Assembly: GCF_000196895.1 (NCBI RefSeq)
Contig: NC_014297.1
Coordinates: forward strand, 2,061,345 to 2,125,344
Length of the DNA: 64,000 nucleotides
Direction: 5' to 3'
Origin: Halalkalicoccus jeotgali B3
GTDB lineage: Archaea; Halobacteriota; Halobacteria; Halobacteriales; Halalkalicoccaceae
Shown: piece after piece, positions 1-64,000 of the stretch
Layout: each line of letters begins with the position of its first letter
How positions within the stretch are numbered: the stretch's first letter is position 1
Translations under genes and position numbers: made by a program
The notes under the pieces: generated by a model
Database searches by the model: none
The model's input: only the letters and a program-made list of their open reading frames with translations
Told to the model about the DNA's origin: nothing

Positions 1-333
1 CGGTTCGACCACCCCGTGAAGACGGTTCCGCGAATGGGACCTCACAGCGACCACTGGCCGTTCGTCCAGTGGGGCGTGCCCGGCTATCACGTCATGAGCG
101 ACACGGGCGAGCTGGGTCGCGGATGGGGCCACACGTTCGCCGACACGCTCGATAAGGTCGACGTTCGGAACCTGCGCGAACAGGCGGTCGTGCTGACGGA
201 ACTCGTCGTCGATCTCGCGCGCGAGGGGACGACCGTCGAGCATCGGACGCCCGGGGACATCGCCGCGGCGCTCGAAGACGAGGACCAGGCGGCGGGCATG
301 AAAGTCATCGGCGACTGGCCATACGACGAGTAA
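1..333 (+). CDS. M28-family zinc peptidase, C-terminal fragment
   Basis: The reading frame is open from the first base of the window, so the N-terminus lies outside. The visible 110 residues carry a block typical of the end of M28 aminopeptidases: SDHWPF, then GVPGYHVMSD, then WGHTFADTLDKVD, where the His of GHTFADT is expected to be a zinc ligand. A helical tail (NLREQAVVLTELVVDLA) and an acidic C-terminus follow. Family membership comes from these motifs. The substrate cannot be judged because the main catalytic part is missing. Confidence 0.8.
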   Translation, partial: RFDHPVKTVPRMGPHSDHWPFVQWGVPGYHVMSDTGELGRGWGHTFADTLDKVDVRNLREQAVVLTELVVDLAREGTTVEHRTPGDIAAALEDEDQAAGMKVIGDWPYDE

Positions 334-373
334 CCCCGCAGGCTTTTGGCCCCCCGAGCGTAGCCGGTAGTAT

Positions 374-1114
374 GTGCGAGCGATCCCGGGTGAGTCGGCG
401 GTGACGGTTCTCGTCGTCGGTGCGTCCTCGACAGCGATCGAGGCGATCGAGGCCGCGGGTCACACCGTCCGAACGGGAGTGCCGGCGGATCTCGATGCCG
501 AATCCGGGGACGGCGATCCCGATCCCGATTTCGAGGCCGTCGTCGCCATCGGCGAGAGCGCGTTGCTCGCGGTCGCCCGCCGCCGCCCGAGTATTCCCGT
601 CCTTCCGGTCGACGTCCCGATCGGTCCCGACGGCGCCGACCGCCGGGCGATCGGTGCTGCGCTTGCGGGAGAGGCGCCCGAACACGCGAGTCCGGTGCTG
701 TCGGTTTCCGTCGACGGGGAGACCATCGAGCGCGCGGTCATGGACGTAACCCTCGTCACGACCGAACCGGCCCGTATTTCCGAGTACGCCGTCCACCGCA
801 CCAATGGACGTGTCGCGGCGTTCCGGGCCGACGGCGTGGTGGTCGCGACGCCCGCAGGAAGTCACGGCTACGCCGCCGCCGCGGGCGGACCGACGTTCGT
901 CCCGGGAACCGAGGCGTTCAGTATCGTGCCGATCGCGCCGTTCCACACCCAATCGAGCCAGTGGGTCGTCGATACGGGCCCGCTTTCGCTGTCGGTGCTG
1001 CGCGACGAGGGCGAGGTGTCGTTGCTCGTCGATGACACCGACCGCGGTGTCGTCGACCCCAACCAGCGGGTCCGACTGGAAGTCGACGACTACGTGCGGA
1101 CGCTCCGTCCGTAG
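374..1114 (+). CDS. Divergent NAD(+) kinase-like protein
   Basis: A 246-residue protein of the NAD kinase/diacylglycerol kinase superfold. The C-terminal half keeps the kinase signature, with DGVVVATPAGSHGYAAAAGGP matching the DGxxxATPTGSTAY block of NAD kinases, followed by PIAPF and a beta-rich end. The N-terminal GGDG motif, which positions ATP and metal in true NAD kinases, is not there; the corresponding stretch reads VVAIGESALLAV. It may be inactive or use another substrate. A second NAD-kinase-like gene at 37080 keeps GGDGT. The GTG at 374 gives the longest reading. The GTG at 401 (VTVLVVGAS) is an equally plausible start. Confidence 0.7.
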   Translation: MRAIPGESAVTVLVVGASSTAIEAIEAAGHTVRTGVPADLDAESGDGDPDPDFEAVVAIGESALLAVARRRPSIPVLPVDVPIGPDGADRRAIGAALAGEAPEHASPVLSVSVDGETIERAVMDVTLVTTEPARISEYAVHRTNGRVAAFRADGVVVATPAGSHGYAAAAGGPTFVPGTEAFSIVPIAPFHTQSSQWVVDTGPLSLSVLRDEGEVSLLVDDTDRGVVDPNQRVRLEVDDYVRTLRP

Positions 1115-1162
1115 AGGCGAGAATTGGAAACACTCTAATGGACGAACGACAGTTATCCGGAT

Positions 1163-1597
1163 ATGCAACCCCTGCAGTTCGGCGCGATCCACGGGACGCT
1201 CGAAGTGGTGATCCCGTTCGTCGTCTTCGCGCTCGCGCTCGTCAACCTCGTCACCAGACACCTCGCGCACCGCTCGCACGTCTCACAGGCCGACGAACAC
1301 GGCGCTGACGGGATCGAGCGCACCTCGTTTCACACCCTCTCGACGCTCGCGCTCGTGTTGGCGACGTTCGCCTACGTCATGGTGGACCTCCACTACGGCG
1401 TCGCGCTCGCGGCGTTCGCGCTGACGGCGTTCGTCGCCGACTTCTTCGAGTTCGAGGCCCGGCTGGTCGAAGCCCGAACCGACCGACCGCTCGAAGCGCC
1501 CAAGGCGGCCATCGGCGCGTCGCTGTTCATCGTCGCCTACGCCGGCTACATCGTTCTCGTCGAACTGTTCGGGGCGTTCTGGAGCCCCATCATCTGA
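1163..1597 (+). CDS. DUF7313-type four-helix membrane protein
   Basis: A 144-residue integral membrane protein with about four hydrophobic helices: residues ~12-28, ~52-72, ~74-92 and ~110-135. Two charged, His-containing loops separate them (RHLAHRSHV after helix 1). It resembles the haloarchaeal DUF7313 family, which I recall as a neighbour of the cytochrome bc genes. Here it lies convergent to that cluster, 152 bp from its last gene. A role as an accessory or assembly factor is inferred from context only. Confidence 0.65.
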   Translation: MQPLQFGAIHGTLEVVIPFVVFALALVNLVTRHLAHRSHVSQADEHGADGIERTSFHTLSTLALVLATFAYVMVDLHYGVALAAFALTAFVADFFEFEARLVEARTDRPLEAPKAAIGASLFIVAYAGYIVLVELFGAFWSPII

Positions 1598-1749
1598 GAA
1601 TACCCTTCCGGGCGTTCTTGCGGACGGGTTTCGCTGACGAGTCCGAGTCTCGCGTGGGGCCGACGGCCCGGTCGGTGTCAGCCCGAGTCGTTCACCGCCG
1701 AGGTCCGTGGTCACTACGGAGCAGGGAAGACACTAAAAAAAGCGGCGGA

Positions 1750-2028
1750 TTACTCGGCGTTTCTCTGTCGGCGGTTCTCGTAGGCGCGTCGTCCCTCCCG
1801 GACCGCGGGAATGACGAACCAGAACGTCAGCGCGCCGAGGATGGCGAACCAGAAGGCGACGTCCTTCATCACGATCAGGATATTGGCGTATAGTCCCACA
1901 TCGGTCGGGTTCGGGGCGATCAGTTGCGTGCCGCCGAAGCTCTCGGTGTTGAACCACGCCGAGACGATGAACCAGAACAGGCCCGCAGTCGTTAGGATGC
2001 CGAACCCCTTGATGAACTCGTCACTCAT
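1750..2028 (-). CDS. Small membrane protein of the bc complex cluster (DUF7314-like)
   Basis: A 92-residue protein with two membrane helices, residues ~8-24 and ~50-74, and an Arg-rich cytoplasmic tail (EGRRAYENRRQRNAE). It is the last gene of the minus-strand cytochrome bc operon. Its start overlaps the end of the preceding gene by 8 bases, so the two are probably translationally coupled. No catalytic or cofactor-binding residues are visible. It may be a small structural subunit comparable to the PetG/L/M/N peptides of b6f complexes, but that is inference from size and position. Confidence 0.65.
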   Translation of the reverse strand: MSDEFIKGFGILTTAGLFWFIVSAWFNTESFGGTQLIAPNPTDVGLYANILIVMKDVAFWFAILGALTFWFVIPAVREGRRAYENRRQRNAE

Positions 2029-2323
2029 GGTTCGATCCTTCGTCCTCGCCGTCTTTAGCGTTTCTCATTCCCGCGGCCTGGAACCGGGTCGAAAAGGCGT
2101 ACGTCGCCGCCGAGGCGACGATCAGCGCCACGCCCGCCAGCGCCACGAGCGGCTGGACCTCCGCGAGGTCGGCTTGCGCGCGGTCGGTCGCGATGTCGAG
2201 CAGGACGAACCCGCCGACGACGCCGACGACCGCAAACAGCGTCGAGAAGACGGTAACGGTCTTATAAACGCGCATCGGGACGACGACTGCGTCGTCGGTG
2301 CGCTCGGACGAGGAATCCGACAT
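2021..2323 (-). CDS. Small membrane protein of the bc complex cluster (DUF7315-like)
   Basis: A 100-residue protein with an acidic Ser-rich N-terminus, two membrane helices (~25-46 and ~60-80) and a charged tail (NAKDGEDEGSNHE). It sits 26 bp downstream of the subunit-IV-like gene and overlaps the next gene by 8 bp, clearly within the operon. It resembles a haloarchaeal DUF7315 family. There is no cofactor motif. Like its neighbour it is probably an accessory subunit or assembly factor of the menaquinol:halocyanin oxidoreductase. Confidence 0.65.
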   Translation of the reverse strand: MSDSSSERTDDAVVVPMRVYKTVTVFSTLFAVVGVVGGFVLLDIATDRAQADLAEVQPLVALAGVALIVASAATYAFSTRFQAAGMRNAKDGEDEGSNHE

Positions 2324-2349
2324 GAAACAACGTAGGTCGGCCGGGGGTA

Positions 2350-3138
2350 TTACCTCGGCGGTCGGAGCCGGTAGTATCGTTTGTTAAGCGAGTACATATA
2401 CCCCTCTCGCATGGCTTTCAACACCGCGTACGTGATGAAAAAGCCGATCAGCGGCAGGAAGAACGTCAGGTTGAACACGAGTTCGCCCGGGATGAACGTG
2501 ATCATGTCCTCGAGGGGCAACGCGGCGATGGTGATCGCGAAGATGACTCCGGCGACGCCAAGCGCCGCCCAGAAGGGCTCCTCGACGGGCCGTCGTGCGC
2601 TGCCCTTGTTGAGAAACGGGACGATGGCGATGATGCTGACGACGACGACGTTCGCCATCACGCCGTAGACGCGGTCGGTAACCAGTTTCTGGCCCCCGAG
2701 GATCGCGAGTTCGGGGTTGACCGGCGAGAGGTGCAACAGCCCGTACGACCAGTAGAGATACCAGTCGGGCAGGATCACCGGCGGCGTCGAACTCGGGTCG
2801 GCCGGCGCCGGCATGTGGGGCGGTGCGGCCGCAGCGATGAGGAACATCATCCCGGTGAAAAACGAGGCCAGCGCGAGGTTCCGAATGGTCTCGTGGGGCC
2901 ACGTCGGGAAGGCGAGCACGTCTCGCTCGACGTAGGTCGACTCCTGGCGCAGGTCCTGGTCCTCGCGCCGGGAGCGCTCGAAGTACTCGTAGGTCAATCG
3001 CGAGAGTCCCTGCGTGCGTTCCTTTCGTTCGCGCCACGTGGGCGTCTCGTCGTCCGGCGGGACGGCGGGCACGCCGCCACCGCCGTCCGTGCGCGGTTCT
3101 TCGCCGCCGTCGGTTTGAGGGTCGGTTTCGTCACTCAT
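2350..3138 (-). CDS. petD: Cytochrome b C-terminal part (subunit IV-like) of the bc complex
   Basis: 262 residues. A long acidic N-terminal extension of about 80 residues precedes the hydrophobic core, which corresponds to the C-terminal half of cytochrome b (subunit IV of b6f). The quinol-oxidation-site motif is PDWY (residues 124-127) where most bc1/b6f enzymes have PEWY. Further helices lie at ~155-172, ~185-202 and ~220-242. The gene follows cytochrome b after 7 bp. The split arrangement (haem-carrying half plus subunit IV) is that of b6f-type complexes. The PDWY variant is associated with low-potential menaquinone systems, which fits haloarchaeal MK-8. Confidence 0.9.
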   Translation of the reverse strand: MSDETDPQTDGGEEPRTDGGGGVPAVPPDDETPTWRERKERTQGLSRLTYEYFERSRREDQDLRQESTYVERDVLAFPTWPHETIRNLALASFFTGMMFLIAAAAPPHMPAPADPSSTPPVILPDWYLYWSYGLLHLSPVNPELAILGGQKLVTDRVYGVMANVVVVSIIAIVPFLNKGSARRPVEEPFWAALGVAGVIFAITIAALPLEDMITFIPGELVFNLTFFLPLIGFFITYAVLKAMREGYMYSLNKRYYRLRPPR

Positions 3139-3145
3139 TGGTCGA

Positions 3146-3946
3146 TCAGTGTGGTTCCGCGATTCCCTGCATCCAGACGATGCCGATGTGCAGCGCGATC
3201 AGTGCCGTCACCACGAACGGCAGGATGAACACGTGCAGGACGTACATCCGCTGGAGCGTCGGTGCGCCGAGGCTGAATCCGCCGAAGACCAGCTGGGCGA
3301 CCCACTCGCCTATGAAGGGGACCGACAGCGCCATCTCGACGCCGATCTGGCCCGCCCAGTACGACAGCTGTGTCCAGGGCAGTAGGTAGCCGGTATAGCC
3401 AAAGGCCATCGTCAGGCTGATCAGGACGATCCCGATCAGCCAGTTGACCTCTCTTGGCTCCTTGTACGCGCCGGTGAAATATACCCGGAGCATGTGGAGG
3501 AACACCGCCGCCGTCATGATCTGGGCGGACCACCGGTGGAGACTACGCAGGAAAAAGCCGAAGTTCATCTCCATCATGATCATCACGACCTGATCGTAGG
3601 CTACGGTCGCCTCCTGTGCGGCGGCCGTCGAGGGCGCGTAGTAGAACCCAAGCAACGCGCCGGTTACGGCGGCGACGATGTAGGCGATGGTCGAGAACGC
3701 ACCGAGCGAGTACAGCGGATACCAGTACCAGAACTTGTTGTCGAGGTTGTACTGCTCGGTGTGGCTCTTTGGCATCTGGAGGTTGACCCGGTAGTACATC
3801 GTCTCCAGCAACTCGAGGTAATCGACGATGCGAAAGCGCTTATCGAGCCACATCAGGGTCATCAGGTAACCCTGCTCGATCGGCGAGAGGTCGCGCTCTT
3901 TCATCCAGCCCCGGTGGTCGTGCTCCTCTTTCCGTTCGAGGCTCAT
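3146..3946 (-). CDS. petB: Cytochrome b (b6-type haem subunit) of the bc complex
   Basis: 266 residues covering the four-helix haem-binding half of cytochrome b. The haem ligands are visible as H137/H151 on helix B and H238/H253 on helix D. The second pair is spaced by 15, the b6-type spacing, rather than the 14 of mitochondrial cytochrome b. An N-terminal hydrophilic region of about 70 residues is longer than in plant b6. The start overlaps the end of the Rieske gene by 4 bases (ATGA), implying coupled translation. It transfers electrons from menaquinol across the membrane within the complex. Confidence 0.93.
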   Translation of the reverse strand: MSLERKEEHDHRGWMKERDLSPIEQGYLMTLMWLDKRFRIVDYLELLETMYYRVNLQMPKSHTEQYNLDNKFWYWYPLYSLGAFSTIAYIVAAVTGALLGFYYAPSTAAAQEATVAYDQVVMIMMEMNFGFFLRSLHRWSAQIMTAAVFLHMLRVYFTGAYKEPREVNWLIGIVLISLTMAFGYTGYLLPWTQLSYWAGQIGVEMALSVPFIGEWVAQLVFGGFSLGAPTLQRMYVLHVFILPFVVTALIALHIGIVWMQGIAEPH

Positions 3947-4995
3947 TGGCCGCCTCCGCTCTCGTTGCCACCAGCGCTTTCGTTGCCACCGCTGCCACCG
4001 CCGGTTTCGTTGCCGCCGGTACTTTCGTTACCGCCACTCTCGTTGCCACCGCTGCCACTCTCGTTACCATTGCCACCGCCACCGCTACTGCTCTCGCCGC
4101 TCTCACTGCTGCCTCCACCTCCACCGCCGCCGGCACCCTCGGGCAGTTGAACGTCGTCGGGCTGGGGGAACGAGAGGAACGACTGTTCGAGGATCGTGAA
4201 CGGATCGTAGACCGACCCGTGGCACTGACAGTAGACGGTGTTGCCGTCAGAGACCCGCTCTGCGGTCTCGTTGACCTTGTACCCCGGCACGCAACAGAAG
4301 TGCGTACAGACGTTGAGATACGCGAACACGCCGTCCTGTGTCGCCGCCTGGAGGAACTCGTCGTCCTGTGCGGCCTCCTCGATGAGGGGACTGCGGATGA
4401 CCGTCACCCCGAGGGTGCTGGCGCTGTCGAGCCCGTTCGAGCGCCAGGTCGCGGCGGCGGGCTTGCCGACCCCTTCGCTACCGATCTCGTTGCCCCACTC
4501 CTCGTAATCCTCGAAATCGGAGATGTTGAGCGGTGCGCCTTCCTCGAGTTCCGATTGCCACTCGTACTGGGCCTGACCCGAGGCGAGAAAGCGGTTGTCC
4601 TGGTCGGCGTCGGGCAACAACGCCGGCGAGGTCTGTTTCCCGCAGTACTGAAACCACTGTGAGGAGTAGGTGATTCCGCCGAGTTCCTCCTGGGCGAGGA
4701 CGACCGTCTGTCCTTGGACCTCCTCCTCGACGACCTCGGGCCACCGGCCGCTAATGGTGCCGTCGTCGCCGATCTGGACGGGGATGATCGGCATCCCGCG
4801 GGGTGCGGGACCGCCGGTGTTCTCGATCCCCATGAAGGGGGTGATCCCGCCGCCCGATCCCGTCGGGGCGGTCGCGGTGTTGACCGCCGCCGCCCCCGTC
4901 GAACCGAGGGCGGCGATCGCTCCAGCACCGACGACGCCCTTGACGAACCGCCTCCTGTCCGATTCGACCGGATACTTGTCTTCGTTTGATGACAT
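3943..4995 (-). CDS. petA: Rieske 2Fe-2S protein with a repetitive Gly-Asn-Glu-Ser tail
   Basis: 350 residues from the ATG at 4995; more upstream starts would overlap the preceding gene. The N-terminus has a twin-arginine motif (RRRFVKG, 14-20) and a hydrophobic anchor (~21-40), so the folded protein is probably exported by Tat and stays tethered. The cluster ligands are C230 and H232 (CTHFCC) and C256 and H259 (CQCHGS). C235 and C258 should form the usual disulfide, and S261 of the second box is kept. From about 287 the protein becomes a Gly/Ser/Asn-rich tail with six N-E-S/T sequons. It delivers electrons from menaquinol to halocyanin. Confidence 0.93.
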   Translation of the reverse strand: MSSNEDKYPVESDRRRFVKGVVGAGAIAALGSTGAAAVNTATAPTGSGGGITPFMGIENTGGPAPRGMPIIPVQIGDDGTISGRWPEVVEEEVQGQTVVLAQEELGGITYSSQWFQYCGKQTSPALLPDADQDNRFLASGQAQYEWQSELEEGAPLNISDFEDYEEWGNEIGSEGVGKPAAATWRSNGLDSASTLGVTVIRSPLIEEAAQDDEFLQAATQDGVFAYLNVCTHFCCVPGYKVNETAERVSDGNTVYCQCHGSVYDPFTILEQSFLSFPQPDDVQLPEGAGGGGGGGSSESGESSSGGGGNGNESGSGGNESGGNESTGGNETGGGSGGNESAGGNESGGGQ

Positions 4996-4997
4996 TG

Positions 4998-5387
4998 TTA
5001 GTTCTTCTTGTAGTATGGGTAGACCGCGCGTTTGAAGTGCTCGAGCGCGCCGTCCGCGAACTCCGTCCCGTCGGCGTCCTCCTCGCGGACGTAGAGGTCC
5101 TCCCACTTGCGACGGCGCTTCTTGACGATCATCACGTCAGGGAGGAACTCCCGCCGATAGAGGACGAGGATGAACGACAGGTCGATAAAGACCAGCGCGA
5201 GCAACAGTCCGAGGTAGATGTTGCCGGTCTGGGTCGTCCCCCAGGCCTCCATGAGCCCGTAGGTGAACAGCCCGACGAGGACGACCTCGAGGAGAGTCAA
5301 CAGCACGATCGCGATCACGCCGACGGTGCTCTCTCGCGCCGGTTCGTAGCGATGGATGTCGCCGTAGGAACTGCCCGACGAGGACAT
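4998..5387 (-). CDS. Membrane protein between halocyanin and Rieske genes (DUF7318-like)
   Basis: 129 residues with two membrane helices (~22-45 and ~57-77), then a basic patch (KKRRRKWEDL) and a cytoplasmic tail ending in YPYYKKN. The gene is separated from both neighbours by only 1-2 bp, so it belongs to the bc operon. The family is known to me only as a haloarchaeal domain of unknown function. No haem or metal ligand pattern is evident. Its constant place between the electron acceptor and the Rieske protein suggests a structural subunit. Confidence 0.7.
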   Translation of the reverse strand: MSSSGSSYGDIHRYEPARESTVGVIAIVLLTLLEVVLVGLFTYGLMEAWGTTQTGNIYLGLLLALVFIDLSFILVLYRREFLPDVMIVKKRRRKWEDLYVREEDADGTEFADGALEHFKRAVYPYYKKN

Positions 5388-5388
5388 C

Positions 5389-6018
5389 TCAGTTCCCCCC
5401 CTTCGCGTGCGGTGATTCGCCGTACTTCAGGACGAAGAACGTAAACACCAGCGAAACCGAGATCATCAGTACCGCGCCGATCCCGACGTAGTGTTCCTGG
5501 ACCTTGATACCCAGTTCCTCGGGGTCGGTTATGACGCCCGACTGGACCTCCTGGGTTTCGACGCCGCCGACGGCGACCCCGCCATGCATCCCCTGTGAGG
5601 CGTGGGGATCACACTGGTAGGTGACGATCTGTCCGTCCCCCTCGAAGGTGTGCTCGAAGGTGAACCCGGCCTCGCTGACGACTTCGCTCGTGAAGTCAGC
5701 ACCGTCCTGTGCGGAGACGTTGTGGCTCCCGCCCTCGCCGGTCCACTCCCAGATCACGGTGGTTCCCGGATCGATCCAGAGCGCCGGCGGCGCGAACTGC
5801 AGACCGTCACCGGCTCCGACCTGGACGGTGACTTCCCCCTGTCCGCGGGCGTCCTGGGTCTCGCCGCTCGAGTAGTTCGAGGCTTCCTGAACGAACTCGG
5901 GCCATACGGGCTCCTCTTCGGCTTCCTGGGCGGCCGCGGTACCGACGGCTCCGGTTACGCCCGCCGCCGTCGCGGCGCTCCCGGCACCCGCCGCCGTGAT
6001 AAACTCCCGCCTCTTCAT
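5389..6018 (-). CDS. Halocyanin-type membrane-bound blue copper protein
   Basis: 209 residues beginning with a twin-arginine signal (KRREF) and an Ala-rich hydrophobic stretch. The plastocyanin-like domain (about 55-155) has the type 1 copper ligands H99 (GGSHNVSA), C136 and H139 (QCDPHA) and M144 (GMHG). A C-terminal membrane helix (~177-198) anchors the protein, unlike soluble halocyanins, which often use a lipid anchor. It is the first gene of the bc operon and is likely the electron acceptor that takes the place of cytochrome c1/f. Confidence 0.92.
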   Translation of the reverse strand: MKRREFITAAGAGSAATAAGVTGAVGTAAAQEAEEEPVWPEFVQEASNYSSGETQDARGQGEVTVQVGAGDGLQFAPPALWIDPGTTVIWEWTGEGGSHNVSAQDGADFTSEVVSEAGFTFEHTFEGDGQIVTYQCDPHASQGMHGGVAVGGVETQEVQSGVITDPEELGIKVQEHYVGIGAVLMISVSLVFTFFVLKYGESPHAKGGN

Positions 6019-6070
6019 ACAGGCGGGAGTCAGGACCGTGTTCGCTTAAACCCACCGATGACCGTGAGGT

Positions 6071-6865
6071 TCAGTTCCCGTTCGAACCGCCCGACGACGG
6101 CGGTTTTTCGTGGCCGTCGTCCTCGGGAAGCGCCTCGATTTCGTCGTCCTCAATCGGGACGAACGCGGGGCGCTCGCCTGTGGAGGCGCCCGCGGCCCGG
6201 AGGCGGTTTCTGTACTCGACCGCGCGAAACCGGTCCGAGAGCCGGGCGTTTGCGACCACCAGAAACAGGAAGACGCTCGCAGCGATGAAGATCACCGCGA
6301 TGACGATGACGATCACTGCCGACCCGCCCATGTCGCCGACGATCAGCCCGGCGATCGCCGCCAGTCCGGCCAGCAACAGTCCGAAAGCGATCACCTGCAG
6401 CATCTTGTTGCCCAGATCGCCGCTCCCCTCGGGCACCGACTCGGGGTCCGGAAGCGACCAGTCGGCGGGTGGGTCCGGCACCTCGTAGTCGTCCATCGAA
6501 CAGAGCGCGACCGTCGGGTTCACGTCCCGAACGACCGTTCCCTCCCCCTCGACGCTCCCGTCGGGATAGACGATGGCGTAGCCCTCGTCGGAATAGGCGA
6601 GCAATCGGGGTGGCCCCTCGAAGCGCTCCAAGACGGCGAAGACGTCCCGGTTGGCGATCCGGGACTTGAGGTCGGCCTCGACGCGGTCGATCAGCGCTTC
6701 GCCGGTGATCCACGACTCCGGGTCGAACGCCGCGTCCCAGTCGTCGGCGTCCATGCGAGCCATGTCCTCGGGGCCGAACTCCTCGAAGTCGAACTCCTCG
6801 TGGACCGGGTCCGCCTCCGGGTTCCGTCGGGAGCCCTCGCGCTCTGAGGAACGACCGTCAGCCAT
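6071..6865 (-). CDS. Membrane protein upstream of the bc operon (DUF7319-like)
   Basis: 264 residues from the ATG at 6865; a longer frame exists but would run across the divergent gene. The N-terminal 150 residues are soluble and acidic. Two membrane helices follow (~156-176, ~182-204), then a basic-then-acidic cytoplasmic tail. It is co-oriented with the bc operon, 52 bp upstream of halocyanin. Family function is unknown; linkage suggests a role in complex assembly or regulation. Confidence 0.65.
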   Translation of the reverse strand: MADGRSSEREGSRRNPEADPVHEEFDFEEFGPEDMARMDADDWDAAFDPESWITGEALIDRVEADLKSRIANRDVFAVLERFEGPPRLLAYSDEGYAIVYPDGSVEGEGTVVRDVNPTVALCSMDDYEVPDPPADWSLPDPESVPEGSGDLGNKMLQVIAFGLLLAGLAAIAGLIVGDMGGSAVIVIVIAVIFIAASVFLFLVVANARLSDRFRAVEYRNRLRAAGASTGERPAFVPIEDDEIEALPEDDGHEKPPSSGGSNGN

Positions 6866-6953
6866 TGTCCGTCGGTTGGATCGGCGCGGGCATACGTGTT
6901 CCGGGACGAACCGATCCGGGTCGCTTAACGCGGGGCCGGCCCAACGAAGAACG

Positions 6954-7430
6954 ATGGCCGACGCTGTCCTCTGGGCGACGATCACTGCCCTGCTGGTCAC
7001 GGTAAGTTTCCCGTTTTACCTCTATGGGGCGTGGATCATCATCGAGAACGATCCCGTCACGTGGGACGTGTTGACACGACATCTCACGTACATTCTCGCC
7101 GGCCTCGTGCTCACCACCGGTCCGGTCGTCGGCTGGATGGCCCCCCGCCTGTTCGAGCGCCTCTCGGGGCTCCGGGCGGTACACGCCATCTTCGGGGTGC
7201 AGGCGTACGCCTTCTTGCTGTTCGCGCTGACGGGGATCGTCAGGATATTCCAAGCGAAACACAGCCGCGACCTCTACGGCGACCCCGCTCAGGACGTCGA
7301 TATCGACGACCTCCACGAGAACATGGGCGCGTGGCGCTTTCGCCTGCGGATCGGCGTCATCGGGTACGTGCTGTGTTGGCTGATCGCGTACCTACTGGGC
7401 ATCACCCAATACGCTCTGGCGTACTTCTAG
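6954..7430 (+). CDS. Four-helix membrane protein with conserved His residues (DUF7321-like)
   Basis: 158 residues with four to five predicted membrane helices (~4-26, ~40-58, ~72-92, ~130-152). Histidines in or near helices (RHLTY, AVHAIFG, AKHSRD) raise the possibility of haem binding, though no clear bis-His spacing can be assigned. It is divergent from the preceding gene with an 88-bp gap that must hold both promoters. It resembles a haloarchaeal family of unknown function tied to the cytochrome bc locus. Confidence 0.6.
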   Translation: MADAVLWATITALLVTVSFPFYLYGAWIIIENDPVTWDVLTRHLTYILAGLVLTTGPVVGWMAPRLFERLSGLRAVHAIFGVQAYAFLLFALTGIVRIFQAKHSRDLYGDPAQDVDIDDLHENMGAWRFRLRIGVIGYVLCWLIAYLLGITQYALAYF

Positions 7431-7436
7431 GGCCCT

Positions 7437-7667
7437 CTAGCGGTTGTTGTACGGACGCTCGTCGCGGTGGGCGTCGGGGTTGGCCGTCTCCTCGGCGGCG
7501 GCCTCGCGTTGTTCGTCCTCGGCGTCGAGTTTCTCCTCGGCTTCCTCCTCGCGTTGTTCCTGCAGTTCCTCTTCGGCTTTCCCGTCGAGTTCCTCCTCGG
7601 GTTCGCCCTTCTCGTCCTTCTCCTTTGCCAGTTCGACGTCCCGGCCGTGGTCGTCGGATTCGGTCAT
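7437..7667 (-). CDS. Small charged coiled-coil protein
   Basis: 76 residues from the ATG at 7667. Apart from both ends the protein is a run of Glu, Lys, Gln, Ala and Arg (residues ~18-60) expected to form one long charged helix or coiled coil. No known domain is recognised. Its end is convergent with the membrane protein gene, 6 bp away. The longer upstream frame has unlike composition and was not used. The gene is probably real because the acidic bias of the predicted protein matches haloarchaeal coding sequence. Confidence 0.5.
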   Translation of the reverse strand: MTESDDHGRDVELAKEKDEKGEPEEELDGKAEEELQEQREEEAEEKLDAEDEQREAAAEETANPDAHRDERPYNNR

Positions 7668-7722
7668 GACACCCGCCCCTTCTCGGCCGAGAACAAAAAC
7701 CGTTGGCCCCGCGCCCGCAGGC

Positions 7723-8406
7723 CTACCAGGCCTCGCCGCTCGCCAGATCGACCTCGCTATCGATTTTCGAGGACGGACAGACATCCTCGAGGACACAGTC
7801 GCTACAGTCTGGGTTCCGGGCCGTACAGGTCGCCCGGCCATGGCTGATACAGAGGTGAGTGAACGCCTGCCAGCGCTCCCGGGGGAGCAGGGCCATCAGT
7901 TCGCGTTCGATCTTCTGGGGCGAGCGCTCCTCGGTGATTCCCAGCCGGCGTGTGAGACGCTGTACGTGCGTATCGACGACGACGCCCTCGACCAGTTCGT
8001 GGCCGTGCTGGAGGACGACGTTTGCGGTCTTGCGCCCGACACCGGGCAGGTCGGTGAGTTCGTCCATCGTATCCGGAACCCCCCCGTCGTGCTCCTCGAT
8101 GATGATCGCGCAGGCCTCGCGGATGTAGCCCGCCTTGTTGTTGTAGTAGGTGATCGAGGAGATGTCCTCGGCCAGTTGCTCCTGGGCGGCGTTCGCGTAG
8201 TCCTCGAGGCCATCGTACTTCGAAAAGAGGTCCGCGGTCACCCCGTTGACCCGCTCGTCGGTACACTGAGCCGAGAGGATCACCGCGATGAGCAGTTCGA
8301 GGCGGTTCGAGAAGTCGAGCGAGATGGTGGTATCGGGATACTCCGCCGAGAGGCGATCGACCACCTCGGAGGTCTGTTCGTCGGGCGACTCTAGTGGCGT
8401 TCCCAT
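7723..8406 (-). CDS. nth: Endonuclease III (DNA glycosylase/AP lyase)
   Basis: 227 residues, the usual size for Nth. The helix-hairpin-helix LPGVGRKTA (120-128) contains the catalytic lysine K126, and VDTHV supplies the catalytic aspartate D145. The C-terminal 4Fe-4S loop has the classical C-x6-C-x2-C-x5-C spacing at C194, C201, C204 and C210. The enzyme removes oxidised pyrimidines from DNA and cleaves the abasic site in base-excision repair. Confidence 0.95.
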   Translation of the reverse strand: MGTPLESPDEQTSEVVDRLSAEYPDTTISLDFSNRLELLIAVILSAQCTDERVNGVTADLFSKYDGLEDYANAAQEQLAEDISSITYYNNKAGYIREACAIIIEEHDGGVPDTMDELTDLPGVGRKTANVVLQHGHELVEGVVVDTHVQRLTRRLGITEERSPQKIERELMALLPRERWQAFTHLCISHGRATCTARNPDCSDCVLEDVCPSSKIDSEVDLASGEAW

Positions 8407-8454
8407 ATCCCGACTCGCCGTCCGGGGGTGTTGAGCGGTTCGGTTCGATCCGGA

Positions 8455-9642
8455 TCAGAGTACGCCGTGGCGCTTGTAGAACCGCCGCGTTCGGTCCTCG
8501 CGAAGCAAGGGCTCGTGGACCTGGATCAGCGCGGAGGTGTTGTTGTTTGCCTCGATGATCGAGAACTCCCCCGCATCGGTGACGACCAGATCCCACCCGA
8601 TGTAGGGAATGTACGAGAGGTGATCCGCGATGGCGAGAAGGTCCGCTTTGATCGCCTCCCAGCCCGGGACCTCGCGGCCGACGATTCGCTCGCCCGTATC
8701 GGGATGGCGTTCGAATTCCTCGGGAAGGTCCGGCGGGAGGTATTGGATACCGGCCCCGAGCCGCCCCGTCTCACGGTCGACGCCGACCGACAGGCCGCCC
8801 TGCGAGAAGTTGTCGAGCGCGCCCGAGCGGGCGGTGCCAAAGCGGTGGGTCGCGGCCGGGACGAACGCCTCGCCGGACTCCTCGTCGTACATCGTCACCA
8901 CGCGCATCGTGTTGACCGACGGCGAGTAGACGTCCGCGGCGTAGGGCGCCTGTGTGACGTACTCGGTCACGAGGTAGTCGTCCAGTTTCCCGAGTCGCTC
9001 GCGCAACTCGCCCTCAGAACGGGGGTCGCCGTTTACCGTATACTCGCCGTCCTTCGAGGCGAGGATCAACACCTGCTTTCCGGAACCGCCCTTGAATCGC
9101 TTGCAGACCAGCCGGTCGCGTTCGAGACGGTCGAGCACCCAGTCGGTTCCGTCGACGGCCGATGGAACCGAGTTCTCCGGACGAGCGACGACCCCTGCGA
9201 GCGGACCGCCGTCCGAGCGGGGGAGGGCCGAGTTGTCGATTGGGTGGAGCCGACCCCCCTTGAGCAGCCCGTAAACCGACGGGCGGTGCTCGTCGAACCC
9301 CGAGAGAAGCAGGTGACAGAGCAGTTTGTTGTCGATCGCGTCGCGCCACGGTCCGTTGAGGTAGTACGCACCGACGTAGCGTGCGGCATCCGAGAGGTAC
9401 TCCTCGGGCCCGTAGGTCTCGAAGTCATAGAGGTGAGCAGCACGAGCGCGAAAGCCGTGCCGATAGAGCCAGCGCCGTTTGGCGGGTGAGACGGGCGGCG
9501 ACGGCTCGGTCAGTTCGTCGCGCGCGAGCACCGCCCAGCGTTCGTGTGGGGACGGGAGAAGGTATTCTGCGACGGTCGCCGCGGGTGCAACGACGCTCGG
9601 GCGTGGGTCGAAACCCCGAAGCAGCCCCGGTAGTTCTGTCAT
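8455..9642 (-). CDS. ATP-grasp protein of the sugar-transfer-associated type
   Basis: 395 residues from the ATG at 9642; an in-frame GTG lies 6 bp upstream. The central and C-terminal regions show an ATP-grasp layout: VCKRFKGGSGKQVLIL for the nucleotide-binding lysine region, a VTEYVTQ segment, NTMRVVTMY, and a metal-binding end GWDLVVTDAGEFSIIEANNN. It most resembles the ATPgrasp_ST family, found with polysaccharide or cell-surface biosynthesis genes. No such neighbours are present here, so the ligase substrate is unknown. Confidence 0.75.
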   Translation of the reverse strand: MTELPGLLRGFDPRPSVVAPAATVAEYLLPSPHERWAVLARDELTEPSPPVSPAKRRWLYRHGFRARAAHLYDFETYGPEEYLSDAARYVGAYYLNGPWRDAIDNKLLCHLLLSGFDEHRPSVYGLLKGGRLHPIDNSALPRSDGGPLAGVVARPENSVPSAVDGTDWVLDRLERDRLVCKRFKGGSGKQVLILASKDGEYTVNGDPRSEGELRERLGKLDDYLVTEYVTQAPYAADVYSPSVNTMRVVTMYDEESGEAFVPAATHRFGTARSGALDNFSQGGLSVGVDRETGRLGAGIQYLPPDLPEEFERHPDTGERIVGREVPGWEAIKADLLAIADHLSYIPYIGWDLVVTDAGEFSIIEANNNTSALIQVHEPLLREDRTRRFYKRHGVL

Positions 9643-9795
9643 CGACACGAGTCCTCTAAACGCGGAGACGGGTTACGAAAGCAATACCTTACTGGTCAGT
9701 GCCAGCGGGTGGGATTGACCTCGCTCGCCGTATCGAAACGTGGCGTTCGTCCCGACAGCGTAGCGTTTATGCGGGCGTCACCCGCCGGTCGGAGT

Positions 9796-10761
9796 ATGAG
9801 GAAAATCACGGCCGTCGCCCATCCCATCCAGGGGCTCGCGAAGTACCACGGGATGCGCGACCCGGAGCTCAGACTACCCTACCACGACTCCATCAGCGTC
9901 TGTACCGCGCCGAGTCACACGAAAACGACCGCCCGGTTCGAGGACCGTACCGAGGACGTCTACGTCGTCGACGGTGAGGAACTCTCAGGGCGGGGAAAAG
10001 AGCGCGTCGCGGCGGTCGTCGATCGGGTGCGCGAACTCGCCGGTATCGACGACCGGGTGCGCCTCGAAAGCGAGAACTCCTTTCGGTCGAACGTCGGCTT
10101 TGGCTCGTCCTCCTCGGGCTTTGCGGCGGCGGCGATGGCGCTGTGTAATGCGGCCGAACTCGATCTCTCTCGGCCCGATATCTCGACGGTCGCCCGGCGG
10201 GGGTCGTCCTCGGCCGCGCGCGCGGTCACGGGCGCGTTCAGTCACTTGCGTACTGGGCTGAACGACGCCGACTGTCGCTCCGAGCGCATCGAAACCGAGC
10301 TCGAAGACGAACTGCGGATCGTCGCCGGGCTGGTCCCCTCGTATAAGGAGACCGAGCAGGCCCACGAAGAAGCCGCCGACAGCCACATGTTCGGGGCGCG
10401 GATGGCCCACATGCACGGCCAGATCGCCGAGCTCCGGGACGCACTCCGCGAAGGGGATTTCGACCGGACCTTCGAACTGGCCGAGCACGACTCGCTGTCG
10501 CTTGCGGCGACGACCATGACCGGGCCCGCGGGGTGGGTCTACTGGCAGCCCGAGACTATCGAGATATTCAATCGGGTTCGGGAGCTTCGTGACGAGGGCG
10601 TGCCGGTCTACTACTCGACGGACACGGGCGCGAGCGTCTACGTCAACACCACCGAGGAACACGTCCAGCGGGTCGAAGCGGAAGTGGCAGAGGCGGGCGT
10701 CGAGACCCACGTCTGGGAGGTCGGCGGTCCGGCCCGTACGGTCGACGACCACCTCTTTTAA
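9796..10761 (+). CDS. mvaD: Phosphomevalonate/diphosphomevalonate decarboxylase (GHMP family)
   Basis: 321 residues from the ATG at 9796. Family features are the N-terminal YHDSISVCTAPSHTKTT region, the GHMP nucleotide loop FGSSSSGFAAAAMAL, the SSSAARAV block and the C-terminal STDTGASVYVNT. Homologues in Haloferax are reported to act on phosphomevalonate, feeding isopentenyl phosphate kinase in the archaeal mevalonate pathway. Which of the two substrates this enzyme prefers cannot be read from the sequence. It supplies isoprenoid units for membrane lipids, and two other isoprenoid genes lie in the window. Confidence 0.9.
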   Translation: MRKITAVAHPIQGLAKYHGMRDPELRLPYHDSISVCTAPSHTKTTARFEDRTEDVYVVDGEELSGRGKERVAAVVDRVRELAGIDDRVRLESENSFRSNVGFGSSSSGFAAAAMALCNAAELDLSRPDISTVARRGSSSAARAVTGAFSHLRTGLNDADCRSERIETELEDELRIVAGLVPSYKETEQAHEEAADSHMFGARMAHMHGQIAELRDALREGDFDRTFELAEHDSLSLAATTMTGPAGWVYWQPETIEIFNRVRELRDEGVPVYYSTDTGASVYVNTTEEHVQRVEAEVAEAGVETHVWEVGGPARTVDDHLF

Positions 10762-10782
10762 GCTCCCGATCCTAGCGCGAGT

Positions 10783-11880
10783 ATGCGAATCGTCGTCTGC
10801 GGGGCGGGCTACGCAGGGGTGACGCTGGCAAAGCGACTGGAGCGGGCGCTTTCGGACGCCGAGATCGTGCTGGTCGATCGGGACCCCTATCACCTGATCC
10901 AGCACGAACTCCACCGGGTGATCCGCCGACCCGACCTGGCCGAGGTGATCCGTCTCCCGCTCGACTCGCTGTTCGAGCGCGTCACGGTACGCGAGGACGT
11001 CGTCGAGGCCGTCGACCGAGCGGAGCGCGTGATTCGCTGTGCGGACGGCGAGATCGCCTACGACTACGCGGCGGTCTGTCTCGGCGCGGAGACGAACTAC
11101 TACGACCTGCCGGGCGTCGAGGAACACTCGATCCCCCTCAAACGCCTCGAAGACGCCCATCGGATCCGCGAGCGTGTCGTGGACGGCTCGCGGGTCGTCG
11201 TCGGCGGGGCGGGGCTTTCGGGTGTGCAAGTCGCGGGCGAACTGGCTGCACTCGATTCGGGCCCCTTGATTACGCTCCTCGAACGGTTCGAGGCCGTCGC
11301 ACCGAACTTCCCGGCGAACTTCCAGGCGGCGGTCCGGGAGGAACTCGAAACGAGAGGCGTCGAGGTCAGGACGGGAGCGACCGTCAAGCGCGCGAGCGAA
11401 CGCGCGGTCGAAACCGACGACGGAGAGATCCCCTACGATACGTTCGTCTGGACCGGCGGGATCCGCGGACCGAGCGCCCTCGGCGGAGAACGCCCCGCCG
11501 TCCGCAGCGACCTCCGGCTCGACTCGCGGACGTTCGCGGTCGGCGACGCCGCTCGCGTCGTGGACGACGACGGCGAGGCGGTGCCCGCGAGCGCACAGGC
11601 GGCCATCCGCGAGGCTCGCGTCGTCGCGAAACACCTCGCGGCGCTCGCGGGCGGAAACGCCGACGGGTTCGCCCCCCGCCCCGAACGCTTCGCGTTCGAC
11701 TCGCCGGGCTGGCTCGTCAGCGTCGGCGACGGCGCGGTCGCACAGGTCGGGCCGACCGTGTTGCAGGGGCGGTCGGCGCTGGCGCTCAAAGCCAGCGTCG
11801 GCGCCGGCTACCTCTCGTCGATCGGGGCGGTGAGAAACGCGGTCGACCTCCTCAACGAGGAACTCGGCGCGTCCGATTAG
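10783..11880 (+). CDS. NDH-2-like FAD-dependent NAD(P)H oxidoreductase
   Basis: 365 residues. The N-terminal FAD-binding Rossmann motif is CGAGYAGVTLA. A second dinucleotide motif, VGGAGLSGVQVAGEL (~141-155), binds NAD(P)H. The later VGDAARV block is the FAD-ribityl site of this family. There is no C-terminal amphipathic or transmembrane segment of the kind seen in some NDH-2 enzymes, so membrane attachment is uncertain. It lies 21 bp after the decarboxylase and may be cotranscribed. Other disulfide-reductase-fold enzymes remain possible. Confidence 0.8.
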   Translation: MRIVVCGAGYAGVTLAKRLERALSDAEIVLVDRDPYHLIQHELHRVIRRPDLAEVIRLPLDSLFERVTVREDVVEAVDRAERVIRCADGEIAYDYAAVCLGAETNYYDLPGVEEHSIPLKRLEDAHRIRERVVDGSRVVVGGAGLSGVQVAGELAALDSGPLITLLERFEAVAPNFPANFQAAVREELETRGVEVRTGATVKRASERAVETDDGEIPYDTFVWTGGIRGPSALGGERPAVRSDLRLDSRTFAVGDAARVVDDDGEAVPASAQAAIREARVVAKHLAALAGGNADGFAPRPERFAFDSPGWLVSVGDGAVAQVGPTVLQGRSALALKASVGAGYLSSIGAVRNAVDLLNEELGASD

Positions 11881-12233
11881 GCGCCCGGAACGCCGAACGC
11901 ACCGACGCTGAAGCCGAGGATCGGGCCGAGGACGGCGTTGAGGACGAACAGCAACACGAGCGCGCCGAGCCACGCGACGATACCGATGATCGCGGCGTCG
12001 ACCCACCCGCCGGGATACCGCCAGTTGATGACGCCGACCCAGACGATCAGCGCGATGATCGGCCCGAACAGGGGGATCCACGCGGTCAACCCCCATGCGA
12101 TCGCCCCGAGAAGGGCCGTGACGACGGCGTGACTGTAGTCCTGAACGTCAATGACGACGTTGGCGCCGAAGTAGATCGCCAACCCGCCAACGAGCAGTGC
12201 AACGACGAACGCAACGATCGATCCGACTACCAT
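11877..12233 (-). CDS. Small polytopic membrane protein, unknown function
   Basis: 118 residues with four closely spaced hydrophobic segments (~3-26, ~35-52, ~55-72, ~80-105) and almost no soluble part. The helices contain many Gly, Ala and Val with single Trp residues. It overlaps the stop of the convergent oxidoreductase gene by 4 bp. No family is recognised with certainty. Confidence 0.6.
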   Translation of the reverse strand: MVVGSIVAFVVALLVGGLAIYFGANVVIDVQDYSHAVVTALLGAIAWGLTAWIPLFGPIIALIVWVGVINWRYPGGWVDAAIIGIVAWLGALVLLFVLNAVLGPILGFSVGAFGVPGA

Positions 12234-12293
12234 GTCCTCTCATACACCGGACACCCTATTATACCTCGTGCCGGATATTCCAAGGTACGGAAC

Positions 12294-12324
12294 ACGACCG
12301 TTCGGGTACCAATCGAGCGGTCGT
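12294..12324. promoter_or_regulatory. Inverted repeat between divergent membrane-protein genes
   Basis: A 7-bp perfect inverted repeat (ACGACCG / CGGTCGT, arms 12294-12300 and 12318-12324) surrounds a spacer that itself contains the palindrome GGTACC. It lies between two divergently transcribed genes, 61 bp from one start and 78 bp from the other. It could be an operator, but there is no direct evidence. Confidence 0.25.
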
Positions 12325-12401
12325 CAGGTACCTGATGGTCGGATGAGACGATCCGGCGCGTCTGACAAAGGGTTAAATCCACCGGGGAAAAACCGACGTC
12401 G

Positions 12402-12716
12402 ATGACCGATGGCTCGGTCGGTGGCGATGCGAGCCCCGACGAACGGGCGTGGCGAGAGCTGATCGAGCGACGGATCTCGATCGAACACGACTGCCCGCAG
12501 CGAGCGGGAGAGCTCGCGGCGAGCAGACGGGCCTTCGAAGCCACGGGCGACCCGTCGAAGTCGAATCGCCTTCGAACCGTAGTGCGTGGGCTCGTCGTGC
12601 TCGCAATCCCGCTGATCGTCTACAGCGAACTCACGGCACCGACCGGCGCGATCAATTACGGCGGGCTCGGGATCGGGATCGCCCTGATGGTGGCCGGCGG
12701 GCTGGCGTGTCTGTAG
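12402..12716 (+). CDS. Hypothetical protein with two C-terminal membrane helices
   Basis: 104 residues. The first 55 are hydrophilic and helical. Two hydrophobic segments then form a hairpin (~61-77 and ~86-104) with the chain ending inside the membrane. No domain is recognised. It ends 45 bp before the tRNA-Arg gene on the same strand. Confidence 0.55.
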   Translation: MTDGSVGGDASPDERAWRELIERRISIEHDCPQRAGELAASRRAFEATGDPSKSNRLRTVVRGLVVLAIPLIVYSELTAPTGAINYGGLGIGIALMVAGGLACL

Positions 12717-12761
12717 GGAAATCGCGGGACTTAAGAACGGCTACCTCGAACCGAGGATGTC

Positions 12762-12836
12762 GGGCGCTTAGCTCAGTCTGGACAGAGTGCTTGGCTTCGG
12801 ACCAAGTTGCCGCGGGTTCAAATCCTGCAGCGCCCA
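12762..12836 (+). tRNA. tRNA-Arg (anticodon UCG)
   Basis: The full cloverleaf can be traced. The acceptor arms GGGCGCT and AGCGCCC (12829-12835) pair perfectly. The anticodon stem CTTGG/CCAAG encloses the seven-base loop CTTCGGA with anticodon TCG. The T-arm GCGGG-TTCAAAT-CCTGC has one G-U pair. The D-arm is standard. No intron is present and CCA is not encoded. An AT-rich TTAAG upstream near 12731 may be the TATA element. It reads CGA codons. Confidence 0.95.
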
Positions 12837-12897
12837 TGCGTTTTCCCGTTGCTTCGGATCCAAGCGACGGCATCACGACCTGGCGTTCGTGTCTCGA

Positions 12898-13281
12898 TTA
12901 TCGGCACCGGACTTCGGCGAGCAGCGGCCACTCGCCACGTTCGAGTCGGTTGAGAAGCGCAGGCCGGTCGTAGTACCGAAAGTCGTACCGTCGGCCCCGC
13001 CCCGCAGGGAGTGTTGGAGGGTCGTCCGTCCATGGTTCGGCCCGCCAGACGTCCAGTCCGGCGCCCTCACCCACGTACTGGATCTCGGTGTGGGAGACGT
13101 CCACGCCGTCGTAGCCGTCCCGGACGGCCCGTATCACCGTTCGACGGAGCGTTCTCGCGTAGGAGCGACGGATGTGAGCGCCGACGTCGGTTCGGGCGTC
13201 AGCGTTCGGCGGGGTGGTCGTGAGATCCGGCGTCAGTCCGCCGAGTGACCGTCGGTCGGGGTCTGGGAGTTCGTCGGTCAT
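12898..13281 (-). CDS. Hypothetical protein, 127 residues
   Basis: A soluble, mixed-charge protein starting at the ATG at 13281. A proline- and arginine-rich N-terminus (1-30) is followed by a region of probable helix then strands (RRSYARTLRRTVIRAVRDG, SHTEIQYVGEG) and a C-terminal part with several Tyr/Arg residues. No domain is recognised. It is divergent from msrA and convergent with the tRNA gene. Confidence 0.5.
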   Translation of the reverse strand: MTDELPDPDRRSLGGLTPDLTTTPPNADARTDVGAHIRRSYARTLRRTVIRAVRDGYDGVDVSHTEIQYVGEGAGLDVWRAEPWTDDPPTLPAGRGRRYDFRYYDRPALLNRLERGEWPLLAEVRCR

Positions 13282-13438
13282 GGTTCGATGCGCTGTGAGT
13301 GCGGTCGATCATCCCGGTGGTACGCCTCGCGGACGACCGACCCTGTCGTCTACAGGTATCGGCCGGCCGCATGAATACTGTTTCGGACGGGTCGCCGGAG
13401 GGGCGAGGCTTAACACCGGGGGTCCCCAATCGGGGACG

Positions 13439-13978
13439 ATGGGAGAATCAGTCGCGACCGTCGCCGGTGGCTGTTTTTGGTGTATCGAGGCGGTGTTCGA
13501 GGAACTCGACGGCGTCGTCGACGTGACCTCGGGATACTGTGGCGGCCACGTCGAGGAACCGACCTACGAGGCCGTCTGTAGCGGCGAGACCGGCCACGCG
13601 GAGGCCGTTCGTCTCACATACGACGACGACCGACTCAGCTATCCGAAGCTACTGGAGGTGTTTTTCACCGTTCACGACCCGACCACCTTGAACCGACAGG
13701 GCCCCGACGTGGGAAGCCAGTATCGCTCGGCGATCTTCTACCACGACGAGCGCCAGCGCGAGATCGCCGAATCGTTCGTCGCCGACCTCGAACAGTCGGG
13801 TGCCTACGAGGACCCGATCGTGACCGAGATCGAACCACTCGAGACGTTCTACGAGGCCGAACCGGGCCATCAGGACTACTACGAGAACAACCCCGAGAAC
13901 CGCTACTGTACGGTGACCATCGAGCCGAAACTCGCAAAACTACGGGAACGGTTCGAAGCCGAGTTGCGGGCGCCCTGA
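13439..13978 (+). CDS. msrA: Peptide-methionine (S)-S-oxide reductase
   Basis: 179 residues from the ATG at 13439. The active-site motif GCFWC is at 11-15 with the nucleophilic C12. The conserved GYCGGH and the NPENRYC segment near the C-terminus, with a candidate resolving cysteine, are also present. It reduces methionine-S-sulfoxide in proteins and repairs oxidative damage. Its length is normal for the single-domain form, with no MsrB fusion. Confidence 0.95.
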   Translation: MGESVATVAGGCFWCIEAVFEELDGVVDVTSGYCGGHVEEPTYEAVCSGETGHAEAVRLTYDDDRLSYPKLLEVFFTVHDPTTLNRQGPDVGSQYRSAIFYHDERQREIAESFVADLEQSGAYEDPIVTEIEPLETFYEAEPGHQDYYENNPENRYCTVTIEPKLAKLRERFEAELRAP

Positions 13979-13979
13979 G

Positions 13980-14186
13980 CTACTTCTCGGTGACGACCGG
14001 TTCGGACTGGTCGTGTTGGTGACAGGATATCGAGGGCAACGAGACGGTTATCAGACAGCGGGTCCCGTTCGCGCAGCGACGACCGCAGACGTACTCGCCG
14101 GCGTCGTTCGTCGGCGGATCGCCCGTCCCGGGTGCTGGCTGTGAACGCAGTTCGCCTTTCGAGTTCGATTGTCGTGAGTGGCCCAT
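13980..14186 (-). CDS. Small cysteine-rich hypothetical protein
   Basis: 68 residues, convergent with msrA with a 1-bp gap. Four Cys/His-bearing sites (CGRRCANGTRC, then SCHQHDQ) suggest a small zinc-binding fold. The N-terminus is polar and probably disordered. No family is recognised. Confidence 0.45.
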   Translation of the reverse strand: MGHSRQSNSKGELRSQPAPGTGDPPTNDAGEYVCGRRCANGTRCLITVSLPSISCHQHDQSEPVVTEK

Positions 14187-14344
14187 TATGCTAGATGAAT
14201 TCGAGATCGAACCCGAGAGCGGCCCTCGGGTGGGACCTGCAAGCGGTCCCAGTCGATCGGTTCGATCGTGTCCGAACGGAACCGTCGGGAATATCTAACG
14301 ATTCGGCTTGCAACTGCAGGTATCGTGGGCAGCGAAACCGATAT

Positions 14345-14503
14345 GTGTGTGATCCACAAACGAACTGTGTGGCCGAGTACTACGTCCTGACGGGCGAGAC
14401 GGTCGTCGAAGGGCCCTTCGAGAGCCACGGCGAGGCCAGCAGGCGGAAGGCGGACCTCTCGACGAGCGACGTCGGCGTCACCTACCGCGTCGCGAGGCGC
14501 TAA
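14345..14503 (+). CDS. Small conserved-looking protein, 52 residues
   Basis: The frame is open further upstream, but the upstream part has a different composition. The GTG at 14345 gives a compact protein (EYYVLTGETVVEGPFESHGEA, ending in YRVARR) that looks like a small beta-rich haloarchaeal protein. The sequence before it is relatively AT-rich and may hold the promoter. It is convergent with the sugar dehydrogenase gene, overlapping its last bases. Function is unknown. Confidence 0.45.
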   Translation: MCDPQTNCVAEYYVLTGETVVEGPFESHGEASRRKADLSTSDVGVTYRVARR

Positions 14504-15630
14504 CCCGTCGAGGTCGAGAGGCGAACGAGCACGTCGTCCTCCTCGCGGGGGAACCGGCCGTACGCCCGCCCGTCGCGGTTCGACGTGAGCGCGTACGTGC
14601 CGTCCGGCCCGCTCGCGACGTGGCGAATCCGCCCGATCTCGCCCTGCAGGGCGGCCGTGGCGGTCGCCCCGTAGGCGTCGTCGAGCCACTCGTCGTCGTA
14701 GGTGGTTCCCTCTGGGGGCTGCTGGCCGGGGTCGGACAGCGAGAGGACGACTACCTGCTGGGAGCGAAGCCCGCCGATCAGCAAGCGGCCTTCCCAGTCC
14801 TCGACCCCGTCGCCGTCGTGGTAGCTCATCCCCGAGGGGGCCCACGTCACGTCCGGACCCGTGTTGACCAGCGGGCGTGCGAAGTCGGTGCCGGGATACT
14901 CCTCGCCGTCGCGTGCGGCGGGCCAGCCGTAGTTCTCGCCTCCGACGAGTCTGTTGACCTCGTCGCGGGCGCTCGGGCCGTGTTCGGCGATCAGGGGCGT
15001 GCCGTCGGGGAGCCACGCGATCCCCTGGGGGTTGCGGTGGCCGTAGGTGTAGACCCGCGGGTCGGGCAGGTCGGTGCCGGCGGCGGGCTCGCCCTCGGGG
15101 GTGAGTCTGAGGACCGACCCGGCGAGCGATTCGGGGTCCTGGGCGCTGTTTGGGTCGTCGGCGTCGCCGGCCAGCACCCACAGGTCGCCCTCGGGGCCGA
15201 AATCGATCCGCCCGCCGTTGTGGATCTCCGCCGCCGGGATCCCCTCGATGACCGGTTCGGGATCCCCCGGCGCGTTGAGGGCGTACCGGACGACGCGGTT
15301 CTCCGACTCGCGCGTGTAGTAGGCGTAGAGGAACTCCCCGTCGGGATCGATCGCGATTCCGAGCATCCCGCCCTCGCCGTCCTCGGTCGCATCGGGTTCG
15401 ACCACGGTCGCTCGCTCCCCGTCGACGACCCGGCTGATCCGGCCCGGTCGCTCCGAGAGGTAGATCGTTCGGTCGTCGAACGCGAGGTCCCACGGCGTAT
15501 CGAGGCCGGCGAGGACCACCTCGGTCTCGACGGTGGTGGCGTCGGGTTCGGTCTCGCGGTCGCCGGAGAGACAGCCCGCGAGGCCCGCCGCACCGAGGCC
15601 CACGAGGACGCGCCGACGTGTCGGGAACAT
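14500..15630 (-). CDS. PQQ-type glucose/sorbosone dehydrogenase family lipoprotein
   Basis: 376 residues. The N-terminus MFPTRRRVLVGLGAAGLAGC combines a twin-arginine motif with a lipobox (LAGC), so it is probably a Tat-exported lipoprotein. The body has the repeating six-bladed beta-propeller segments of GSDH proteins: LAGLDTPWDLAF, LSERPGRI, EGGMLGIAIDPDG, NGGRIDFGPEG, YGHRNPQGIAW, IAEHGP and GGENYGWP. Family members oxidise aldoses with PQQ. Whether this archaeon makes PQQ is not shown here, so the substrate and cofactor are open. Confidence 0.85.
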   Translation of the reverse strand: MFPTRRRVLVGLGAAGLAGCLSGDRETEPDATTVETEVVLAGLDTPWDLAFDDRTIYLSERPGRISRVVDGERATVVEPDATEDGEGGMLGIAIDPDGEFLYAYYTRESENRVVRYALNAPGDPEPVIEGIPAAEIHNGGRIDFGPEGDLWVLAGDADDPNSAQDPESLAGSVLRLTPEGEPAAGTDLPDPRVYTYGHRNPQGIAWLPDGTPLIAEHGPSARDEVNRLVGGENYGWPAARDGEEYPGTDFARPLVNTGPDVTWAPSGMSYHDGDGVEDWEGRLLIGGLRSQQVVVLSLSDPGQQPPEGTTYDDEWLDDAYGATATAALQGEIGRIRHVASGPDGTYALTSNRDGRAYGRFPREEDDVLVRLSTSTG

Positions 15631-15709
15631 ACCCCACCGAGGGACGTCGGGGGCAAAAACCCGCCGGCGGAGACGGGCCCTTTATTTCCTCCCCTCGTCG
15701 AACCCGTGT

Positions 15710-16543
15710 ATGGCAGGGAGGACGGCCCGTGGACTGCTCGAACTCACCCGACCGGTCAACGCCCTCGTCGCGGGCGTATTGACCCTGATCGGGGCGTTCG
15801 TCGCGGGCGGGCTGTTCGAGGCCCTGGTCCCGGCAGGGGCGGCCGCGGGCGCGACCGTCTTCGCCACCGGGGCCGGAAACGCGATCAACGACTACTTCGA
15901 CCGCGAGATCGACCGCATAAATCAGCCCGACCGCCCCATCCCGCGGGGGGCGGTCTCCCCGCGTGGCACGCTCCTCTTCAGCCTCGCGCTCTTCGCGGGA
16001 GCGATCGTGCTCGCACTCGCCCTCCCGGTGCTCGCGATCGCCATCGCCCTGATCAACCTGCTTTTGCTCGTCGCCTACACCCAACTGTTCAAGGGGCTTC
16101 CCGGTGTAGGCAACGCCGTCGTCGCCGCGCTCGGAGGCAGCACCTTTCTCTTCGGCGGTGCCGCCGTCGGGAACGTCACCGCCCCCGCCGTGTTGTTCGT
16201 TCTCGCGGCGCTCGCGACGTTCACCCGCGAGGTGATCAAGGACGTCGAGGACCTCGCGGGCGACCGCGAGGAGGGTCTCAACACGCTCCCGATCGCGATC
16301 GGCGCACGCCCCGCGCTCTGGGTGGGCGTCGCCTGCCTCGCGGTCGCCGTCCTCGCCAGTCCCCTGCCCTATCTGCTTGACGCGCTCGGCGTCGTCTATC
16401 TGCTGGCCGTCCTGCCGGCAAACGCCGTGATGCTTTGGGCGGCGGCGACGAGCTTTCGGGACCCGACAGCGGGCCAGAAACGCCTGAAATACGGAATGTT
16501 CCTCGCGGCCGCGGCGTTCGTCCTCGGGCGGATCGCGGCCTGA
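15710..16543 (+). CDS. Digeranylgeranylglyceryl phosphate synthase (UbiA prenyltransferase)
   Basis: 277 residues from the ATG at 15710 with about eight hydrophobic helices. The two Asp-rich prenyl diphosphate/Mg motifs are NDYFDREID (60-68) and DVEDLAGD (178-185). The DVEDLAGDREEG form and the size match the archaeal DGGGP synthase branch, which adds the second geranylgeranyl chain to glycerol-1-phosphate in ether-lipid synthesis. A menaquinone-type UbiA relative is the main alternative. Confidence 0.88.
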   Translation: MAGRTARGLLELTRPVNALVAGVLTLIGAFVAGGLFEALVPAGAAAGATVFATGAGNAINDYFDREIDRINQPDRPIPRGAVSPRGTLLFSLALFAGAIVLALALPVLAIAIALINLLLLVAYTQLFKGLPGVGNAVVAALGGSTFLFGGAAVGNVTAPAVLFVLAALATFTREVIKDVEDLAGDREEGLNTLPIAIGARPALWVGVACLAVAVLASPLPYLLDALGVVYLLAVLPANAVMLWAAATSFRDPTAGQKRLKYGMFLAAAAFVLGRIAA

Positions 16544-16606
16544 GCCGCGAGGCGGTATCGGCCGCGGACGGAAACGTTATTCGAGGAGGTCCCCTTCACA
16601 CGGCGT

Positions 16607-17020
16607 ATGCCAGTCGAGAGCGATGCCGAGTTGCGAGAACTGCTCGGCCTTCGCACCGTCGCGGTCGTCGGTTGTTCCACGACACCGGGGAAGGACGCCC
16701 ACGAGATCCCGAAGTACCTCACGAACCACGGCTACGACGTGATCCCGGTCAACCCCAACGCCGAGGAGGTCCTCGGGCGACCCGCCTACGACTCGCTCTC
16801 GGCCGTCGAGGAGGAGATCGACATCGTCGACGTCTTTCGCCCGAGCGACGAGGTCGCGGGCCTCGTCGAGGAGGCCCGAGAGCGCGAGGACGTGAAGGTC
16901 CTCTGGCTCCAGCTGGGCATTACCGATTCCGAGGCCGAAGCCCGCGCCGAGGAGGCGGGGATCCACGTCGTCGCCGACCGCTGTATGAAGGTCGAACACC
17001 AGCGATTGCACGCGCCCTGA
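16607..17020 (+). CDS. CoA-binding domain protein (YccU-like)
   Basis: 137 residues forming a single Rossmann-type CoA-binding domain. The nucleotide-binding start is TVAVVGCSTTPGKDAHEIPKY, followed by VNPNAEEVLGRPAYDSL, VDVFRPSDE and, at the end, GIHVVADRCMKVEH. The domain also occurs in succinyl-CoA synthetase alpha, but here it stands alone and the physiological role of such proteins is not settled. It lies 63 bp downstream of the prenyltransferase. Confidence 0.9.
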   Translation: MPVESDAELRELLGLRTVAVVGCSTTPGKDAHEIPKYLTNHGYDVIPVNPNAEEVLGRPAYDSLSAVEEEIDIVDVFRPSDEVAGLVEEAREREDVKVLWLQLGITDSEAEARAEEAGIHVVADRCMKVEHQRLHAP

Positions 17021-17108
17021 CGCCACGGGAGCGATCCCATCCGCACGGATCGTCTCTCGTAGTGCAGTCGATCCGATCGAATAATTATCACGGACCCCTA
17101 GTAGGGGT

Positions 17109-17537
17109 ATGGACACCCGAATCCTCGTCCCGATCGACGAGTCCGAACAGTCAGAGACCGCCTTCGAGTACGCACTCGAGACGTTTCCGGAGGCGTCGAT
17201 AACCGTTTTGCACGCCATCGACCCGCGAGAACTGCGAACTTACGGCGGCGTCGAGGGGTGGATCGACATGGACGAACTGGCGGCCCAGCGACGGGCGTAC
17301 GCCCAGCGGCTGGTCGACGAGGCACGCGAGCACGCCGACGAGCGCGGGATTACCCTTTCGACGGCTGTCGAAACCGGCAAGCCGGCACGAACCGTCGTCG
17401 AGTTCGTCAAGGACAACGACATCGATCACGTGGTCATCGGGAGCCACGGCCGCTCCGGGGTCAGTCGCGTGTTGCTCGGCAGCGTCGCAGAACGGGTCGT
17501 TCGCCGCTCGCCCGTCCCCGTCACCATCGTCAGATGA
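17109..17537 (+). CDS. Universal stress protein, single UspA domain
   Basis: 142 residues with the Usp fold: RILVPIDESEQSETAF at the start and the ATP-binding signature GSHGRSGVSRVLLGSVAERV followed by SPVPVTIVR at the end. The G-x2-G-x9-G-S/T pattern suggests an ATP-binding Usp. The upstream region has the A/T-rich GAATAATTATC at ~17080, a probable promoter. Confidence 0.92.
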   Translation: MDTRILVPIDESEQSETAFEYALETFPEASITVLHAIDPRELRTYGGVEGWIDMDELAAQRRAYAQRLVDEAREHADERGITLSTAVETGKPARTVVEFVKDNDIDHVVIGSHGRSGVSRVLLGSVAERVVRRSPVPVTIVR

Positions 17538-17552
17538 TCCCTGCCGACACCC

Positions 17553-18527
17553 TCACCCGTCCCACTCCTCGAACTCCCTGTAAATCCCCTTCGAGAGGTA
17601 GCGCTCGCTCGAATCCGGGAACACGGTGACGACGCTGTCGTAGGGCACCTCGAGCTCGCCCGTCTCGATCCGCGCGGCGACCCGCCGAGCCGCGACGCTT
17701 GCGGCGCCGGCACTGGAGGCAACCAAGTGCCCTTCCTCGCGGGCCAGTCGCTTGAGTTCGTCGTGAGCGTCCCGGTCGCTCACCTGCAGTACCTCGTCGA
17801 CCAGGTCGGGCTCGAACAGTTCGTTCGTCGCCGGGTCGTGTGTGCCGATCCCCTCCGTTTTGTACTCGCCCTCCTCGCCGTCGATCCCTTTGGTCGTCGC
17901 GTACAGCGACCCCTCGGGTTCGACCGCGCCGACGTAGGTGTCGGAATCGCGCTCGCGGGCGTAGCGAGCCAGTCCCATCAGCGTGCCCGCAGTGCCACAA
18001 CCGGCGACGACCGCCCCCACCGCCCCCTCCAAGGCCCCGTAGATCTCGGGGGCGGTCGTCTCGTAGTGCGCTTCCGTATTGAGGGGGTTCGAGAACTGCT
18101 GTGGGACGACGCTGTCCTCGAGTTCGTCGGCGAGTTCGTGGGCGCGCTCGATGGCCCCACCCATCCCCTCGCTGGTGGGCGTGTTGATTACCTCCGCACC
18201 GAGCGCGGCCATCAGCTGTTGTTTTTCCACGCTGAAGCGCTCGGGGACGACGAAGACCGCATCGAGATCGAGCTGTCCCGCGGCGACCGCGATCCCGATC
18301 CCGGTGTTGCCCGCCGTGGGCTCGATCACCGTTCCGCCCGGCGAGATCGCGCCCCGATCGAGCATCGCTTCGAGCATGTACTTCCCGATGCGGTCCTTGA
18401 CGCTTGCACCGGGGTTGAACGACTCGAGTTTCGCGTAGACGGGGACCGACTCGGGGGCCGCACCGAGCGAGACCAGCGGCGTCCGGCCGACCGTTTCCAG
18501 CACGTTGGCGGCGGGCGGGGCACTCAT
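17553..18527 (-). CDS. PLP-dependent cysteine synthase family protein
   Basis: 324 residues of fold-type II PLP enzymes. The PLP lysine is K44 in NPGASVKDR, and the phosphate/substrate loop is PTAGNTG (70-76). A second PLP-phosphate loop, GCGTAGT, and the C-terminal AREEGHLVASSAGAA are also recognisable. The family makes cysteine from O-acetylserine or O-phosphoserine, or acts as cystathionine beta-synthase; the sequence does not discriminate. It is convergent with the Usp gene. Confidence 0.88.
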   Translation of the reverse strand: MSAPPAANVLETVGRTPLVSLGAAPESVPVYAKLESFNPGASVKDRIGKYMLEAMLDRGAISPGGTVIEPTAGNTGIGIAVAAGQLDLDAVFVVPERFSVEKQQLMAALGAEVINTPTSEGMGGAIERAHELADELEDSVVPQQFSNPLNTEAHYETTAPEIYGALEGAVGAVVAGCGTAGTLMGLARYARERDSDTYVGAVEPEGSLYATTKGIDGEEGEYKTEGIGTHDPATNELFEPDLVDEVLQVSDRDAHDELKRLAREEGHLVASSAGAASVAARRVAARIETGELEVPYDSVVTVFPDSSERYLSKGIYREFEEWDG

Positions 18528-18553
18528 CGGCTGGCAATCCTTGCCGGAGCTAC

Positions 18554-18913
18554 TTAACTGGTCTCGGTTCCCACGCCCTCGTCGCCGTCGACGGGATCGG
18601 TCCCGGTGGTCGTGTCGGGGTCGTCCGCGACGTCACCTGCCGCGTCCTCGGCGGGGTCGGGCTCCTCGATGTCCTCGATGGAGGCCTCGGTAATCACTTT
18701 CTCGACGTCGATCCCCCGCTCCTCGGCGAGGGCTTCGAGCAGCGCGCGGTTCTGTTCGTGTTTGACTTCGAGGCCGGTGACAGTCTCGTGCGTGTTGTCG
18801 ACCTTGACGCGGAGGTCCTCGAGCTGTTTTTTGACCTCGTTGAGCTGAGCGTAGAGCTGTTCGGCCTTCTCGGCCATTACTTGAAGCTTCTTCGTGGTGC
18901 TTCCCAGTCCCAT
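18554..18913 (-). CDS. Coiled-coil protein (DUF5798-like)
   Basis: 119 residues from the ATG at 18913. Residues 4-70 form a continuous charged helix with heptad character (KLQVMAEKAEQLYAQLNEVK, then THETVTGLEVKHEQ). An acidic disordered tail rich in Asp, Thr and Pro follows. It resembles a haloarchaeal family of unknown function. It lies 26 bp upstream of cysteine synthase on the same strand and may be cotranscribed with it. Confidence 0.65.
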   Translation of the reverse strand: MGLGSTTKKLQVMAEKAEQLYAQLNEVKKQLEDLRVKVDNTHETVTGLEVKHEQNRALLEALAEERGIDVEKVITEASIEDIEEPDPAEDAAGDVADDPDTTTGTDPVDGDEGVGTETS

Positions 18914-18997
18914 ACTCGGTCTTTTTTCCGGTCGTATGTGGGTGTTACGCTCGCCCGCGAACGCCGACTTTAGGTTTCGGCCATCCGAACGTCGCGT

Positions 18998-19417
18998 ATG
19001 GACCTCACGCGACGTGCCCTCCAGTTGGGGATCGGCGCCTGTCTCGGCGTCGTTCTCGCCGTCATCGCCCCATACGTGCTCCTCCCCGACGGGGCGGCCG
19101 CCGGCCTCGCACGCTACTACGACGCCGGCTTTTTCGGTCCGCGGCTGATCGGCGTCTTCGGCGCCGTCGCGATCGTCGTCCTCGGGGCGGGACTGGGCGA
19201 GCGCTCGGACCCGGCGACCATCGCGGGCGCGGCGCTCGTGGTCGCGCTGTTCATGACGGGGATGTCCATCGAGTGGCTCCTCGCGCTCACCCCGGCGGAC
19301 GTCACGGGCATCACCACCCAGGACTGGCTCGCGTATCACCGCTGGCTCGTGCTCGCCTTTTCGGGGCTGTCGGCGGTCGCTGCCGGTTTGTACGCGCGGG
19401 CACTCGGGCTGTTGTGA
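18998..19417 (+). CDS. Four-helix membrane protein, unknown function
   Basis: 139 residues with four membrane helices (~8-28, ~47-65, ~73-92, ~112-135) and little else. A short loop (TPADVTGITTQDWLAYHRW) links helices 3 and 4. It is possibly of the DUF7548 group of haloarchaeal membrane proteins. It lies just upstream of the SRP RNA gene on the same strand, but that RNA seems to have its own promoter. Confidence 0.6.
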   Translation: MDLTRRALQLGIGACLGVVLAVIAPYVLLPDGAAAGLARYYDAGFFGPRLIGVFGAVAIVVLGAGLGERSDPATIAGAALVVALFMTGMSIEWLLALTPADVTGITTQDWLAYHRWLVLAFSGLSAVAAGLYARALGLL

Positions 19418-19473
19418 CCGTACGAGACGACGAGACGAAACCCTCTTATGGTCGACGCGGATAGTAGAGAACG

Positions 19474-19784
19474 GACTAGGTCGGGCAGTTAGGCCCTGCT
19501 CGTCACCCGCGCTACGGTCTTCAGCGGGGACCGAACCCCGGGCGCGTCCGGTCCGACCGGCGCGGGCCCCGGGAGCCAACTGAGAAGCCTCGTCCGTCGG
19601 GGACAGCGGTCCGCGGCGAGCGTCCGCAGGGACGTGTCGTCGCGGTTGGTCGATGGAAATCCGTCAGGCACGGAAGTGAGCAGCGGGCCATCGGACACCT
19701 GTCGCTCGACGGATCGCGGGGTGGAGGAGGCAACCGGGACTCCCCGCGCCGGAACGCCGGGCAACCCCGGGCGTCCACCATTCA
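19474..19784 (+). ncRNA. ffs: 7S RNA of the signal recognition particle
   Basis: The universally conserved SRP54-binding helix 8 is unmistakable at about 19655-19692, with GTCAGGCACGGAAGTGAGCA including the GGAA tetraloop and the asymmetric loop. Just before it, CCGCGGCGA...TCGTCGCGG (19612-19645) folds as helix 6, the SRP19-binding hairpin. The long helix 5 is supported by ACCGGCGCGGG pairing with CCCCGCGCCGG. The total of about 310 nt is normal for archaea. A TATA-like CTCTTATGG at ~19443 sits about 27 bp before the proposed start. Both ends are approximate (up to ~10 nt). Confidence 0.92.
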
Positions 19785-19939
19785 TACGCTGTTCGACTCT
19801 CACGAGCCGTCGGCTCGGCGAGCGGTTTTCGCACCGAGCGGGCGCTGCGGTGGGATGATCCCGACTCGCGGTCGCCTCTCTCGTCCACCCGGCGAGTGCA
19901 ACCGACAGTCGTATCAGGTTTCCGCGAGCGTTCGAGGGT

Positions 19940-20605
19940 ATGCCCTCCCCGCGGCGCCAGCCCTCCCTCAGAGAGCGCCTCCGCCAGTCGGTCATCACCG
20001 GGACCGCGATCACAATCCCCTTCATCCTCACGGTCATCGTTCTGGGGTTCGTCCTGAGTTTCGTCGCCCAGACGCTTAACCCGGTGGTGTGGCTCGCCGA
20101 TTACCTCGACGTCGAGGTCGCCCCGGCGATCGTACAAGTGACGACGGTCCTCACGCTGCTCGTGCTCATCGTCGCGGTGGGGATCGTCGCCGAACACACC
20201 GACGGAACACGGGTCGAGGGGGGATTTCACGCCGCCATGGAGTCGATCCCCGGCGTGAGTTCGATCTACAACAGCTTTCGCCGGATGAGCGACATCCTCC
20301 TCGAAAGCGACGTCGAGAGCTTTCAGGAGGTCAAACTCGTCGAGTTTCCCCGCGATGGCAGCTACACCCTCGCGTACCTGACCGGCCGTCCGCCGGCCGA
20401 ACTGGTCGCGGCGACGGGCCACGAGGAGATGCTCACGCTGTTCGTGCCCTTCGCGCCCAACCCCGTGATGGGTGGGTTCCTGATCTACGCCCCCGAGGAC
20501 CGCGTGATCGATGTCGAGATGAGCGTCGAGGAGAGCGTCCAGGCGATCATCACCAGCGGCGTCGCTCACAGCCAGGAGGACGACACCGGAGCCCGGACCA
20601 AATAA
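19940..20605 (+). CDS. DUF502 family membrane protein
   Basis: 221 residues with two N-terminal membrane helices (~17-42 and ~62-85), then a soluble domain with the family pattern SIPGVSSIYNSFRRMSDIL, VKLVEFPRDGSYTLAYLTG and VPFAPNPVMGGFLIY. The C-terminus is acidic. The family is widespread in bacteria, archaea and plants (LCV-like proteins) without a settled biochemical role. The 155 bp between the SRP RNA and this gene contain nothing else that I recognise. Confidence 0.88.
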   Translation: MPSPRRQPSLRERLRQSVITGTAITIPFILTVIVLGFVLSFVAQTLNPVVWLADYLDVEVAPAIVQVTTVLTLLVLIVAVGIVAEHTDGTRVEGGFHAAMESIPGVSSIYNSFRRMSDILLESDVESFQEVKLVEFPRDGSYTLAYLTGRPPAELVAATGHEEMLTLFVPFAPNPVMGGFLIYAPEDRVIDVEMSVEESVQAIITSGVAHSQEDDTGARTK

Positions 20606-20630
20606 GAACGCGACGGCCGCCGCCCGCGAG

Positions 20631-20804
20631 CTACGTCCCGACCGAGCTATCGGCCGTCTGTTCGTCCCGCGGACGGCCCTCAGTCGCCAGTTCGACCGGG
20701 TGTCCGAAACGGACGTGATGTTCGACGGCCAGTCCGCCGAGATCGTCAGTGAGCGATTCGCTCGAATCGACGTGCCAGTCGCATTCGGTACAGACGTAGC
20801 GCAT
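20631..20804 (-). CDS. Small zinc-finger-like protein, 57 residues
   Basis: A complete short gene on the minus strand, from the ATG at 20804 to a TAG at 20631. It begins MRYVCTECDWHVDSS, and VEHHVRFGH follows about 25 residues later. This gives a C-x2-C knuckle plus a helix with His residues, as in one-finger haloarchaeal proteins. The tail is acidic and disordered. It lies in an otherwise unexplained gap between DUF502 and MscS. Regulation of neighbouring genes is possible but not shown. Confidence 0.6.
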   Translation of the reverse strand: MRYVCTECDWHVDSSESLTDDLGGLAVEHHVRFGHPVELATEGRPRDEQTADSSVGT

Positions 20805-20867
20805 CGTACACCCGAGTCGTGGTGTCGCGCGTATCTAAATCAGTTCTTGTCTTGCGATAGCCGGGTC

Positions 20868-21755
20868 TCACTCCGCCGGCTCGCCGCCGGAGCGAAGCGT
20901 CCCGAGGCTCTCGATCGACAGCCCCCCGTCGAGCGTGCGATACGGGTAGGGGATGTCGATCCCCTCGCGGTCGAAGCGCTCTTTGACCCGCTGGACGTAC
21001 TCGGCGCGGATCCGCACGAAGTCCGCACGGGCGGGATCGGCGATCCAAAAGCGCGACTGGAGGCCCACATCCGAGTCGTTGAGTTCGAGGAGTCGAACCG
21101 TCGGCTCGGGGTCGTCGAGGATCTCCGCATGATTTCGGGCCTCCTCGACGATGATATCGGTCGCCTGCCCGATGTCGTCGTCGTACCCGATCCCGAAGAC
21201 GAACTTCTGTCGGAGCTTGTCCTTCGCGACAGGGTTTTTCACCGCGTTGTCGGTCAGATCGGAGTTGGGAACGGTGATGAGTTCGTTGTCGAACGTGCGC
21301 ACGCGAGTCACGCGCAGGCTGATGTCCTCGACGATCCCCGAGTAATCGCCCTCCTGCCACTCGATCCAGTCGCCGATTCGGAAGGGCTTCTCGGTGAAGA
21401 TGAACACGCCCGCGACGAAGTTCGAGATGACCGACTGCATCGCGATACCGATCGCGAGCGCGGCGGCCGCGGCGATCGTCGCCAGCGACGTGAGGAAGTT
21501 GCCAAAGCCCCCGAAACCGAACGCGACCGCGACCGCCGCAAAGAGCACGCCGAACCACGCGACCTTCATCAGCGGTCGCTGGGCGTGCGGTTCGAGGTCG
21601 CGCCTGTCGAAGGCGCGTTCGATCAGCGGTAACACCACGGCGCGGCCGACGAACACGAGGGCGACGAAGGCGACGAGAAAGCGTATCGCGCCGTCGATGG
21701 CGGCGGCGAGGCCCTGGGCGAACCCGAGATCGACGAGGATCCCTTCGAGTACCAT
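20868..21755 (-). CDS. mscS: Small-conductance mechanosensitive channel (MscS)
   Basis: 295 residues from the ATG at 21755. There are about three membrane helices at the N-terminus. The pore helix region is FGNFLTSLATIAAAAALAIG, and the conserved Ala/Gly-rich turn continues into AMQSVISNFVAGVFIF. The beta domain has FRIGDWIEWQEGDYSGIVEDI and TVPNSDLTDNAVKNP. The C-terminal part with DIPYPYRTL is typical. It opens under membrane tension to release osmolytes. The start shares bases with the stop of the upstream yhbY-like gene. Confidence 0.93.
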   Translation of the reverse strand: MVLEGILVDLGFAQGLAAAIDGAIRFLVAFVALVFVGRAVVLPLIERAFDRRDLEPHAQRPLMKVAWFGVLFAAVAVAFGFGGFGNFLTSLATIAAAAALAIGIAMQSVISNFVAGVFIFTEKPFRIGDWIEWQEGDYSGIVEDISLRVTRVRTFDNELITVPNSDLTDNAVKNPVAKDKLRQKFVFGIGYDDDIGQATDIIVEEARNHAEILDDPEPTVRLLELNDSDVGLQSRFWIADPARADFVRIRAEYVQRVKERFDREGIDIPYPYRTLDGGLSIESLGTLRSGGEPAE

Positions 21756-22012
21756 CAGTGGTACACCGCCGTGTTGCCCCGCGTCTCGACGAGCGTGGCG
21801 TCGACCGCCTCGGCCAGTTCCGCAGCGAGCTCTTCGGTCGTCGTCCCACCGCGGGCCGCCCGGTGGAACTTCACCTTCACCAGTTCCCTCTCTGTGAGCT
21901 GGTCGGCCAGTTCCTCGGTCACGGCGTCGATCCCGCCCTTGCCGACCCACACCGTCACGTCGAGGTCGTGGGCGTCCTTCCTGAGTGCCTGGAGATCCGC
22001 TGGGTCGCTCAT
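21755..22012 (-). CDS. YhbY/CRM-domain RNA-binding protein
   Basis: 85 residues, a single CRM domain. Its features are LRKDAHDLDVTVWVGKGGID, LVKVKFHRAARGG, and the C-terminal LVETRGNTAVYH where bacterial YhbY has a GxxxVLYR-like end. The GKGG segment corresponds to the conserved GxxG loop. YhbY proteins associate with pre-50S ribosomes. In archaea the gene often neighbours the RNase P subunit gene, as here (66 bp), supporting an RNA-processing role. Confidence 0.9.
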   Translation of the reverse strand: MSDPADLQALRKDAHDLDVTVWVGKGGIDAVTEELADQLTERELVKVKFHRAARGGTTTEELAAELAEAVDATLVETRGNTAVYH

Positions 22013-22078
22013 GCGTCGGTTATCGGGCCGATGCACTTTGAACGTTCGATTCGCGGTCGGAACGATCGGAGCGGCTCT

Positions 22079-22357
22079 TCAGGACCGATACGGGTACCGG
22101 TGGTGGGATCCGCAGTCACAGGTGACCACGACGTGGCCGTCCTGCAATCGGGTGCGGGCGTTGCGGCCGGGCCGGAGATACCGATCGCATCGGTCGCAGG
22201 TAAAACGCTCGAACGATCGGGGGACGCGCAGGCGGTTTCGCTCGGCGATCCGTCGCGCAAGTGCGACGTACTCGCGGGCCCGGTCGTCCTCACCCGCCGT
22301 CGCGGCCTCCTTTGCAAGCGCCTCCAGCCGGTCGATACGCTCGCTGGCGATGGACAT
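22079..22357 (-). CDS. rnp4: Ribonuclease P protein component 4
   Basis: 92 residues of the Rpr2/Rpp21 family. An N-terminal helical half (AREYVALARRIAERN) is followed by RVPRSFERFTCDRCDRYLRPG. The two zinc knuckles are CDRC and, about 25 residues later, CDCG. With other protein subunits and the RNA subunit it matures tRNA 5' ends. The RNase P RNA gene itself is not in this window. Confidence 0.92.
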   Translation of the reverse strand: MSIASERIDRLEALAKEAATAGEDDRAREYVALARRIAERNRLRVPRSFERFTCDRCDRYLRPGRNARTRLQDGHVVVTCDCGSHHRYPYRS

Positions 22358-22404
22358 TCACCTCGAAAAGGACGATACGTCGCTTTAGCTCTTTTGCGAT
22401 CCGC

Positions 22405-22791
22405 TCAGTCCTCGAGGGCGTCGGCGATGCGTTCGAGGTGGCGGTTGACGTCCCGGACCTCGTCGCGAAGCTGACGGATCTCGCGGACGACCTGCTCGTC
22501 CCCGCCCTCGCCGCCGGCACCGGGCCCGCCGGCCGGACCGCCGCCCATCGCACCGCCGGGGCCGCCGCCGCCCATCATGCCGCCCATCATCTGGGCGAAG
22601 GGGTTGCCGCCCATGCCGCCCGGACCGCCACCGCCGCCCATCATCTCTTCGAGGCGCTCCTCGCGGGAGCCCTCGCCTTCGCCCTCGGGGCCGCCCTCGG
22701 CCTCGCGCTGCTCGCGGATCTCCTCAACGCGCTCGCGGAACGATTTCTCCTCCCCGCCCTCGGCGCCGCTCTCGTCGTTTTCGTCTGCCAT
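22405..22791 (-). CDS. Gly/Met-rich protein with flanking helices
   Basis: 128 residues in three parts. An acidic N-terminal helix (~1-50) is rich in Glu and Arg. A central low-complexity region (~50-95) has GG, GP and MMGG repeats. A C-terminal amphipathic helix (EQVVREIRQLRDEVRDVN) is probably for oligomerisation. No domain is recognised. Met- and Gly-rich linkers of this kind can mediate weak self-association. Confidence 0.55.
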   Translation of the reverse strand: MADENDESGAEGGEEKSFRERVEEIREQREAEGGPEGEGEGSREERLEEMMGGGGGPGGMGGNPFAQMMGGMMGGGGPGGAMGGGPAGGPGAGGEGGDEQVVREIRQLRDEVRDVNRHLERIADALED

Positions 22792-22835
22792 ACCTCCGGG
22801 TTCGACAGCCGAACCGAAAAGGGTTGGGTTGTCGC

Positions 22836-23600
22836 TCAGCCCGACTCGAACGCGCCGAGGCTCGATTGTAACGACCGCTCGGGGGCCCCCTCCCGGACCT
22901 CGTAGCCCACGAGGTCGCGCAGGTCGACCGCGTAGGTCGTCCTGTCCCGTTCGAGCACCAGAATCCGACCTTTGGTCCCGAGAACCCGGCCGCTAGCGAT
23001 CGTCTCGCTGACTGGCCGCCCGGTGAGGTCCAACCCGTACTCGAAGGCGATCGTCTCGATGGGGTCGTACTCCGCCACGAACGCCTCCCACGCCGCGAGG
23101 TCCACGGTGGAGGCGAGCCCGCGAATCTTCGTCGGGACGCGCACGCTGTCGCCGACCTCCCTCGCGATTTCGCTCTCGATCTCGCGGGCGATTCGGCCGT
23201 TCGAGACGGTGTGGAGGTGTGCGGCGCGGTCGGCTCCCTGCTCGCGAAGCCGCGTGTCGAGTCGCCACGCACGGGTGACGCCGACCTTGAACGTCGCCGG
23301 GGCGAAGGCGGCGAGATACACCGCGTGCTCCTCGAAACAGTCCATCTCCGCTTTGAGACAGGTCCCCGTACAGCGGGCACACACCCACGTATAGGAGTGG
23401 TCCTCGCAGTAGGGAGCCGCGGGGTTCGAACACTCGACGTGAGTCCCTTCCGAGAGCGTGCCCGCACAGCGCCGGTCGCCGAGCGCGTAGTCGAGTCGCA
23501 CGTCGGGTGCGAGAGCTTTGCGCGTGTACGCGTTCCCGGCGGCGAGGAGGAGCGCCGCCTCACCGTCGCCCGCGCCCGTCTCGTAACCCACGATCTGCAC
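22836..23600 (-). CDS. DUF2797 family protein
   Basis: 254 residues with a GTG start. The N-terminal half has several Cys/His positions that look metal-binding: RRCAGTL, VECSNPAAPYCEDH and CARCTGTCLKAEMDC. The middle contains FKVGVTRAWRLDTRLREQGA, which resembles a GIY-YIG-like core of the family, ending with DLRDLVGYEVREG. DUF2797 is known from bacteria and haloarchaea without an assigned role. Confidence 0.8.
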   Translation of the reverse strand: MQIVGYETGAGDGEAALLLAAGNAYTRKALAPDVRLDYALGDRRCAGTLSEGTHVECSNPAAPYCEDHSYTWVCARCTGTCLKAEMDCFEEHAVYLAAFAPATFKVGVTRAWRLDTRLREQGADRAAHLHTVSNGRIAREIESEIAREVGDSVRVPTKIRGLASTVDLAAWEAFVAEYDPIETIAFEYGLDLTGRPVSETIASGRVLGTKGRILVLERDRTTYAVDLRDLVGYEVREGAPERSLQSSLGAFESG

Positions 23601-23722
23601 ACAGTGAGTATCGGTGCGGGGCGGAAATGACTATCGCCCGCGGGCTGTGAACCCCGAAACAGCGGGTTGCAGACGGAGCGGGCGAAAACTTATCGTCCGA
23701 TCGCCCGTGAACATCTCACACG

Positions 23723-25663
23723 ATGACTCCGTCCCCGGACGAGCGATACGAGCCGCCCGCCCCGTTCGTCGAGCAGGCGAACGTCTCCGATCCGGGACTT
23801 TACCGGGACTTCGAGGCCGAGTGGCCCCAGTGTTGGGAACGGGCGGCCGCCCTTCTCGACTGGTACCGCGAGTACGAGCAGGTGCTCGACGACGACGAGG
23901 CACCCTTCTACGAGTGGTTCTCCGGGGGACGACTCAATGCCTCGTACAACTGCGTCGACCGCCACATCGAGGCCGGGCGCAAGAACCACGCCGCGCTCAA
24001 GTGGGAGGGAAAGCGCCGCGAAACGCGCACCTACACCTACCAGGACCTCTACGGCGAGGTCAACGAACTCGCCGCCGCCCTGCGGGATCTGGGCGTCGGC
24101 GAGGACGACGTCGTGACGATCTACCTCCCGATGATCCCCGAGCTTCCGATCGCGATGCTCGCGTGTGCGCGCATCGGCGCCCCCCACTCGGTGGTCTTCG
24201 CCGGCTTTTCCGCAGACGCCCTCACCACGCGGATGAAGCGGGCGAACTCGGAGTATCTGGTGACCTGCGACGGCTACTATCGGCGCGGCAACGCCTTCAA
24301 CCAGAAGAGCAAGGCCGACAACGCGCTCATGGCGCTCGATCGCGAGGTCACGACGGTCGTCGTCGACCGACTGGGTGGGGACCTCGATCACAGTCTCGAC
24401 GACGACCAGTACGACTACGGGGACCTCGTCCTCGCACACGCCGGGGCGACGATCCCGCCGGTGGTCCGGGACGCCGAGGACATGCTGTTTCTCATGTACA
24501 CCTCCGGCACTACCGGCCAGCCCAAGGGGGTGACCCACTCGACGGGCGGTTATCTCGCCTACGCCGCCTGGACCTCCCGGGCCGTGCTGGATCTCAAGCC
24601 CGAGGACACCTACTGGTGTTCGGCGGACATCGGCTGGATCACCGGCCACTCCTACATCGTCTACGGGCCCCTCGCCCTCGGCACGACGACGCTGCTTTAC
24701 GAGGGGACGCCCGACTACCCCGACCGCTCGCGGCTCTGGGAGATCGTCGAGCGAAACGCCGTCGACGTCTTCTACACCGCACCCACGGCGATCCGCGCGT
24801 TCATGAAGTGGGGCCAGCAGTACCCCGACGACCATGACCTCTCCAGTCTGCGCCTGCTCGGCACCGTCGGCGAGCCAATCAACCCCCGTGCCTGGAAGTG
24901 GTTTCACGACCACATCGGCGGCGGGGAGTGTCCAATCGTGGACACGTGGTGGCAGACCGAGACCGGCGGCATGATGGTCTCGACGCTCCCCGGGGCGAGT
25001 GCGATGAAACCCGGCTCGGCGGGTCCGCCCCTGCCGGGGATCAGCGCCCGGGTCGTCGACGAGGACGGTGAGGGGATCGAGCCCGGCGAGACGGGTTATC
25101 TCGTCGTCGACCGCCCGTGGCCGGGGATGTTTCGCACCCTGTACGGGGACGACGAACGCTACCGGGCCGAGTACTGGGAGCCCTTCTCCGAGGACGGAGA
25201 GTGGGTCTACTTCTCCGGGGACGGCGCGACGGTCGATTCCGACGGGTACATCACGGTGTTGGGGCGGGTCGACGACGTGATCAACGTCTCGGGCCACCGC
25301 CTCGGCACCATGGAGATCGAGAGCGCCATCGTCGGCGTCGCGGGTGTCGCCGAGGCTGCCGTCGTCGGCGGCCAACACGAGACCGACGGCACCGCCGTCT
25401 ACGCCTACGTCAGCACCGACCACAGCCACGAGCCGAGCGAGGCACTCCGCGAGCGGATCGTCGAGAACGTTGAGGACGCCATCGGGCCGTTCGCCCGGCC
25501 CGAGGCGGTCGTGTTCACGCCGGAGTTACCGAAGACCCGTTCGGGCAAGATCATGCGCCGTCTGCTCGAAAACATCGCCAATCAGGAACCGCTTGGCGAC
25601 ACCTCGACGCTTCGCAACCCCGAGGTCGTCGGCGAGATAGCGGCCGCCGGCGACGACGGGTAG
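23723..25663 (+). CDS. acs: Acetyl-CoA synthetase (acetate--CoA ligase), first copy
   Basis: 646 residues, the usual Acs size. The AMP-binding signature is MYTSGTTGQPKGVTH, with further family blocks WCSADIGWITGHSYIVYGPL, VDTWWQTETGGMM and YFSGDGA. The C-terminal RSGKIMRR contains K609, the lysine needed for adenylation and a common acetylation target. It activates acetate for entry to the TCA cycle and assimilation. It shares three long identical DNA runs with the second copy at 27505 and is separated from it by a regulator gene. Confidence 0.95.
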   Translation: MTPSPDERYEPPAPFVEQANVSDPGLYRDFEAEWPQCWERAAALLDWYREYEQVLDDDEAPFYEWFSGGRLNASYNCVDRHIEAGRKNHAALKWEGKRRETRTYTYQDLYGEVNELAAALRDLGVGEDDVVTIYLPMIPELPIAMLACARIGAPHSVVFAGFSADALTTRMKRANSEYLVTCDGYYRRGNAFNQKSKADNALMALDREVTTVVVDRLGGDLDHSLDDDQYDYGDLVLAHAGATIPPVVRDAEDMLFLMYTSGTTGQPKGVTHSTGGYLAYAAWTSRAVLDLKPEDTYWCSADIGWITGHSYIVYGPLALGTTTLLYEGTPDYPDRSRLWEIVERNAVDVFYTAPTAIRAFMKWGQQYPDDHDLSSLRLLGTVGEPINPRAWKWFHDHIGGGECPIVDTWWQTETGGMMVSTLPGASAMKPGSAGPPLPGISARVVDEDGEGIEPGETGYLVVDRPWPGMFRTLYGDDERYRAEYWEPFSEDGEWVYFSGDGATVDSDGYITVLGRVDDVINVSGHRLGTMEIESAIVGVAGVAEAAVVGGQHETDGTAVYAYVSTDHSHEPSEALRERIVENVEDAIGPFARPEAVVFTPELPKTRSGKIMRRLLENIANQEPLGDTSTLRNPEVVGEIAAAGDDG

Positions 25664-25736
25664 TTCGCTATTTTCGAGAGACGCGAACCCCCTACAGGTA
25701 GTGCTTTTCCCGAACTGAGGACCGACAGAGCTAACT

Positions 25737-25752
25737 GTATTTCGTAAAATAC
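25737..25752. promoter_or_regulatory. Inverted repeat before the recombinase-HTH regulator
   Basis: GTATTT and AAATAC flank a CGTA spacer, centred about 22 bp before the regulator start at 25767. The AT-rich block could be the TATA region, an operator for autoregulation, or both. No other structure is seen in the 103-bp gap. Confidence 0.35.
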
Positions 25753-25766
25753 GAGAGATACGAAGG

Positions 25767-27407
25767 ATGGCCGAAGCGAGTGCGATCGAACGAGGGGACG
25801 AGGAGGAGTGGCTCACGCGGTCGGACTACGAGCGACTGCTGGAGGCGGCGAGCACCTATCGCGAGCGCGTCCTCGTCCGGCTCGGGGGTGAGGTGGGCCT
25901 CAGGGTGACCGAGATGACGGAGATCCGCCGGAACGGGATTACGCGCGCACGAAGCGATCCGGACGGGTTCGTCCTCTCGGTCCCCGAAAACGATGGTACG
26001 AGCCGGGAGGCCTACCTTCCGGCGGGCGTCGAGCGCGAACTGACGCGGTACGTCAACAGCAACGCGATCGGGGACACGGACCGGATCGTCGACGTGACAC
26101 CGCGGCGCGTCCAGATGCTGCTCAGCGGCGTCGCCGACCGGGCCGCCGAGCGAACCGGCGAGGCGCACTTTGCCGGCGTGAGCGCCCACGACCTGCGGCG
26201 GTATTTCGCCCGGACGCTGTTGTGTGAGCGAAACGTCTCGCCACGGGTGGTGCAGGCCGTCGGCGGCTGGCAAAGCCTCGAGGCGCTCGATCCATACCTC
26301 GAAGAATCCGACCGGCAGGAGATCGTCGAGGCCCTCGGAGAGGGACGCGAGCGGTCGGAGACGAGGCTCGATGCCGTCCTGCTCGATGCCTCGACGCGCG
26401 AGGGGATCGAAACCGGCGTCTGTGAGTCGCTCGCAGAACGCTATGCGTTCGCGTGGATCGACGCGCCGGAACTGGACGGGTCGGACGCACCCAGAGTCGT
26501 CTCGGGGATCGACGCCGAATCGATCCCATCGATCCGCGAGGACCTCGGCGAGGAGTCCACGACGCGAACCGAGGAGGGGGCCGTCCTCGCGATCGCGATT
26601 CGGTACGGCGAAACCCGTTATGGCACCCTCTGTATCGGCGGTTCGGACGTTCCCGACGAACGCGAACGGACGCGTCTGGAACTCCTCGGGCGTCGGATCG
26701 GCCACTCGATCACGGCGATCCGGCGCCGAAAGCTGTTGCTTGCGGATACGATCCTCCAACTCGAGTTCCGCTGTACTGACGCGGAATCGGCGCTGATCGC
26801 CGCCACCGATCGCTTCGACTGCCGGATCGACCTCGAATCGATCGTTTCGGCCTCCGAGTCGACGCTGGTCTATTACCTGACGCTCTCGGGGGCGAGCGCG
26901 ACCGCCGTCATCGAGTTCGTCACCGACTATCGGGGAATCGAGGAGGGCCGACTCGTCGAGGGGCGTGACTCGGGCGCGCTGGTGGAGTTCGTCGTCTCGG
27001 GGGGCTGTCCACTCTCGTTGCTCACGGACTACGGCGCGACCGTCCAGCAGGCGACGGTCGAGGGCGGCGAAGCTCGCATCCTCGCCGAGTGTGCCTACGA
27101 CACCGACCTTCGGGCGCTCGTCGAGCGGTTGACCGAGGCGTTTCCCGATACCCGCCTCGTGGGGAAACAGGCGGCCGAACGGGAGGCAAGCACCCTCGAG
27201 GGCTTCGAGCAGGGGGCGATCGAGCGCCTGACCGACCGCCAGCACGCGGCGTTGCGGGCGGCGTACTTCGGGGGGTATTTCGACTGGCCCCGGGGCAGCA
27301 CGGCCGAGGAGGTCGCGGACGCCATGGGCGTCTCCTCGCCCACGCTACACAACCACCTCCGCAAGGGCCAGCGCGAGATCCTCGAGTTGTTGTTCGAGGA
27401 CGGATAA
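25767..27407 (+). CDS. Fusion of a tyrosine-recombinase-like domain with a Bat/HTH-10 regulator
   Basis: 546 residues. The N-terminal ~185 residues look like a phage-integrase catalytic domain. R46 is in GEVGLRVTEM, R80 lies near a beta-hairpin, HDLRR is at 141-145, W168 is in GGWQS and Y177 is in LDPYLEES; these cover the Arg, H-x-x-R, His/Trp and Tyr positions. The middle (~195-330) reads as a GAF-like domain and the next part (~330-470) as the Bat-associated domain. The C-terminus (~485-546) is an HTH-10 DNA-binding domain (LTDRQHAALRAAYFGGYF...STAEEVADAMGVSSPTLHNH). It lies between two acs genes, so control of acetate use is the best guess. Confidence 0.85.
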   Translation: MAEASAIERGDEEEWLTRSDYERLLEAASTYRERVLVRLGGEVGLRVTEMTEIRRNGITRARSDPDGFVLSVPENDGTSREAYLPAGVERELTRYVNSNAIGDTDRIVDVTPRRVQMLLSGVADRAAERTGEAHFAGVSAHDLRRYFARTLLCERNVSPRVVQAVGGWQSLEALDPYLEESDRQEIVEALGEGRERSETRLDAVLLDASTREGIETGVCESLAERYAFAWIDAPELDGSDAPRVVSGIDAESIPSIREDLGEESTTRTEEGAVLAIAIRYGETRYGTLCIGGSDVPDERERTRLELLGRRIGHSITAIRRRKLLLADTILQLEFRCTDAESALIAATDRFDCRIDLESIVSASESTLVYYLTLSGASATAVIEFVTDYRGIEEGRLVEGRDSGALVEFVVSGGCPLSLLTDYGATVQQATVEGGEARILAECAYDTDLRALVERLTEAFPDTRLVGKQAAEREASTLEGFEQGAIERLTDRQHAALRAAYFGGYFDWPRGSTAEEVADAMGVSSPTLHNHLRKGQREILELLFEDG

Positions 27408-27426
27408 TATCTATAATCAGACTTAT
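27408..27426 (+). promoter_or_regulatory. AT-rich promoter element upstream of the second acs
   Basis: TATCTATAATCAGACTTAT directly follows the regulator stop codon, about 80 bp before the acs start. A near-identical element (17 of 19 bases) lies at 38152-38170 before the PhoU-type regulator. It contains a plausible archaeal TATA box. Confidence 0.4.
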
Positions 27427-27504
27427 TTGTCACCGAATAGTAGACTGTTTTGCACACCTAGATCCCATGTTTACTATGTCGGTTCTGTATTGACTGGCCG
27501 TACC

Positions 27505-29490
<1,986 letters not shown>

Positions 29491-29576
29491 GCCAGCGGCG
29501 CTTTTTCCCGATTTCGACTTCGATCGGCCGGGGAACATGCGCCGACGAAAACAACACAATTAACGATACACGAAAC

Positions 29577-30014
29577 ATGGCGAACGAACCACACACGGCC
29601 GACGAGATACGAACCGACGGCGGGTTATCCGACGTCGAGCGAGAAGAACAGATCGACTACATGGACGTCGAGATCAACTTGCTGAAACCGGCGACGCCGT
29701 TCATGCGCGATCACCTGCGGGTGATCTGGATCGGCTTTGCGATCTGGGCGCTGACGACGTTCGCGCCGATCACGATGACGCGTCTCGCACCCGACGTGAT
29801 GACGTCCCAGATCCCGATGATCGGGTTCCCCTTGCACTACTTCCTGCTCGCGATCGTCGGGCCGGGGGCGGCGCTGGTCCTCTCGGTCTGGTACGCGCGC
29901 AAACGGGATCAGATCGACGAGAAATACGGTATCGAACAGAGCGTCGTCGACCCGGAAACGACCGATAGCGTTTCGGACGACGCGGCGGCAACTGACGGGG
30001 GTATCAGCGAATGA
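29577..30014 (+). CDS. Small subunit of a sodium:solute symporter (DUF4212)
   Basis: 145 residues with two membrane helices (~44-64 and ~84-106). The family hallmark is a hydrophilic N-terminus followed by a paired-helix domain with FPLHYFLLAIVGPGAALVL and WYARKRDQIDEKYGI. Its stop overlaps the start of the large symporter subunit (ATGA). Proteins of this family pair with VC_2705-type SSS transporters, which include acetate and other monocarboxylate carriers. Confidence 0.9.
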   Translation: MANEPHTADEIRTDGGLSDVEREEQIDYMDVEINLLKPATPFMRDHLRVIWIGFAIWALTTFAPITMTRLAPDVMTSQIPMIGFPLHYFLLAIVGPGAALVLSVWYARKRDQIDEKYGIEQSVVDPETTDSVSDDAAATDGGISE

Positions 30015-31753
30015 TCGATAGCGTCCCGCTGCTTGCGGATTCCGCGATCGGCGCGATGGGCGATATGGTGCTTCAGACCGACGAGGGGCTGCTCCCGGAG
30101 GGGCTCAACGTCTCGTTCAAGCTCGTCCCGTCGATCATCGTCATCGGCATGATGCTCCTGTTCATCGTCGCCGGCTTCATGTTCAAGGTCGCTGACACCG
30201 ACGACATGTGGGTCGCCGGCCGCTCGATCGGGAACATCGAGAACGGGATGGCCATCGGGGCCAACTGGATGTCGGCGGCGACATACCTCGGCGTGGCCGC
30301 CACCGTCGCCATCTCCGGCGTCTACGGGCTGGCGTACGTCATCGGCTGGACGACGGGGTATTTCATCCTGCTGATCTTCATGGCCGCCCAGATGCGCCGC
30401 TTCGGGAAGTACACTGCGCCCGATTTCGTCGGCGACCGCTTCAACTCCGACACCGCCCGCGCGCTGGCGGCGATCACTACGTTCCTGATCGGGTTCGTCT
30501 ACGCGCTCGGACAGGCCCGCGGGATGGGGCTGGTCGGGATGTACATCCTCGGCGACTGGTCGGCAGTCACCGGCGGCGCGCTGACCGCCTACCAGACGAT
30601 GATGGTGGTCTTCATGGTCATCACCGTCGGCTACCTCTCGCTGTCGGGGATGCTTGGCGCGACCAAGAACATGGTCCTGCAGTACGTCATCCTCATCAGC
30701 GCGTTCCTGATCGGGCTGGTCGTCACCGGCTGGTCGGCGGGATACACGACGATTCTCCCCCAGCTCGAGTACGGGATGATGATCGAAAGTCTCGGTACGG
30801 AGTTCTCGGCACCGTTCGCCGGCGGGAGCTACTACCTGTGGATCGCGACGTGTTTCAGCCTGGTCTTCGGGACGTGCGGACTACCCCACGTGCTGGTGCG
30901 GTTCTACACGGTCAAAAACGAGCGTGTGGCCCGCTGGTCGTGCACTTGGGGGCTCTTTTTCATCTCGCTGCTGTACCTGAGCGCGCCCGCCTTCGCTGCG
31001 ATCGGCACCGCGCTCTACGGTGACCAGATCGGCGCCGTCTACGGCGATCCGGGCATGACCAGCGCCGCCGGCGACGTGCTGGTCGTGCTGGCCGCACAGC
31101 TCGCCGAGCTACCGGCGTGGTTCGTCGGCTTCGTCGCGGCGGGCGGCATCGCCGCGGCGGTCGCGACGACGGCCGGGCTGTTCATCGCCGCCTCGTCGGC
31201 GATCTCTCACGACATCTACGCGACCATCATCAACGAGGACGCGACCCAGCGCCAGCAGGTCCTCGTCGGCCGCCTGAGCATCATCCTGATCGGGGCGCTC
31301 ACGATCGTCTTCGCGCTGGACCCCCAACAGCCGATCGCGGCCCTGGTCGGGTTCGCGTTCTCGCTCGCGGCCATCGTGCTGTTTCCGATGTTCTTCCTCG
31401 GTCTCTGGTGGGAGAACACGAACCGGCCGGGCGCCCTTGCGGGCATGACGACCGGTATCATCGTCTGGTTCATCCCCATGCTCAACGAGGGGAACTTCGG
31501 TCTCATCGAGGGCGGACTCGGTATCGAAGCCATCGCGACGTGGATGCCGGCTATCGGGTCGGCACTCGTCGGGACGCCGATCGTGTTCGCGGTGACGATC
31601 GCCGTCTCGCTCGTGACCAGCGAACCGCCGCTGCGGACCAAACAGATGGTCCGACAGTGTCACAGCCCCGACCCGATGCCAAAGGACATGACCGCGGCGG
31701 ACGTCGTCGCCGAGAAGAACGGCAACCGGCCCGAGACGCCGGCGGACGACTGA
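30011..31753 (+). CDS. Sodium:solute symporter, VC_2705/ActP-like
   Basis: 580 residues with about 13 membrane helices. SSS family features include GRSIGNIENGMAIGANWMSAA near the start, the GYLSLSGMLGATKN loop, and TCGLPHVLVRFYTVKN. The C-terminal part contains AAGGIAAAVATTAGLFIAAS and FPMFFLGLWWENTNRPGAL. It is coupled to its small subunit by a 4-base overlap. Its position 3' of acs makes acetate or a similar short acid the most probable substrate. Confidence 0.9.
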   Translation: MIDSVPLLADSAIGAMGDMVLQTDEGLLPEGLNVSFKLVPSIIVIGMMLLFIVAGFMFKVADTDDMWVAGRSIGNIENGMAIGANWMSAATYLGVAATVAISGVYGLAYVIGWTTGYFILLIFMAAQMRRFGKYTAPDFVGDRFNSDTARALAAITTFLIGFVYALGQARGMGLVGMYILGDWSAVTGGALTAYQTMMVVFMVITVGYLSLSGMLGATKNMVLQYVILISAFLIGLVVTGWSAGYTTILPQLEYGMMIESLGTEFSAPFAGGSYYLWIATCFSLVFGTCGLPHVLVRFYTVKNERVARWSCTWGLFFISLLYLSAPAFAAIGTALYGDQIGAVYGDPGMTSAAGDVLVVLAAQLAELPAWFVGFVAAGGIAAAVATTAGLFIAASSAISHDIYATIINEDATQRQQVLVGRLSIILIGALTIVFALDPQQPIAALVGFAFSLAAIVLFPMFFLGLWWENTNRPGALAGMTTGIIVWFIPMLNEGNFGLIEGGLGIEAIATWMPAIGSALVGTPIVFAVTIAVSLVTSEPPLRTKQMVRQCHSPDPMPKDMTAADVVAEKNGNRPETPADD

Positions 31754-31757
31754 CATC

Positions 31758-32216
31758 ATGTACGAACGCATACTCGTTCCGACCGACGGAAGCAAGGTCG
31801 CGCAAGCGGCGGTCGATCAGGCGATCGACATCGCCGAGAAGTACGGCGCCGAAGTCCACGCCCTGTTCGTCGCGGACGTCGACGCTGTCGCCTATGGGCT
31901 GGGGACCGAACAGGTCGATCGCATCAAACAGGGTAATTTCCAGGGGATGACCGATCTCCGCGAGGATGCCCAGGAGGCGACCGACTACGTCACAGAACGG
32001 GCCGAAGCCGCCGACCTGACCGCCGTCGAGCGCCACGCGGGCGGGCGACCCCACGACGTGATCGCTGACTACACGGCGGACAACGACATCGACCTCATCG
32101 TAATGGGCAGTCACGGCCGGTCGGGGATCCGCCGTGCACTGCTCGGGAGCGTCACCGAACGCACGCTGCGTTCGACGCACGTCCCCGTCCTCGTCGTCGA
32201 CTACGTCGAAGACTAA
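31758..32216 (+). CDS. Universal stress protein, single UspA domain
   Basis: 152 residues. It starts RILVPTDGSKVAQAAV and ends with GSHGRSGIRRALLGSVTERT followed by STHVPVLVV, the ATP-binding Usp pattern. It follows the symporter after only 4 bp, so it belongs to that operon. A Usp protein in the same transcript as a transporter may adjust its activity, as seen in haloarchaeal transporter-Usp gene pairs; that function is inferred. Confidence 0.92.
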   Translation: MYERILVPTDGSKVAQAAVDQAIDIAEKYGAEVHALFVADVDAVAYGLGTEQVDRIKQGNFQGMTDLREDAQEATDYVTERAEAADLTAVERHAGGRPHDVIADYTADNDIDLIVMGSHGRSGIRRALLGSVTERTLRSTHVPVLVVDYVED

Positions 32217-32265
32217 TACGACGTCGAACCGATTCACAATCACCGATCCGACCGACCACGATCCC

Positions 32266-32487
32266 ATGACCTTTACAGACCGACTCCGCGAGCACGTCAC
32301 CGAGAACCGGACCGGAATGCTCCATGACCTCATGTTCGCCGTCGTCTGGGTCGGACTCGTCTCGTTTCTGTTCGAGGTCGTCTTCGCCGGCGCGCCCTCC
32401 TGGGCCTACTACCTGTTCATGCTCGCGGGGATTCCGGCGTACTTCGGCTTCTTCCTCTCGCTCGCAGTGGCGCGCGAACAGTCGTAA
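32266..32487 (+). CDS. Small two-helix membrane protein at the end of the acetate operon
   Basis: 73 residues from the ATG at 32266. The N-terminus is hydrophilic, then two helices (~20-40 and ~46-66) with WVGLVSFLFEVVFAGAPSWA between. It lies 49 bp after the Usp gene on the same strand and may be the last gene of the transporter transcript. Function is unknown. Confidence 0.55.
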   Translation: MTFTDRLREHVTENRTGMLHDLMFAVVWVGLVSFLFEVVFAGAPSWAYYLFMLAGIPAYFGFFLSLAVAREQS

Positions 32488-32494
32488 AACCCGC

Positions 32495-32728
32495 TCAGTC
32501 GCCCTCGTCGGCCCGCGCGGCGACGTAGCGCCGTCGCAAACGAAAGCAGAGGGCACTGGCGACGGCGAACGCGATCGGAAACGTCAGGTGGGACGGCGGC
32601 CCCGAAAGCGCCGGTCGTAGGCTCATGCCGGCCATCACGGCGAACAGCAGCGCCAGGAGACCGGTGATCGGAACCACGACCCCCTCGGGAAACGCACCGC
32701 CCTCCGCTCGACGCGATCCGTCGTTCAT
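32495..32728 (-). CDS. Small membrane protein, unknown function
   Basis: 77 residues with two hydrophobic segments (~15-36 and ~45-63) and a basic, then acidic, C-terminal tail. It is convergent with the preceding gene (7 bp). No domain is recognised. Confidence 0.5.
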   Translation of the reverse strand: MNDGSRRAEGGAFPEGVVVPITGLLALLFAVMAGMSLRPALSGPPSHLTFPIAFAVASALCFRLRRRYVAARADEGD

Positions 32729-32825
32729 GAGTGGCGTTCGAACGGGAACCGATTAAACGTCCGGTCCCCGACGGGGCGTCCGGTCGAATCGAAACCCCCT
32801 ACCTGTCGGCGGGCCGAGCGAGGAC

Positions 32826-33368
32826 ATGAACGACGGACCCGAACTCGCCGTGGTACGACTGGGACATCGACCGGGTCGGGACGAACGCATGACGAGCCAC
32901 GTCGGACTCACGGCACGGGCACTCGGAGCCGACCGGGTGATCCTCCCCGACAACGCCGGCCAGTCAAAAGCGACGGTCAAGGACATTACTGAACGCTTCG
33001 GCGGCCCCTTCTCCGTCGAACTCTCCGACTCACAGAAAGCACTTATCCGCGAGTGGGAGGGGCGGGTCGTCCACCTGACGATGTACGGCGAACGGGTTCA
33101 GGACGTCGAGGAGGGGATCCGAGAGACACACCGCGAAGAGCCCCTTCTAGTGGTCGTCGGCGGCGAGAAGGTCCCGTTCGGGATCTACGAACACGCCGAC
33201 TGGAACGTCGGTGTCACTAACCAGCCCCACTCGGAGGTCGCCGGGCTGGCGGTGTTTCTCGATCGACTGTTCTGCGGCCGGGAACTCGAACGGGAGTGGG
33301 AGGACGCCGACCAGCGGGTGATTCCCACGGAGACGGGCAAGAAAGTCGAACCTACCGATTCGGAGTGA
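32826..33368 (+). CDS. trm56: tRNA (cytidine(56)-2'-O)-methyltransferase Trm56
   Basis: 180 residues of the archaea-specific SPOUT family. It begins AVVRLGHRPGRDERMTSHV, continues with LPDNAGQS, and carries the SAM-binding knot in the second half: LLVVVGGEKVPFGIYEHADW followed by VTNQPHSEVAGLAVFLDRLF. The enzyme methylates the ribose of C56 in the tRNA T-loop. Its C-terminal end overlaps the convergent gene by 17 bp. Confidence 0.93.
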   Translation: MNDGPELAVVRLGHRPGRDERMTSHVGLTARALGADRVILPDNAGQSKATVKDITERFGGPFSVELSDSQKALIREWEGRVVHLTMYGERVQDVEEGIRETHREEPLLVVVGGEKVPFGIYEHADWNVGVTNQPHSEVAGLAVFLDRLFCGRELEREWEDADQRVIPTETGKKVEPTDSE

Positions 33369-34023
33369 AAAGCGAGAAGGGGCGGGCGAGCCGTCGGGCG
33401 GTGGAACGAACCGGTCCCGGCTGAGCCCTGTCGAGCTCGTAGCGTTCGCGCTCTTCGAGAACCGCGTCGGCGTCTTCGAGCATTGTGAGTGCTTCGCGGA
33501 CCTCCGCTTCGGAGAGGTCGGTGCGGGTGACGAGCTCCGAGGCCGACAGCGAGGCCGGCGAGTCATCGAGCGCCCGCTGGACCTTCCCGGCGCGATACAT
33601 CACGCGGCCGGCCTCGCCGGCACCCATCTCGTCGAACCCGCTCGGGTCCGGTTCGGTGGGTTCGATCCCGTGGGCGGCCTTGTGAAACGTATCGAGGGCG
33701 AGCCACGCGAGGAGAAGGGTCATCGCACCCATGAAATACGACGATTCGGTGACCGTAAGCCACAGCCCGACGAGCGCTCCGAGCGCGAAGACGGTTGCAC
33801 TCGCCCCGAGACTGGGGCCACCGGAGACCGCGTCGAGTGCGTTGATGACGGCAGTTAGACCGAATGCGATACCGGCGGCGACGACGATCGACCATGAGGC
33901 GTCGGTAAACACCATGACCATACCGAGGACGACGACGGTTCCAAGGATCACCGTCGGGTCCACCTCCTCACGGAGCGCGGCGAGGAACTCGCCCATAGGC
34001 CGTTGTTCTCCGACAACAGACAT
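33352..34023 (-). CDS. Membrane protein with a C-terminal winged-helix-like domain
   Basis: 223 residues. The first ~125 contain about four membrane helices (~27-42, ~45-62, ~72-90, ~97-112). The rest is soluble. The section at ~140-195 (ALDDSPASLSASELVTRTDL, EAEVREALTMLEDADAVLEE) looks like a MarR/ArsR-type winged helix of the sort that senses or binds DNA. A membrane-tethered regulator is possible. It is divergent from the TFE gene. The family is not recognised. Confidence 0.6.
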   Translation of the reverse strand: MSVVGEQRPMGEFLAALREEVDPTVILGTVVVLGMVMVFTDASWSIVVAAGIAFGLTAVINALDAVSGGPSLGASATVFALGALVGLWLTVTESSYFMGAMTLLLAWLALDTFHKAAHGIEPTEPDPSGFDEMGAGEAGRVMYRAGKVQRALDDSPASLSASELVTRTDLSEAEVREALTMLEDADAVLEERERYELDRAQPGPVRSTARRLARPFSLFTPNR

Positions 34024-34086
34024 AGCGATTTCGGCCCTCGGGGTCGCTCAAAAGACTTAACCGGGAAACGGCGCAATGGGTGGCTA

Positions 34087-34614
34087 ATGGCTTTTGAGGA
34101 TCTACTCGAGGACCCCGTCATCCAGAAGTATTTGCACGAGCTGGTAGGGCCGAAGGGGATGCCGGTCGCCGCAGCACCGCCCGACGGGGAGGTCACCGAC
34201 GAGGAACTCGCCGAGACGCTCGATCTGGAGCTCAACGACGTACGCCGGGCGCTCTTTATCCTCTACGAGAACGATCTGGCGAGTTATCGCCGGCTCCGGG
34301 ACGAGGACTCGGGGTGGTTAACGTACCTCTGGACGTTCGAGTACGAGAACATCCCCGAGAACCTCGCCGAGGAGATGGAACGGCTGCTCGACGCGCTGGA
34401 AAACCGCGAGGAGTACGAACGGAACCACGAGTTCTACCTCTGTGAGGTCTGTTCGATCCGCTTCGAGTTCGGCGAGGCGATGGACTTCGGGTTCGAGTGT
34501 CCCGAGTGTGGCTCGCCCCTCGAATCGATGGACAACGCACGGCTCGTCGAGGCGATGGAGCGCCGGATCGAGGAGCTCCAGGGCGAACTCAACGTCGACG
34601 GCATCGAGGCCTGA
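34087..34614 (+). CDS. tfe: Transcription initiation factor TFE (TFIIE-alpha homologue)
   Basis: 175 residues from the ATG at 34087. The N-terminal extended winged helix covers about 1-90. A C-terminal zinc ribbon has C119/C122 and C138/C141. The linker has a helical stretch LAEEMERLLDALENREEYER. TFE helps TBP/TFB-dependent promoter opening by archaeal RNA polymerase. It is followed by a DUF2110 gene whose start overlaps its stop. Confidence 0.95.
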   Translation: MAFEDLLEDPVIQKYLHELVGPKGMPVAAAPPDGEVTDEELAETLDLELNDVRRALFILYENDLASYRRLRDEDSGWLTYLWTFEYENIPENLAEEMERLLDALENREEYERNHEFYLCEVCSIRFEFGEAMDFGFECPECGSPLESMDNARLVEAMERRIEELQGELNVDGIEA

Positions 34615-35291
34615 TGGTCGTCCTCGCAACCAAGGTGACGGTTCACGGCCGGGCCCGCGAACAGGCGCTCGACGGTCTTCGCTCGCTCGTCGGGAACGCC
34701 ATCGGCGATCTCGACGTCACCTACGAGGTCGGCGTGCGCCACGACGACTTCCCGACGGTGAGCGTCGACGGGGAAGACGCGACCGTCGCGCGCAACGCGC
34801 TCCGTGAGGAGTGGGGCGAGATTACCGACGAGTTCCGCGAGGGCGAGACCTACGTCGGCACCCTGCAGTCGTGGGACGACGAGGGGTTCGTACTCGACGC
34901 CGGCCGCCCGGTCCGGATCCCGACGGACGAGTTAGGACTCGGACAGGGGCGGCCCGCCCAGCTCGTCGAACGGTTCGGACTGGTCCAGCACCTGCCAATG
35001 GAGTTCGTCTACGGCGGCGAGGACGACCCCTCGCGACTCGCCGACACGGAGCGCGACCGGCTCTACGAGTGGACTCGGGGCACCGGTCGGGTCAACGTCA
35101 ACAACGCCACCCGCGGGGAGGTCCGGGCGACGGTCAACCGCGCGGGCCACGCGAAGGACATCGTCACCGTCGAGCGACTGGGCCTCTTAGAACAGAGCGT
35201 CGTCTGCCGGGAGGGGACCGACCCGCCCGGCCTGCTCTCAGCGATCGGCCCGCACCTCACCTCCGAACTGCGGTGTGTCATCACGACATGA
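34614..35291 (+). CDS. DUF2110 family protein
   Basis: 225 residues. The N-terminal part is beta-rich (VLATKVTVHGRAREQALDGL) and the middle contains VGTLQSWDDEGFVLDAGRP, likely an OB-like fold. The C-terminal part reads as a helix-hairpin-type domain (VNVNNATRGEVRATVNRAGH). DUF2110 is archaeal, and its coupling with tfe (TGATG overlap) suggests a transcription or nucleic-acid-related role, inferred from context. Confidence 0.8.
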   Translation: MVVLATKVTVHGRAREQALDGLRSLVGNAIGDLDVTYEVGVRHDDFPTVSVDGEDATVARNALREEWGEITDEFREGETYVGTLQSWDDEGFVLDAGRPVRIPTDELGLGQGRPAQLVERFGLVQHLPMEFVYGGEDDPSRLADTERDRLYEWTRGTGRVNVNNATRGEVRATVNRAGHAKDIVTVERLGLLEQSVVCREGTDPPGLLSAIGPHLTSELRCVITT

Positions 35292-36037
35292 ACCGTCGCC
35301 TGCTCGCGTTCGTCTCGCTCGTCGCGCTCGTCACGCTAGCAGGGTGTGCGGGCTTCGGATCGACGACGAGCGAGGAGGGACTCAACGAGGAGGCGAGTTA
35401 CGACTGGGACACCGACGCCGACGCCACCATCAACGTCTCCGGCGGCGAGTACCAGGCGGTCTACACGGTCGAGAACCGCTCGTCGATCCGTCTCTACGAA
35501 TCGACGCGCTACGGCGACGACAACCCGATCGACGTGCGGGCGGTGCAGTTCCGCTATCCCGACGGCACGGTCGTCGGCACCGAGGAGATCGATGTCCAGG
35601 AGACCCGTTCGGGGGTCACCATCGAACTGCCGGCCGAGAACGGCCAACTCGCCTTTACCTCCGAAACCCAATCGAACAACTTCGCCACCGAGACGTTCGT
35701 CGAGGGTTCCTACGAGGTGATCCTCCCGCCGGGCTACCGGATCGACAACTTCGTGCTCGCGAACGTCCGGCCGGGGGGCTACGAGAGCGAGACCGTCGAC
35801 GACCGGGTCCACATCCGCTGGGACGAGATGAACGCCAGCGTCATCTCGGTGCGGTACTACCTCGAACGCGACGTCTACCTGTTCGGCGGTCTCATCGTCG
35901 TCGCCTCCATCGGGGCGATCATCGCCGGGGCGTACGTCTACCGCCAGATGCAAGAACTCAGACGAAAGCGCGAGGAGGCGGGGCTGGACGTCGATATCGA
36001 GGAGGACGACCGAAAACCACCGCCGGGAATGCAGTAA
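35288..36037 (+). CDS. Lipoprotein with C-terminal membrane anchor (DUF5803-like)
   Basis: 249 residues. A signal ending in the lipobox TLAGC (16-20) is followed by an extracellular beta-rich domain (~35-195) and a C-terminal helix (~200-220) with a charged cytoplasmic tail (ELRRKREEAGLDVDIEEDD). It is thus anchored at both ends. It overlaps the DUF2110 stop by 4 bases. Family function is unknown. Confidence 0.75.
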   Translation: MNRRLLAFVSLVALVTLAGCAGFGSTTSEEGLNEEASYDWDTDADATINVSGGEYQAVYTVENRSSIRLYESTRYGDDNPIDVRAVQFRYPDGTVVGTEEIDVQETRSGVTIELPAENGQLAFTSETQSNNFATETFVEGSYEVILPPGYRIDNFVLANVRPGGYESETVDDRVHIRWDEMNASVISVRYYLERDVYLFGGLIVVASIGAIIAGAYVYRQMQELRRKREEAGLDVDIEEDDRKPPPGMQ

Positions 36038-36066
36038 GTTTTAGCGCGCGATCGCCAACGGGGGGT

Positions 36067-36756
36067 ATGCACGTCGCGCTGGTGTCGGTCGGCGACGAGA
36101 TCCTCGCCGGCGATACGGTCAACACGAACGCCGCATGGCTCGGACAGCGACTCGCCGCGCGGGGCGTCGACGTCGAGCGCGTGACCGTGATCCCCGATCG
36201 TATCGAGGAGATCGCCAGCGTCGTCTCCGAGTACCGAAGCGAGTACGACGCCGTGATCGTCACGGGCGGACTGGGACCGACCCACGACGACCTGACGATG
36301 GAGGGGGTCGCCGCGGCGCTCGACCGAGGGATCGAGCGAAACGAGGAAGCGCTGTCGTGGCTCACCGAGGAGGGGGGCTACGCCCGGGAAGACCTCACGG
36401 CCGGAACCGCCGACCTCCCCGCGGGGGCACGCCCGCTACACAACGAGGCCGGCGTCGCTCCCGGGGCGGCCATCGAGGGCGTCTACGTCCTGCCGGGGGT
36501 ACCCGCCGAGATGAAGGCGATGTTCGAGACGGTCGAGACGGAGTTCGAGGGCGAACCCCGATATACGAGCGTCGTCTACACCACCGAACCCGAGAGCGCG
36601 CTCGTCCCGCGTTTGGAGGCGGTCCGTGACCGGTTCGACGTGTCCGTCGGGAGCTATCCCGGCGACGGCGTCAGACTGAAGCTCACCGGTGCGGACGAGG
36701 CGGTCGTCGAGTCGGCGGCCGACTGGCTGCGCGAACGCGTCGAACTGGACGAATAG
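36067..36756 (+). CDS. CinA/MoaB-type molybdopterin-binding domain protein
   Basis: 229 residues. The MoCF-fold blocks are ALVSVGDEILAGDTVNTNAA, IVTGGLGPTHDDLTMEGVAA, a GVAPGAA strand and VLPGVPAEMKAMFE. It corresponds to the N-terminal domain of bacterial CinA; the nicotinamide-amidohydrolase domain is absent. In CinA this domain is an ADP-ribose pyrophosphatase. In archaea its role is less clear. It is preceded by only 29 bp after the lipoprotein gene. Confidence 0.88.
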   Translation: MHVALVSVGDEILAGDTVNTNAAWLGQRLAARGVDVERVTVIPDRIEEIASVVSEYRSEYDAVIVTGGLGPTHDDLTMEGVAAALDRGIERNEEALSWLTEEGGYAREDLTAGTADLPAGARPLHNEAGVAPGAAIEGVYVLPGVPAEMKAMFETVETEFEGEPRYTSVVYTTEPESALVPRLEAVRDRFDVSVGSYPGDGVRLKLTGADEAVVESAADWLRERVELDE

Positions 36757-36761
36757 TTGGG

Positions 36762-36795
36762 CGTGGCCCCGACGGGATCGAACCACGTCAGAGGC
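36762..36795 (-). other. tRNA 3'-end-like fragment
   Basis: Read on the minus strand, the segment ACGTGGTTCGATCCCGT followed by CGGGGCCA looks like a T-arm plus acceptor end of a tRNA. The T-stem has a mismatch. No matching 5' acceptor (GGCCCCG) lies upstream, so it is not a functional tRNA. It could be a remnant of an integration event or a chance resemblance. Confidence 0.3.
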
Positions 36796-36874
36796 AATGC
36801 GTTGTGTCGATCCAGTTCGGGACCCGCGATGGGCGTAGGACCGGCGCGGGTATATATGTAATGGTCGTGATGGT

Positions 36875-36991
36875 CTACCGATAGAGGTAGACAAGCCAGG
36901 CGATCGTCAAGACGACGCTGACGACGAGCACCGAGGTGCCGAGGATCTCGATCGGGTACGTGCCGTGCTGTTCCAGCGGGAGCGGGTACAT
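36875..36991 (-). CDS. Candidate 38-residue membrane microprotein
   Basis: A short frame starts at an ATG (36991) and ends at TAG (36875). It encodes MYPLPLEQHGTYPIE and then a single membrane helix rich in Val, Leu and Thr ending VYLYR. A good TATA box (TTATAAAA, 37014-37021 on the plus-strand numbering) lies about 25 bp upstream of the ATG, as expected for a leaderless haloarchaeal transcript. It is otherwise unassigned space between two well-defined genes. Confidence 0.5.
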   Translation of the reverse strand: MYPLPLEQHGTYPIEILGTSVLVVSVVLTIAWLVYLYR

Positions 36992-37079
36992 GACTCACCC
37001 TGTGTGGCGCTGTTTTATAAGTATTGACGACTCGCGTTCCGACCGCGAGGCCTTTCCTGACGGGGCGGGAACTGGCGGT

Positions 37080-38144
37080 ATGCGACGTATCGGTTTCGTC
37101 TGTAACCCGATCGCCGGAATGGGTGGGCGGGTCGGCCTGAAGGGGACCGACGGGAAACTCGCGGAAGCGCGCGAGCGGGGTGCCGAGCCGCGCGCACCCG
37201 AGCGGGCATTCGCCGCGCTTGAGGCACTCTACGAGCGCCTGCCCGACGCCGAGGTCCTGACGGCCGGCGATCCGATGGGCGAGAGCGAGGCCCGGGCAGC
37301 CGGGTTCGACCCGGCGATCGTCCACGAGCCGGGCGAGGAGACGACCGCCGCCGATACCCGCGAGGCGGTCCGACGATTTCTGGATCGGGACGTCGACCTG
37401 GTCCTGTTCGTCGGCGGGGACGGAACCGCGACGGACGTCGCCGAGACGGTGACCGAGGCGGGAAGCGAGACGCCGATTCTGGGTGTGCCGGCGGGCGTGA
37501 AGGTCTACTCGTCGGTGTTCGGGGTCACGCCGCGGGACGCGGGCCGGATCGCCGCCGCGTTCGACGCGACCGAGTCCCGGGAGGTCAGCGACATCGACGA
37601 GGAGGCCTACCGGGAGGGAGAGGTCCGGGCGACCCTCCGGGCGGTGGTGAACGTCCCGGTCGCCGAGGAGCTACAGTCCTCGAAACAGCTCGGCGGCGGG
37701 AGCGTCGAGGGTCTCGTCCGGGGGTTCGTCGCAGGGGTCGACCCCGAGACGACGTACGTCTTCGCGCCCGGCGGGACCGTCGGCGCGATCGAGGCGGCGC
37801 TCGGGTTCGAGGGATCGCCGCTCGGTGTCGACGTCTGGCGGGACGGGGAGCTTCTGGTCCGCGACGGCGGCGAGTCGGAGGTCCTCGGGGCGCTTTCCGA
37901 GCGAAACGTCATCGTCGTCTCGCCGATCGGGGGACAAGGGTTCGTCTTCGGACGCGGCAACCAGCAGCTCTCGCCGGCCGTGATCCGACGCTGCGAGATC
38001 GAGATCGTCGCTTCCCGATCGAAGCTCGACGAGATCGGCGTACTCCGGGTCGATACTGGTGATCCCGACCTCGACGAAGAGCTTCGGGGCTGGACCCGGG
38101 TCCGGGTCGGCCGCGTCGAACGCCGGATGTTACAGGTCGTCTGA
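37080..38144 (+). CDS. ATP-NAD kinase family protein
   Basis: 354 residues from the ATG at 37080. It begins RIGFVCNPIAGMGGRVGLKG, a phosphate-binding motif, and has the catalytic GGDGT within LVLFVGGDGTATDVAE. GVPAGVKVYSSVF replaces the usual ATPTGS-like site, a feature of the AcoX/large ATP-NAD kinase branch. The end is SPIGGQGFVFGRGNQQLSP. It probably phosphorylates NAD or a related dinucleotide. It is complementary to the degenerate paralogue at 374. Confidence 0.85.
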   Translation: MRRIGFVCNPIAGMGGRVGLKGTDGKLAEARERGAEPRAPERAFAALEALYERLPDAEVLTAGDPMGESEARAAGFDPAIVHEPGEETTAADTREAVRRFLDRDVDLVLFVGGDGTATDVAETVTEAGSETPILGVPAGVKVYSSVFGVTPRDAGRIAAAFDATESREVSDIDEEAYREGEVRATLRAVVNVPVAEELQSSKQLGGGSVEGLVRGFVAGVDPETTYVFAPGGTVGAIEAALGFEGSPLGVDVWRDGELLVRDGGESEVLGALSERNVIVVSPIGGQGFVFGRGNQQLSPAVIRRCEIEIVASRSKLDEIGVLRVDTGDPDLDEELRGWTRVRVGRVERRMLQVV

Positions 38145-38151
38145 CCCGCGC

Positions 38152-38170
38152 TATCTATAATGAGACATAT
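38152..38170 (+). promoter_or_regulatory. AT-rich promoter element before the PhoU-type gene
   Basis: TATCTATAATGAGACATAT lies 48 bp before the start of the AbrB-PhoU gene. It matches 17 of 19 bases of the element at 27408-27426. A further TGAATATTAATACC stretch closer to the gene (38181-38194) could be the TATA proper. Confidence 0.4.
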
Positions 38171-38217
38171 AATGGAAGCGTAGTGAATATTAATACCCTC
38201 CAAGGCATACCCCCGGC

Positions 38218-39249
38218 ATGGATACGCGAAAGGTCCAGCGACTCGGCCCCTCGACGCTGGCGATGACGCTACCCGCGGACTGGGCGAAAGAACACGGCGT
38301 CGAGAAGGGTGACGAGGTGACGTTGCGGCGGGGCAGCAAGGGCGCGCTGACGGTGATGCCCGAGTCCGCCGACCGTGAGGAAAGCGAGGCGATCATCCAC
38401 GCCGACGAACTCGACGCCCGCGCCGTCGAGCGGGCGATCATCGCCCAGTACGTGCTCGGCCGACGGATCATCCACGTCCAACAAGAGGAGGGCGCGCTCT
38501 CGTCGGATCACATCAACGCCATTTATCAGGCCGAAACCCAGCTCATGGGGCTCGGCGTCATCGAGGAGACACCCGAGAGCATCGCGATCCGGTGCTCGGT
38601 CGATCCCGAAGACTTCACCCTCGACAACCTGCTCAAGCGCCTCGAGAATACCGGCAGCACGATGCGCGGGGAAGCCGTCAAGGCGCTCGCGATGGGCAAT
38701 CCCGATCTGGCCCAGCGGGCCTTGAACCGGGAGCGACAGGCAAACAAGATCTTCGTCCTGTTGCTCAGGCTGATCTTCACCGCCTACCAAAACCCCACGC
38801 TCGCGCGGGCGGTCGGGCTCGACGACGGCTTTGCGCTGATCGGCTATCGCTCGATCGCGAAGAACCTCGAACTCACCGCCGACAACGCAGAGGACATCGC
38901 CGAGATCGTCCTCGAATCCGAGGACCACTCGCTGGCCGTCGACAGCGCGACGATGCGCCGGATCCGCGAATTTACCGACCGCGTCGACGAGGTTACCGTT
39001 CTCGCGGTCGAGGCCGCCGTCGAGCGCGATTACGATCTCACCATCGAGGTTCGCGAACTGTTCAAGGAGATCTCGGACCGCGAGGACGAGATCCTCGACG
39101 ACTTATCCGAGATGAGCAACGAGGACCTGCTTCAGGTCCGAGAGGTGCTCGTGAGCCTCCAGCAGACCGCCCAGTACGCGATGCGAAACGCCGAGATCGC
39201 GGCGAACCTCGCACTCAACGAGGAGAGCGAACACGTGACCATCCACTAG
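38218..39249 (+). CDS. AbrB-PhoU phosphate uptake regulator
   Basis: 343 residues. The N-terminus is a SpoVT/AbrB swapped-hairpin DNA-binding domain (TRKVQRLGPSTLAMTLPADW, then HGVEKGDEVTLRRG). Two PhoU-like helical bundles follow: about 90-200 (including the NAEDIAEIV stretch) and ~240-340, ending YAMRNAEIAANLALNEES. Archaeal PhoU-AbrB proteins control phosphate transporters. No pst genes are in the window, so it is an orphan copy here. Confidence 0.88.
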   Translation: MDTRKVQRLGPSTLAMTLPADWAKEHGVEKGDEVTLRRGSKGALTVMPESADREESEAIIHADELDARAVERAIIAQYVLGRRIIHVQQEEGALSSDHINAIYQAETQLMGLGVIEETPESIAIRCSVDPEDFTLDNLLKRLENTGSTMRGEAVKALAMGNPDLAQRALNRERQANKIFVLLLRLIFTAYQNPTLARAVGLDDGFALIGYRSIAKNLELTADNAEDIAEIVLESEDHSLAVDSATMRRIREFTDRVDEVTVLAVEAAVERDYDLTIEVRELFKEISDREDEILDDLSEMSNEDLLQVREVLVSLQQTAQYAMRNAEIAANLALNEESEHVTIH

Positions 39250-39718
39250 AACGCCCTCGCGCGGTCGGCAAACCGCACTCGCCTTTTCGTGTCCGGCCAG
39301 GTAGCCGAGTCGCGATGCGCAACCGCGCCACTTCCGGGTGGATCGACTTTTCGCCGCCCCGCACGAGCGGGCGGCGGCCACCGGGCCGCTCGTAGGTCGT
39401 GCTATCGTTTCCCTTCCTCACCACAGGGCCTCACAGACTAATTCTCACGTACCGGTCGCATCTGATACGCAACGAAAAACCAAGGAGATAGATAGAGAGG
39501 TTGTATGCACCGCCGACCTCTACCTTCCTATCTCGAAGGGATACATCAGTTCAGTAGCCACCACCATCCTCAAAACACCGGCCGCATGTGCGGACGGTTA
39601 TTGTATCAAGTTTCGGCTCAGCCCTGGATGAACATATCCATTGGCTCTATCGGGGAACAGACGACGAGAATCCAGTGTAGGAATCGATACCCACTTGCAG
39701 TCAGTCTTCCCACAATAA
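39250..39718. other. Gene-poor, AT-richer intergenic stretch
   Basis: No convincing gene was found. GC falls sharply from about 39400 onward relative to the flanks. An 8-bp inverted repeat (TGTAGGAA at 39676-39683, TTCCTACA at 39729-39736) spans its right border and the end of the next gene. It begins 3' of the PhoU-type gene and may be the edge of an acquired segment. Confidence 0.5.
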
Positions 39719-40153
39719 TCAGCCAAGTTTCCTACAGTGTTTACTAATAGAAATATCATAGCCCGGATCCAGTAGAATAACCAGCGTTGCTTCAGCATCA
39801 TCCCCATACCGATCTTCGCTGCAGGCTAATTCGAATTCAGTTCTGCTGGTGGAGAATTCAACGTCGCTATTCGCGTCCGGTTCGATAGTAGCTCGCACAC
39901 TATAGACACCTTCTTCTACGATTTCAGCCTCAGTGATTTGACGTTCCGCTTTCACACTATATGTTTCTGCGAAAACAATCTCACCGCTATTTTGATCAGA
40001 AATCTCAATAGAAACCTGATAGCGCATTTCGCTAGCGTTATCTAATACAATATCTACAGAACCCTCATACTTTGTGAGACTGACACAGCCGCATACTACT
40101 GAGAGAGTGCTGAGACACCCATAGAGATATTCTCTACGTTTCAAATTAAACAT
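39719..40153 (-). CDS. Putative lipoprotein in an AT-rich island
   Basis: 144 residues from the ATG at 40153; another ATG lies 15 bp upstream. The signal ends in a lipobox-like SVVCGC. The remainder looks like a beta-sandwich (VDIVLDNASEMRYQVSIEIS, EEGVYSVRATIEPD) of the kind found in many haloarchaeal lipoproteins. Codon use is markedly AT-rich compared with all neighbours and the protein is less acidic, which points to horizontal acquisition. No family is recognised. Confidence 0.6.
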   Translation of the reverse strand: MFNLKRREYLYGCLSTLSVVCGCVSLTKYEGSVDIVLDNASEMRYQVSIEISDQNSGEIVFAETYSVKAERQITEAEIVEEGVYSVRATIEPDANSDVEFSTSRTEFELACSEDRYGDDAEATLVILLDPGYDISISKHCRKLG

Positions 40154-40404
40154 ACGATAGTTATACAATTAAGATACAAAATTCTTTTCGCCTATTGTCA
40201 ACACGTCCAATAACCCCCCTATTGAATCCGTCCAACCACCGGAAACTGATAGCGGTAAGACAGACGAATGTTTCTGCGGTAACTAAGCACGAACTACCTA
40301 ACAGGTGATTCAGTCCAAATCAGACGAAATTCACAGCCACGAGAACCGTTCTATGACACCCTTCCTTCTGTACCATTCAAGAACCCACGGTGCGGACGCA
40401 CGCC
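40154..40404. other. AT-rich gap before gamma-glutamyltransferase
   Basis: The composition stays low in GC until about 40380 and then returns to the genome norm. It must contain the promoters of both divergent genes, with AT tracts at 40159-40195 (for the lipoprotein). No further gene or repeat is apparent. Confidence 0.4.
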
Positions 40405-42018
40405 ATGGAGTTCGAGTACCCCTGGGAGTTCGCCGGCCGGCGCTCTGCGGTCATGGCCCCGAACGGGATGGTCGCGACGAGCCACCCGCTTGCGGCCCGT
40501 ACCGGCACGAGAGTCCTCGAAGAGGGCGGGACGGCCGCCGACGCCGCGGTCGCGACCGCCGCGGTGTTGAACGTCGTCGAACCGCACATGACCGGGATCG
40601 GCGGCGACGCCTTCGCGCTGACCCAGTTCAACGGCGAGTACCGCGCACTCAACGCGAGCGGCCGGACACCCGCCGAAGCCGATCTCGAGAGCTATCGCGA
40701 GCGAACCGACGTCGAGGAGGACGGCGAGCCAGTCATGCCGGCCGAGGGTGGTCTACCCGTGACGGTACCGGGCGCGCTCGACGGCTGGGTGACGTTGCTC
40801 GACGCCCACGGGACCTTCGACCTCGCGGACCTCCTAGAACCGGCGATCGAGTACGCCGAAGACGGCGTTCCCGTCAGCGAGTACGTCGCTCGCCAGTGGA
40901 CGACCGCCCAAGAACGGATCGCCGGGGTCGAGGAGAGCGCGCGGACGTTCCTCCCCGACGACCGAGCGCCCGAACCCGGCGAGCGCTTCTCGAACCCCGC
41001 GTTCGCCGAGTCGCTCGAATGGATCGCCCGCGATGGCCCCGAGGCGCTCTACGGCGGCGGCCTCGGCGAGCGGGTCGTCGAAGTGGTGCAGGACCACGGC
41101 GGCACCCTCACCCTCTCCGATATGGAGGCCCACGAGAGTACTTGGGAGGAACCGATCAGCACCGAGTACGGGGGTATCGAGGTGCTCGAACATCCGCCCA
41201 ATGGGCAGGGGATCGTCGCGCTGGAGGCGCTGAACCTCGCCGCGGAACTCGGGATCGAAGGTGACCCGACCGACGAACAGCGTCTGCACCGACTGATCGA
41301 GGCGACCAAACTCGCCTTCGCGGACGGCTATGCCCACGTGAGTGACCCGGAACACGTCGACGTTCCCACCGAAACGATGCGCTCGAAGGACTACGCCCGC
41401 GAGCGCGTAAACGAGATCGGAACCGGAGCACGGACGTACGACGCGAAGGCGGGCGAGCACGCGAACACGGTCTACCTCTCGATCGTCGACCCGCAGGGCA
41501 ACGCCGTCTCGTTTATCAATAGCATCTACATGAGCTTCGGCAGCGGGCTCACGGCGGGTGGTTTCGCCCTCCAGAATCGGGGCCATTCGTTCAGTCTCGA
41601 CCCCGATCATCCCAACCGACTGGTGCCCGGAAAGCGTCCCTTCCACACGATCATCCCCGCGATGCTCCGCGAGGACGGCGAGTTTCGCGCCTCGTGGGGC
41701 GTCATGGGCGGGTCGATGCAGCCACAGGGTCATCTCCAGGTCGCCGCCAACATGGCAGCGGGGCTGAACCCACAGGCCGCCCTCGACGCGCCACGGTTCC
41801 GGTGGCTCGACGGGACCCGCGTTGCGCTCGAAACCTCGCGAATGCCCGACGAGGTGGTCGAGGGGCTCCGCGAGCGTGGTCACGAGGTGGTCGAGGAAGC
41901 GGCGTTCTTCGACGAGGGCGGCCACTGGGGCGGCGGCCAGATCGTCTATCGCGACGACGACGGAACCCTGATCGGCGGCTCGGACCCCCGAAAGGACGGG
42001 CAGGCCGTCGGCTTCTAA
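40405..42018 (+). CDS. ggt: Gamma-glutamyltransferase family protein
   Basis: 537 residues from the ATG at 40405; an in-frame GTG at 40390 adds five. The N-terminal part has MVATSHPLAARTGTRVLEEG and MTGIGGDAFAL. The autoprocessing threonine is expected within AGEHANTVYLSIVDPQGNAV (~358-375), where the maturation site reads H-A-N-T. Later blocks are SINSIYMSFGS, the GGFALQNRGHSFS stretch and the GGSMQPQGHLQV motif. It hydrolyses or transfers gamma-glutamyl groups, or acts on related amides such as cephalosporin-type or oligopeptide substrates. No signal peptide is seen. Confidence 0.9.
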   Translation: MEFEYPWEFAGRRSAVMAPNGMVATSHPLAARTGTRVLEEGGTAADAAVATAAVLNVVEPHMTGIGGDAFALTQFNGEYRALNASGRTPAEADLESYRERTDVEEDGEPVMPAEGGLPVTVPGALDGWVTLLDAHGTFDLADLLEPAIEYAEDGVPVSEYVARQWTTAQERIAGVEESARTFLPDDRAPEPGERFSNPAFAESLEWIARDGPEALYGGGLGERVVEVVQDHGGTLTLSDMEAHESTWEEPISTEYGGIEVLEHPPNGQGIVALEALNLAAELGIEGDPTDEQRLHRLIEATKLAFADGYAHVSDPEHVDVPTETMRSKDYARERVNEIGTGARTYDAKAGEHANTVYLSIVDPQGNAVSFINSIYMSFGSGLTAGGFALQNRGHSFSLDPDHPNRLVPGKRPFHTIIPAMLREDGEFRASWGVMGGSMQPQGHLQVAANMAAGLNPQAALDAPRFRWLDGTRVALETSRMPDEVVEGLRERGHEVVEEAAFFDEGGHWGGGQIVYRDDDGTLIGGSDPRKDGQAVGF

Positions 42019-42072
42019 CGAAAGCCCTCGGCGCTCGTTGGCACTCGCGCCTCGCCCTTTTCATGTCGCTAC

Positions 42073-42224
42073 AAGAGACCGCGACGCGGTCTCTTGGCGT
42101 CACGAAAATCTTCGATTTTCGGTGACCACCAGGACCGCCACGCAGCCGGCCAATCGGCCGGCTGCGCTCAGTGACACCAGCCTTTCCCCGCCCCGTCCAC
42201 GGAGCCGTCGGAAGTGGCGGCTCC
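42073..42224. repeat. Array of four inverted repeats between convergent genes
   Basis: Four hairpins follow one another: 42073-42095 (10-bp perfect stem AAGAGACCGC, 3-nt loop); 42099-42126 (12 bp, GTCACGAAAATC with one bulge, loop TTC); 42141-42166 (11-bp perfect stem CGCAGCCGGCC, loop AATC); 42201-42224 (7-bp stem GGAGCCG). The array fills most of the 271-bp gap between the ggt stop and the convergent ABC transporter stop. It may act as a two-way terminator or be a mobile palindromic repeat family. Confidence 0.8.
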
Positions 42225-42289
42225 GCTCGCGCCGGCCGCCGCCCCGTCCCGTTCTGCGTTTCAGTCCTCGGAGCTCCCCGAATCGGGAC

Positions 42290-44170
42290 TCATCTCGACC
42301 CCGCGGCCTGTACGCCCCACAGGGAGGCGTACGTCCCCCCCTGGTCGAGCAGTTCCTCGTGGGTTCCCCGTTCGGTGATCCGACCGTCTTCGAGGACGAG
42401 GATCGTGTCCGCGCCTTTGACCGTCGAGAGGCGGTGGGCGATGGCGAACGTCGTGCGCTCTTCGGTCAGGCGGTCGATGCTCTCCTGGATCAATCGCTCT
42501 GTCTCGGTGTCGACGTCGCTGGTCGCCTCGTCGAGGATCAAGATCTCCGGGTCCTGCAGGATCGTCCGGGCGATCGAGAGGCGCTGTTGTTGCCCGCCCG
42601 AGAGCTTCACGCCCCTCTCGCCGATCCGGGTGTCGTAGCCCTCGGGGAGGTCACGGATGAACTCGTGTGCTTCCGCGGCGCGGGCGGCCTCCCGGATCCG
42701 CTCGTCGCTCGCCTCGAAGTTTCCATACGTGATGTTCTCCGCGACGGTGCCGTCGAAGAGGTAGGCGTCCTGGCCGACGTAACCGATCGCGCCCCGCAGG
42801 CTCGACAGCGTGAGACCCCGAACGTCATGGCCGTCGACGCGGATCTCGCCGCAGTTTACATCGTACAGTCGGAGCAACAGCTTCAGTACGGTCGACTTGC
42901 CCGCACCGGTCGGGCCGACGAGCGCGACGGTGTCGCCCGATTCGGCGACGAACTCGATGTCGTGGAGCACGCGCTCGCCCGAGTCCTTGCCCTCGGCAGC
43001 GGCGAGGGCGTTCTCGGGATACGCGAAGTCGACGTGGTCGTACTCGACGCGACCCTCGGGACGGGCTAACTCGACGGCGTCGGGGGCATCCGCGATCCGG
43101 ACGGGGACGTCCATCAGCCCGAAGACGCGCTCGCTCGACGCCTTCGCGTTCTCGTACTGGTCGATGATGTTCGAGACCTCCGCCAGCGGCGTGACGAAAC
43201 GCTGGGTCATCAACAGGAACGTAACGAACGTTCCCACAGTGAGCTCGCCAGTGAAGGGACCCGGCGCGCCCGAGAACAGCCAGACCCCGCCCACGACGAA
43301 CGTCGCGGCGAAGGCGACCCCGGCAAGCAGCTCCATCCCCGGCCGGTAGACGTAATTGAGCTTGATCACTCGCATCGTCTGCTCGAAATACTTGTAGGAG
43401 GCCCGGCGAACGCGCTCGGTTTCGTAGGCCTCGGTGGTGGCGGTCTTGACGAGTTGGATCCCTCCCAGACTGTTTTCCAGCCGGGTGTTCAGGTCGCCGA
43501 CGCTCGCACGCTGGGCGACGTAGATCGGCTCGACGACACGCATGAACCACAGCGTGAACAGCACCATCGCGGGTACTGCGATCAGGGTGACGAATGCGAG
43601 TTGCCAGTTGAGGTAAAACAGGACGGCGGCGATCCCCAGCACCATCACGCCCAGACGCGCGGAGTTCTGGAGCGCGTCGTCGAGAAAGACCTCCAAGTTG
43701 GAGGCGTCGTTGTTCAGTACGCTCATCACCTCCCCGGTCTGTTTGTCGTCGAAAAACGGCATGTCGAGGCGTTGCATCCGCTCGAAACTGTCCGTGCGAA
43801 CCGCGTGCATCACCCGGTGGGCGAAGACGTTGGCAGCGGTGCCGTAGATCCACGTAAACACCGCCGTGACGAGAAACGCCCCGACGATCAATGCCGCCGA
43901 GAACCGAAACTGCCCCGACTGGGTCGCCGGAAGCCACGCGTCGGGAACTACGGGAAGGGTGAAGGGTTCGGTCGCGACGAAGATCGCGTCGATGGCGATC
44001 CCAAGCACCAGCGGCGGCAGGAGGCTCGCGATTCGGGCAACGACGTTCGCGGCCATGCCGAGGCCGAACCACGCGATCTCGGGCCGCCCGTAACTGCGAA
44101 ACAGCCGGACCAGCGGCCTGTCGACCCGGTCGCGATAGACGTCGAAAACGCTCTCCTCGGTCGCACCCAT
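42290..44170 (-). CDS. ABC transporter, fused permease and ATPase
   Basis: 626 residues. The N-terminal part is a six-helix type IV exporter domain (~25-345), and the nucleotide-binding domain occupies ~365-620. The motifs are Walker A VGPTGAGKST, the Q-loop region IGYVGQDAYLFDGT, the signature LSGGQQQRLS, Walker B ILILDEATS and the H-loop IAHRLSTV. It works as a half-transporter, presumably homodimeric, exporting lipid, peptide or drug-like substrates. Confidence 0.93.
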   Translation of the reverse strand: MGATEESVFDVYRDRVDRPLVRLFRSYGRPEIAWFGLGMAANVVARIASLLPPLVLGIAIDAIFVATEPFTLPVVPDAWLPATQSGQFRFSAALIVGAFLVTAVFTWIYGTAANVFAHRVMHAVRTDSFERMQRLDMPFFDDKQTGEVMSVLNNDASNLEVFLDDALQNSARLGVMVLGIAAVLFYLNWQLAFVTLIAVPAMVLFTLWFMRVVEPIYVAQRASVGDLNTRLENSLGGIQLVKTATTEAYETERVRRASYKYFEQTMRVIKLNYVYRPGMELLAGVAFAATFVVGGVWLFSGAPGPFTGELTVGTFVTFLLMTQRFVTPLAEVSNIIDQYENAKASSERVFGLMDVPVRIADAPDAVELARPEGRVEYDHVDFAYPENALAAAEGKDSGERVLHDIEFVAESGDTVALVGPTGAGKSTVLKLLLRLYDVNCGEIRVDGHDVRGLTLSSLRGAIGYVGQDAYLFDGTVAENITYGNFEASDERIREAARAAEAHEFIRDLPEGYDTRIGERGVKLSGGQQQRLSIARTILQDPEILILDEATSDVDTETERLIQESIDRLTEERTTFAIAHRLSTVKGADTILVLEDGRITERGTHEELLDQGGTYASLWGVQAAGSR

Positions 44171-44296
44171 CTGCCCTCACCGAGGGAGCGGGGCGGTATG
44201 TATCCGCCGGAATCCACGTCGAGAGCCGGTCTCGACCGGCGGCCAGCAGTCGCGCGCCGGTGACTTTTCACTCCGGGCGGCCAACCGGTGGCCACC

Positions 44297-44479
44297 ATGA
44301 CCGACTGTCCGGTCTGTAACAACGAGATCGAAGGGGAAACCCCCGGCTCCGAGGCGGGCTACGGCGGCGAGAACTACGCGCCCGCCCAGACGGAGTACGA
44401 GGGCGAGGTCTACTACTTCTGCTGTTCGGATCACAAGGAGTCGTTCGAATCGGCTCCCGAGGAGTACGCCGGATCGTAA
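44297..44479 (+). CDS. Small YHS/TRASH-type metal-binding protein
   Basis: 60 residues from the ATG at 44297. It starts CPVCNNEI, has a flexible Gly-rich middle and ends VYYFCCSDHKESFESAPEEY. The Cys-x2-Cys plus FCC...H layout is that of YHS/TRASH domains, which bind metals such as copper or zinc. It is convergent with the acyl-CoA dehydrogenase gene (4 bp). Confidence 0.8.
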   Translation: MTDCPVCNNEIEGETPGSEAGYGGENYAPAQTEYEGEVYYFCCSDHKESFESAPEEYAGS

Positions 44480-44483
44480 CGAG

Positions 44484-45626
44484 CTACAGCCCGATCTCCC
44501 GACCGATAACTAACTGTTGGATCTCGCTGGTGCCCTCGCCGATCTCCATCAGCTTGGCGTCGCGATAGAACCGCTGGGGCGCGAAGTCCTCGGTGTAGCC
44601 GTACCCGCCGAGCACCTGCACGGCGTCTTCTGCGACCTCCCGACAGGCCTCGCTGGCGTCGAGTTTCGCGAGCGCGCTCTTTCGGGTGACCTCCTCGCCG
44701 CGGTCGTAGGTCGTGGCGGCGTCGTGGGTGAGCAGGCGGGCACGCTCGGTCTTTCGGTGCATCGCAACGACGGTGTTCCGAACCGCGTCGAACTTCGAGA
44801 TGGGCTGGCCGAACTGCTCGCGTTCGGTGCTATACTTCCGGGCGGCCTCGTAGGCGCCCTGAGCCAGTCCCACTGAGAGGGCCGCAATACTGATCCGCCC
44901 GCCGTCAAGGGTTTTCTTGGTCTGGTTCCAGCCATCGCCCACTTCACCGAGCAGACGGTCCTCGGGCAGTCGCACGTCGTCGAGCTGGATCTCACAGGTC
45001 GGCGAGGCGTTCAGCCCCATCTTCTCCCAGATCGTCGTCACCTCGAAGCCGTCGTCCTCGCGCGGGTCGACGATGAACGTAGAGATACCGTCGTAGCCCG
45101 CCTCGGGATCGGTAACGGCTTTGACGAGGATCGAGCCGGCCTCCGAGGCGTTCGTGATGAACTGCTTGGTTCCGTTGAGGACGTACTCGTCGCCGTCCTT
45201 TTCGGCGCGAGTGTTCATGTCCGAGGCGTCGCTCCCGCTTCCGGGCTCGGTCAATGCCCAGCCGCCGACGTACTCGCCCTCCGCGAGCGGGCGGAGCCAG
45301 CGCTCTTTCTGCTCGTCGGTGCCAAAGAGTTCGATGGGTTTCGAGGCGAGACTGACGTGGGCGGCATACGAGAGACCAATCGAGCCCGAAACCCGTCCCA
45401 GTTCCTCGGTGACGAGCGCGTACATGAGCTGATCGCCGCCGAGCCCGCCGTACTCTTCGCTTATCGGCACGCCCATGATATCGAGATCCGCGAGCTGGTC
45501 GAAGACTTCCTCGGGGTAGCGGTGTTCGGTTTCGATCTCCTGGGCGATGGGTTCGATCTCCTCCTCGCAGAAGTCCCGGACGGTGTCCCGGATCATCCGG
45601 TGTTCGTCAGGGAGCCTGAAATCCAT
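44484..45626 (-). CDS. Acyl-CoA dehydrogenase
   Basis: 380 residues, the family's usual length. Signatures are GGWALTEPGSGSDASDMNT, MGLNASPTCEIQLDDVRLP, ISIAALSVGLAQGAYEAA, and the C-terminal VLGGYGYTEDFAPQRFYRD with IGEGTSEIQ. The glutamate in the IGEGTSE segment is the likely catalytic base. It oxidises acyl-CoA to enoyl-CoA with FAD and passes electrons to ETF. It is related to the copy at 61941; each probably has its own chain-length or branched preference. Confidence 0.92.
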   Translation of the reverse strand: MDFRLPDEHRMIRDTVRDFCEEEIEPIAQEIETEHRYPEEVFDQLADLDIMGVPISEEYGGLGGDQLMYALVTEELGRVSGSIGLSYAAHVSLASKPIELFGTDEQKERWLRPLAEGEYVGGWALTEPGSGSDASDMNTRAEKDGDEYVLNGTKQFITNASEAGSILVKAVTDPEAGYDGISTFIVDPREDDGFEVTTIWEKMGLNASPTCEIQLDDVRLPEDRLLGEVGDGWNQTKKTLDGGRISIAALSVGLAQGAYEAARKYSTEREQFGQPISKFDAVRNTVVAMHRKTERARLLTHDAATTYDRGEEVTRKSALAKLDASEACREVAEDAVQVLGGYGYTEDFAPQRFYRDAKLMEIGEGTSEIQQLVIGREIGL

Positions 45627-45722
45627 AGTCCATCTTGCGCGAGAGCCGGCTTAAAAACAGCGAACGACCGTGATAGACCGGTCGCGAAGCGCCTATACGA
45701 CTCGGGACCCTCCATTCGACCA

Positions 45723-46520
45723 ATGGAGTTCCGTCGGCTGATTCGTGGACGAGTCGACGAGCCACAGCTCGAGCGGATCGGGCGGGAGATCGGCGACCGT
45801 TACGGCCGCGAGAGCGTCCACGTTTCGGTGCTAGAGGTGGACAACTGGCTCTCGACGCCGTGTGTCGTCGACGAGGAATGGTTTGTCAAGGTCATCAGCC
45901 CGCAGAACGCGCTGGTCCACGCGTTCTTTACCGGTGCGCGCAACCTCGGCGTCTTCTCGCGGGGCGAGGAAGGGTTCTTCGAGCGCTTCGAGGACCCCCT
46001 CGAAATGAGCCGCCACGAACTCGAGGCGACGCGAAGAGTCAGGGAAATCGGATTGAACGCTCCCGAGCCGATCGAGGCGTTCGGCGTCGGCGAGTTCGGC
46101 GTCCTCATGCTCGAGTACCTCCCGGAGTTTCGCACCCTCGATCGACTCCCACCCGCCGAGATCGAGACGCTGGCACCCGAACTGTTCTCGGCGCTCGCGC
46201 TCATGCACGATCACAGCCTCGCCCACGGCGACCTCCGCGGTGAGAACGTCCTCGTTCACGGCGGAGAACTGTACTTCATCGACGCGACGAACGTCCGGAA
46301 CGAGGGGCTCTCGACCGCACGAGCCTACGACGTCGCCTGTGCGCTCGCGACGCTCGAACCCGCTCTCGGAACGAAACACACCGTCGAGATCGCCGCCGAA
46401 GTCTACGACACGACGACGCTGCTTGCCGCGCGGGACTTCCTCGATCTCGTCCGGTTACGTCCCGACCACGAGTTCGAGGCCGCGGGGTTGAAAGGCGAGA
46501 TTGAACGGCGAGCGGGGTGA
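45723..46520 (+). CDS. RIO-type serine/threonine kinase-like protein
   Basis: 265 residues from the ATG at 45723. The kinase core has an ATP-lysine in WFVKV (K56), the catalytic loop HGDLRGENV (168-176) with D170 and N175, and the metal aspartate D187 in FIDAT. RIO kinases of archaea take part in ribosome maturation. This one belongs to a shorter, RIO1-like haloarchaeal group of uncertain target. The N-terminus lacks the winged helix typical of Rio2. Confidence 0.8.
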   Translation: MEFRRLIRGRVDEPQLERIGREIGDRYGRESVHVSVLEVDNWLSTPCVVDEEWFVKVISPQNALVHAFFTGARNLGVFSRGEEGFFERFEDPLEMSRHELEATRRVREIGLNAPEPIEAFGVGEFGVLMLEYLPEFRTLDRLPPAEIETLAPELFSALALMHDHSLAHGDLRGENVLVHGGELYFIDATNVRNEGLSTARAYDVACALATLEPALGTKHTVEIAAEVYDTTTLLAARDFLDLVRLRPDHEFEAAGLKGEIERRAG

Positions 46521-46563
46521 CGGGCAACTTTTTACCCTCGCCTCGCAAACCATCCGAACGATT

Positions 46564-48096
46564 ATGAGCCAGCAAGCCACGAGTGTCTCCCGACACTATA
46601 TCGCCGGCGAGTGGACCGACGGGGAAGGCGAAGAGACCTTCGAGAGCGCCAATCCCGCGACCGGCGAGAGCCTCGGGGAGTTCCGACGGGGCACCGAATC
46701 GGACGTAGACCGCGCGCTCGCCGCGGCCGACGGGGCTTTCGAGGAGTGGCGCGCCCTCTCGTATATCGACCGGGCGGAGTACCTCTGGGACATCTACCAC
46801 GAACTCAAGGATCGCCACGAGGAGCTCGGCCGGGTCGTCACCGAGGAGTGTGGCAAGGAGATCAGCGAGGGGAAGGCCGACGTCGCCGAGGCCTGGCATA
46901 TGGTCGAGTGGGCCGCGGGCAACGCCCGCCACCCCCACGGCGACGTGGTTCCCAGCGAGATCCCCGCGAAGGACGCCTACATGCGCCGAAAACCCCGCGG
47001 TGTCGTCGGCTGTATCACGCCGTGGAACTTCCCCGTGGCGATCCCCTTCTGGCATATGGCCGTCTCGCTGGTTGAAGGCAACACCGTCGTCTGGAAGCCC
47101 GCCGAACAGACCCCCCGATGTGGACAGATCATCGCCGAGATGTTCGAGGACGCGGGCATCCCCGAGGGCGTGTTCAACATGGTACAGGGCTTTGGCGACG
47201 CCGGCAACACCATCGTCGAGGACGAGCGCGTTTCCACCGTTCTCTTCACCGGGAGCGCGGAGGTCGGCCACGAGATCGCGGGCAAGGTCGGAAGCGAGCC
47301 CGGGAAACTCGCCGCCTGCGAGATGGGTGGGAAAAACGGGATCATCGTCACCGAACAGGCGGACATGGACACGGCGGTCCACTCGGCGATCATGTCGAGT
47401 TTCAAGACGACCGGCCAGCGCTGCGTATCGAGCGAACGCCTGATCGTTCACACCGACGTCTACGACGAGTTCAAGGACCGCTACGTCGAACTCGCCGAGT
47501 CGGTGAAGATCGGCGACCCAATGGACGAGGACACCTTCATGGGGCCGGTGGTCGACGAGAGCCAGGTCGAGAAATTCCACAAGTACAACGACCTCGCACG
47601 AAAGGAGGGTGGGCGCGTGCTAGTCGACCGCGCTGAGCCCGATGCCGAGGAGCTGCCCGAGGGCTCGGAAGACGGCCACTGGGTCGGCCCCTTCGTCTAT
47701 GAGGTCGACTACGACCCGGAGCTTCGCTGCCTGCAGGAGGAGGTCTTCGGCCCCCACGTCGCCCTGGTGGAGTACAGCGGCGACGTCGAGGAGGCCATCG
47801 ACATCCACAACGACACGCCCTACGGGCTCGCGGGCGCGATCATAAGCGAGGACTACCGCCAGATCAACGCCTTCCGGGACTACGGCGAGGTCGGACTGGG
47901 CTACGCGAACCTGCCGTGTATCGGCGCGGAGGTCCACCTGCCCTTCGGCGGGGTCAAGAAGTCGGGCAACGGGTATCCGAGCGCGCGCGAAGTGATAGAA
48001 GCGGTCACCGAGCGCACTGCCTTTACCCTGAACAACTCCCGGGACATCGAGATGGCTCAAGGGCTCTCGGCGGATATTACGACGAGCGAGAACTGA
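46564..48096 (+). CDS. NAD(P)-dependent aldehyde dehydrogenase
   Basis: 510 residues. The catalytic residues are N155 (PWNFP), E253 (CEMGGKN) and C287 (GQRCVSSERL). The nucleotide-binding signature is FTGSAEVGHEIA. The final part contains VFGPHVALVEY and LPFGGVKKSGNGYPSAREV. It oxidises aldehydes to carboxylic acids. The closest family resemblance is to aminoadipate-semialdehyde or succinate-semialdehyde-type enzymes, but the substrate is not certain. Confidence 0.9.
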   Translation: MSQQATSVSRHYIAGEWTDGEGEETFESANPATGESLGEFRRGTESDVDRALAAADGAFEEWRALSYIDRAEYLWDIYHELKDRHEELGRVVTEECGKEISEGKADVAEAWHMVEWAAGNARHPHGDVVPSEIPAKDAYMRRKPRGVVGCITPWNFPVAIPFWHMAVSLVEGNTVVWKPAEQTPRCGQIIAEMFEDAGIPEGVFNMVQGFGDAGNTIVEDERVSTVLFTGSAEVGHEIAGKVGSEPGKLAACEMGGKNGIIVTEQADMDTAVHSAIMSSFKTTGQRCVSSERLIVHTDVYDEFKDRYVELAESVKIGDPMDEDTFMGPVVDESQVEKFHKYNDLARKEGGRVLVDRAEPDAEELPEGSEDGHWVGPFVYEVDYDPELRCLQEEVFGPHVALVEYSGDVEEAIDIHNDTPYGLAGAIISEDYRQINAFRDYGEVGLGYANLPCIGAEVHLPFGGVKKSGNGYPSAREVIEAVTERTAFTLNNSRDIEMAQGLSADITTSEN

Positions 48097-48143
48097 AAGG
48101 ATGGTGAACGGGGCCGGGCCAGACCCCGCTCGATAGGCACTGC

Positions 48144-48159
48144 GCTGGTTTCCACCAGC
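48144..48159 (+). terminator. Hairpin downstream of the aldehyde dehydrogenase gene
   Basis: GCTGGT and ACCAGC form a perfect 6-bp stem with a TTCC loop, 48 bp after the stop codon. It has no U-tract directly after it. It could mark the transcript end. Confidence 0.35.
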
Positions 48160-48184
48160 ACGCTCTGCTACGAGGGCGGGGAGT

Positions 48185-48385
48185 ATCAGTATACAGTTGC
48201 TAACGACGGTTAGGGACGTACTACGCGGTTCGAGACGAGGCGGGAGATGGACCGTCCGGGAGCGGTCCGGTGGAGCGCGACGCGGGTTGTGTGTGCCGTC
48301 AAGCGAGAAAAGCGCTCTTCGGCACTTCCTCCTCAGGGGTCGGGCCTAATAAACGTGTTTGCTCGGCCCTGACGGGTGCTACCAC
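48185..48385 (+). other. Structured gap, possible non-coding RNA
   Basis: No gene is seen between the aldehyde dehydrogenase and nitrilase genes. Three stem-loops can be drawn here: GGACCG/CGGTCC (48249-48268); GTGCCG with inner AGCG pairing to CGCT and CGGCAC (48293-48325); and TCAGGG/CCCTGA (48333-48372). A TATA-like AGTATCAGTATACAG at 48182-48196 precedes them. This could be a small RNA or simply a set of terminators. Confidence 0.3.
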
Positions 48386-48398
48386 GCCCCGATTCGAC

Positions 48399-49208
48399 TC
48401 ACGACCGGCGATCACCCAGCGCCGGAAACTCCTCGCGGACCCGCTCGACCCTGCCGGGATCGATCTCGCTCGTGACCAGGGTCGGATCGTCGGCCGCACT
48501 CGCGAGCGTCGTTCCCCAGGGATCGAAGACCGTCGAGCGACCCAGTAACCGTGTCCCTTCGTACTCGGCGCTTCCGTTGACGGTCGCGACGTAACACTGG
48601 TTCTCGATGGCACGCGCCCGCGAGAGGGTCGTCCAGTGCTCGACGCGCGGGTAGGGCCACGCGCTCGGGACGAGTACCAGCGAGACGCCCTCCTCGACGA
48701 GTTCGCGATAGAGTTCGGGGAATCGTAGATCGTAACAGGTGGTGATCCCGACGGTGAACCCCTCGATCTCACAGACTCCCGAGAGGGGGTCCTCGCCCGG
48801 AACCAGCAGTTCGGCTTCGGCCGACTCGTAGCCGAAGAGGTGGTGTTTCCGGTAGACGGCCCGACGCTCGCCCGCCCGGTCGAACAGGACGGCGGTGTTC
48901 GCGAGCCCTTCGTCGGCGGGCGTCGCGACGTCGCTCGTCTCCGCGAGGTCCTCGACGATTGTCCCCGAAAGCACGTTGATTCCGGATTCGGCGGCGGCTT
49001 CCGAGAGCCGCGAGAGCGTCGGGCCCGAGAGTCCCTCGGCGGCGCGTTCGTAGGCCTCGAACGCGAAGTAACCGACGTTGAATATCTCCGGGAGACAGAC
49101 GATATCCGCGTCGCGACCCGCGGCGTCGTCGATGGCCTCGATGGCCCGCTCGACGTTTCCCTTGACGTCGCCGTGTTCGATGTCCAGTTGCGCGAGTGCG
49201 ATCTTCAT
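48399..49208 (-). CDS. Carbon-nitrogen hydrolase (nitrilase superfamily)
   Basis: 269 residues. The catalytic triad is E41 (CLPEIF), K121 (YRKHHLFG) and C158 (TTCYDLRFPE). The family is wide (omega-amidase, carbamoylputrescine hydrolase and others). The YRKHHLFG and CYDLRFPELYR blocks favour an omega-amidase/Nit2-like branch, so a dicarboxylic monoamide substrate is plausible. It is the second gene of a coupled pair, its start overlapping the stop of the SRPBCC gene by 4 bases. Confidence 0.88.
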   Translation of the reverse strand: MKIALAQLDIEHGDVKGNVERAIEAIDDAAGRDADIVCLPEIFNVGYFAFEAYERAAEGLSGPTLSRLSEAAAESGINVLSGTIVEDLAETSDVATPADEGLANTAVLFDRAGERRAVYRKHHLFGYESAEAELLVPGEDPLSGVCEIEGFTVGITTCYDLRFPELYRELVEEGVSLVLVPSAWPYPRVEHWTTLSRARAIENQCYVATVNGSAEYEGTRLLGRSTVFDPWGTTLASAADDPTLVTSEIDPGRVERVREEFPALGDRRS

Positions 49209-49642
49209 CGGTCCCGTTCGGCGAGGTATTCCCGGATCGCCTCTTCGAGGTTCTCGAGTTCCGAATCGAGATTACGTTTGAAAAAGCGCTCGACGCCCGG
49301 GAGCTTGCCGTCGACGACGAACTCGTTGGAGAGACGACAGCCCCCCTCTACCTCCTCGAGGCGGTGGGTCCCGGTGACGCGCATGACCTTCGATCGACCG
49401 ACGAACTCGACGTACCGGGGCGGATCGCGCTCGGTGTCCTCGGTCTCGACACGGGCGGCCCGCCGGATTACCGGAACCGGGATGTCGATGTACCAGGTCG
49501 CCTTGCGGCCCGCCTCGTCTTCGAGTTCGTACTCGGAGACGACGCTGATCGCCCGTGCTCGCTGCTCTGGATCGGAGATAAACTCCCAGACTTCCTCGCA
49601 GGTCGCCGGTAGCGTGAACTGTCGTTGAACCCGGACGGTCAT
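49205..49642 (-). CDS. SRPBCC (START-like) domain protein
   Basis: 145 residues from the ATG at 49642. The fold is indicated by RQFTLPATCEEVWEFISDPE at the start, a curved sheet with VMRVTGTHRLEEVEGGCRLS, and a long C-terminal helix (FFKRNLDSELENLEEAIREY). These domains bind hydrophobic ligands in a deep pocket. Coupled to a nitrilase gene. The ligand is not known. Confidence 0.8.
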   Translation of the reverse strand: MTVRVQRQFTLPATCEEVWEFISDPEQRARAISVVSEYELEDEAGRKATWYIDIPVPVIRRAARVETEDTERDPPRYVEFVGRSKVMRVTGTHRLEEVEGGCRLSNEFVVDGKLPGVERFFKRNLDSELENLEEAIREYLAERDR

Positions 49643-49681
49643 ACTACGAATCGGGGACCCTGCGATCAAAAAGACGCCGGA

Positions 49682-49906
49682 TCAACTCAGTGTGACCTTC
49701 CACGTCGTCGAGCGCGAGCGGCCCCACTTCTCGATCTCGACCTCGTCGGTCTTCTCGTCGAGGTACGGCAGACGCGCGCCGACCTGTTTCGAGGAGAGGC
49801 CGAGCGCCTTCGCAATGTGCTTCGATCGGAAGTAGCTCTCGCCGGCCGAGACGCTGTCACGGAGGTAGGCGAGAATACGTTGATCCTCATCCGTGATATT
49901 GCTCAT
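49682..49906 (-). CDS. Small winged-helix protein (DUF7123-like)
   Basis: 74 residues that read as one winged-helix DNA-binding domain: EDQRILAYLRDSVSAGESYF, the recognition region KHIAKALGLSSKQVGARLPY, and a wing with VEIEKWGRSRSTTWKVTLS. It resembles a haloarchaeal family that is conserved but uncharacterised. It may be a small transcription regulator. It stands alone with 39 bp to the next gene on its 3' side. Confidence 0.75.
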   Translation of the reverse strand: MSNITDEDQRILAYLRDSVSAGESYFRSKHIAKALGLSSKQVGARLPYLDEKTDEVEIEKWGRSRSTTWKVTLS

Positions 49907-49952
49907 CGGACGGAAGTAGGGCGCAGACGGACTTTAACATTTCCCGCCCGCC

Positions 49953-50138
49953 CTATGCGTAGAGGTGGACGGCCACCACGAGGATCAACCCGGCGACCAC
50001 CGCCGCCGCAAACCCCCACGCGCCGACCAGTCCGCCCGGGGCCGCGAGCATCCCGACCGCGCCGCCGGCCGCGAGCAGTCCGAACAACAACCCGATACCC
50101 AGTCCTTTATCCGACGTCACCCGTGTCGTGCGTGCCAT
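49953..50138 (-). CDS. Small membrane protein (DUF7525-like)
   Basis: 61 residues from the ATG at 50138: a short basic N-terminus (ARTTRVTSDKG) and two hydrophobic helices (~13-33 and ~39-60). The length and composition agree with a small haloarchaeal family of unknown function. Confidence 0.6.
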   Translation of the reverse strand: MARTTRVTSDKGLGIGLLFGLLAAGGAVGMLAAPGGLVGAWGFAAAVVAGLILVVAVHLYA

Positions 50139-50224
50139 TACTGGCCATACGCACAGGTGGGGCTTAGTGCGTTGTGGTTCGTTCGGGCGGCGTGAGCCCG
50201 CCGCAGGGCGGAATCTACCGACCG

Positions 50225-51481
50225 TCAGGGGAAGGTACCGCCTTCCTCGAAGGCCCGCACCACGCGGTCGATGGCGACGACGTAGGCCGCAGTCCGGAAG
50301 TTCGGCACGTCGTTGTCCTCGTAGGCCTCGATGAGGTCCTCGAAGGCGGTGACGATCACCTCCTCGAGTTCGTCGTTGACTCGATCTTCGTCCCAGTAGA
50401 AGCGCTGGCGGTTCTGGACCCACTCGAAGTAACTCACCGTCACGCCGCCTGCGTTCGCGAGGATGTCGGGGAAGACGTCGACCTCGCGTTCGGCCAGCAC
50501 GTCGTCCGCGTCGGGCGTCAGGGGACCGTTTGCGGCCTCGACGATCACGTCGGCTGCGACCTCGCGGGCCAACTCCTTGTCGATGGCATTCTCGAGGGCC
50601 GCGGGCACGAGCAAGTCGACGTCGAGCGTCAGCAGGTCCTCGCCGGAGAGTTCCTCGTCGGCGCCGGAGAAGTCGCTGACGCTACCCGTTTCGTCCTTGT
50701 GATCGCGCACCGCCTGCGTGTCGAGTCCCGACTCGGTATAGATCGCGCCCGAGGAGTCCGAGACGGAGACGATCGTCGCGCCCTGTTGTTCGAGCAGGTT
50801 CGCAGCGATCCAGCCCGCGTTGCCGTAGCCCTGCACGGCGACCGTCGCGTCGCTTATATCGCGTCCGAGATAGGAGAAGGCCTCGCGGGCGGTGAGCATG
50901 GTCGAGCGGCCCGTCGCCTCGACGCGACCCTCGCTGCCGCCGCTTTCGATGGCCTTGCCGGTGACGACGCCCGGTGCGGTGGTGTTCTCGAGGGTCTCGT
51001 AGGTGTCCTTGAGCCAGTTCATCTCGCGCTGGCCGGTGTTGACGTCGGGGGCCGGAACGTCCCGATCCTCACCGATCAGCGGACGCAGTTCGGTCGCGAA
51101 GGCGCGGGTGATCCGTTCGAGTTCCGCCTCGGAGTACTGGGCGGGGTCGATGACGATCCCGCCCTTCCCGCCGCCGTAGGGGATGCCGACGATCGCAGTT
51201 TTGTACACCATCCACCCCGACAGCGCCATCACCTCGTCCCGGGAGACGTTCGGGTGATAGCGGATCCCACCCTTGTACGGGCCCCGGTCCCCGTTGAACT
51301 GCGAGCGGAAGGCCCGAAACCGACCCAGCGAACCGTCGTCCAGTTCGACAGAGAGGTTCGTCTCGAGGACGCGCTGGGGGTGTTTCAGTCGCCCGAGGAC
51401 GTCCTCGTCGACGTCGAGGTAGGCGGCCGCGTCGTCGATCTGCTCCTGGAGACTCTCGAATGGGTTCGCTTCCTCGTCCAT
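50225..51481 (-). CDS. gdhB: Glutamate dehydrogenase (Glu/Leu/Phe/Val family)
   Basis: 418 residues, the typical hexameric GDH size. Family motifs are the substrate-binding [11 protein letters not shown], the catalytic region [19 protein letters not shown], and the Rossmann motif [20 protein letters not shown]. It interconverts glutamate and 2-oxoglutarate with ammonia. Its promoter lies in a 70-bp gap that contains a perfect palindrome. Coenzyme preference was not assigned. Confidence 0.93.
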
Positions 51482-51530
51482 CGCTCGGTTTCACACCCAC
51501 CGCGGAGTTAAGCGTGCCGGAATGTATATC

Positions 51531-51543
51531 ATATTAGTAATAT
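51531..51543 (-). promoter_or_regulatory. Palindrome in the gdhB promoter region
   Basis: ATATTAGTAATAT is a perfect 13-bp palindrome 50 bp upstream of the gdhB start. The AT-rich run around it, with GATATACATT on the gdhB strand, likely contains the TATA box. The palindrome could bind a dimeric regulator of nitrogen metabolism. Confidence 0.4.
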
Positions 51544-51551
51544 CTATGCCC

Positions 51552-52394
51552 TTAGTCGTCCCACGAGCCCGCGAGGCGGGCGTGCTCGCGGACCCGCTCG
51601 GCGCGCGCTAGAAGCGGGGCGTCGATCATCTCGCCGGCGACGCGAAAGACGCCCCGATCCTCGGCCTCGGCGCGCTCGCGGGCCGCGAGGACCCGGCGCG
51701 CCCACTCGATCTCCGCCGGGTCGGGCGCGAAGGCCTCGTTGATCGGTCCCACCTGACTAGGGTGGATCGCCATCTTCCCGTCGTAGCCCAGCCCGAGCGC
51801 AAAGCGCGTCTCGCTTGCGAGGCCCTCGCGGTCCTCGATGTCGGTGTAGACGGTGTCGATCGCCCCGACGTCGGCGGCGCTGGCGGCGATTACGACCCGC
51901 TCGCGGGCGTACAGCACTTCCGTCCCCTCGTCGGTGCGGGTCGCGCCGATGTCCGCCGCGAGGTCCTCGGCCCCGAAGACGAGCGCGTCGGTCGCCTCGT
52001 GGGCCGCGATCTCCGGAGCGGCGAGCACCCCGGCGGCGCTCTCGATCAGCGCGAGGACCGGCAGCGACCGGCCGTACTCCCGAACGGCCCCGTCGAGTCG
52101 CTCGACGGATCCCTCCTCGGCGACCTTCGGCAGCATCAGGCTGTCCGGCCGGACCCGTTCGAGGAGCGCGAGGTCGGGTTCGAACGCGGGATTGACCCGA
52201 AGACAGACCTCACAGTCGGGGTCGAACGCCGGGTCGGCGAGGAGTTCGGCGACCGCCTCGCGGGCCGCCGGTTTGCGGTCGGGTGAGACGGCGTCCTCGA
52301 GGTCGAAGACGATCACGTCCGCGCCCGCATCGGGGGCCTTCCGGAGCATCTCGGGGCGATCGCCGGGGGTGAACATGACGCTTCGGCGAGTCAT
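51552..52394 (-). CDS. citE: HpcH/HpaI aldolase / CitE-type acyl-CoA lyase
   Basis: 280 residues from the ATG at 52394; a longer reading starts at 52418. The TIM-barrel family motifs are RSVMFTPGDRPEMLRKA, VIVFDLEDAVSPDRK, LRVNPAFEPD, LMLPKVA, ALIESAAGVL, LVFGAEDLAADIGA and YDGKMAIHPSQVGPINEAF. The acidic metal ligands are in the ESAAG and GAEDL segments. Members cleave malyl-CoA, methylmalyl-CoA or citramalyl-CoA, or act as CitE subunits. No citrate lyase alpha/gamma genes are near. Neighbours suggest a role in C4/C5-CoA metabolism. Confidence 0.88.
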   Translation of the reverse strand: MTRRSVMFTPGDRPEMLRKAPDAGADVIVFDLEDAVSPDRKPAAREAVAELLADPAFDPDCEVCLRVNPAFEPDLALLERVRPDSLMLPKVAEEGSVERLDGAVREYGRSLPVLALIESAAGVLAAPEIAAHEATDALVFGAEDLAADIGATRTDEGTEVLYARERVVIAASAADVGAIDTVYTDIEDREGLASETRFALGLGYDGKMAIHPSQVGPINEAFAPDPAEIEWARRVLAARERAEAEDRGVFRVAGEMIDAPLLARAERVREHARLAGSWDD

Positions 52395-52500
52395 GGCGGT
52401 CGTTCGATCCCGATCCATATCGGTCTACTCCCGTCGGCGGAGATGGGTGATGGGAAAGGGTTTACCACGAACTCGGACGAAAGAGTGAGGTGATGATCCG

Positions 52501-53055
52501 ATGATCGACACGGCGTTCCTCTCCGGAGGGGGGTGGTTGGCGGGGATCGAGGGCATGCGGGCCATCGTCGAGACGGCGACTGGATGGCCGGGCGTCGGGA
52601 TCGTCTTTGCGTACTCGTTTCTCATCGCCTTCGCCCTGCCGGGTCCGAGCGAGATCGTGCTGGTCGCGCCCCTCGACATCGCGCCAACGCGGGCGGCGAC
52701 GCTCGGAGTCATCGTTCTCACCAGCGCGATCGGCAAGGCGATCGGGAGCGTGTTTGCCTTTCACATCGGGCAGGAGGCCAAACACGCCGGTCCGATCGTG
52801 CGCTGGCTCGAACGCTCGCGTTTCGACGTCATCTCGTGGTCCGAAAAACGGACGGTCGGGATCGCCCAGAAGTACGGGTACGCGGGACTCGCACTCGCCC
52901 TCTGTGTGCCGTTTTTCCCGGACACCGTCTCGATCTATGCGTTTGCCGTCCTTGAGGAGAACTACTGGAAGTTCGCACTCGCGACGTTCGTCGGGAGCCT
53001 CGGCCGACTCCTCGTGACACTCGGGGTCTTCGGCGGGGCCGCCGGCTTGTTGTAA
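52501..53055 (+). CDS. YqaA/VTT-domain membrane protein
   Basis: 184 residues with about four to five hydrophobic segments. The VTT (SNARE-associated, DedA-like) pattern shows as FALPGPSEIVLVAP near 40-55, an amphipathic re-entrant stretch GKAIGSVFAFHIGQEA, and CVPFFPDTVSIYAFAVLEEN. This short form matches the YqaA branch. DedA-like proteins are implicated in lipid scrambling and membrane homeostasis. Confidence 0.8.
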   Translation: MIDTAFLSGGGWLAGIEGMRAIVETATGWPGVGIVFAYSFLIAFALPGPSEIVLVAPLDIAPTRAATLGVIVLTSAIGKAIGSVFAFHIGQEAKHAGPIVRWLERSRFDVISWSEKRTVGIAQKYGYAGLALALCVPFFPDTVSIYAFAVLEENYWKFALATFVGSLGRLLVTLGVFGGAAGLL

Positions 53056-53130
53056 TCGCATCCGAGGACCGGACGCCAACGGAAAAACCCCCAGCGTTTT
53101 GCCCGCCGGAACCGACTCGGCAGTAGGGAG

Positions 53131-53580
53131 ATGCCCGGACTGTACTACGAGGAGTTCGAGGTCGGCGAGACGATCGAACACGAAAAGCGCCGCACAGTGA
53201 GTGAATCGGACAACCAACGCTTCTGTGACATGACCATGAACCAACAGCCCCTTCACCTCGACGGGGAGTTCGCCTCAGAGAGCCAGTTCGGCGAGCGCCT
53301 CGTCAACGGCCTCTACACGATGAGTCTCGCCGTCGGGCTCTCGATACCCGAGACGACCGACGGCACCATCGTCGCGAACCTCTCGTACGACGACGTCTCG
53401 CATCCCCGGCCGGTGTTTCACGGCGATACGCTCCGCGCCCGATCGACCGTCACCGAGAAACGCGAGACGAGCGACGGTGAGCGCGGCGTGGTCACCATGC
53501 ACGTCGAGGCGCTGAACCAACGCGAGGAACTGGTCTGTGAGTTCGACCGGACGGTCCTCTCGCTCCGAACCGATAGCTAG
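53131..53580 (+). CDS. MaoC-family enoyl-CoA hydratase-like protein
   Basis: 149 residues, one hot-dog domain. The hydratase motif region reads SESDNQRFCDMTMNQQPLHL (45-64), where (R)-specific hydratases have GDxNPLH. The histidine is kept but the usual catalytic Asp appears as Asn/Gln. Genes of this branch often pair with CitE-like lyases, as here (the lyase is 0.7 kb away). That suggests hydration of mesaconyl-CoA or itaconyl-CoA-type substrates, inferred from context. Confidence 0.85.
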   Translation: MPGLYYEEFEVGETIEHEKRRTVSESDNQRFCDMTMNQQPLHLDGEFASESQFGERLVNGLYTMSLAVGLSIPETTDGTIVANLSYDDVSHPRPVFHGDTLRARSTVTEKRETSDGERGVVTMHVEALNQREELVCEFDRTVLSLRTDS

Positions 53581-53909
53581 CTCAGGCCGGCGATCAGGGT
53601 GGCATTGACCAGCGAGGCGACTATCCACGGGATCGCGAGCCCCAACGGAACGATCGCGGTGTACTCGGCCGGAAGGAGGGTCCGCCCGGCGAGGCCGACC
53701 CCGAGCGCGAGGAGTTTGAGCGCGCCGAGTGCCACGTACCCGAACCGTTCGAGCGCGACGCGTGCGACCGGGTTTCCCTCGACGAACCCCCGTTCGATGC
53801 CGTAGTACGTAAGAGCAGTATCGGCGACCATCGAGACGACGACGAGTCCCCAGAGCAACGGTTCGTATCGGGAGAGACTCGCCCACGGCCCCGCTTCGTG
53901 GATCGGCAT
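53577..53909 (-). CDS. DUF5658-like membrane protein
   Basis: 110 residues with three membrane helices (~16-34, ~55-74, ~84-108). The pattern DTALTYYGIERGFVEGNPVA after helix 1 is typical of DUF5658 (TDxxxTxxGxxxGxxExNPxA). Its end overlaps the MaoC gene stop by 4 bp, convergently. Function is unknown. Confidence 0.75.
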   Translation of the reverse strand: MPIHEAGPWASLSRYEPLLWGLVVVSMVADTALTYYGIERGFVEGNPVARVALERFGYVALGALKLLALGVGLAGRTLLPAEYTAIVPLGLAIPWIVASLVNATLIAGLS

Positions 53910-53977
53910 TCGAACCTCCGTTCGGGGCCGAGCACCATCGTTATCGACCGGCTATCGACCGACGAGGGCGTGCCTAA

Positions 53978-55675
53978 CTAAATGACCGTTCCGTGTTTCT
54001 TGTCCGGACGGTCCTTCTCGAGGTCCTCGTAGAACGCGAAGCGATTGACGAGTTCCTCGCGCAGGTCGCTCGGCGGGACGATATCGTCGATGACCACCTC
54101 GCTTGCCATCCGATGGACGTCGATGTCTTCTCGGTACTCCTCGCGGAGGTCAGCCTCGCGCGCGGCGCGCTCCTCATCGTCGTCGATGTCGTCGAGTCTG
54201 TTCCGGTAGACGGCGTTGATCGCTGCCTCCGGGCCCATGATCGCGATCTCGCCGGAGGGAAGCGCGATCGTGCTCTCGGGGTCGTACGCCGGCCCGCTCA
54301 TCGCGTAGATCCCTGCACCGTAGGCCTTGCGAACGACGACACACTGTTTGGGTACCGTCGCGCTCGAAGTGGCGTAGATCATCTTCTTGCCCTTCTCGAG
54401 GATGGCGTCCTTTTCGACCCCCGAACCGGCCATGAAGCCCGGCGTGTCACAGAGATACAGCAGGGGAACCTCGTAGGCGTCGGATTTCCAGATGAATTCG
54501 GCGGCCTTCTCGGCGGCGTCGGGGAAGATCGCCCCCGCGCGGTGGTTCGGCTGGTTGGCGATGATTCCCACGGGACGGCCGTCGATCCGGGCGTAGGCAG
54601 TAATGATCTCCGGCCCGTAGTCGGGTTTGAGTTCGAAATAGGAGCCCCGATCGACGACCCGCTCGATCACCTCACTCATGTCGTAGCCCCGATTGGGCTC
54701 GCTCGGCACGACCGAGTCGATCCCCGCTGGCGAACGCTTGGGTGGTTTCGCCTCGCCTCCTGGGGGCTTTTCGCCCGCTTTGTCGGGCAGGTAGGTGATC
54801 AGTTGAGAGACGAGCTTTCGGGCGTGCTCCTCGTCGCGGGCGACGAGATCCGCGCTTCCGGAGTGTTCGGCGTGGACCTGCGGACCGCCGAGGTCCCCCA
54901 TCTCGATCTCCTCGCCGGTGACCATCTTCACCATTCGCGGGCTGGCGATCGCCATCGCGCTCATCCCCTCGACCATGACCGTGAAGTCCGCGAAAACGGG
55001 AGTGTAGGCCGCACCCGCGATACACGGCCCGTAGAGCACGCAGATCTGGGGTACTCTCCCCGAAAGCATCGAGTGGTTGTAGTAGTACTTGCCGATCCCC
55101 TCGCGGTTCGCGAAAAAGCCCCGCTGCTGGTCGATTCTTCCACCGGAGGAGTCCATCAGATACAGGACGGGCTTCCCGTTTTTCAGCGCGCGCTGTTGCA
55201 TCCGGAGGAACTTCTCGACCCCTTTTCCGGCCATGGAACCGGCCTTTACAGTGAAATCGTTGGCCATGAAGTGGACTTCACGAGAGTCGAACTCCGCGGC
55301 CCCCGTCAGCAGGCCGTCGGCCGGCAGTCGATCCTCCGAATCGAACTCGGCGAACTTGCCGTCCTCGAAGAGCAACCCGTCGGGAAACCACAGATCCAGA
55401 CGATCGCGAACGAACAGTTTGCCCCGCTCGGAGAGGCGCTCTTTGTACTTCTCGGGGCCGCCCGATTCGATGTCGGCGATCTCCTCGCGGAGCAGGCGTT
55501 CGCGCTCGGTGGGTCCGAGCCCGTCGTCGTACTCGACGACCGCGTCTTGAACCACCGTCGGTTCGTCGCTGTCGCCGACGTAGACCTCGACCTCGCTCTC
55601 GACGTGTTCCGCGAGCGCGGCGGCGATCGCGGAGGCCTCCTCCTCGCTCGCACCCGCGCTGATCCGGACGTCCAT
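53978..55675 (-). CDS. Acyl-CoA carboxylase beta subunit (carboxyltransferase) with an extra N-terminal domain
   Basis: 565 residues from the ATG at 55675. From about residue 65 it is a normal two-crotonase-fold carboxyltransferase. N-terminal-half features are PEKYKERLSERGKLFVRDRL and MDSSGGRIDQQRGFF; C-terminal-half features are YARIDGRPVGIIANQPNHRA and CDTPGFMAGSGVEKDAI. The first ~45 residues (SAGASEEEASAIAAALAEHV then a strand) are not part of that fold and resemble the small epsilon-type subunit domain of acyl-CoA carboxylases. Propionyl-, methylcrotonyl- or acetyl-CoA are the candidate substrates. No biotin carboxylase subunit gene is in the window. Confidence 0.88.
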   Translation of the reverse strand: MDVRISAGASEEEASAIAAALAEHVESEVEVYVGDSDEPTVVQDAVVEYDDGLGPTERERLLREEIADIESGGPEKYKERLSERGKLFVRDRLDLWFPDGLLFEDGKFAEFDSEDRLPADGLLTGAAEFDSREVHFMANDFTVKAGSMAGKGVEKFLRMQQRALKNGKPVLYLMDSSGGRIDQQRGFFANREGIGKYYYNHSMLSGRVPQICVLYGPCIAGAAYTPVFADFTVMVEGMSAMAIASPRMVKMVTGEEIEMGDLGGPQVHAEHSGSADLVARDEEHARKLVSQLITYLPDKAGEKPPGGEAKPPKRSPAGIDSVVPSEPNRGYDMSEVIERVVDRGSYFELKPDYGPEIITAYARIDGRPVGIIANQPNHRAGAIFPDAAEKAAEFIWKSDAYEVPLLYLCDTPGFMAGSGVEKDAILEKGKKMIYATSSATVPKQCVVVRKAYGAGIYAMSGPAYDPESTIALPSGEIAIMGPEAAINAVYRNRLDDIDDDEERAAREADLREEYREDIDVHRMASEVVIDDIVPPSDLREELVNRFAFYEDLEKDRPDKKHGTVI

Positions 55676-55794
55676 ATCCCGTCTGTGCGGGGTGATTTGA
55701 AACAGTTTTCCATTGAGGATCCGTCCCCCAAGTGCATCCACCCGGAAGACCGCCACCACTTTTTAGTGAATCGGTGTAATTAGATCTAATTACG

Positions 55795-55995
55795 ATGGTC
55801 GACGAGCACGCAGCGGAGAGTCCCGAAGGAGTCTCGCGCTACGACCTGCTCCTCGGACTGATCCCGGGGGTGTACGCGCTCGGTCTCGCCGCACAGGCAC
55901 TGGTCTCGGTTTCGCTTCCGGTAGTGCTCGTTCTCTCCTCGCTGCTTGCGGCGACGGGACTGTTCGACGCGCTCGTCGTCCACCCGCCGGCGTGA
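55795..55995 (+). CDS. Small membrane protein, unknown function
   Basis: 66 residues with an acidic N-terminus and two helices (~19-36, ~39-60) separated by a tight turn. The region just upstream (55760-55794) is AT-rich with a TATA-like TTAGATCTAATTA; TTAGATCTAA is itself palindromic. No family is recognised. Confidence 0.55.
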   Translation: MVDEHAAESPEGVSRYDLLLGLIPGVYALGLAAQALVSVSLPVVLVLSSLLAATGLFDALVVHPPA

Positions 55996-56071
55996 GGTAT
56001 GGTATCGATTCGCAGATGGCAGACGCAAGCCAAACGTTTGGGCGGTATCGCCGTTCACGGTCGATTACACG

Positions 56072-57163
56072 ATGAGCGCTGCGAGAAACGATCTTCACGA
56101 ACGGATCGAAGCGGTAGAGGAGGCTTCGGCCGATCGAACGGCCCTCGTTACGGTGGCGATCCCACCCGAGGAGGACCTCGAAGCGGTACGAAACCGGATC
56201 GAACGCGACCACGCCAACTCGGAGTACGGCGACTCGGGACCGGTCAACAGCGACGTCGAGGAGTCGCTCGAAGCGCTTCGGGGGCGCCTCCGGGAGTACG
56301 ATACGGTCCCCGAGAACGGGCTGGTCGCCTACGTCGGCGTCGTCGACGAGGAACTCGTCGAGTACGTCTTCGACGAGTTGCCCACATCGGTCGAGGAGTT
56401 CCGCTACGAGCAGGCAAACGAGTTCGATACCGCGCCCCTCGAGAGCACGGGCGGACCCGACGCGACCTACGGCCTGCTGGTGGTCGAACGGGGCGAGGCG
56501 GCCCTCGGGCGCCTCGAGGGCGAGGAAATCGTCCCGATCGACACGCTAGAAAACGAGGTCGCCGAGGAGACCCCCACCGCGGACAACGCACCCGAAAGCG
56601 TCGAGGGCGGGGACCTTCAGAGCCGGCAGACGGAGTGGAAGGAGGGCTTTTTCGACGACGTCGCCGATGCGGCCGAACGGGCGTTCCTCGGCGAGGATCC
56701 GGTCGACAACCTCCTGATCGGCGGGACCGAGATAACGATCGAAGAGTTCACCGGCGAGGACCGACTCGACCACCGACTTCGCGACCGACTGGCCGGTACC
56801 TACCCCGTCGAGTACGCCTCCGAACAGGGACTCAGACAGCTCACCGAACGCGCGGAGGGGCAACTCACCGAGGCAGAGGACCGGCCCGCACGCGAGGCGC
56901 TCGATACGTTCTTCGAGCGGGTCGACGACGGCGAGGAGGTGGCCTATGGGTACGAGAAGGTCGACGAGGCGCTCACATACGACGCCGTCGAGACACTGTT
57001 GCTCGCCGAGTCGGTCCCCGCCGAGGAGGCGAGCGAACTGGCCGAGCGCGCAGAAGACATCGAGGCCGATCACGTGATTGTCCCCACGGGAATCGAACGC
57101 GGCGAGCAGTTCGAGGAGGGATTCGAGGGCTACGGCGCGCTGTTGCGCTTCGAGATCGACTAG
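56072..57163 (+). CDS. Vms1/Ankzf1-type peptidyl-tRNA hydrolase-like protein (eRF1 fold)
   Basis: 363 residues with an eRF1-like layout. A mixed alpha/beta N-terminal domain (1-~115, EYVFDELPTS) is followed by a middle domain (~125-240) and a C-terminal domain (~245-363) that ends GEQFEEGFEGYGALLRF. Where release factors have GGQ the sequence reads GGDLQSRQ (179-186) before a helix EGFFDDVADAAERAF, in the manner of the Vms1 branch, which rescues stalled ribosomes by cleaving peptidyl-tRNA. It is shorter than the ~415 residues of aRF1 and is not the canonical release factor. Confidence 0.75.
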   Translation: MSAARNDLHERIEAVEEASADRTALVTVAIPPEEDLEAVRNRIERDHANSEYGDSGPVNSDVEESLEALRGRLREYDTVPENGLVAYVGVVDEELVEYVFDELPTSVEEFRYEQANEFDTAPLESTGGPDATYGLLVVERGEAALGRLEGEEIVPIDTLENEVAEETPTADNAPESVEGGDLQSRQTEWKEGFFDDVADAAERAFLGEDPVDNLLIGGTEITIEEFTGEDRLDHRLRDRLAGTYPVEYASEQGLRQLTERAEGQLTEAEDRPAREALDTFFERVDDGEEVAYGYEKVDEALTYDAVETLLLAESVPAEEASELAERAEDIEADHVIVPTGIERGEQFEEGFEGYGALLRFEID

Positions 57164-57214
57164 TCGGCCGCGTTCGTTGATTCTCCGTCGGTCGTCACAC
57201 TGTGTAGCCGCGAG

Positions 57215-57607
57215 TTACAGGTCAGGGAACTCCTCCTGATAGCCCGTCCCGTCGAGACGATCCTCCCGAAGCGGCCAGACGGCCAGAAGCGTCGCGGTCT
57301 CCCCCTCGAGCGCTCGCGAAGTGTGTGGGACTTCGGGGGGGATCGTCAACGCGTCGTAGGGTTCGAGCGAGACGCGCTCGCCGTCGACGAGGAAATCGAG
57401 GCGTCCCTCGACGAGCATGTTCATCTGTTCGTACGGGTGCGTGTGGGGCTCTCCGTCCGGCTTTTCGGGGCCGATCCGGGAGAGCCCGATCATCTGATCG
57501 ATACCGCGAAAGACGACCTGCTCGAAACCCGGTTCCTCGCGATACGGCGCGACCTCCCGCAGGTTGTGGACGGCCGGTATCGCGGACGGGTCGTAGTCGC
57601 GTGGCAT
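57215..57607 (-). CDS. Cupin-domain protein
   Basis: 130 residues from the ATG at 57607. The metal-binding cupin motif is GEPHTHPYEQMNMLVEG (52-68), with both histidines and a Glu. The second motif contains PEVPHTSRALEG. Small single-domain cupins include isomerases, dioxygenases and transcription-linked sugar sensors; the reaction is not known. It lies alone between convergent neighbours. Confidence 0.85.
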   Translation of the reverse strand: MPRDYDPSAIPAVHNLREVAPYREEPGFEQVVFRGIDQMIGLSRIGPEKPDGEPHTHPYEQMNMLVEGRLDFLVDGERVSLEPYDALTIPPEVPHTSRALEGETATLLAVWPLREDRLDGTGYQEEFPDL

Positions 57608-57721
57608 GCGAGTACATTCCGCGTACACCGGATAAACGTACCCGTTCACGTTCACGAATTTCGGGGGCGAGCGTCCGGCGAGAACCGCCTTTGCTGTCCC
57701 CGCTGTCCGTTTCGGACGGCG

Positions 57722-58579
57722 TCAGTTCAGCGCGCCTTCGAGCCTGTCGATCAGGTCCGTCGAGCCGACGTAGACGGGCACCCGCTCGTGGAGGTCCTCG
57801 GGGTCGACCTCGAGGATCGATCCCTCGCCGTCCGAAGAGCGCCCGCCGGCGGTCTCGACGATATATCCCACTGGATTGCCCTCGAACTGGAGGCGGAGTT
57901 TGCCCTCGGGGGCCGACTCCAGAGCGGGGTACGCGAAGATCCCGCCGTAGGTCAGCACTTGATTGACGTCGCCGATCATCGATCCGCCATACCTGAGTCT
58001 GAGGCTCTCGTCGCTCTCGATCTCCTCGACGTAGGCGGCAAAGTCCTCGGTCCAGTCGGGCACCCGGCCGCCGAAGCCGTAGACCGCCGGGTCCTCGGGC
58101 AGTGTCAGGTCCTCTCTGACTGCCTCGCGTTCGCCGTCGGTCACGACGTACTCGGTGACCTCGCCCTCGGCGGCGGCCGCCATCGTGGTGATCGGGCCGT
58201 AGAGCACGTACGTCGCCCCGACCAGTTCGTGTCCAGCGGCGGGCAGCGGCGCGTTGTAGATCCCGACGATGGTCCCCATCGTGTTGTTGGGCTTGAGGTT
58301 CGAGGATCCGTCAAGCGGATCGACCGCGATCGCGAGGCCCTCACCCGTATCGACGCTCTCTTTCGTTTCCTCGCTCGCGTACTGGCCGACGCCCTCTATC
58401 GCGCCCAGTCGCTCCTCTAAGAGGTCGTCGGCGTAGTCGTCGGCCGCGAGTCGGAGTTCGCCGCTGGGGTTCTTGCCGGCGGTCTCGGCTCGCCGGCCGG
58501 GTAGGGCGGAGCGGATCTCGGGGGCAGTGCGTGCGACCGTCTCGAAGACCTCCTCGACGGTGTCGGAGTGTTCCGACAT
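57722..58579 (-). CDS. fbp: Fructose-1,6-bisphosphatase, class I
   Basis: 285 residues. The Mg-binding loop VDPLDGSSN (86-94) is diagnostic. Other family positions are GELRLAADDYAD, YASEETKE and the late RYGGSMIGDVNQVLTYGGIF, with substrate-binding EGKLRLQFEGNPVGYI. It dephosphorylates FBP in gluconeogenesis. Its start overlaps the stop of the aldolase gene by one base (TGATG), so the two enzymes are made from one transcript. Confidence 0.94.
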   Translation of the reverse strand: MSEHSDTVEEVFETVARTAPEIRSALPGRRAETAGKNPSGELRLAADDYADDLLEERLGAIEGVGQYASEETKESVDTGEGLAIAVDPLDGSSNLKPNNTMGTIVGIYNAPLPAAGHELVGATYVLYGPITTMAAAAEGEVTEYVVTDGEREAVREDLTLPEDPAVYGFGGRVPDWTEDFAAYVEEIESDESLRLRYGGSMIGDVNQVLTYGGIFAYPALESAPEGKLRLQFEGNPVGYIVETAGGRSSDGEGSILEVDPEDLHERVPVYVGSTDLIDRLEGALN

Positions 58580-59391
58580 CAGTCGTCGGCGGCGGCCGTC
58601 TCGGTCGATGCGAGCGCCTCGTCGGCGCTCGCGCCCTCGAAGATGACTTGTTCGAGCGCGTCGAGCAGCGCCGTGGGGTTCTCGCGCTGGAAGACGTTCC
58701 GTCCGACCGCGAGCCCCGAGGCCCCGGCGCTGATCGCGCTCTCGACGGTCTCGAGGAACTCCCTGTCGCTGGCTTTCGACCCGCCCGACATCACGACCTT
58801 GCTCTTTCCGGCCATCGCACAGGCGTGTTCCATCGCCTCGGGCGATCCGGGATACTTCACCTTCGTGATGTCGGCGCCCAGTTCCAGTCCGAGCCGGGTC
58901 GCATACGAGATCACGTCGGGCTTGGTGTCGTTTTTCAGTCCCTGACCGCGCGGGTAGGACCACATGACGACCGCCATGTCCTCCTCGCGGGCGCCCTCTT
59001 GGACCTCGCGGAACTCTTCTGCCATCTCGACCTCGTGGTTCGATCCCCCATAGAGGGTGAATCCGACCGCGTCCGCACCGAGTTCGGCGGCGTATTCGGG
59101 CGAGCAGTTGACCGCCGAGTCGTGTTCGCCCATCCAGAGGTTCGACGTGCCGTTGGTCTTGAGCAGGAGGTTCACGTCGTCCTCATAAGAGGGGTAGTAC
59201 GCCTCAGCGATCCCCTTCTGGACGGCGACGGCGGTCACGGCGTCGTGGGTCGCGGCCTCGAAGACCCGCTCGGGGTCCATCGTCCCGGGGACGGGCTCGA
59301 AGTCCACGGGCCCGTGTTCGAGGCCGTGGTCGTAGGCGAGGATCAGTACCTTCCCATCGCGGACGATCGGGGAGTCGGAAAGCGGGAGCAT
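58579..59391 (-). CDS. Class I fructose-bisphosphate aldolase (DhnA type)
   Basis: 270 residues of the archaeal-type class I FBA/DhnA family. The N-terminal YDHGLEHGPVDFE is typical. The Schiff-base lysine is K177 or K179 in ADITKVKYPGS. Further hallmarks are VVMSGGSKASDREFLETV and AVGRNVFQREN. Family relatives include the enzyme for 2-amino-3,7-dideoxyheptulosonate in archaeal aromatic amino acid synthesis, but pairing with FBPase supports the FBP aldolase assignment. Confidence 0.9.
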   Translation of the reverse strand: MLPLSDSPIVRDGKVLILAYDHGLEHGPVDFEPVPGTMDPERVFEAATHDAVTAVAVQKGIAEAYYPSYEDDVNLLLKTNGTSNLWMGEHDSAVNCSPEYAAELGADAVGFTLYGGSNHEVEMAEEFREVQEGAREEDMAVVMWSYPRGQGLKNDTKPDVISYATRLGLELGADITKVKYPGSPEAMEHACAMAGKSKVVMSGGSKASDREFLETVESAISAGASGLAVGRNVFQRENPTALLDALEQVIFEGASADEALASTETAAADD

Positions 59392-59563
59392 TCGTCTTGG
59401 AGTCCGGCGACCTACTATAAGAAACTACTGCCGTCCGTCCGTCAGTGATACAGGGGGTAGCGCGCCGCTACCGAGCGATACCGGCGGATAGGTCGAATCG
59501 ACAACTACGGCGATAGTAAACGCCAGCCGGCACGTTTAGGACGGTACCCGTCGAGGTCGGATC

Positions 59564-60421
59564 GTGAACATCGACTCGATAGAGCGGATCGGCGTCGTCG
59601 GCGCGGGGACGATGGGCAACGGCATCGCACAGGTCTGTGCGGCGAGCGGCTACGACGTGGTGATGCGCGACATCGAACCGGAGTTCGTCGAGAACGGTAT
59701 GGAGGCGATCGAGGACAGCCTGGGGCGGTTCGTCTCGAAGGATCGCCTGAGCGAGCGCGAGGCCGAGGAGGCGACGGGCCGAATCACCGGCACGACCGAT
59801 CTGGCGGACCTCCGGACGTGCGATCTGGTCATCGAGGCGGCCGTCGAGAAGATGGCGATCAAGCGGGAGATCTTCACGGAACTGGCGGAGATCACCGACG
59901 AGGACGTGCTCTTGGCGACCAACACGAGTACCCTGTCGATCACCACGATCGCGAGCGCGACCGATCGCGAAGAACGGGTGATCGGGCTTCACTTCATGAA
60001 CCCGGTTCCGATCATGGAGGGCGTCGAGGTCGTCGTCGGCGAGAAGACCGCCGGGGAGACGGTCGAGATCGCCCACGCGCTCGCGGCGGAGCTGGGCAAA
60101 ACCACCTGGGAATCGGACGACAAGCCCGGCTTCGTCACCAACCGAATCCTGATGCCCTGGATCAACGAGGGGATCCGTGCGTTCGACGAGGGCGTCGCCT
60201 CGAAGGAGGACATCGACGCGGGCATGGAACTTGGCACGAACGTCCCGATGGGGCCGCTGACGCTGGCGGATCACATCGGGCTGGACATCTGTCTCGACGC
60301 CAGCGAAACCCTCTACGAGGAACTGGGTGACCGGTACAAACCCGCCTACCTCCTGAAACGGAAGGTCGACGCGGGCGACCTGGGCAAGAAGACGGGTGCG
60401 GGCTTCTACGAGTACGAGTGA
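59564..60421 (+). CDS. 3-hydroxyacyl-CoA dehydrogenase
   Basis: 285 residues with a GTG start. The NAD-binding fold is GVVGAGTMGNGIAQVCAASG. The catalytic His-Glu pair lies in HFMNPVPIMEGVEVV. The C-terminal dimer part includes KPGFVTNRILMPWINEGIRA and LGKKTGAGFYEYE. It oxidises (S)-3-hydroxyacyl-CoA in beta-oxidation or its reverse. Lengths near 285 are usual for the monofunctional Hbd/PaaH enzymes. Confidence 0.95.
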   Translation: MNIDSIERIGVVGAGTMGNGIAQVCAASGYDVVMRDIEPEFVENGMEAIEDSLGRFVSKDRLSEREAEEATGRITGTTDLADLRTCDLVIEAAVEKMAIKREIFTELAEITDEDVLLATNTSTLSITTIASATDREERVIGLHFMNPVPIMEGVEVVVGEKTAGETVEIAHALAAELGKTTWESDDKPGFVTNRILMPWINEGIRAFDEGVASKEDIDAGMELGTNVPMGPLTLADHIGLDICLDASETLYEELGDRYKPAYLLKRKVDAGDLGKKTGAGFYEYE

Positions 60422-60696
60422 GCGACGGGCCCGACGACCGCGAACTCGCAGACCGGCTCTATCGGGAACTCGAGGCGACCGAGGACCTCCCGATCGATCG
60501 CGTCGCAAACCGGTGGCTCGGGGAGGCCCAAGCCGTCGCCAGCGAGATCCGCGGCGACGTCACCCCGACAGTGCGCCGGGAGGGCGCGACGGACGTCCTC
60601 GAACTCTTAGAGGCGATCGAGGGAACCGACAACGAACGGGCGGACGAGCGCGTCGAACGGGCGCGAAGACTGGCAGCGCGGCTGGCTCAGGCCTGA
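60418..60696 (+). CDS. Small helical protein coupled to 3-hydroxyacyl-CoA dehydrogenase
   Basis: 92 residues with a GTG start that overlaps the preceding stop (GTGA). It is acidic and all-helical by appearance (RELADRLYRELEATEDLPI, VLELLEAIEGTDNERADERV). No family is recognised. The tight coupling suggests a partner or regulator of the dehydrogenase. It overlaps the convergent squalene synthase gene by 10 bp. Confidence 0.6.
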   Translation: MSDGPDDRELADRLYRELEATEDLPIDRVANRWLGEAQAVASEIRGDVTPTVRREGATDVLELLEAIEGTDNERADERVERARRLAARLAQA

Positions 60697-61778
60697 TCGA
60701 ACGGTCGGGCGGCGATCCTCGTTCGGAGGTCGCCGACGAGGGCGCTATCGGTTTCGCCGAGCATTCGGGAGACGATCGCGCCGACCTCGCTTCGCGAGAC
60801 CTTCACGTCCCGCTCGGAGAGGGCGTCCTCGGGTCGAGCGGAGAGCTCCCGCAGCGTGCCGACCGCGAGCAGGTAGGGGATCGCCCACGCCGCGAGCCGG
60901 TTGCCCTCGACTTCGGGAAGCGTTTCGAGGTAGCGCTGGGCATCGTCGAGGAACGTCCGGGCGTGTTCGGCGGTCCGTTTGACGACGGCCGTCGATCCGT
61001 CGGCGTATTCGGCGGCCAGGACGCGCTCCTGTGGGACCCCCTCCGCGTCGAGCCACGTCGCCGGCAGGTAGACGTTGTCTTCCTCGTGGTAGTCGTCGTA
61101 GACGTCCTTGGCGATGTTTACCAGTTGGAGGAGAAGTCCGAACGACTCGGCGTTCTCGTAGAGGGTCCGTTCGACCGACGGATCGACTCCCTCGGTCTCC
61201 TCGCCGGGCGGTCCCGTGTTCCGACAGATGAGGTTGGTGATGAGGAGCCCGACGGTGCCCGCCGCGTAGTAACAGTACTCCTCGAGTTCCGTCCGGGTCC
61301 GGATCCTGAGCCCGCCGCTGTCGGCATACCGCTCGACGAACAGCGCCATCCCCGAAACGAGTTCGAGGACGGGCGGTCGGATCGCCGCTATCACGGAGTC
61401 GGGCTGGCGCTCGAAGGTGCGCACGACCCGGGGCGTCCGTGCGACGACCTCCCAGTCGGCGGTGCGCTCGCCGTCTTCGGGGATCCACTCGGCGACGGAT
61501 TCGGTGAACGTCTCGACCCCGGTCGGGTCGTCGGGATCGAGGACGGCGTGGTAGGTCCGGAGCAACGTCGCCTGTGTCTCGGGAGGGATGTGGTGGGCGT
61601 CCTCGACGGTATCGGCGATTCGACAGAGGAGATAGCCCACACAGATGTACGACGACATGGGTTCGTCGAGGACGTCGATCGTCAGCGCGAACGTCCGTGA
61701 GACGCCCTCGACCGCCTCGTGGCACCACTCGAGGTCGGCGGCCGCCTCTGACAACGTACTCGGGGAGGATCCAGACAT
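60687..61778 (-). CDS. Squalene/phytoene synthase family protein
   Basis: 363 residues from the ATG at 61778. The two Asp-rich motifs are DTVED (56-60) and DVYDD (225-229, in NIAKDVYDDYHEED). SRTFALTIDVL is present near the start. The lengthy central part with RTRTELEEYCYYAAGTVGLL is as in squalene synthase. It joins two prenyl diphosphates head to head to make squalene or phytoene, which supplies haloarchaeal squalenes or C50 carotenoids. The two activities cannot be separated on sequence alone; squalene synthase is the slightly better guess. Confidence 0.88.
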   Translation of the reverse strand: MSGSSPSTLSEAAADLEWCHEAVEGVSRTFALTIDVLDEPMSSYICVGYLLCRIADTVEDAHHIPPETQATLLRTYHAVLDPDDPTGVETFTESVAEWIPEDGERTADWEVVARTPRVVRTFERQPDSVIAAIRPPVLELVSGMALFVERYADSGGLRIRTRTELEEYCYYAAGTVGLLITNLICRNTGPPGEETEGVDPSVERTLYENAESFGLLLQLVNIAKDVYDDYHEEDNVYLPATWLDAEGVPQERVLAAEYADGSTAVVKRTAEHARTFLDDAQRYLETLPEVEGNRLAAWAIPYLLAVGTLRELSARPEDALSERDVKVSRSEVGAIVSRMLGETDSALVGDLRTRIAARPFDQA

Positions 61779-61940
61779 AGCCGTTGTCCGTCCTACGGGT
61801 CGGAGACAAAAAAACCCACAGGACCCGTCTTGAGCCCCCAGAACCCAACGGAACGTCCTCACGGCGAGGACGGAATCGACCCGGCCGTCGATTCGGGATC
61901 GAACCCGAAACCTAAAGCATCGACCGGGAGGATTCGAAAC

Positions 61941-63083
61941 ATGGACTTCAGCCTCTCCAGCGAGCAAAAGCAGATCCGCGAGATGGTCGCGGAGTTCGTC
62001 GACGAGGAGATCAAACCGCGCGCGAGCGAAATCGACGAGAACGACGAGTTCCCCCGGGATCTGATCGAGGAGATGGGCGAACTCGGCCTGATGGGGATAC
62101 CCTTCCCGGAGGAGTACGGCGGGGCGGGTCTCGATTATCACTCGTATGCGATCGGCCTCGCCGAGATTTCGCGGGGCTCGGGCGGGCTCGGAACGGTCGT
62201 CGCGGCCCACACCTCGCTTGCGGGCAACATGCTCTACGAGTTCGGCAGCGAAGACCAGAAGGAGACGTATCTGACGCCGCTCGCCGAGGGACGGGACGTA
62301 GGGGCGTTCGCGCTCTCGGAGGCCGGCGCGGGCAGCGACGTCCCCGCGATGGAGACGACGGCCGAGCGCGACGGCGAGGAGTACGTCATCGACGGCGGAA
62401 AGCTCTGGATCTCGAACGGTTCCGTCGCTGATACCGTCGTCCTCTTCGCGAAGACCGACCCCGAGGCGGGCAACAGGGGGATCTCCTCCTTTGTCGTCCG
62501 CCCCGAGGAGGACGAGGGCTTTCTCGTCGAGGGAACCGAGCACAAACTCGGCGACAAGGGCTGTCCGACCGCCGAGCTCCGGTTTTCGGAGATGCGGATC
62601 CCCGAGTCCCGGCGGCTCGGCGAGGAAGGCGAGGGGTTCGTCCAGGCGCTGAAAACCCTCAACGGCGGGCGGATCACCATCGCCGCCCGCGGGGTCGGCC
62701 TCGCACAGGCCGCACTCGACGACGCCCGCGAGTACGCGAACGAGCGCGAGCAGTTCGGCCAGCCCATCGGGGAGTTCCAGACCATCAAGCACAAGCTCGC
62801 GGATATGGACACCAAACTGAGCGCCGCCCGACTGTTGATGCATCAGGCGGCGGATCTGAAGATCCGCGACGAGGAGTTCATCAAGGAGGCCGCACAGGCG
62901 AAACTCTACGCAAGCGAAATCAGTCGAGAGGTTGCGAACGAGGCGATCCAGATCCACGGCGGCTACGGCTATACGAAGGATTTCGACGTCGAGCGCTACT
63001 ATCGCGACGCCAAACTCAACGAGATCTACGAGGGGACCAGCGAGATCCTCCGGAACACGATCGGCGATAAAGTTCTAGACTGA
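61941..63083 (+). CDS. Acyl-CoA dehydrogenase
   Basis: 380 residues from the ATG at 61941; longer starts lack homology-like sequence. The motifs GAFALSEAGAGSDVPAM, the LWISNGSVAD stretch, GGRITIAARGVGLAQAALDD and the C-terminal IHGGYGYTKDFDVERYYRD with IYEGTSEILRN are those of short/medium-chain enzymes. The Glu of the YEGTSE motif is the likely base. It may work with the 3-hydroxyacyl-CoA dehydrogenase nearby. Confidence 0.94.
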   Translation: MDFSLSSEQKQIREMVAEFVDEEIKPRASEIDENDEFPRDLIEEMGELGLMGIPFPEEYGGAGLDYHSYAIGLAEISRGSGGLGTVVAAHTSLAGNMLYEFGSEDQKETYLTPLAEGRDVGAFALSEAGAGSDVPAMETTAERDGEEYVIDGGKLWISNGSVADTVVLFAKTDPEAGNRGISSFVVRPEEDEGFLVEGTEHKLGDKGCPTAELRFSEMRIPESRRLGEEGEGFVQALKTLNGGRITIAARGVGLAQAALDDAREYANEREQFGQPIGEFQTIKHKLADMDTKLSAARLLMHQAADLKIRDEEFIKEAAQAKLYASEISREVANEAIQIHGGYGYTKDFDVERYYRDAKLNEIYEGTSEILRNTIGDKVLD

Positions 63084-64000
63084 CCGGACGGTCTGGTTTC
63101 GCTCGACGAATCCCGTTTCGCGCCGTTTCGACTCCCCGTCGGATTCGACCGCGTACTCGACGAACTCGACGGGCAATCCCGCACCGAGGAAGAACTCGGG
63201 ACGGTCTTGGACGTGAAAATGGAGGTGCGGTTCCGACGAGTTGCCCGAGTTGCCACACCGGCCAACCGGCTGGCCGCGCTCGACGCACTCGCCCTCGCGT
63301 ACTGTGACGCTCCCCTCCTTGAGGTGAGCGAGGACGCTGTACTCGTCCTCGGCATGACGGATGGTCACGTAATTGCCCCGGAGGTCGCGCTGGAACGGGT
63401 CGACCCAGCCGCCGAGATACGGACAGTCCCGGTGGCCGTCCGCGGCCGCAACCACTTCCCCGTCAGCGGGCGCGAGGATCGGCTCGTCGAAACAGTAGTA
63501 CTCCCCCAACCGAGTGCCCTCGCCGGCGTGGCTCGTTCCGTCTTCGATGACGACGAAGTCGTAGGCATACCGTTGGGTGAGGACCTCCCACGAGTGGGAG
63601 GTCTCCTTCGTGGAGCCGCCGTTGATCGCCGTCCACCGACCCGAAAACGGCAGCGAAAAGCGGGTTTCCGGCGCATAGGTTTCAGGTGAGGGGAGTCCGT
63701 CGCGATAGCGGGCATGGATCGCGAGCTGGCCGGTGAGTTGGTTGATCGAGGCGACGAGGACGAAGGGATTGAGCATGGAGAGGAGGCTGCTCGCCCAGAA
63801 TCGGAGTTTCGTCCCGCGATCGAACTCGAGCGACGAATCCTCCGTAGGATCGCCGAACAGCCCCCGAACCGCCGGCCAGAACCAGAACAGGAAAAACAGC
63901 GCGAACAGCCGGAGGATTGCGAGCGGTTCGTACACGTAGCCCGGAACGGAAAGGACGCCCAGATAGCCAAGAGTAGTCGGGTCGAACTCACGGAGCTGTC
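63075..64000 (-). CDS. M23-type (LytM-like) metallopeptidase domain protein, start outside window
   Basis: The frame is open to the window edge, so the N-terminus is missing; 307 residues are visible. The early part is hydrophobic with a probable membrane helix (LRLFALFFLFWFWPAVRGL) and a second hydrophobic stretch. The peptidase core is LAPADGEVVAAADGHRD and further on EPHLHFHVQDR, the H-x-H motif of M23/LytM. Haloarchaea lack peptidoglycan, so the substrate must be another peptide. It overlaps the convergent acyl-CoA dehydrogenase by 9 bp. Confidence 0.8.
   Translation of the reverse strand, partial: QLREFDPTTLGYLGVLSVPGYVYEPLAILRLFALFFLFWFWPAVRGLFGDPTEDSSLEFDRGTKLRFWASSLLSMLNPFVLVASINQLTGQLAIHARYRDGLPSPETYAPETRFSLPFSGRWTAINGGSTKETSHSWEVLTQRYAYDFVVIEDGTSHAGEGTRLGEYYCFDEPILAPADGEVVAAADGHRDCPYLGGWVDPFQRDLRGNYVTIRHAEDEYSVLAHLKEGSVTVREGECVERGQPVGRCGNSGNSSEPHLHFHVQDRPEFFLGAGLPVEFVEYAVESDGESKRRETGFVERNQTVRSV

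Follow-up and report, generated by a model that had tools for sequence, protein, structure and literature searches.

The protein encoded between the two acetate-CoA ligase genes acs1 and acs2 of Halalkalicoccus jeotgali B3 is quite likely a regulator of these genes, with a tyrosine recombinase part that is non-catalytic and site-specific. Judging by its residues and those of its relatives, the protein very probably no longer cuts DNA; its recombinase part seems still to grip paired dif-like sites ahead of its own gene. The pair of dyads in the gap upstream of the regulator is new in this analysis. The window, i.e. the whole stretch of DNA analysed, comprises 64,000 nucleotides (NC_014297.1, positions 2,061,345 to 2,125,344 of the forward strand), and all positions given below refer to it. 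The nearest named match is H. paucihalophilus, at 74% identity.

Organisation of the locus

The regulator gene is an intact frame of 546 amino acids. It is placed between two acs genes, as the first-pass annotation had described; both encode acetate-CoA ligases and share its strand. The features of the locus are as follows.

23723..25663, + strand: acs1, acetate-CoA ligase (ACAS_N, AMP-binding, AMP-binding_C)
25663..25688, no strand: dyad site 1, GTTCG-N16-CGAAC (consensus TTTCG-N16-CGAAA), abutting the acs1 stop codon
25740..25765, no strand: dyad site 2, TTTCG-N16-CGAAG, with its last base 1 bp before the regulator start codon
25767..27407, + strand: regulator, composed of a degenerate tyrosine recombinase catalytic domain, a GAF-like part, BAT and HTH_10
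25809..26309, + strand: recombinase catalytic domain, residues 15-181, with R46, E49, R80, R113, R114, H141, R144, W168 and Y177 and without the hairpin Lys
26364..26741, + strand: GAF-like alpha/beta part, residues about 200-325, the lowest conservation in the protein
26745..27206, + strand: BAT domain (PF15915), residues 327-480, E 2.9e-40
27228..27383, + strand: HTH_10 DNA-binding domain (PF04967), residues 488-539, E 3.5e-18
27447..27462, + strand: conserved acs2 promoter element GTTTTGCACACCTAGA, directly upstream of the TATA-like box
27469..27477, + strand: TATA-like box of acs2, GTTTACTAT
27505..29490, + strand: acs2, acetate-CoA ligase
29577..30014, + strand: DUF4212 protein, small symporter partner
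30011..31753, + strand: sodium:solute symporter (ActP-like), syntenic with the Haloferax acetate symporter operon

The recombinase-type N-terminus that had been read from the sequence is recovered by Pfam as PF00589 at residues 15-181 (E 1.5e-9, above the cut-off). The match begins at residue 15 with no domain ahead of it; the core-binding domain that classical recombinases possess is thus absent. Pfam also agrees with the proposed Bat-associated part and HTH-10 (PF15915 at 327-480 and PF04967 at 488-539), which stand in the order typical of Bat-type proteins, and HTH_10 is the best-conserved part of the protein (88-98% within the genus and nearest relatives). For the intervening GAF-like part, position and predicted alpha/beta secondary structure fit the earlier assignment, and Pfam gives no GAF match. 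Structure prediction yields a recombinase-like fold for the N-terminal domain (191 aa, pLDDT 85.6), which matches XerA and XerH with TM 0.71-0.72 (0.71 to XerA), and a comparison of the full-length model with solved structures gives YopR/MrpR as one of its matches; the alignments behind both models were shallow, at 8 sequences. Against the NCBIfam XerA equivalog, the window protein scores 47.8 bits, below the cut-off of 220.

Distribution and synteny of the fusion

The fusion is widespread in Halobacteria. Strong matches to the regulator protein occur in 251 of 394 genomes of the class and in 58 of 86 genera; this is an upper estimate for the fusion, as the C-terminal half alone can reach the threshold. 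In a tree built without three catalytic columns (46, 141 and 177), the fusions group as one clade, all on the same side of a branch that has a support of 99. Fusion loci with both flanks have the order acs-regulator-acs on one strand; the exceptions are L108 and L117, where one acs was not found in the stretch examined, or loci that meet a contig end. A virus origin was considered and set aside, with no match in phage records and one distant relative in viral contigs.

DUF4212 and sodium:solute symporter genes follow downstream in the window and on annotated plasmids of Haloferax, Haladaptatus, Halococcus and Halocatena. In Haloferax volcanii, the syntenic unit acs7-HVO_A0155-ssf-uspA is induced by acetate alone: neither glucose nor casamino acids lead to its transcription (PMC7746861). 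The numbering, together with Haloferax gibbonsii, suggests that the orthologue in Haloferax volcanii is the gene between acs8 (HVO_A0158) and acs7 (HVO_A0156); the paper on the acetate unit mentions neither 'regulator' nor HVO_A0157 (PMC7746861). HVO_0894-0896 was discarded as the syntenic locus, the acs7/acs8 cluster giving the better fit (Haloferax gibbonsii; PMC7746861 Table 1).

Two further observations concern individual loci. In L126 (4388-6234, genome G190), two overlapping frames, one for the recombinase part and one for BAT, stand between two acs genes, which points to a frameshift or a split gene. Two families (L092, L096, L119, L121, L138 and L139) have an almost identical element, GCTAACTGTTTAGTG, just past the regulator gene, near its stop codon.

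Decay of the active site

In tyrosine recombinases, the roles of the catalytic, DNA-contact and structural residues are well established. R46, H141, R144, W168 and Y177 of the window protein stand where the first-pass annotation had located them, and in the alignment correspond to R, H, R, H/W and Y of the canonical set in archaeal XerA. Its further claim, that the whole catalytic set is kept except for a hairpin Lys appearing as R80, does not hold: the hairpin Lys is missing, and R80 is a separate residue, a second conserved Arg of the hairpin. The sequence of this hairpin in XerA is GGKGGKDR; opposite its catalytic Lys the window protein has N75, and opposite the Arg after that Lys it has R80. 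A replacement of the Lys by R80 is ruled out by stand-alone relatives, 70 of 70 of which have an invariant R80 as well as the Lys. Measured against the set R, D/E, K, H, R, H/W, Y, the window protein falls short by the K. The Lys-bearing GKDT stretch is deleted in 48 of 50 fusions, this protein among them, and none of the 50 fusions checked, the window protein included, has the hairpin Lys.

The stand-alone relatives used for comparison (n=70, from across the class) are proteins of about 200-250 aa, many of them on plasmids and annotated as site-specific integrases. All 70 have R46, the hairpin Lys, R80, H141, R144, W168 and Y177. Among the 50 fusions, His is present in 5 and replaced by Arg in 28; Tyr is found in 32, with Leu, Phe, His, Ser or Asp elsewhere, and R46 in 43. 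On the tree, the identity of Tyr changes at least nine times within the fusions, and that of His at least three times. E49, R80, R113, R114 and R144 are each present in 50/50. This pattern is one of apparently lost catalysis, with DNA-contact and structural residues still under constraint. Most Halalkalicoccus members retain His and Tyr, which leaves room for some residual chemistry, and one congener has S46 and Q141.

Conservation in homologues had been named at the outset as a point on which the recombinase reading would turn; His, Tyr and the first Arg are freely lost in orthologues, even inside the genus. Together with the absence of Lys from all fusions and of a recombination-site pair flanking the gene, this speaks against the earlier suggestion that the protein might invert or cut DNA. 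Inspection of 25.6-27.5 kb revealed no inverted pair resembling recombination sites around the regulator. Inversion over this interval was rejected as a candidate event, the inverted repeats there being imperfect and mostly within the coding sequences of acs1, acs2 and the regulator.

The dyad pair upstream of the regulator

The 103-bp gap upstream of the window regulator contains two 26-bp dyads with the consensus TTTCG-N16-CGAAA, 77 bp apart. This motif was found by reading acs1-regulator gaps side by side. The layout places site 1 after the acs1 stop codon, with position and spacing kept across Halobacteria, and site 2 up to the regulator start codon, where it probably overlaps the regulator promoter. 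Exact dyads in these gaps show a sharp peak at a spacing of 16 nt (33 instances), with 6 more at 15 nt and about none in shuffles. Across 562 kb of fusion loci, exact instances with 15 or 16 nt number 41 in the acs1-regulator gap and 7 elsewhere. With a tolerance of up to two mismatches, none of the 49 scored loci is without a site, and the complete pair is present in 42; this selection skews the base logo and leaves the exact dyad counts unaffected. The window's own two sites each have one or two mismatches to the consensus. The start-to-start distance of the sites clusters near 77, 96 and 107 bp; the arms are conserved, the interior is free and the spacing within each dyad is fixed. In L103 (3176-4570), about 1.4 kb of extra DNA lies between acs1 and the regulator, and site 2 is still beside the regulator.

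Of the 10 sites expected in five plasmid loci (Haloferax, Haladaptatus, Halococcus and Halocatena) that played no part in motif discovery, 9 are present, each in the corresponding position. Upstream of 15 Bat-type proteins without a recombinase part, there is 1 dyad match in total. The loose dyad is not rare enough in the window genome to confer specificity on its own, and TTTCG-N16-CGAAA was rejected as a genome-wide regulon finder; it is too degenerate for this purpose, with 5 exact occurrences across the genome, all of them away from the window locus.

Inverted repeats of 22-30 bp occur upstream of the stand-alone relatives as well, in many cases at a distance of 110-140 nt from the domain; TGTCGTAGTT-N7-AACTACGACA is one example. 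Nine to ten of 10 arm positions are paired upstream of 33 of the 70 stand-alone genes, compared with about 7 expected. On 29 stand-alone representatives with less than 80% identity, the fusion half-site matrix (GTTTCGTATTTTT) gives higher scores than it does on dinucleotide shuffles (p 4e-5), and higher than its reversed form gives (p 1.6e-5); these p-values are optimistic, since the genomes are related. Good matches to the fusion half-site include GTTTCGCGTTTGTTTAATAACGTGCAAC and ATTTCGTAGTTGACCAAGAACTACGACAC. Several group-A stand-alone sites have a different half-site, CGACTT, and matrix scoring finds no fusion-like half-site in group-C relatives. The group-B proteins (L182, L185, L188 and L190) share an upstream dyad, TTTCGTG(T/C)TT...AAACGTGCAA, which is a candidate recombination site of a catalytic-domain-only recombinase family.

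These sequences are most simply explained if the dyads are recognised by the recombinase part in fusions and stand-alone proteins alike, and if the site pair stayed with the fusion as catalysis vanished. A repeated, operator-like dyad pair near the putatively regulated genes is present at the sequence level. The earlier suggestion of DNA binding at inverted sites is supported by two conserved inverted sites directly upstream, which resemble those of the stand-alone relatives.

The acs2 promoter element

In 43 of 46 loci, compared with 1.5 in shuffles, the acs2 promoter contains the element TTTTGnAnAnnTAGA with a TATA-like TTTA about 8 nt further on; the distance to the start codon hardly varies. 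Most acs1 promoters are without an element of this type (2 of 28 have it). By analogy with Bat at the bop promoter, it is plausible that this is an activator site for HTH_10. In the window, 27447-27477, comprising the element and the TATA-like box, is a candidate acetate-control promoter.

Proposed mode of action and alternatives

The regulator would control transcription of the locus for acetate uptake and activation. Its N-terminal domain is probably a captured tyrosine recombinase that consists of the catalytic domain alone, a type that haloarchaeal plasmids carry today; it would have lost catalysis and kept sequence-specific dimeric binding to the dif-like dyad pair. The recombinase part would bind the dyads; at site 2, binding would repress the regulator's own transcription, and site 1 may assist through cooperative binding or a small loop. 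HTH_10 would act at a separate element, beside the acs2 TATA box, and the GAF/BAT part would sense an acetate-related signal and switch the acs2-DUF4212-actP transcription unit. The protein would accordingly have two DNA-binding ends, one for autoregulation at the dyad pair and one for action at acs2-DUF4212-actP. The direction of control is a guess; both direction and looping are held with less confidence than the non-catalytic, site-specific nature of the recombinase part. Possible, though doubtful, is a wider form of this scheme: a class-wide archaeal switch in which the dead recombinase domain synapses two dif-like sites without strand exchange, giving a signal-dependent loop at its own control region, with HTH_10 on the acs2 promoter.

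That the protein is an active or conditional recombinase, which inverts, deletes or nicks DNA of the locus and thereby switches the acetate genes, is very improbable. The window protein does have R46, E49, H141, R144, W168 and Y177, most Halalkalicoccus members retain His and Tyr, and the two dif-like dyads upstream could serve as candidate sites; however, the residue counts in the fusions (Lys 0/50, His 5/50, Tyr 32/50), the congener with S46 and Q141, and the conservation of the dyad layout in orthologues without the catalytic residues all argue against it. No inverted pair flanks the regulator gene, and since both sites lie in one 103-bp gap, recombination would just excise or flip the regulator's own promoter region. 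An equally slim chance is given to the idea that the dyads are RNA hairpins or acs1 terminators unrelated to the protein. In its favour, site 1 abuts the acs1 stop codon; it was rejected because the stems do not surpass those of shuffles in strength (z -0.6 and -1.2) and a T run is missing. The same dyad also recurs at the regulator start codon, and conserved arms, a free interior and fixed spacing suit recognition by a protein.

HTH_10 belongs to a DNA-binding family and is the best-conserved part of the regulator, and the half-site spacing of about two helical turns would also suit an HTH dimer. It is nevertheless unlikely that HTH_10, or another regulator, binds the dyads and that the recombinase part is merely for dimerisation or structural. 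Bat-type proteins without a recombinase part do not have the dyads (1 match among 15), whereas stand-alone recombinases, in which HTH_10 is absent, are preceded by comparable dyads at comparable positions; in addition, R80, R113, R114 and R144, the expected DNA-phosphate contacts, are invariant. Binding of the dyads by the recombinase part is the reading that we prefer.

If this reading is true, the regulator is a vertically conserved cellular case in which a recombinase of mobile elements was retired to serve in transcription control and kept its landing sites, and would generalise what MrpR showed in one phage. It would also be a testable candidate for the controller of acetate-induced haloarchaeal genes, the Haloferax acetate operon being known to be acetate-induced (PMC7746861).

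Comparison with known systems

The open library searched yielded no paper on an integrase-Bat fusion, which does not prove that there is none. Bat (bacterio-opsin activator) controls transcription of bop, the promoter of which has an upstream activator sequence (PMC3184054). Bat and other haloarchaeal BAT-HTH_10 regulators share the C-terminal BAT and HTH_10 with the fusion; unlike it, they have no recombinase domain, and TTTCG dyads are absent upstream of the 15 checked, bar the single match.

The nearest relatives of the recombinase domain are the stand-alone haloarchaeal 'site-specific integrases', with about 40% identity to the window domain. Like the regulator, they have no core-binding domain and have a dif-like dyad upstream; in contrast to it, they keep all catalytic residues and have neither BAT nor HTH_10. 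XerA, which acts in archaeal chromosome dimer resolution (PDB 5HXY, 4A8E), is closest to the domain among solved folds, and in sequence. Its dif site consists of 11+6+11 bp (PMC8371274), a size close to that of the 26-bp dyads. The regulator differs from XerA in its score below the NCBIfam cut-off, the absence of a core-binding domain and of the Lys, and the site pair at its own gene.

The nearest precedent is MrpR (YopR), the master repressor of the Bacillus prophage SPbeta. It has a recombinase fold and no recombinase function, and represses through a repeated element to which it binds; its authors expect further such cases (PMC10516654; structures PDB 8A0A and 8BJ6). The regulator resembles it in having a recombinase fold with lost catalytic residues, and, as predicted from sequence, in acting at a repeated operator element. 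MrpR, however, comes from a phage and stands alone; it contains a core-binding domain and retains Lys and Tyr (PMC10516654). The regulator is a cellular archaeal fusion protein in which the core-binding domain is absent and the Lys lost. What goes beyond the MrpR precedent is the class-wide cellular fusion to a sensor and HTH_10, together with the retained site pair.
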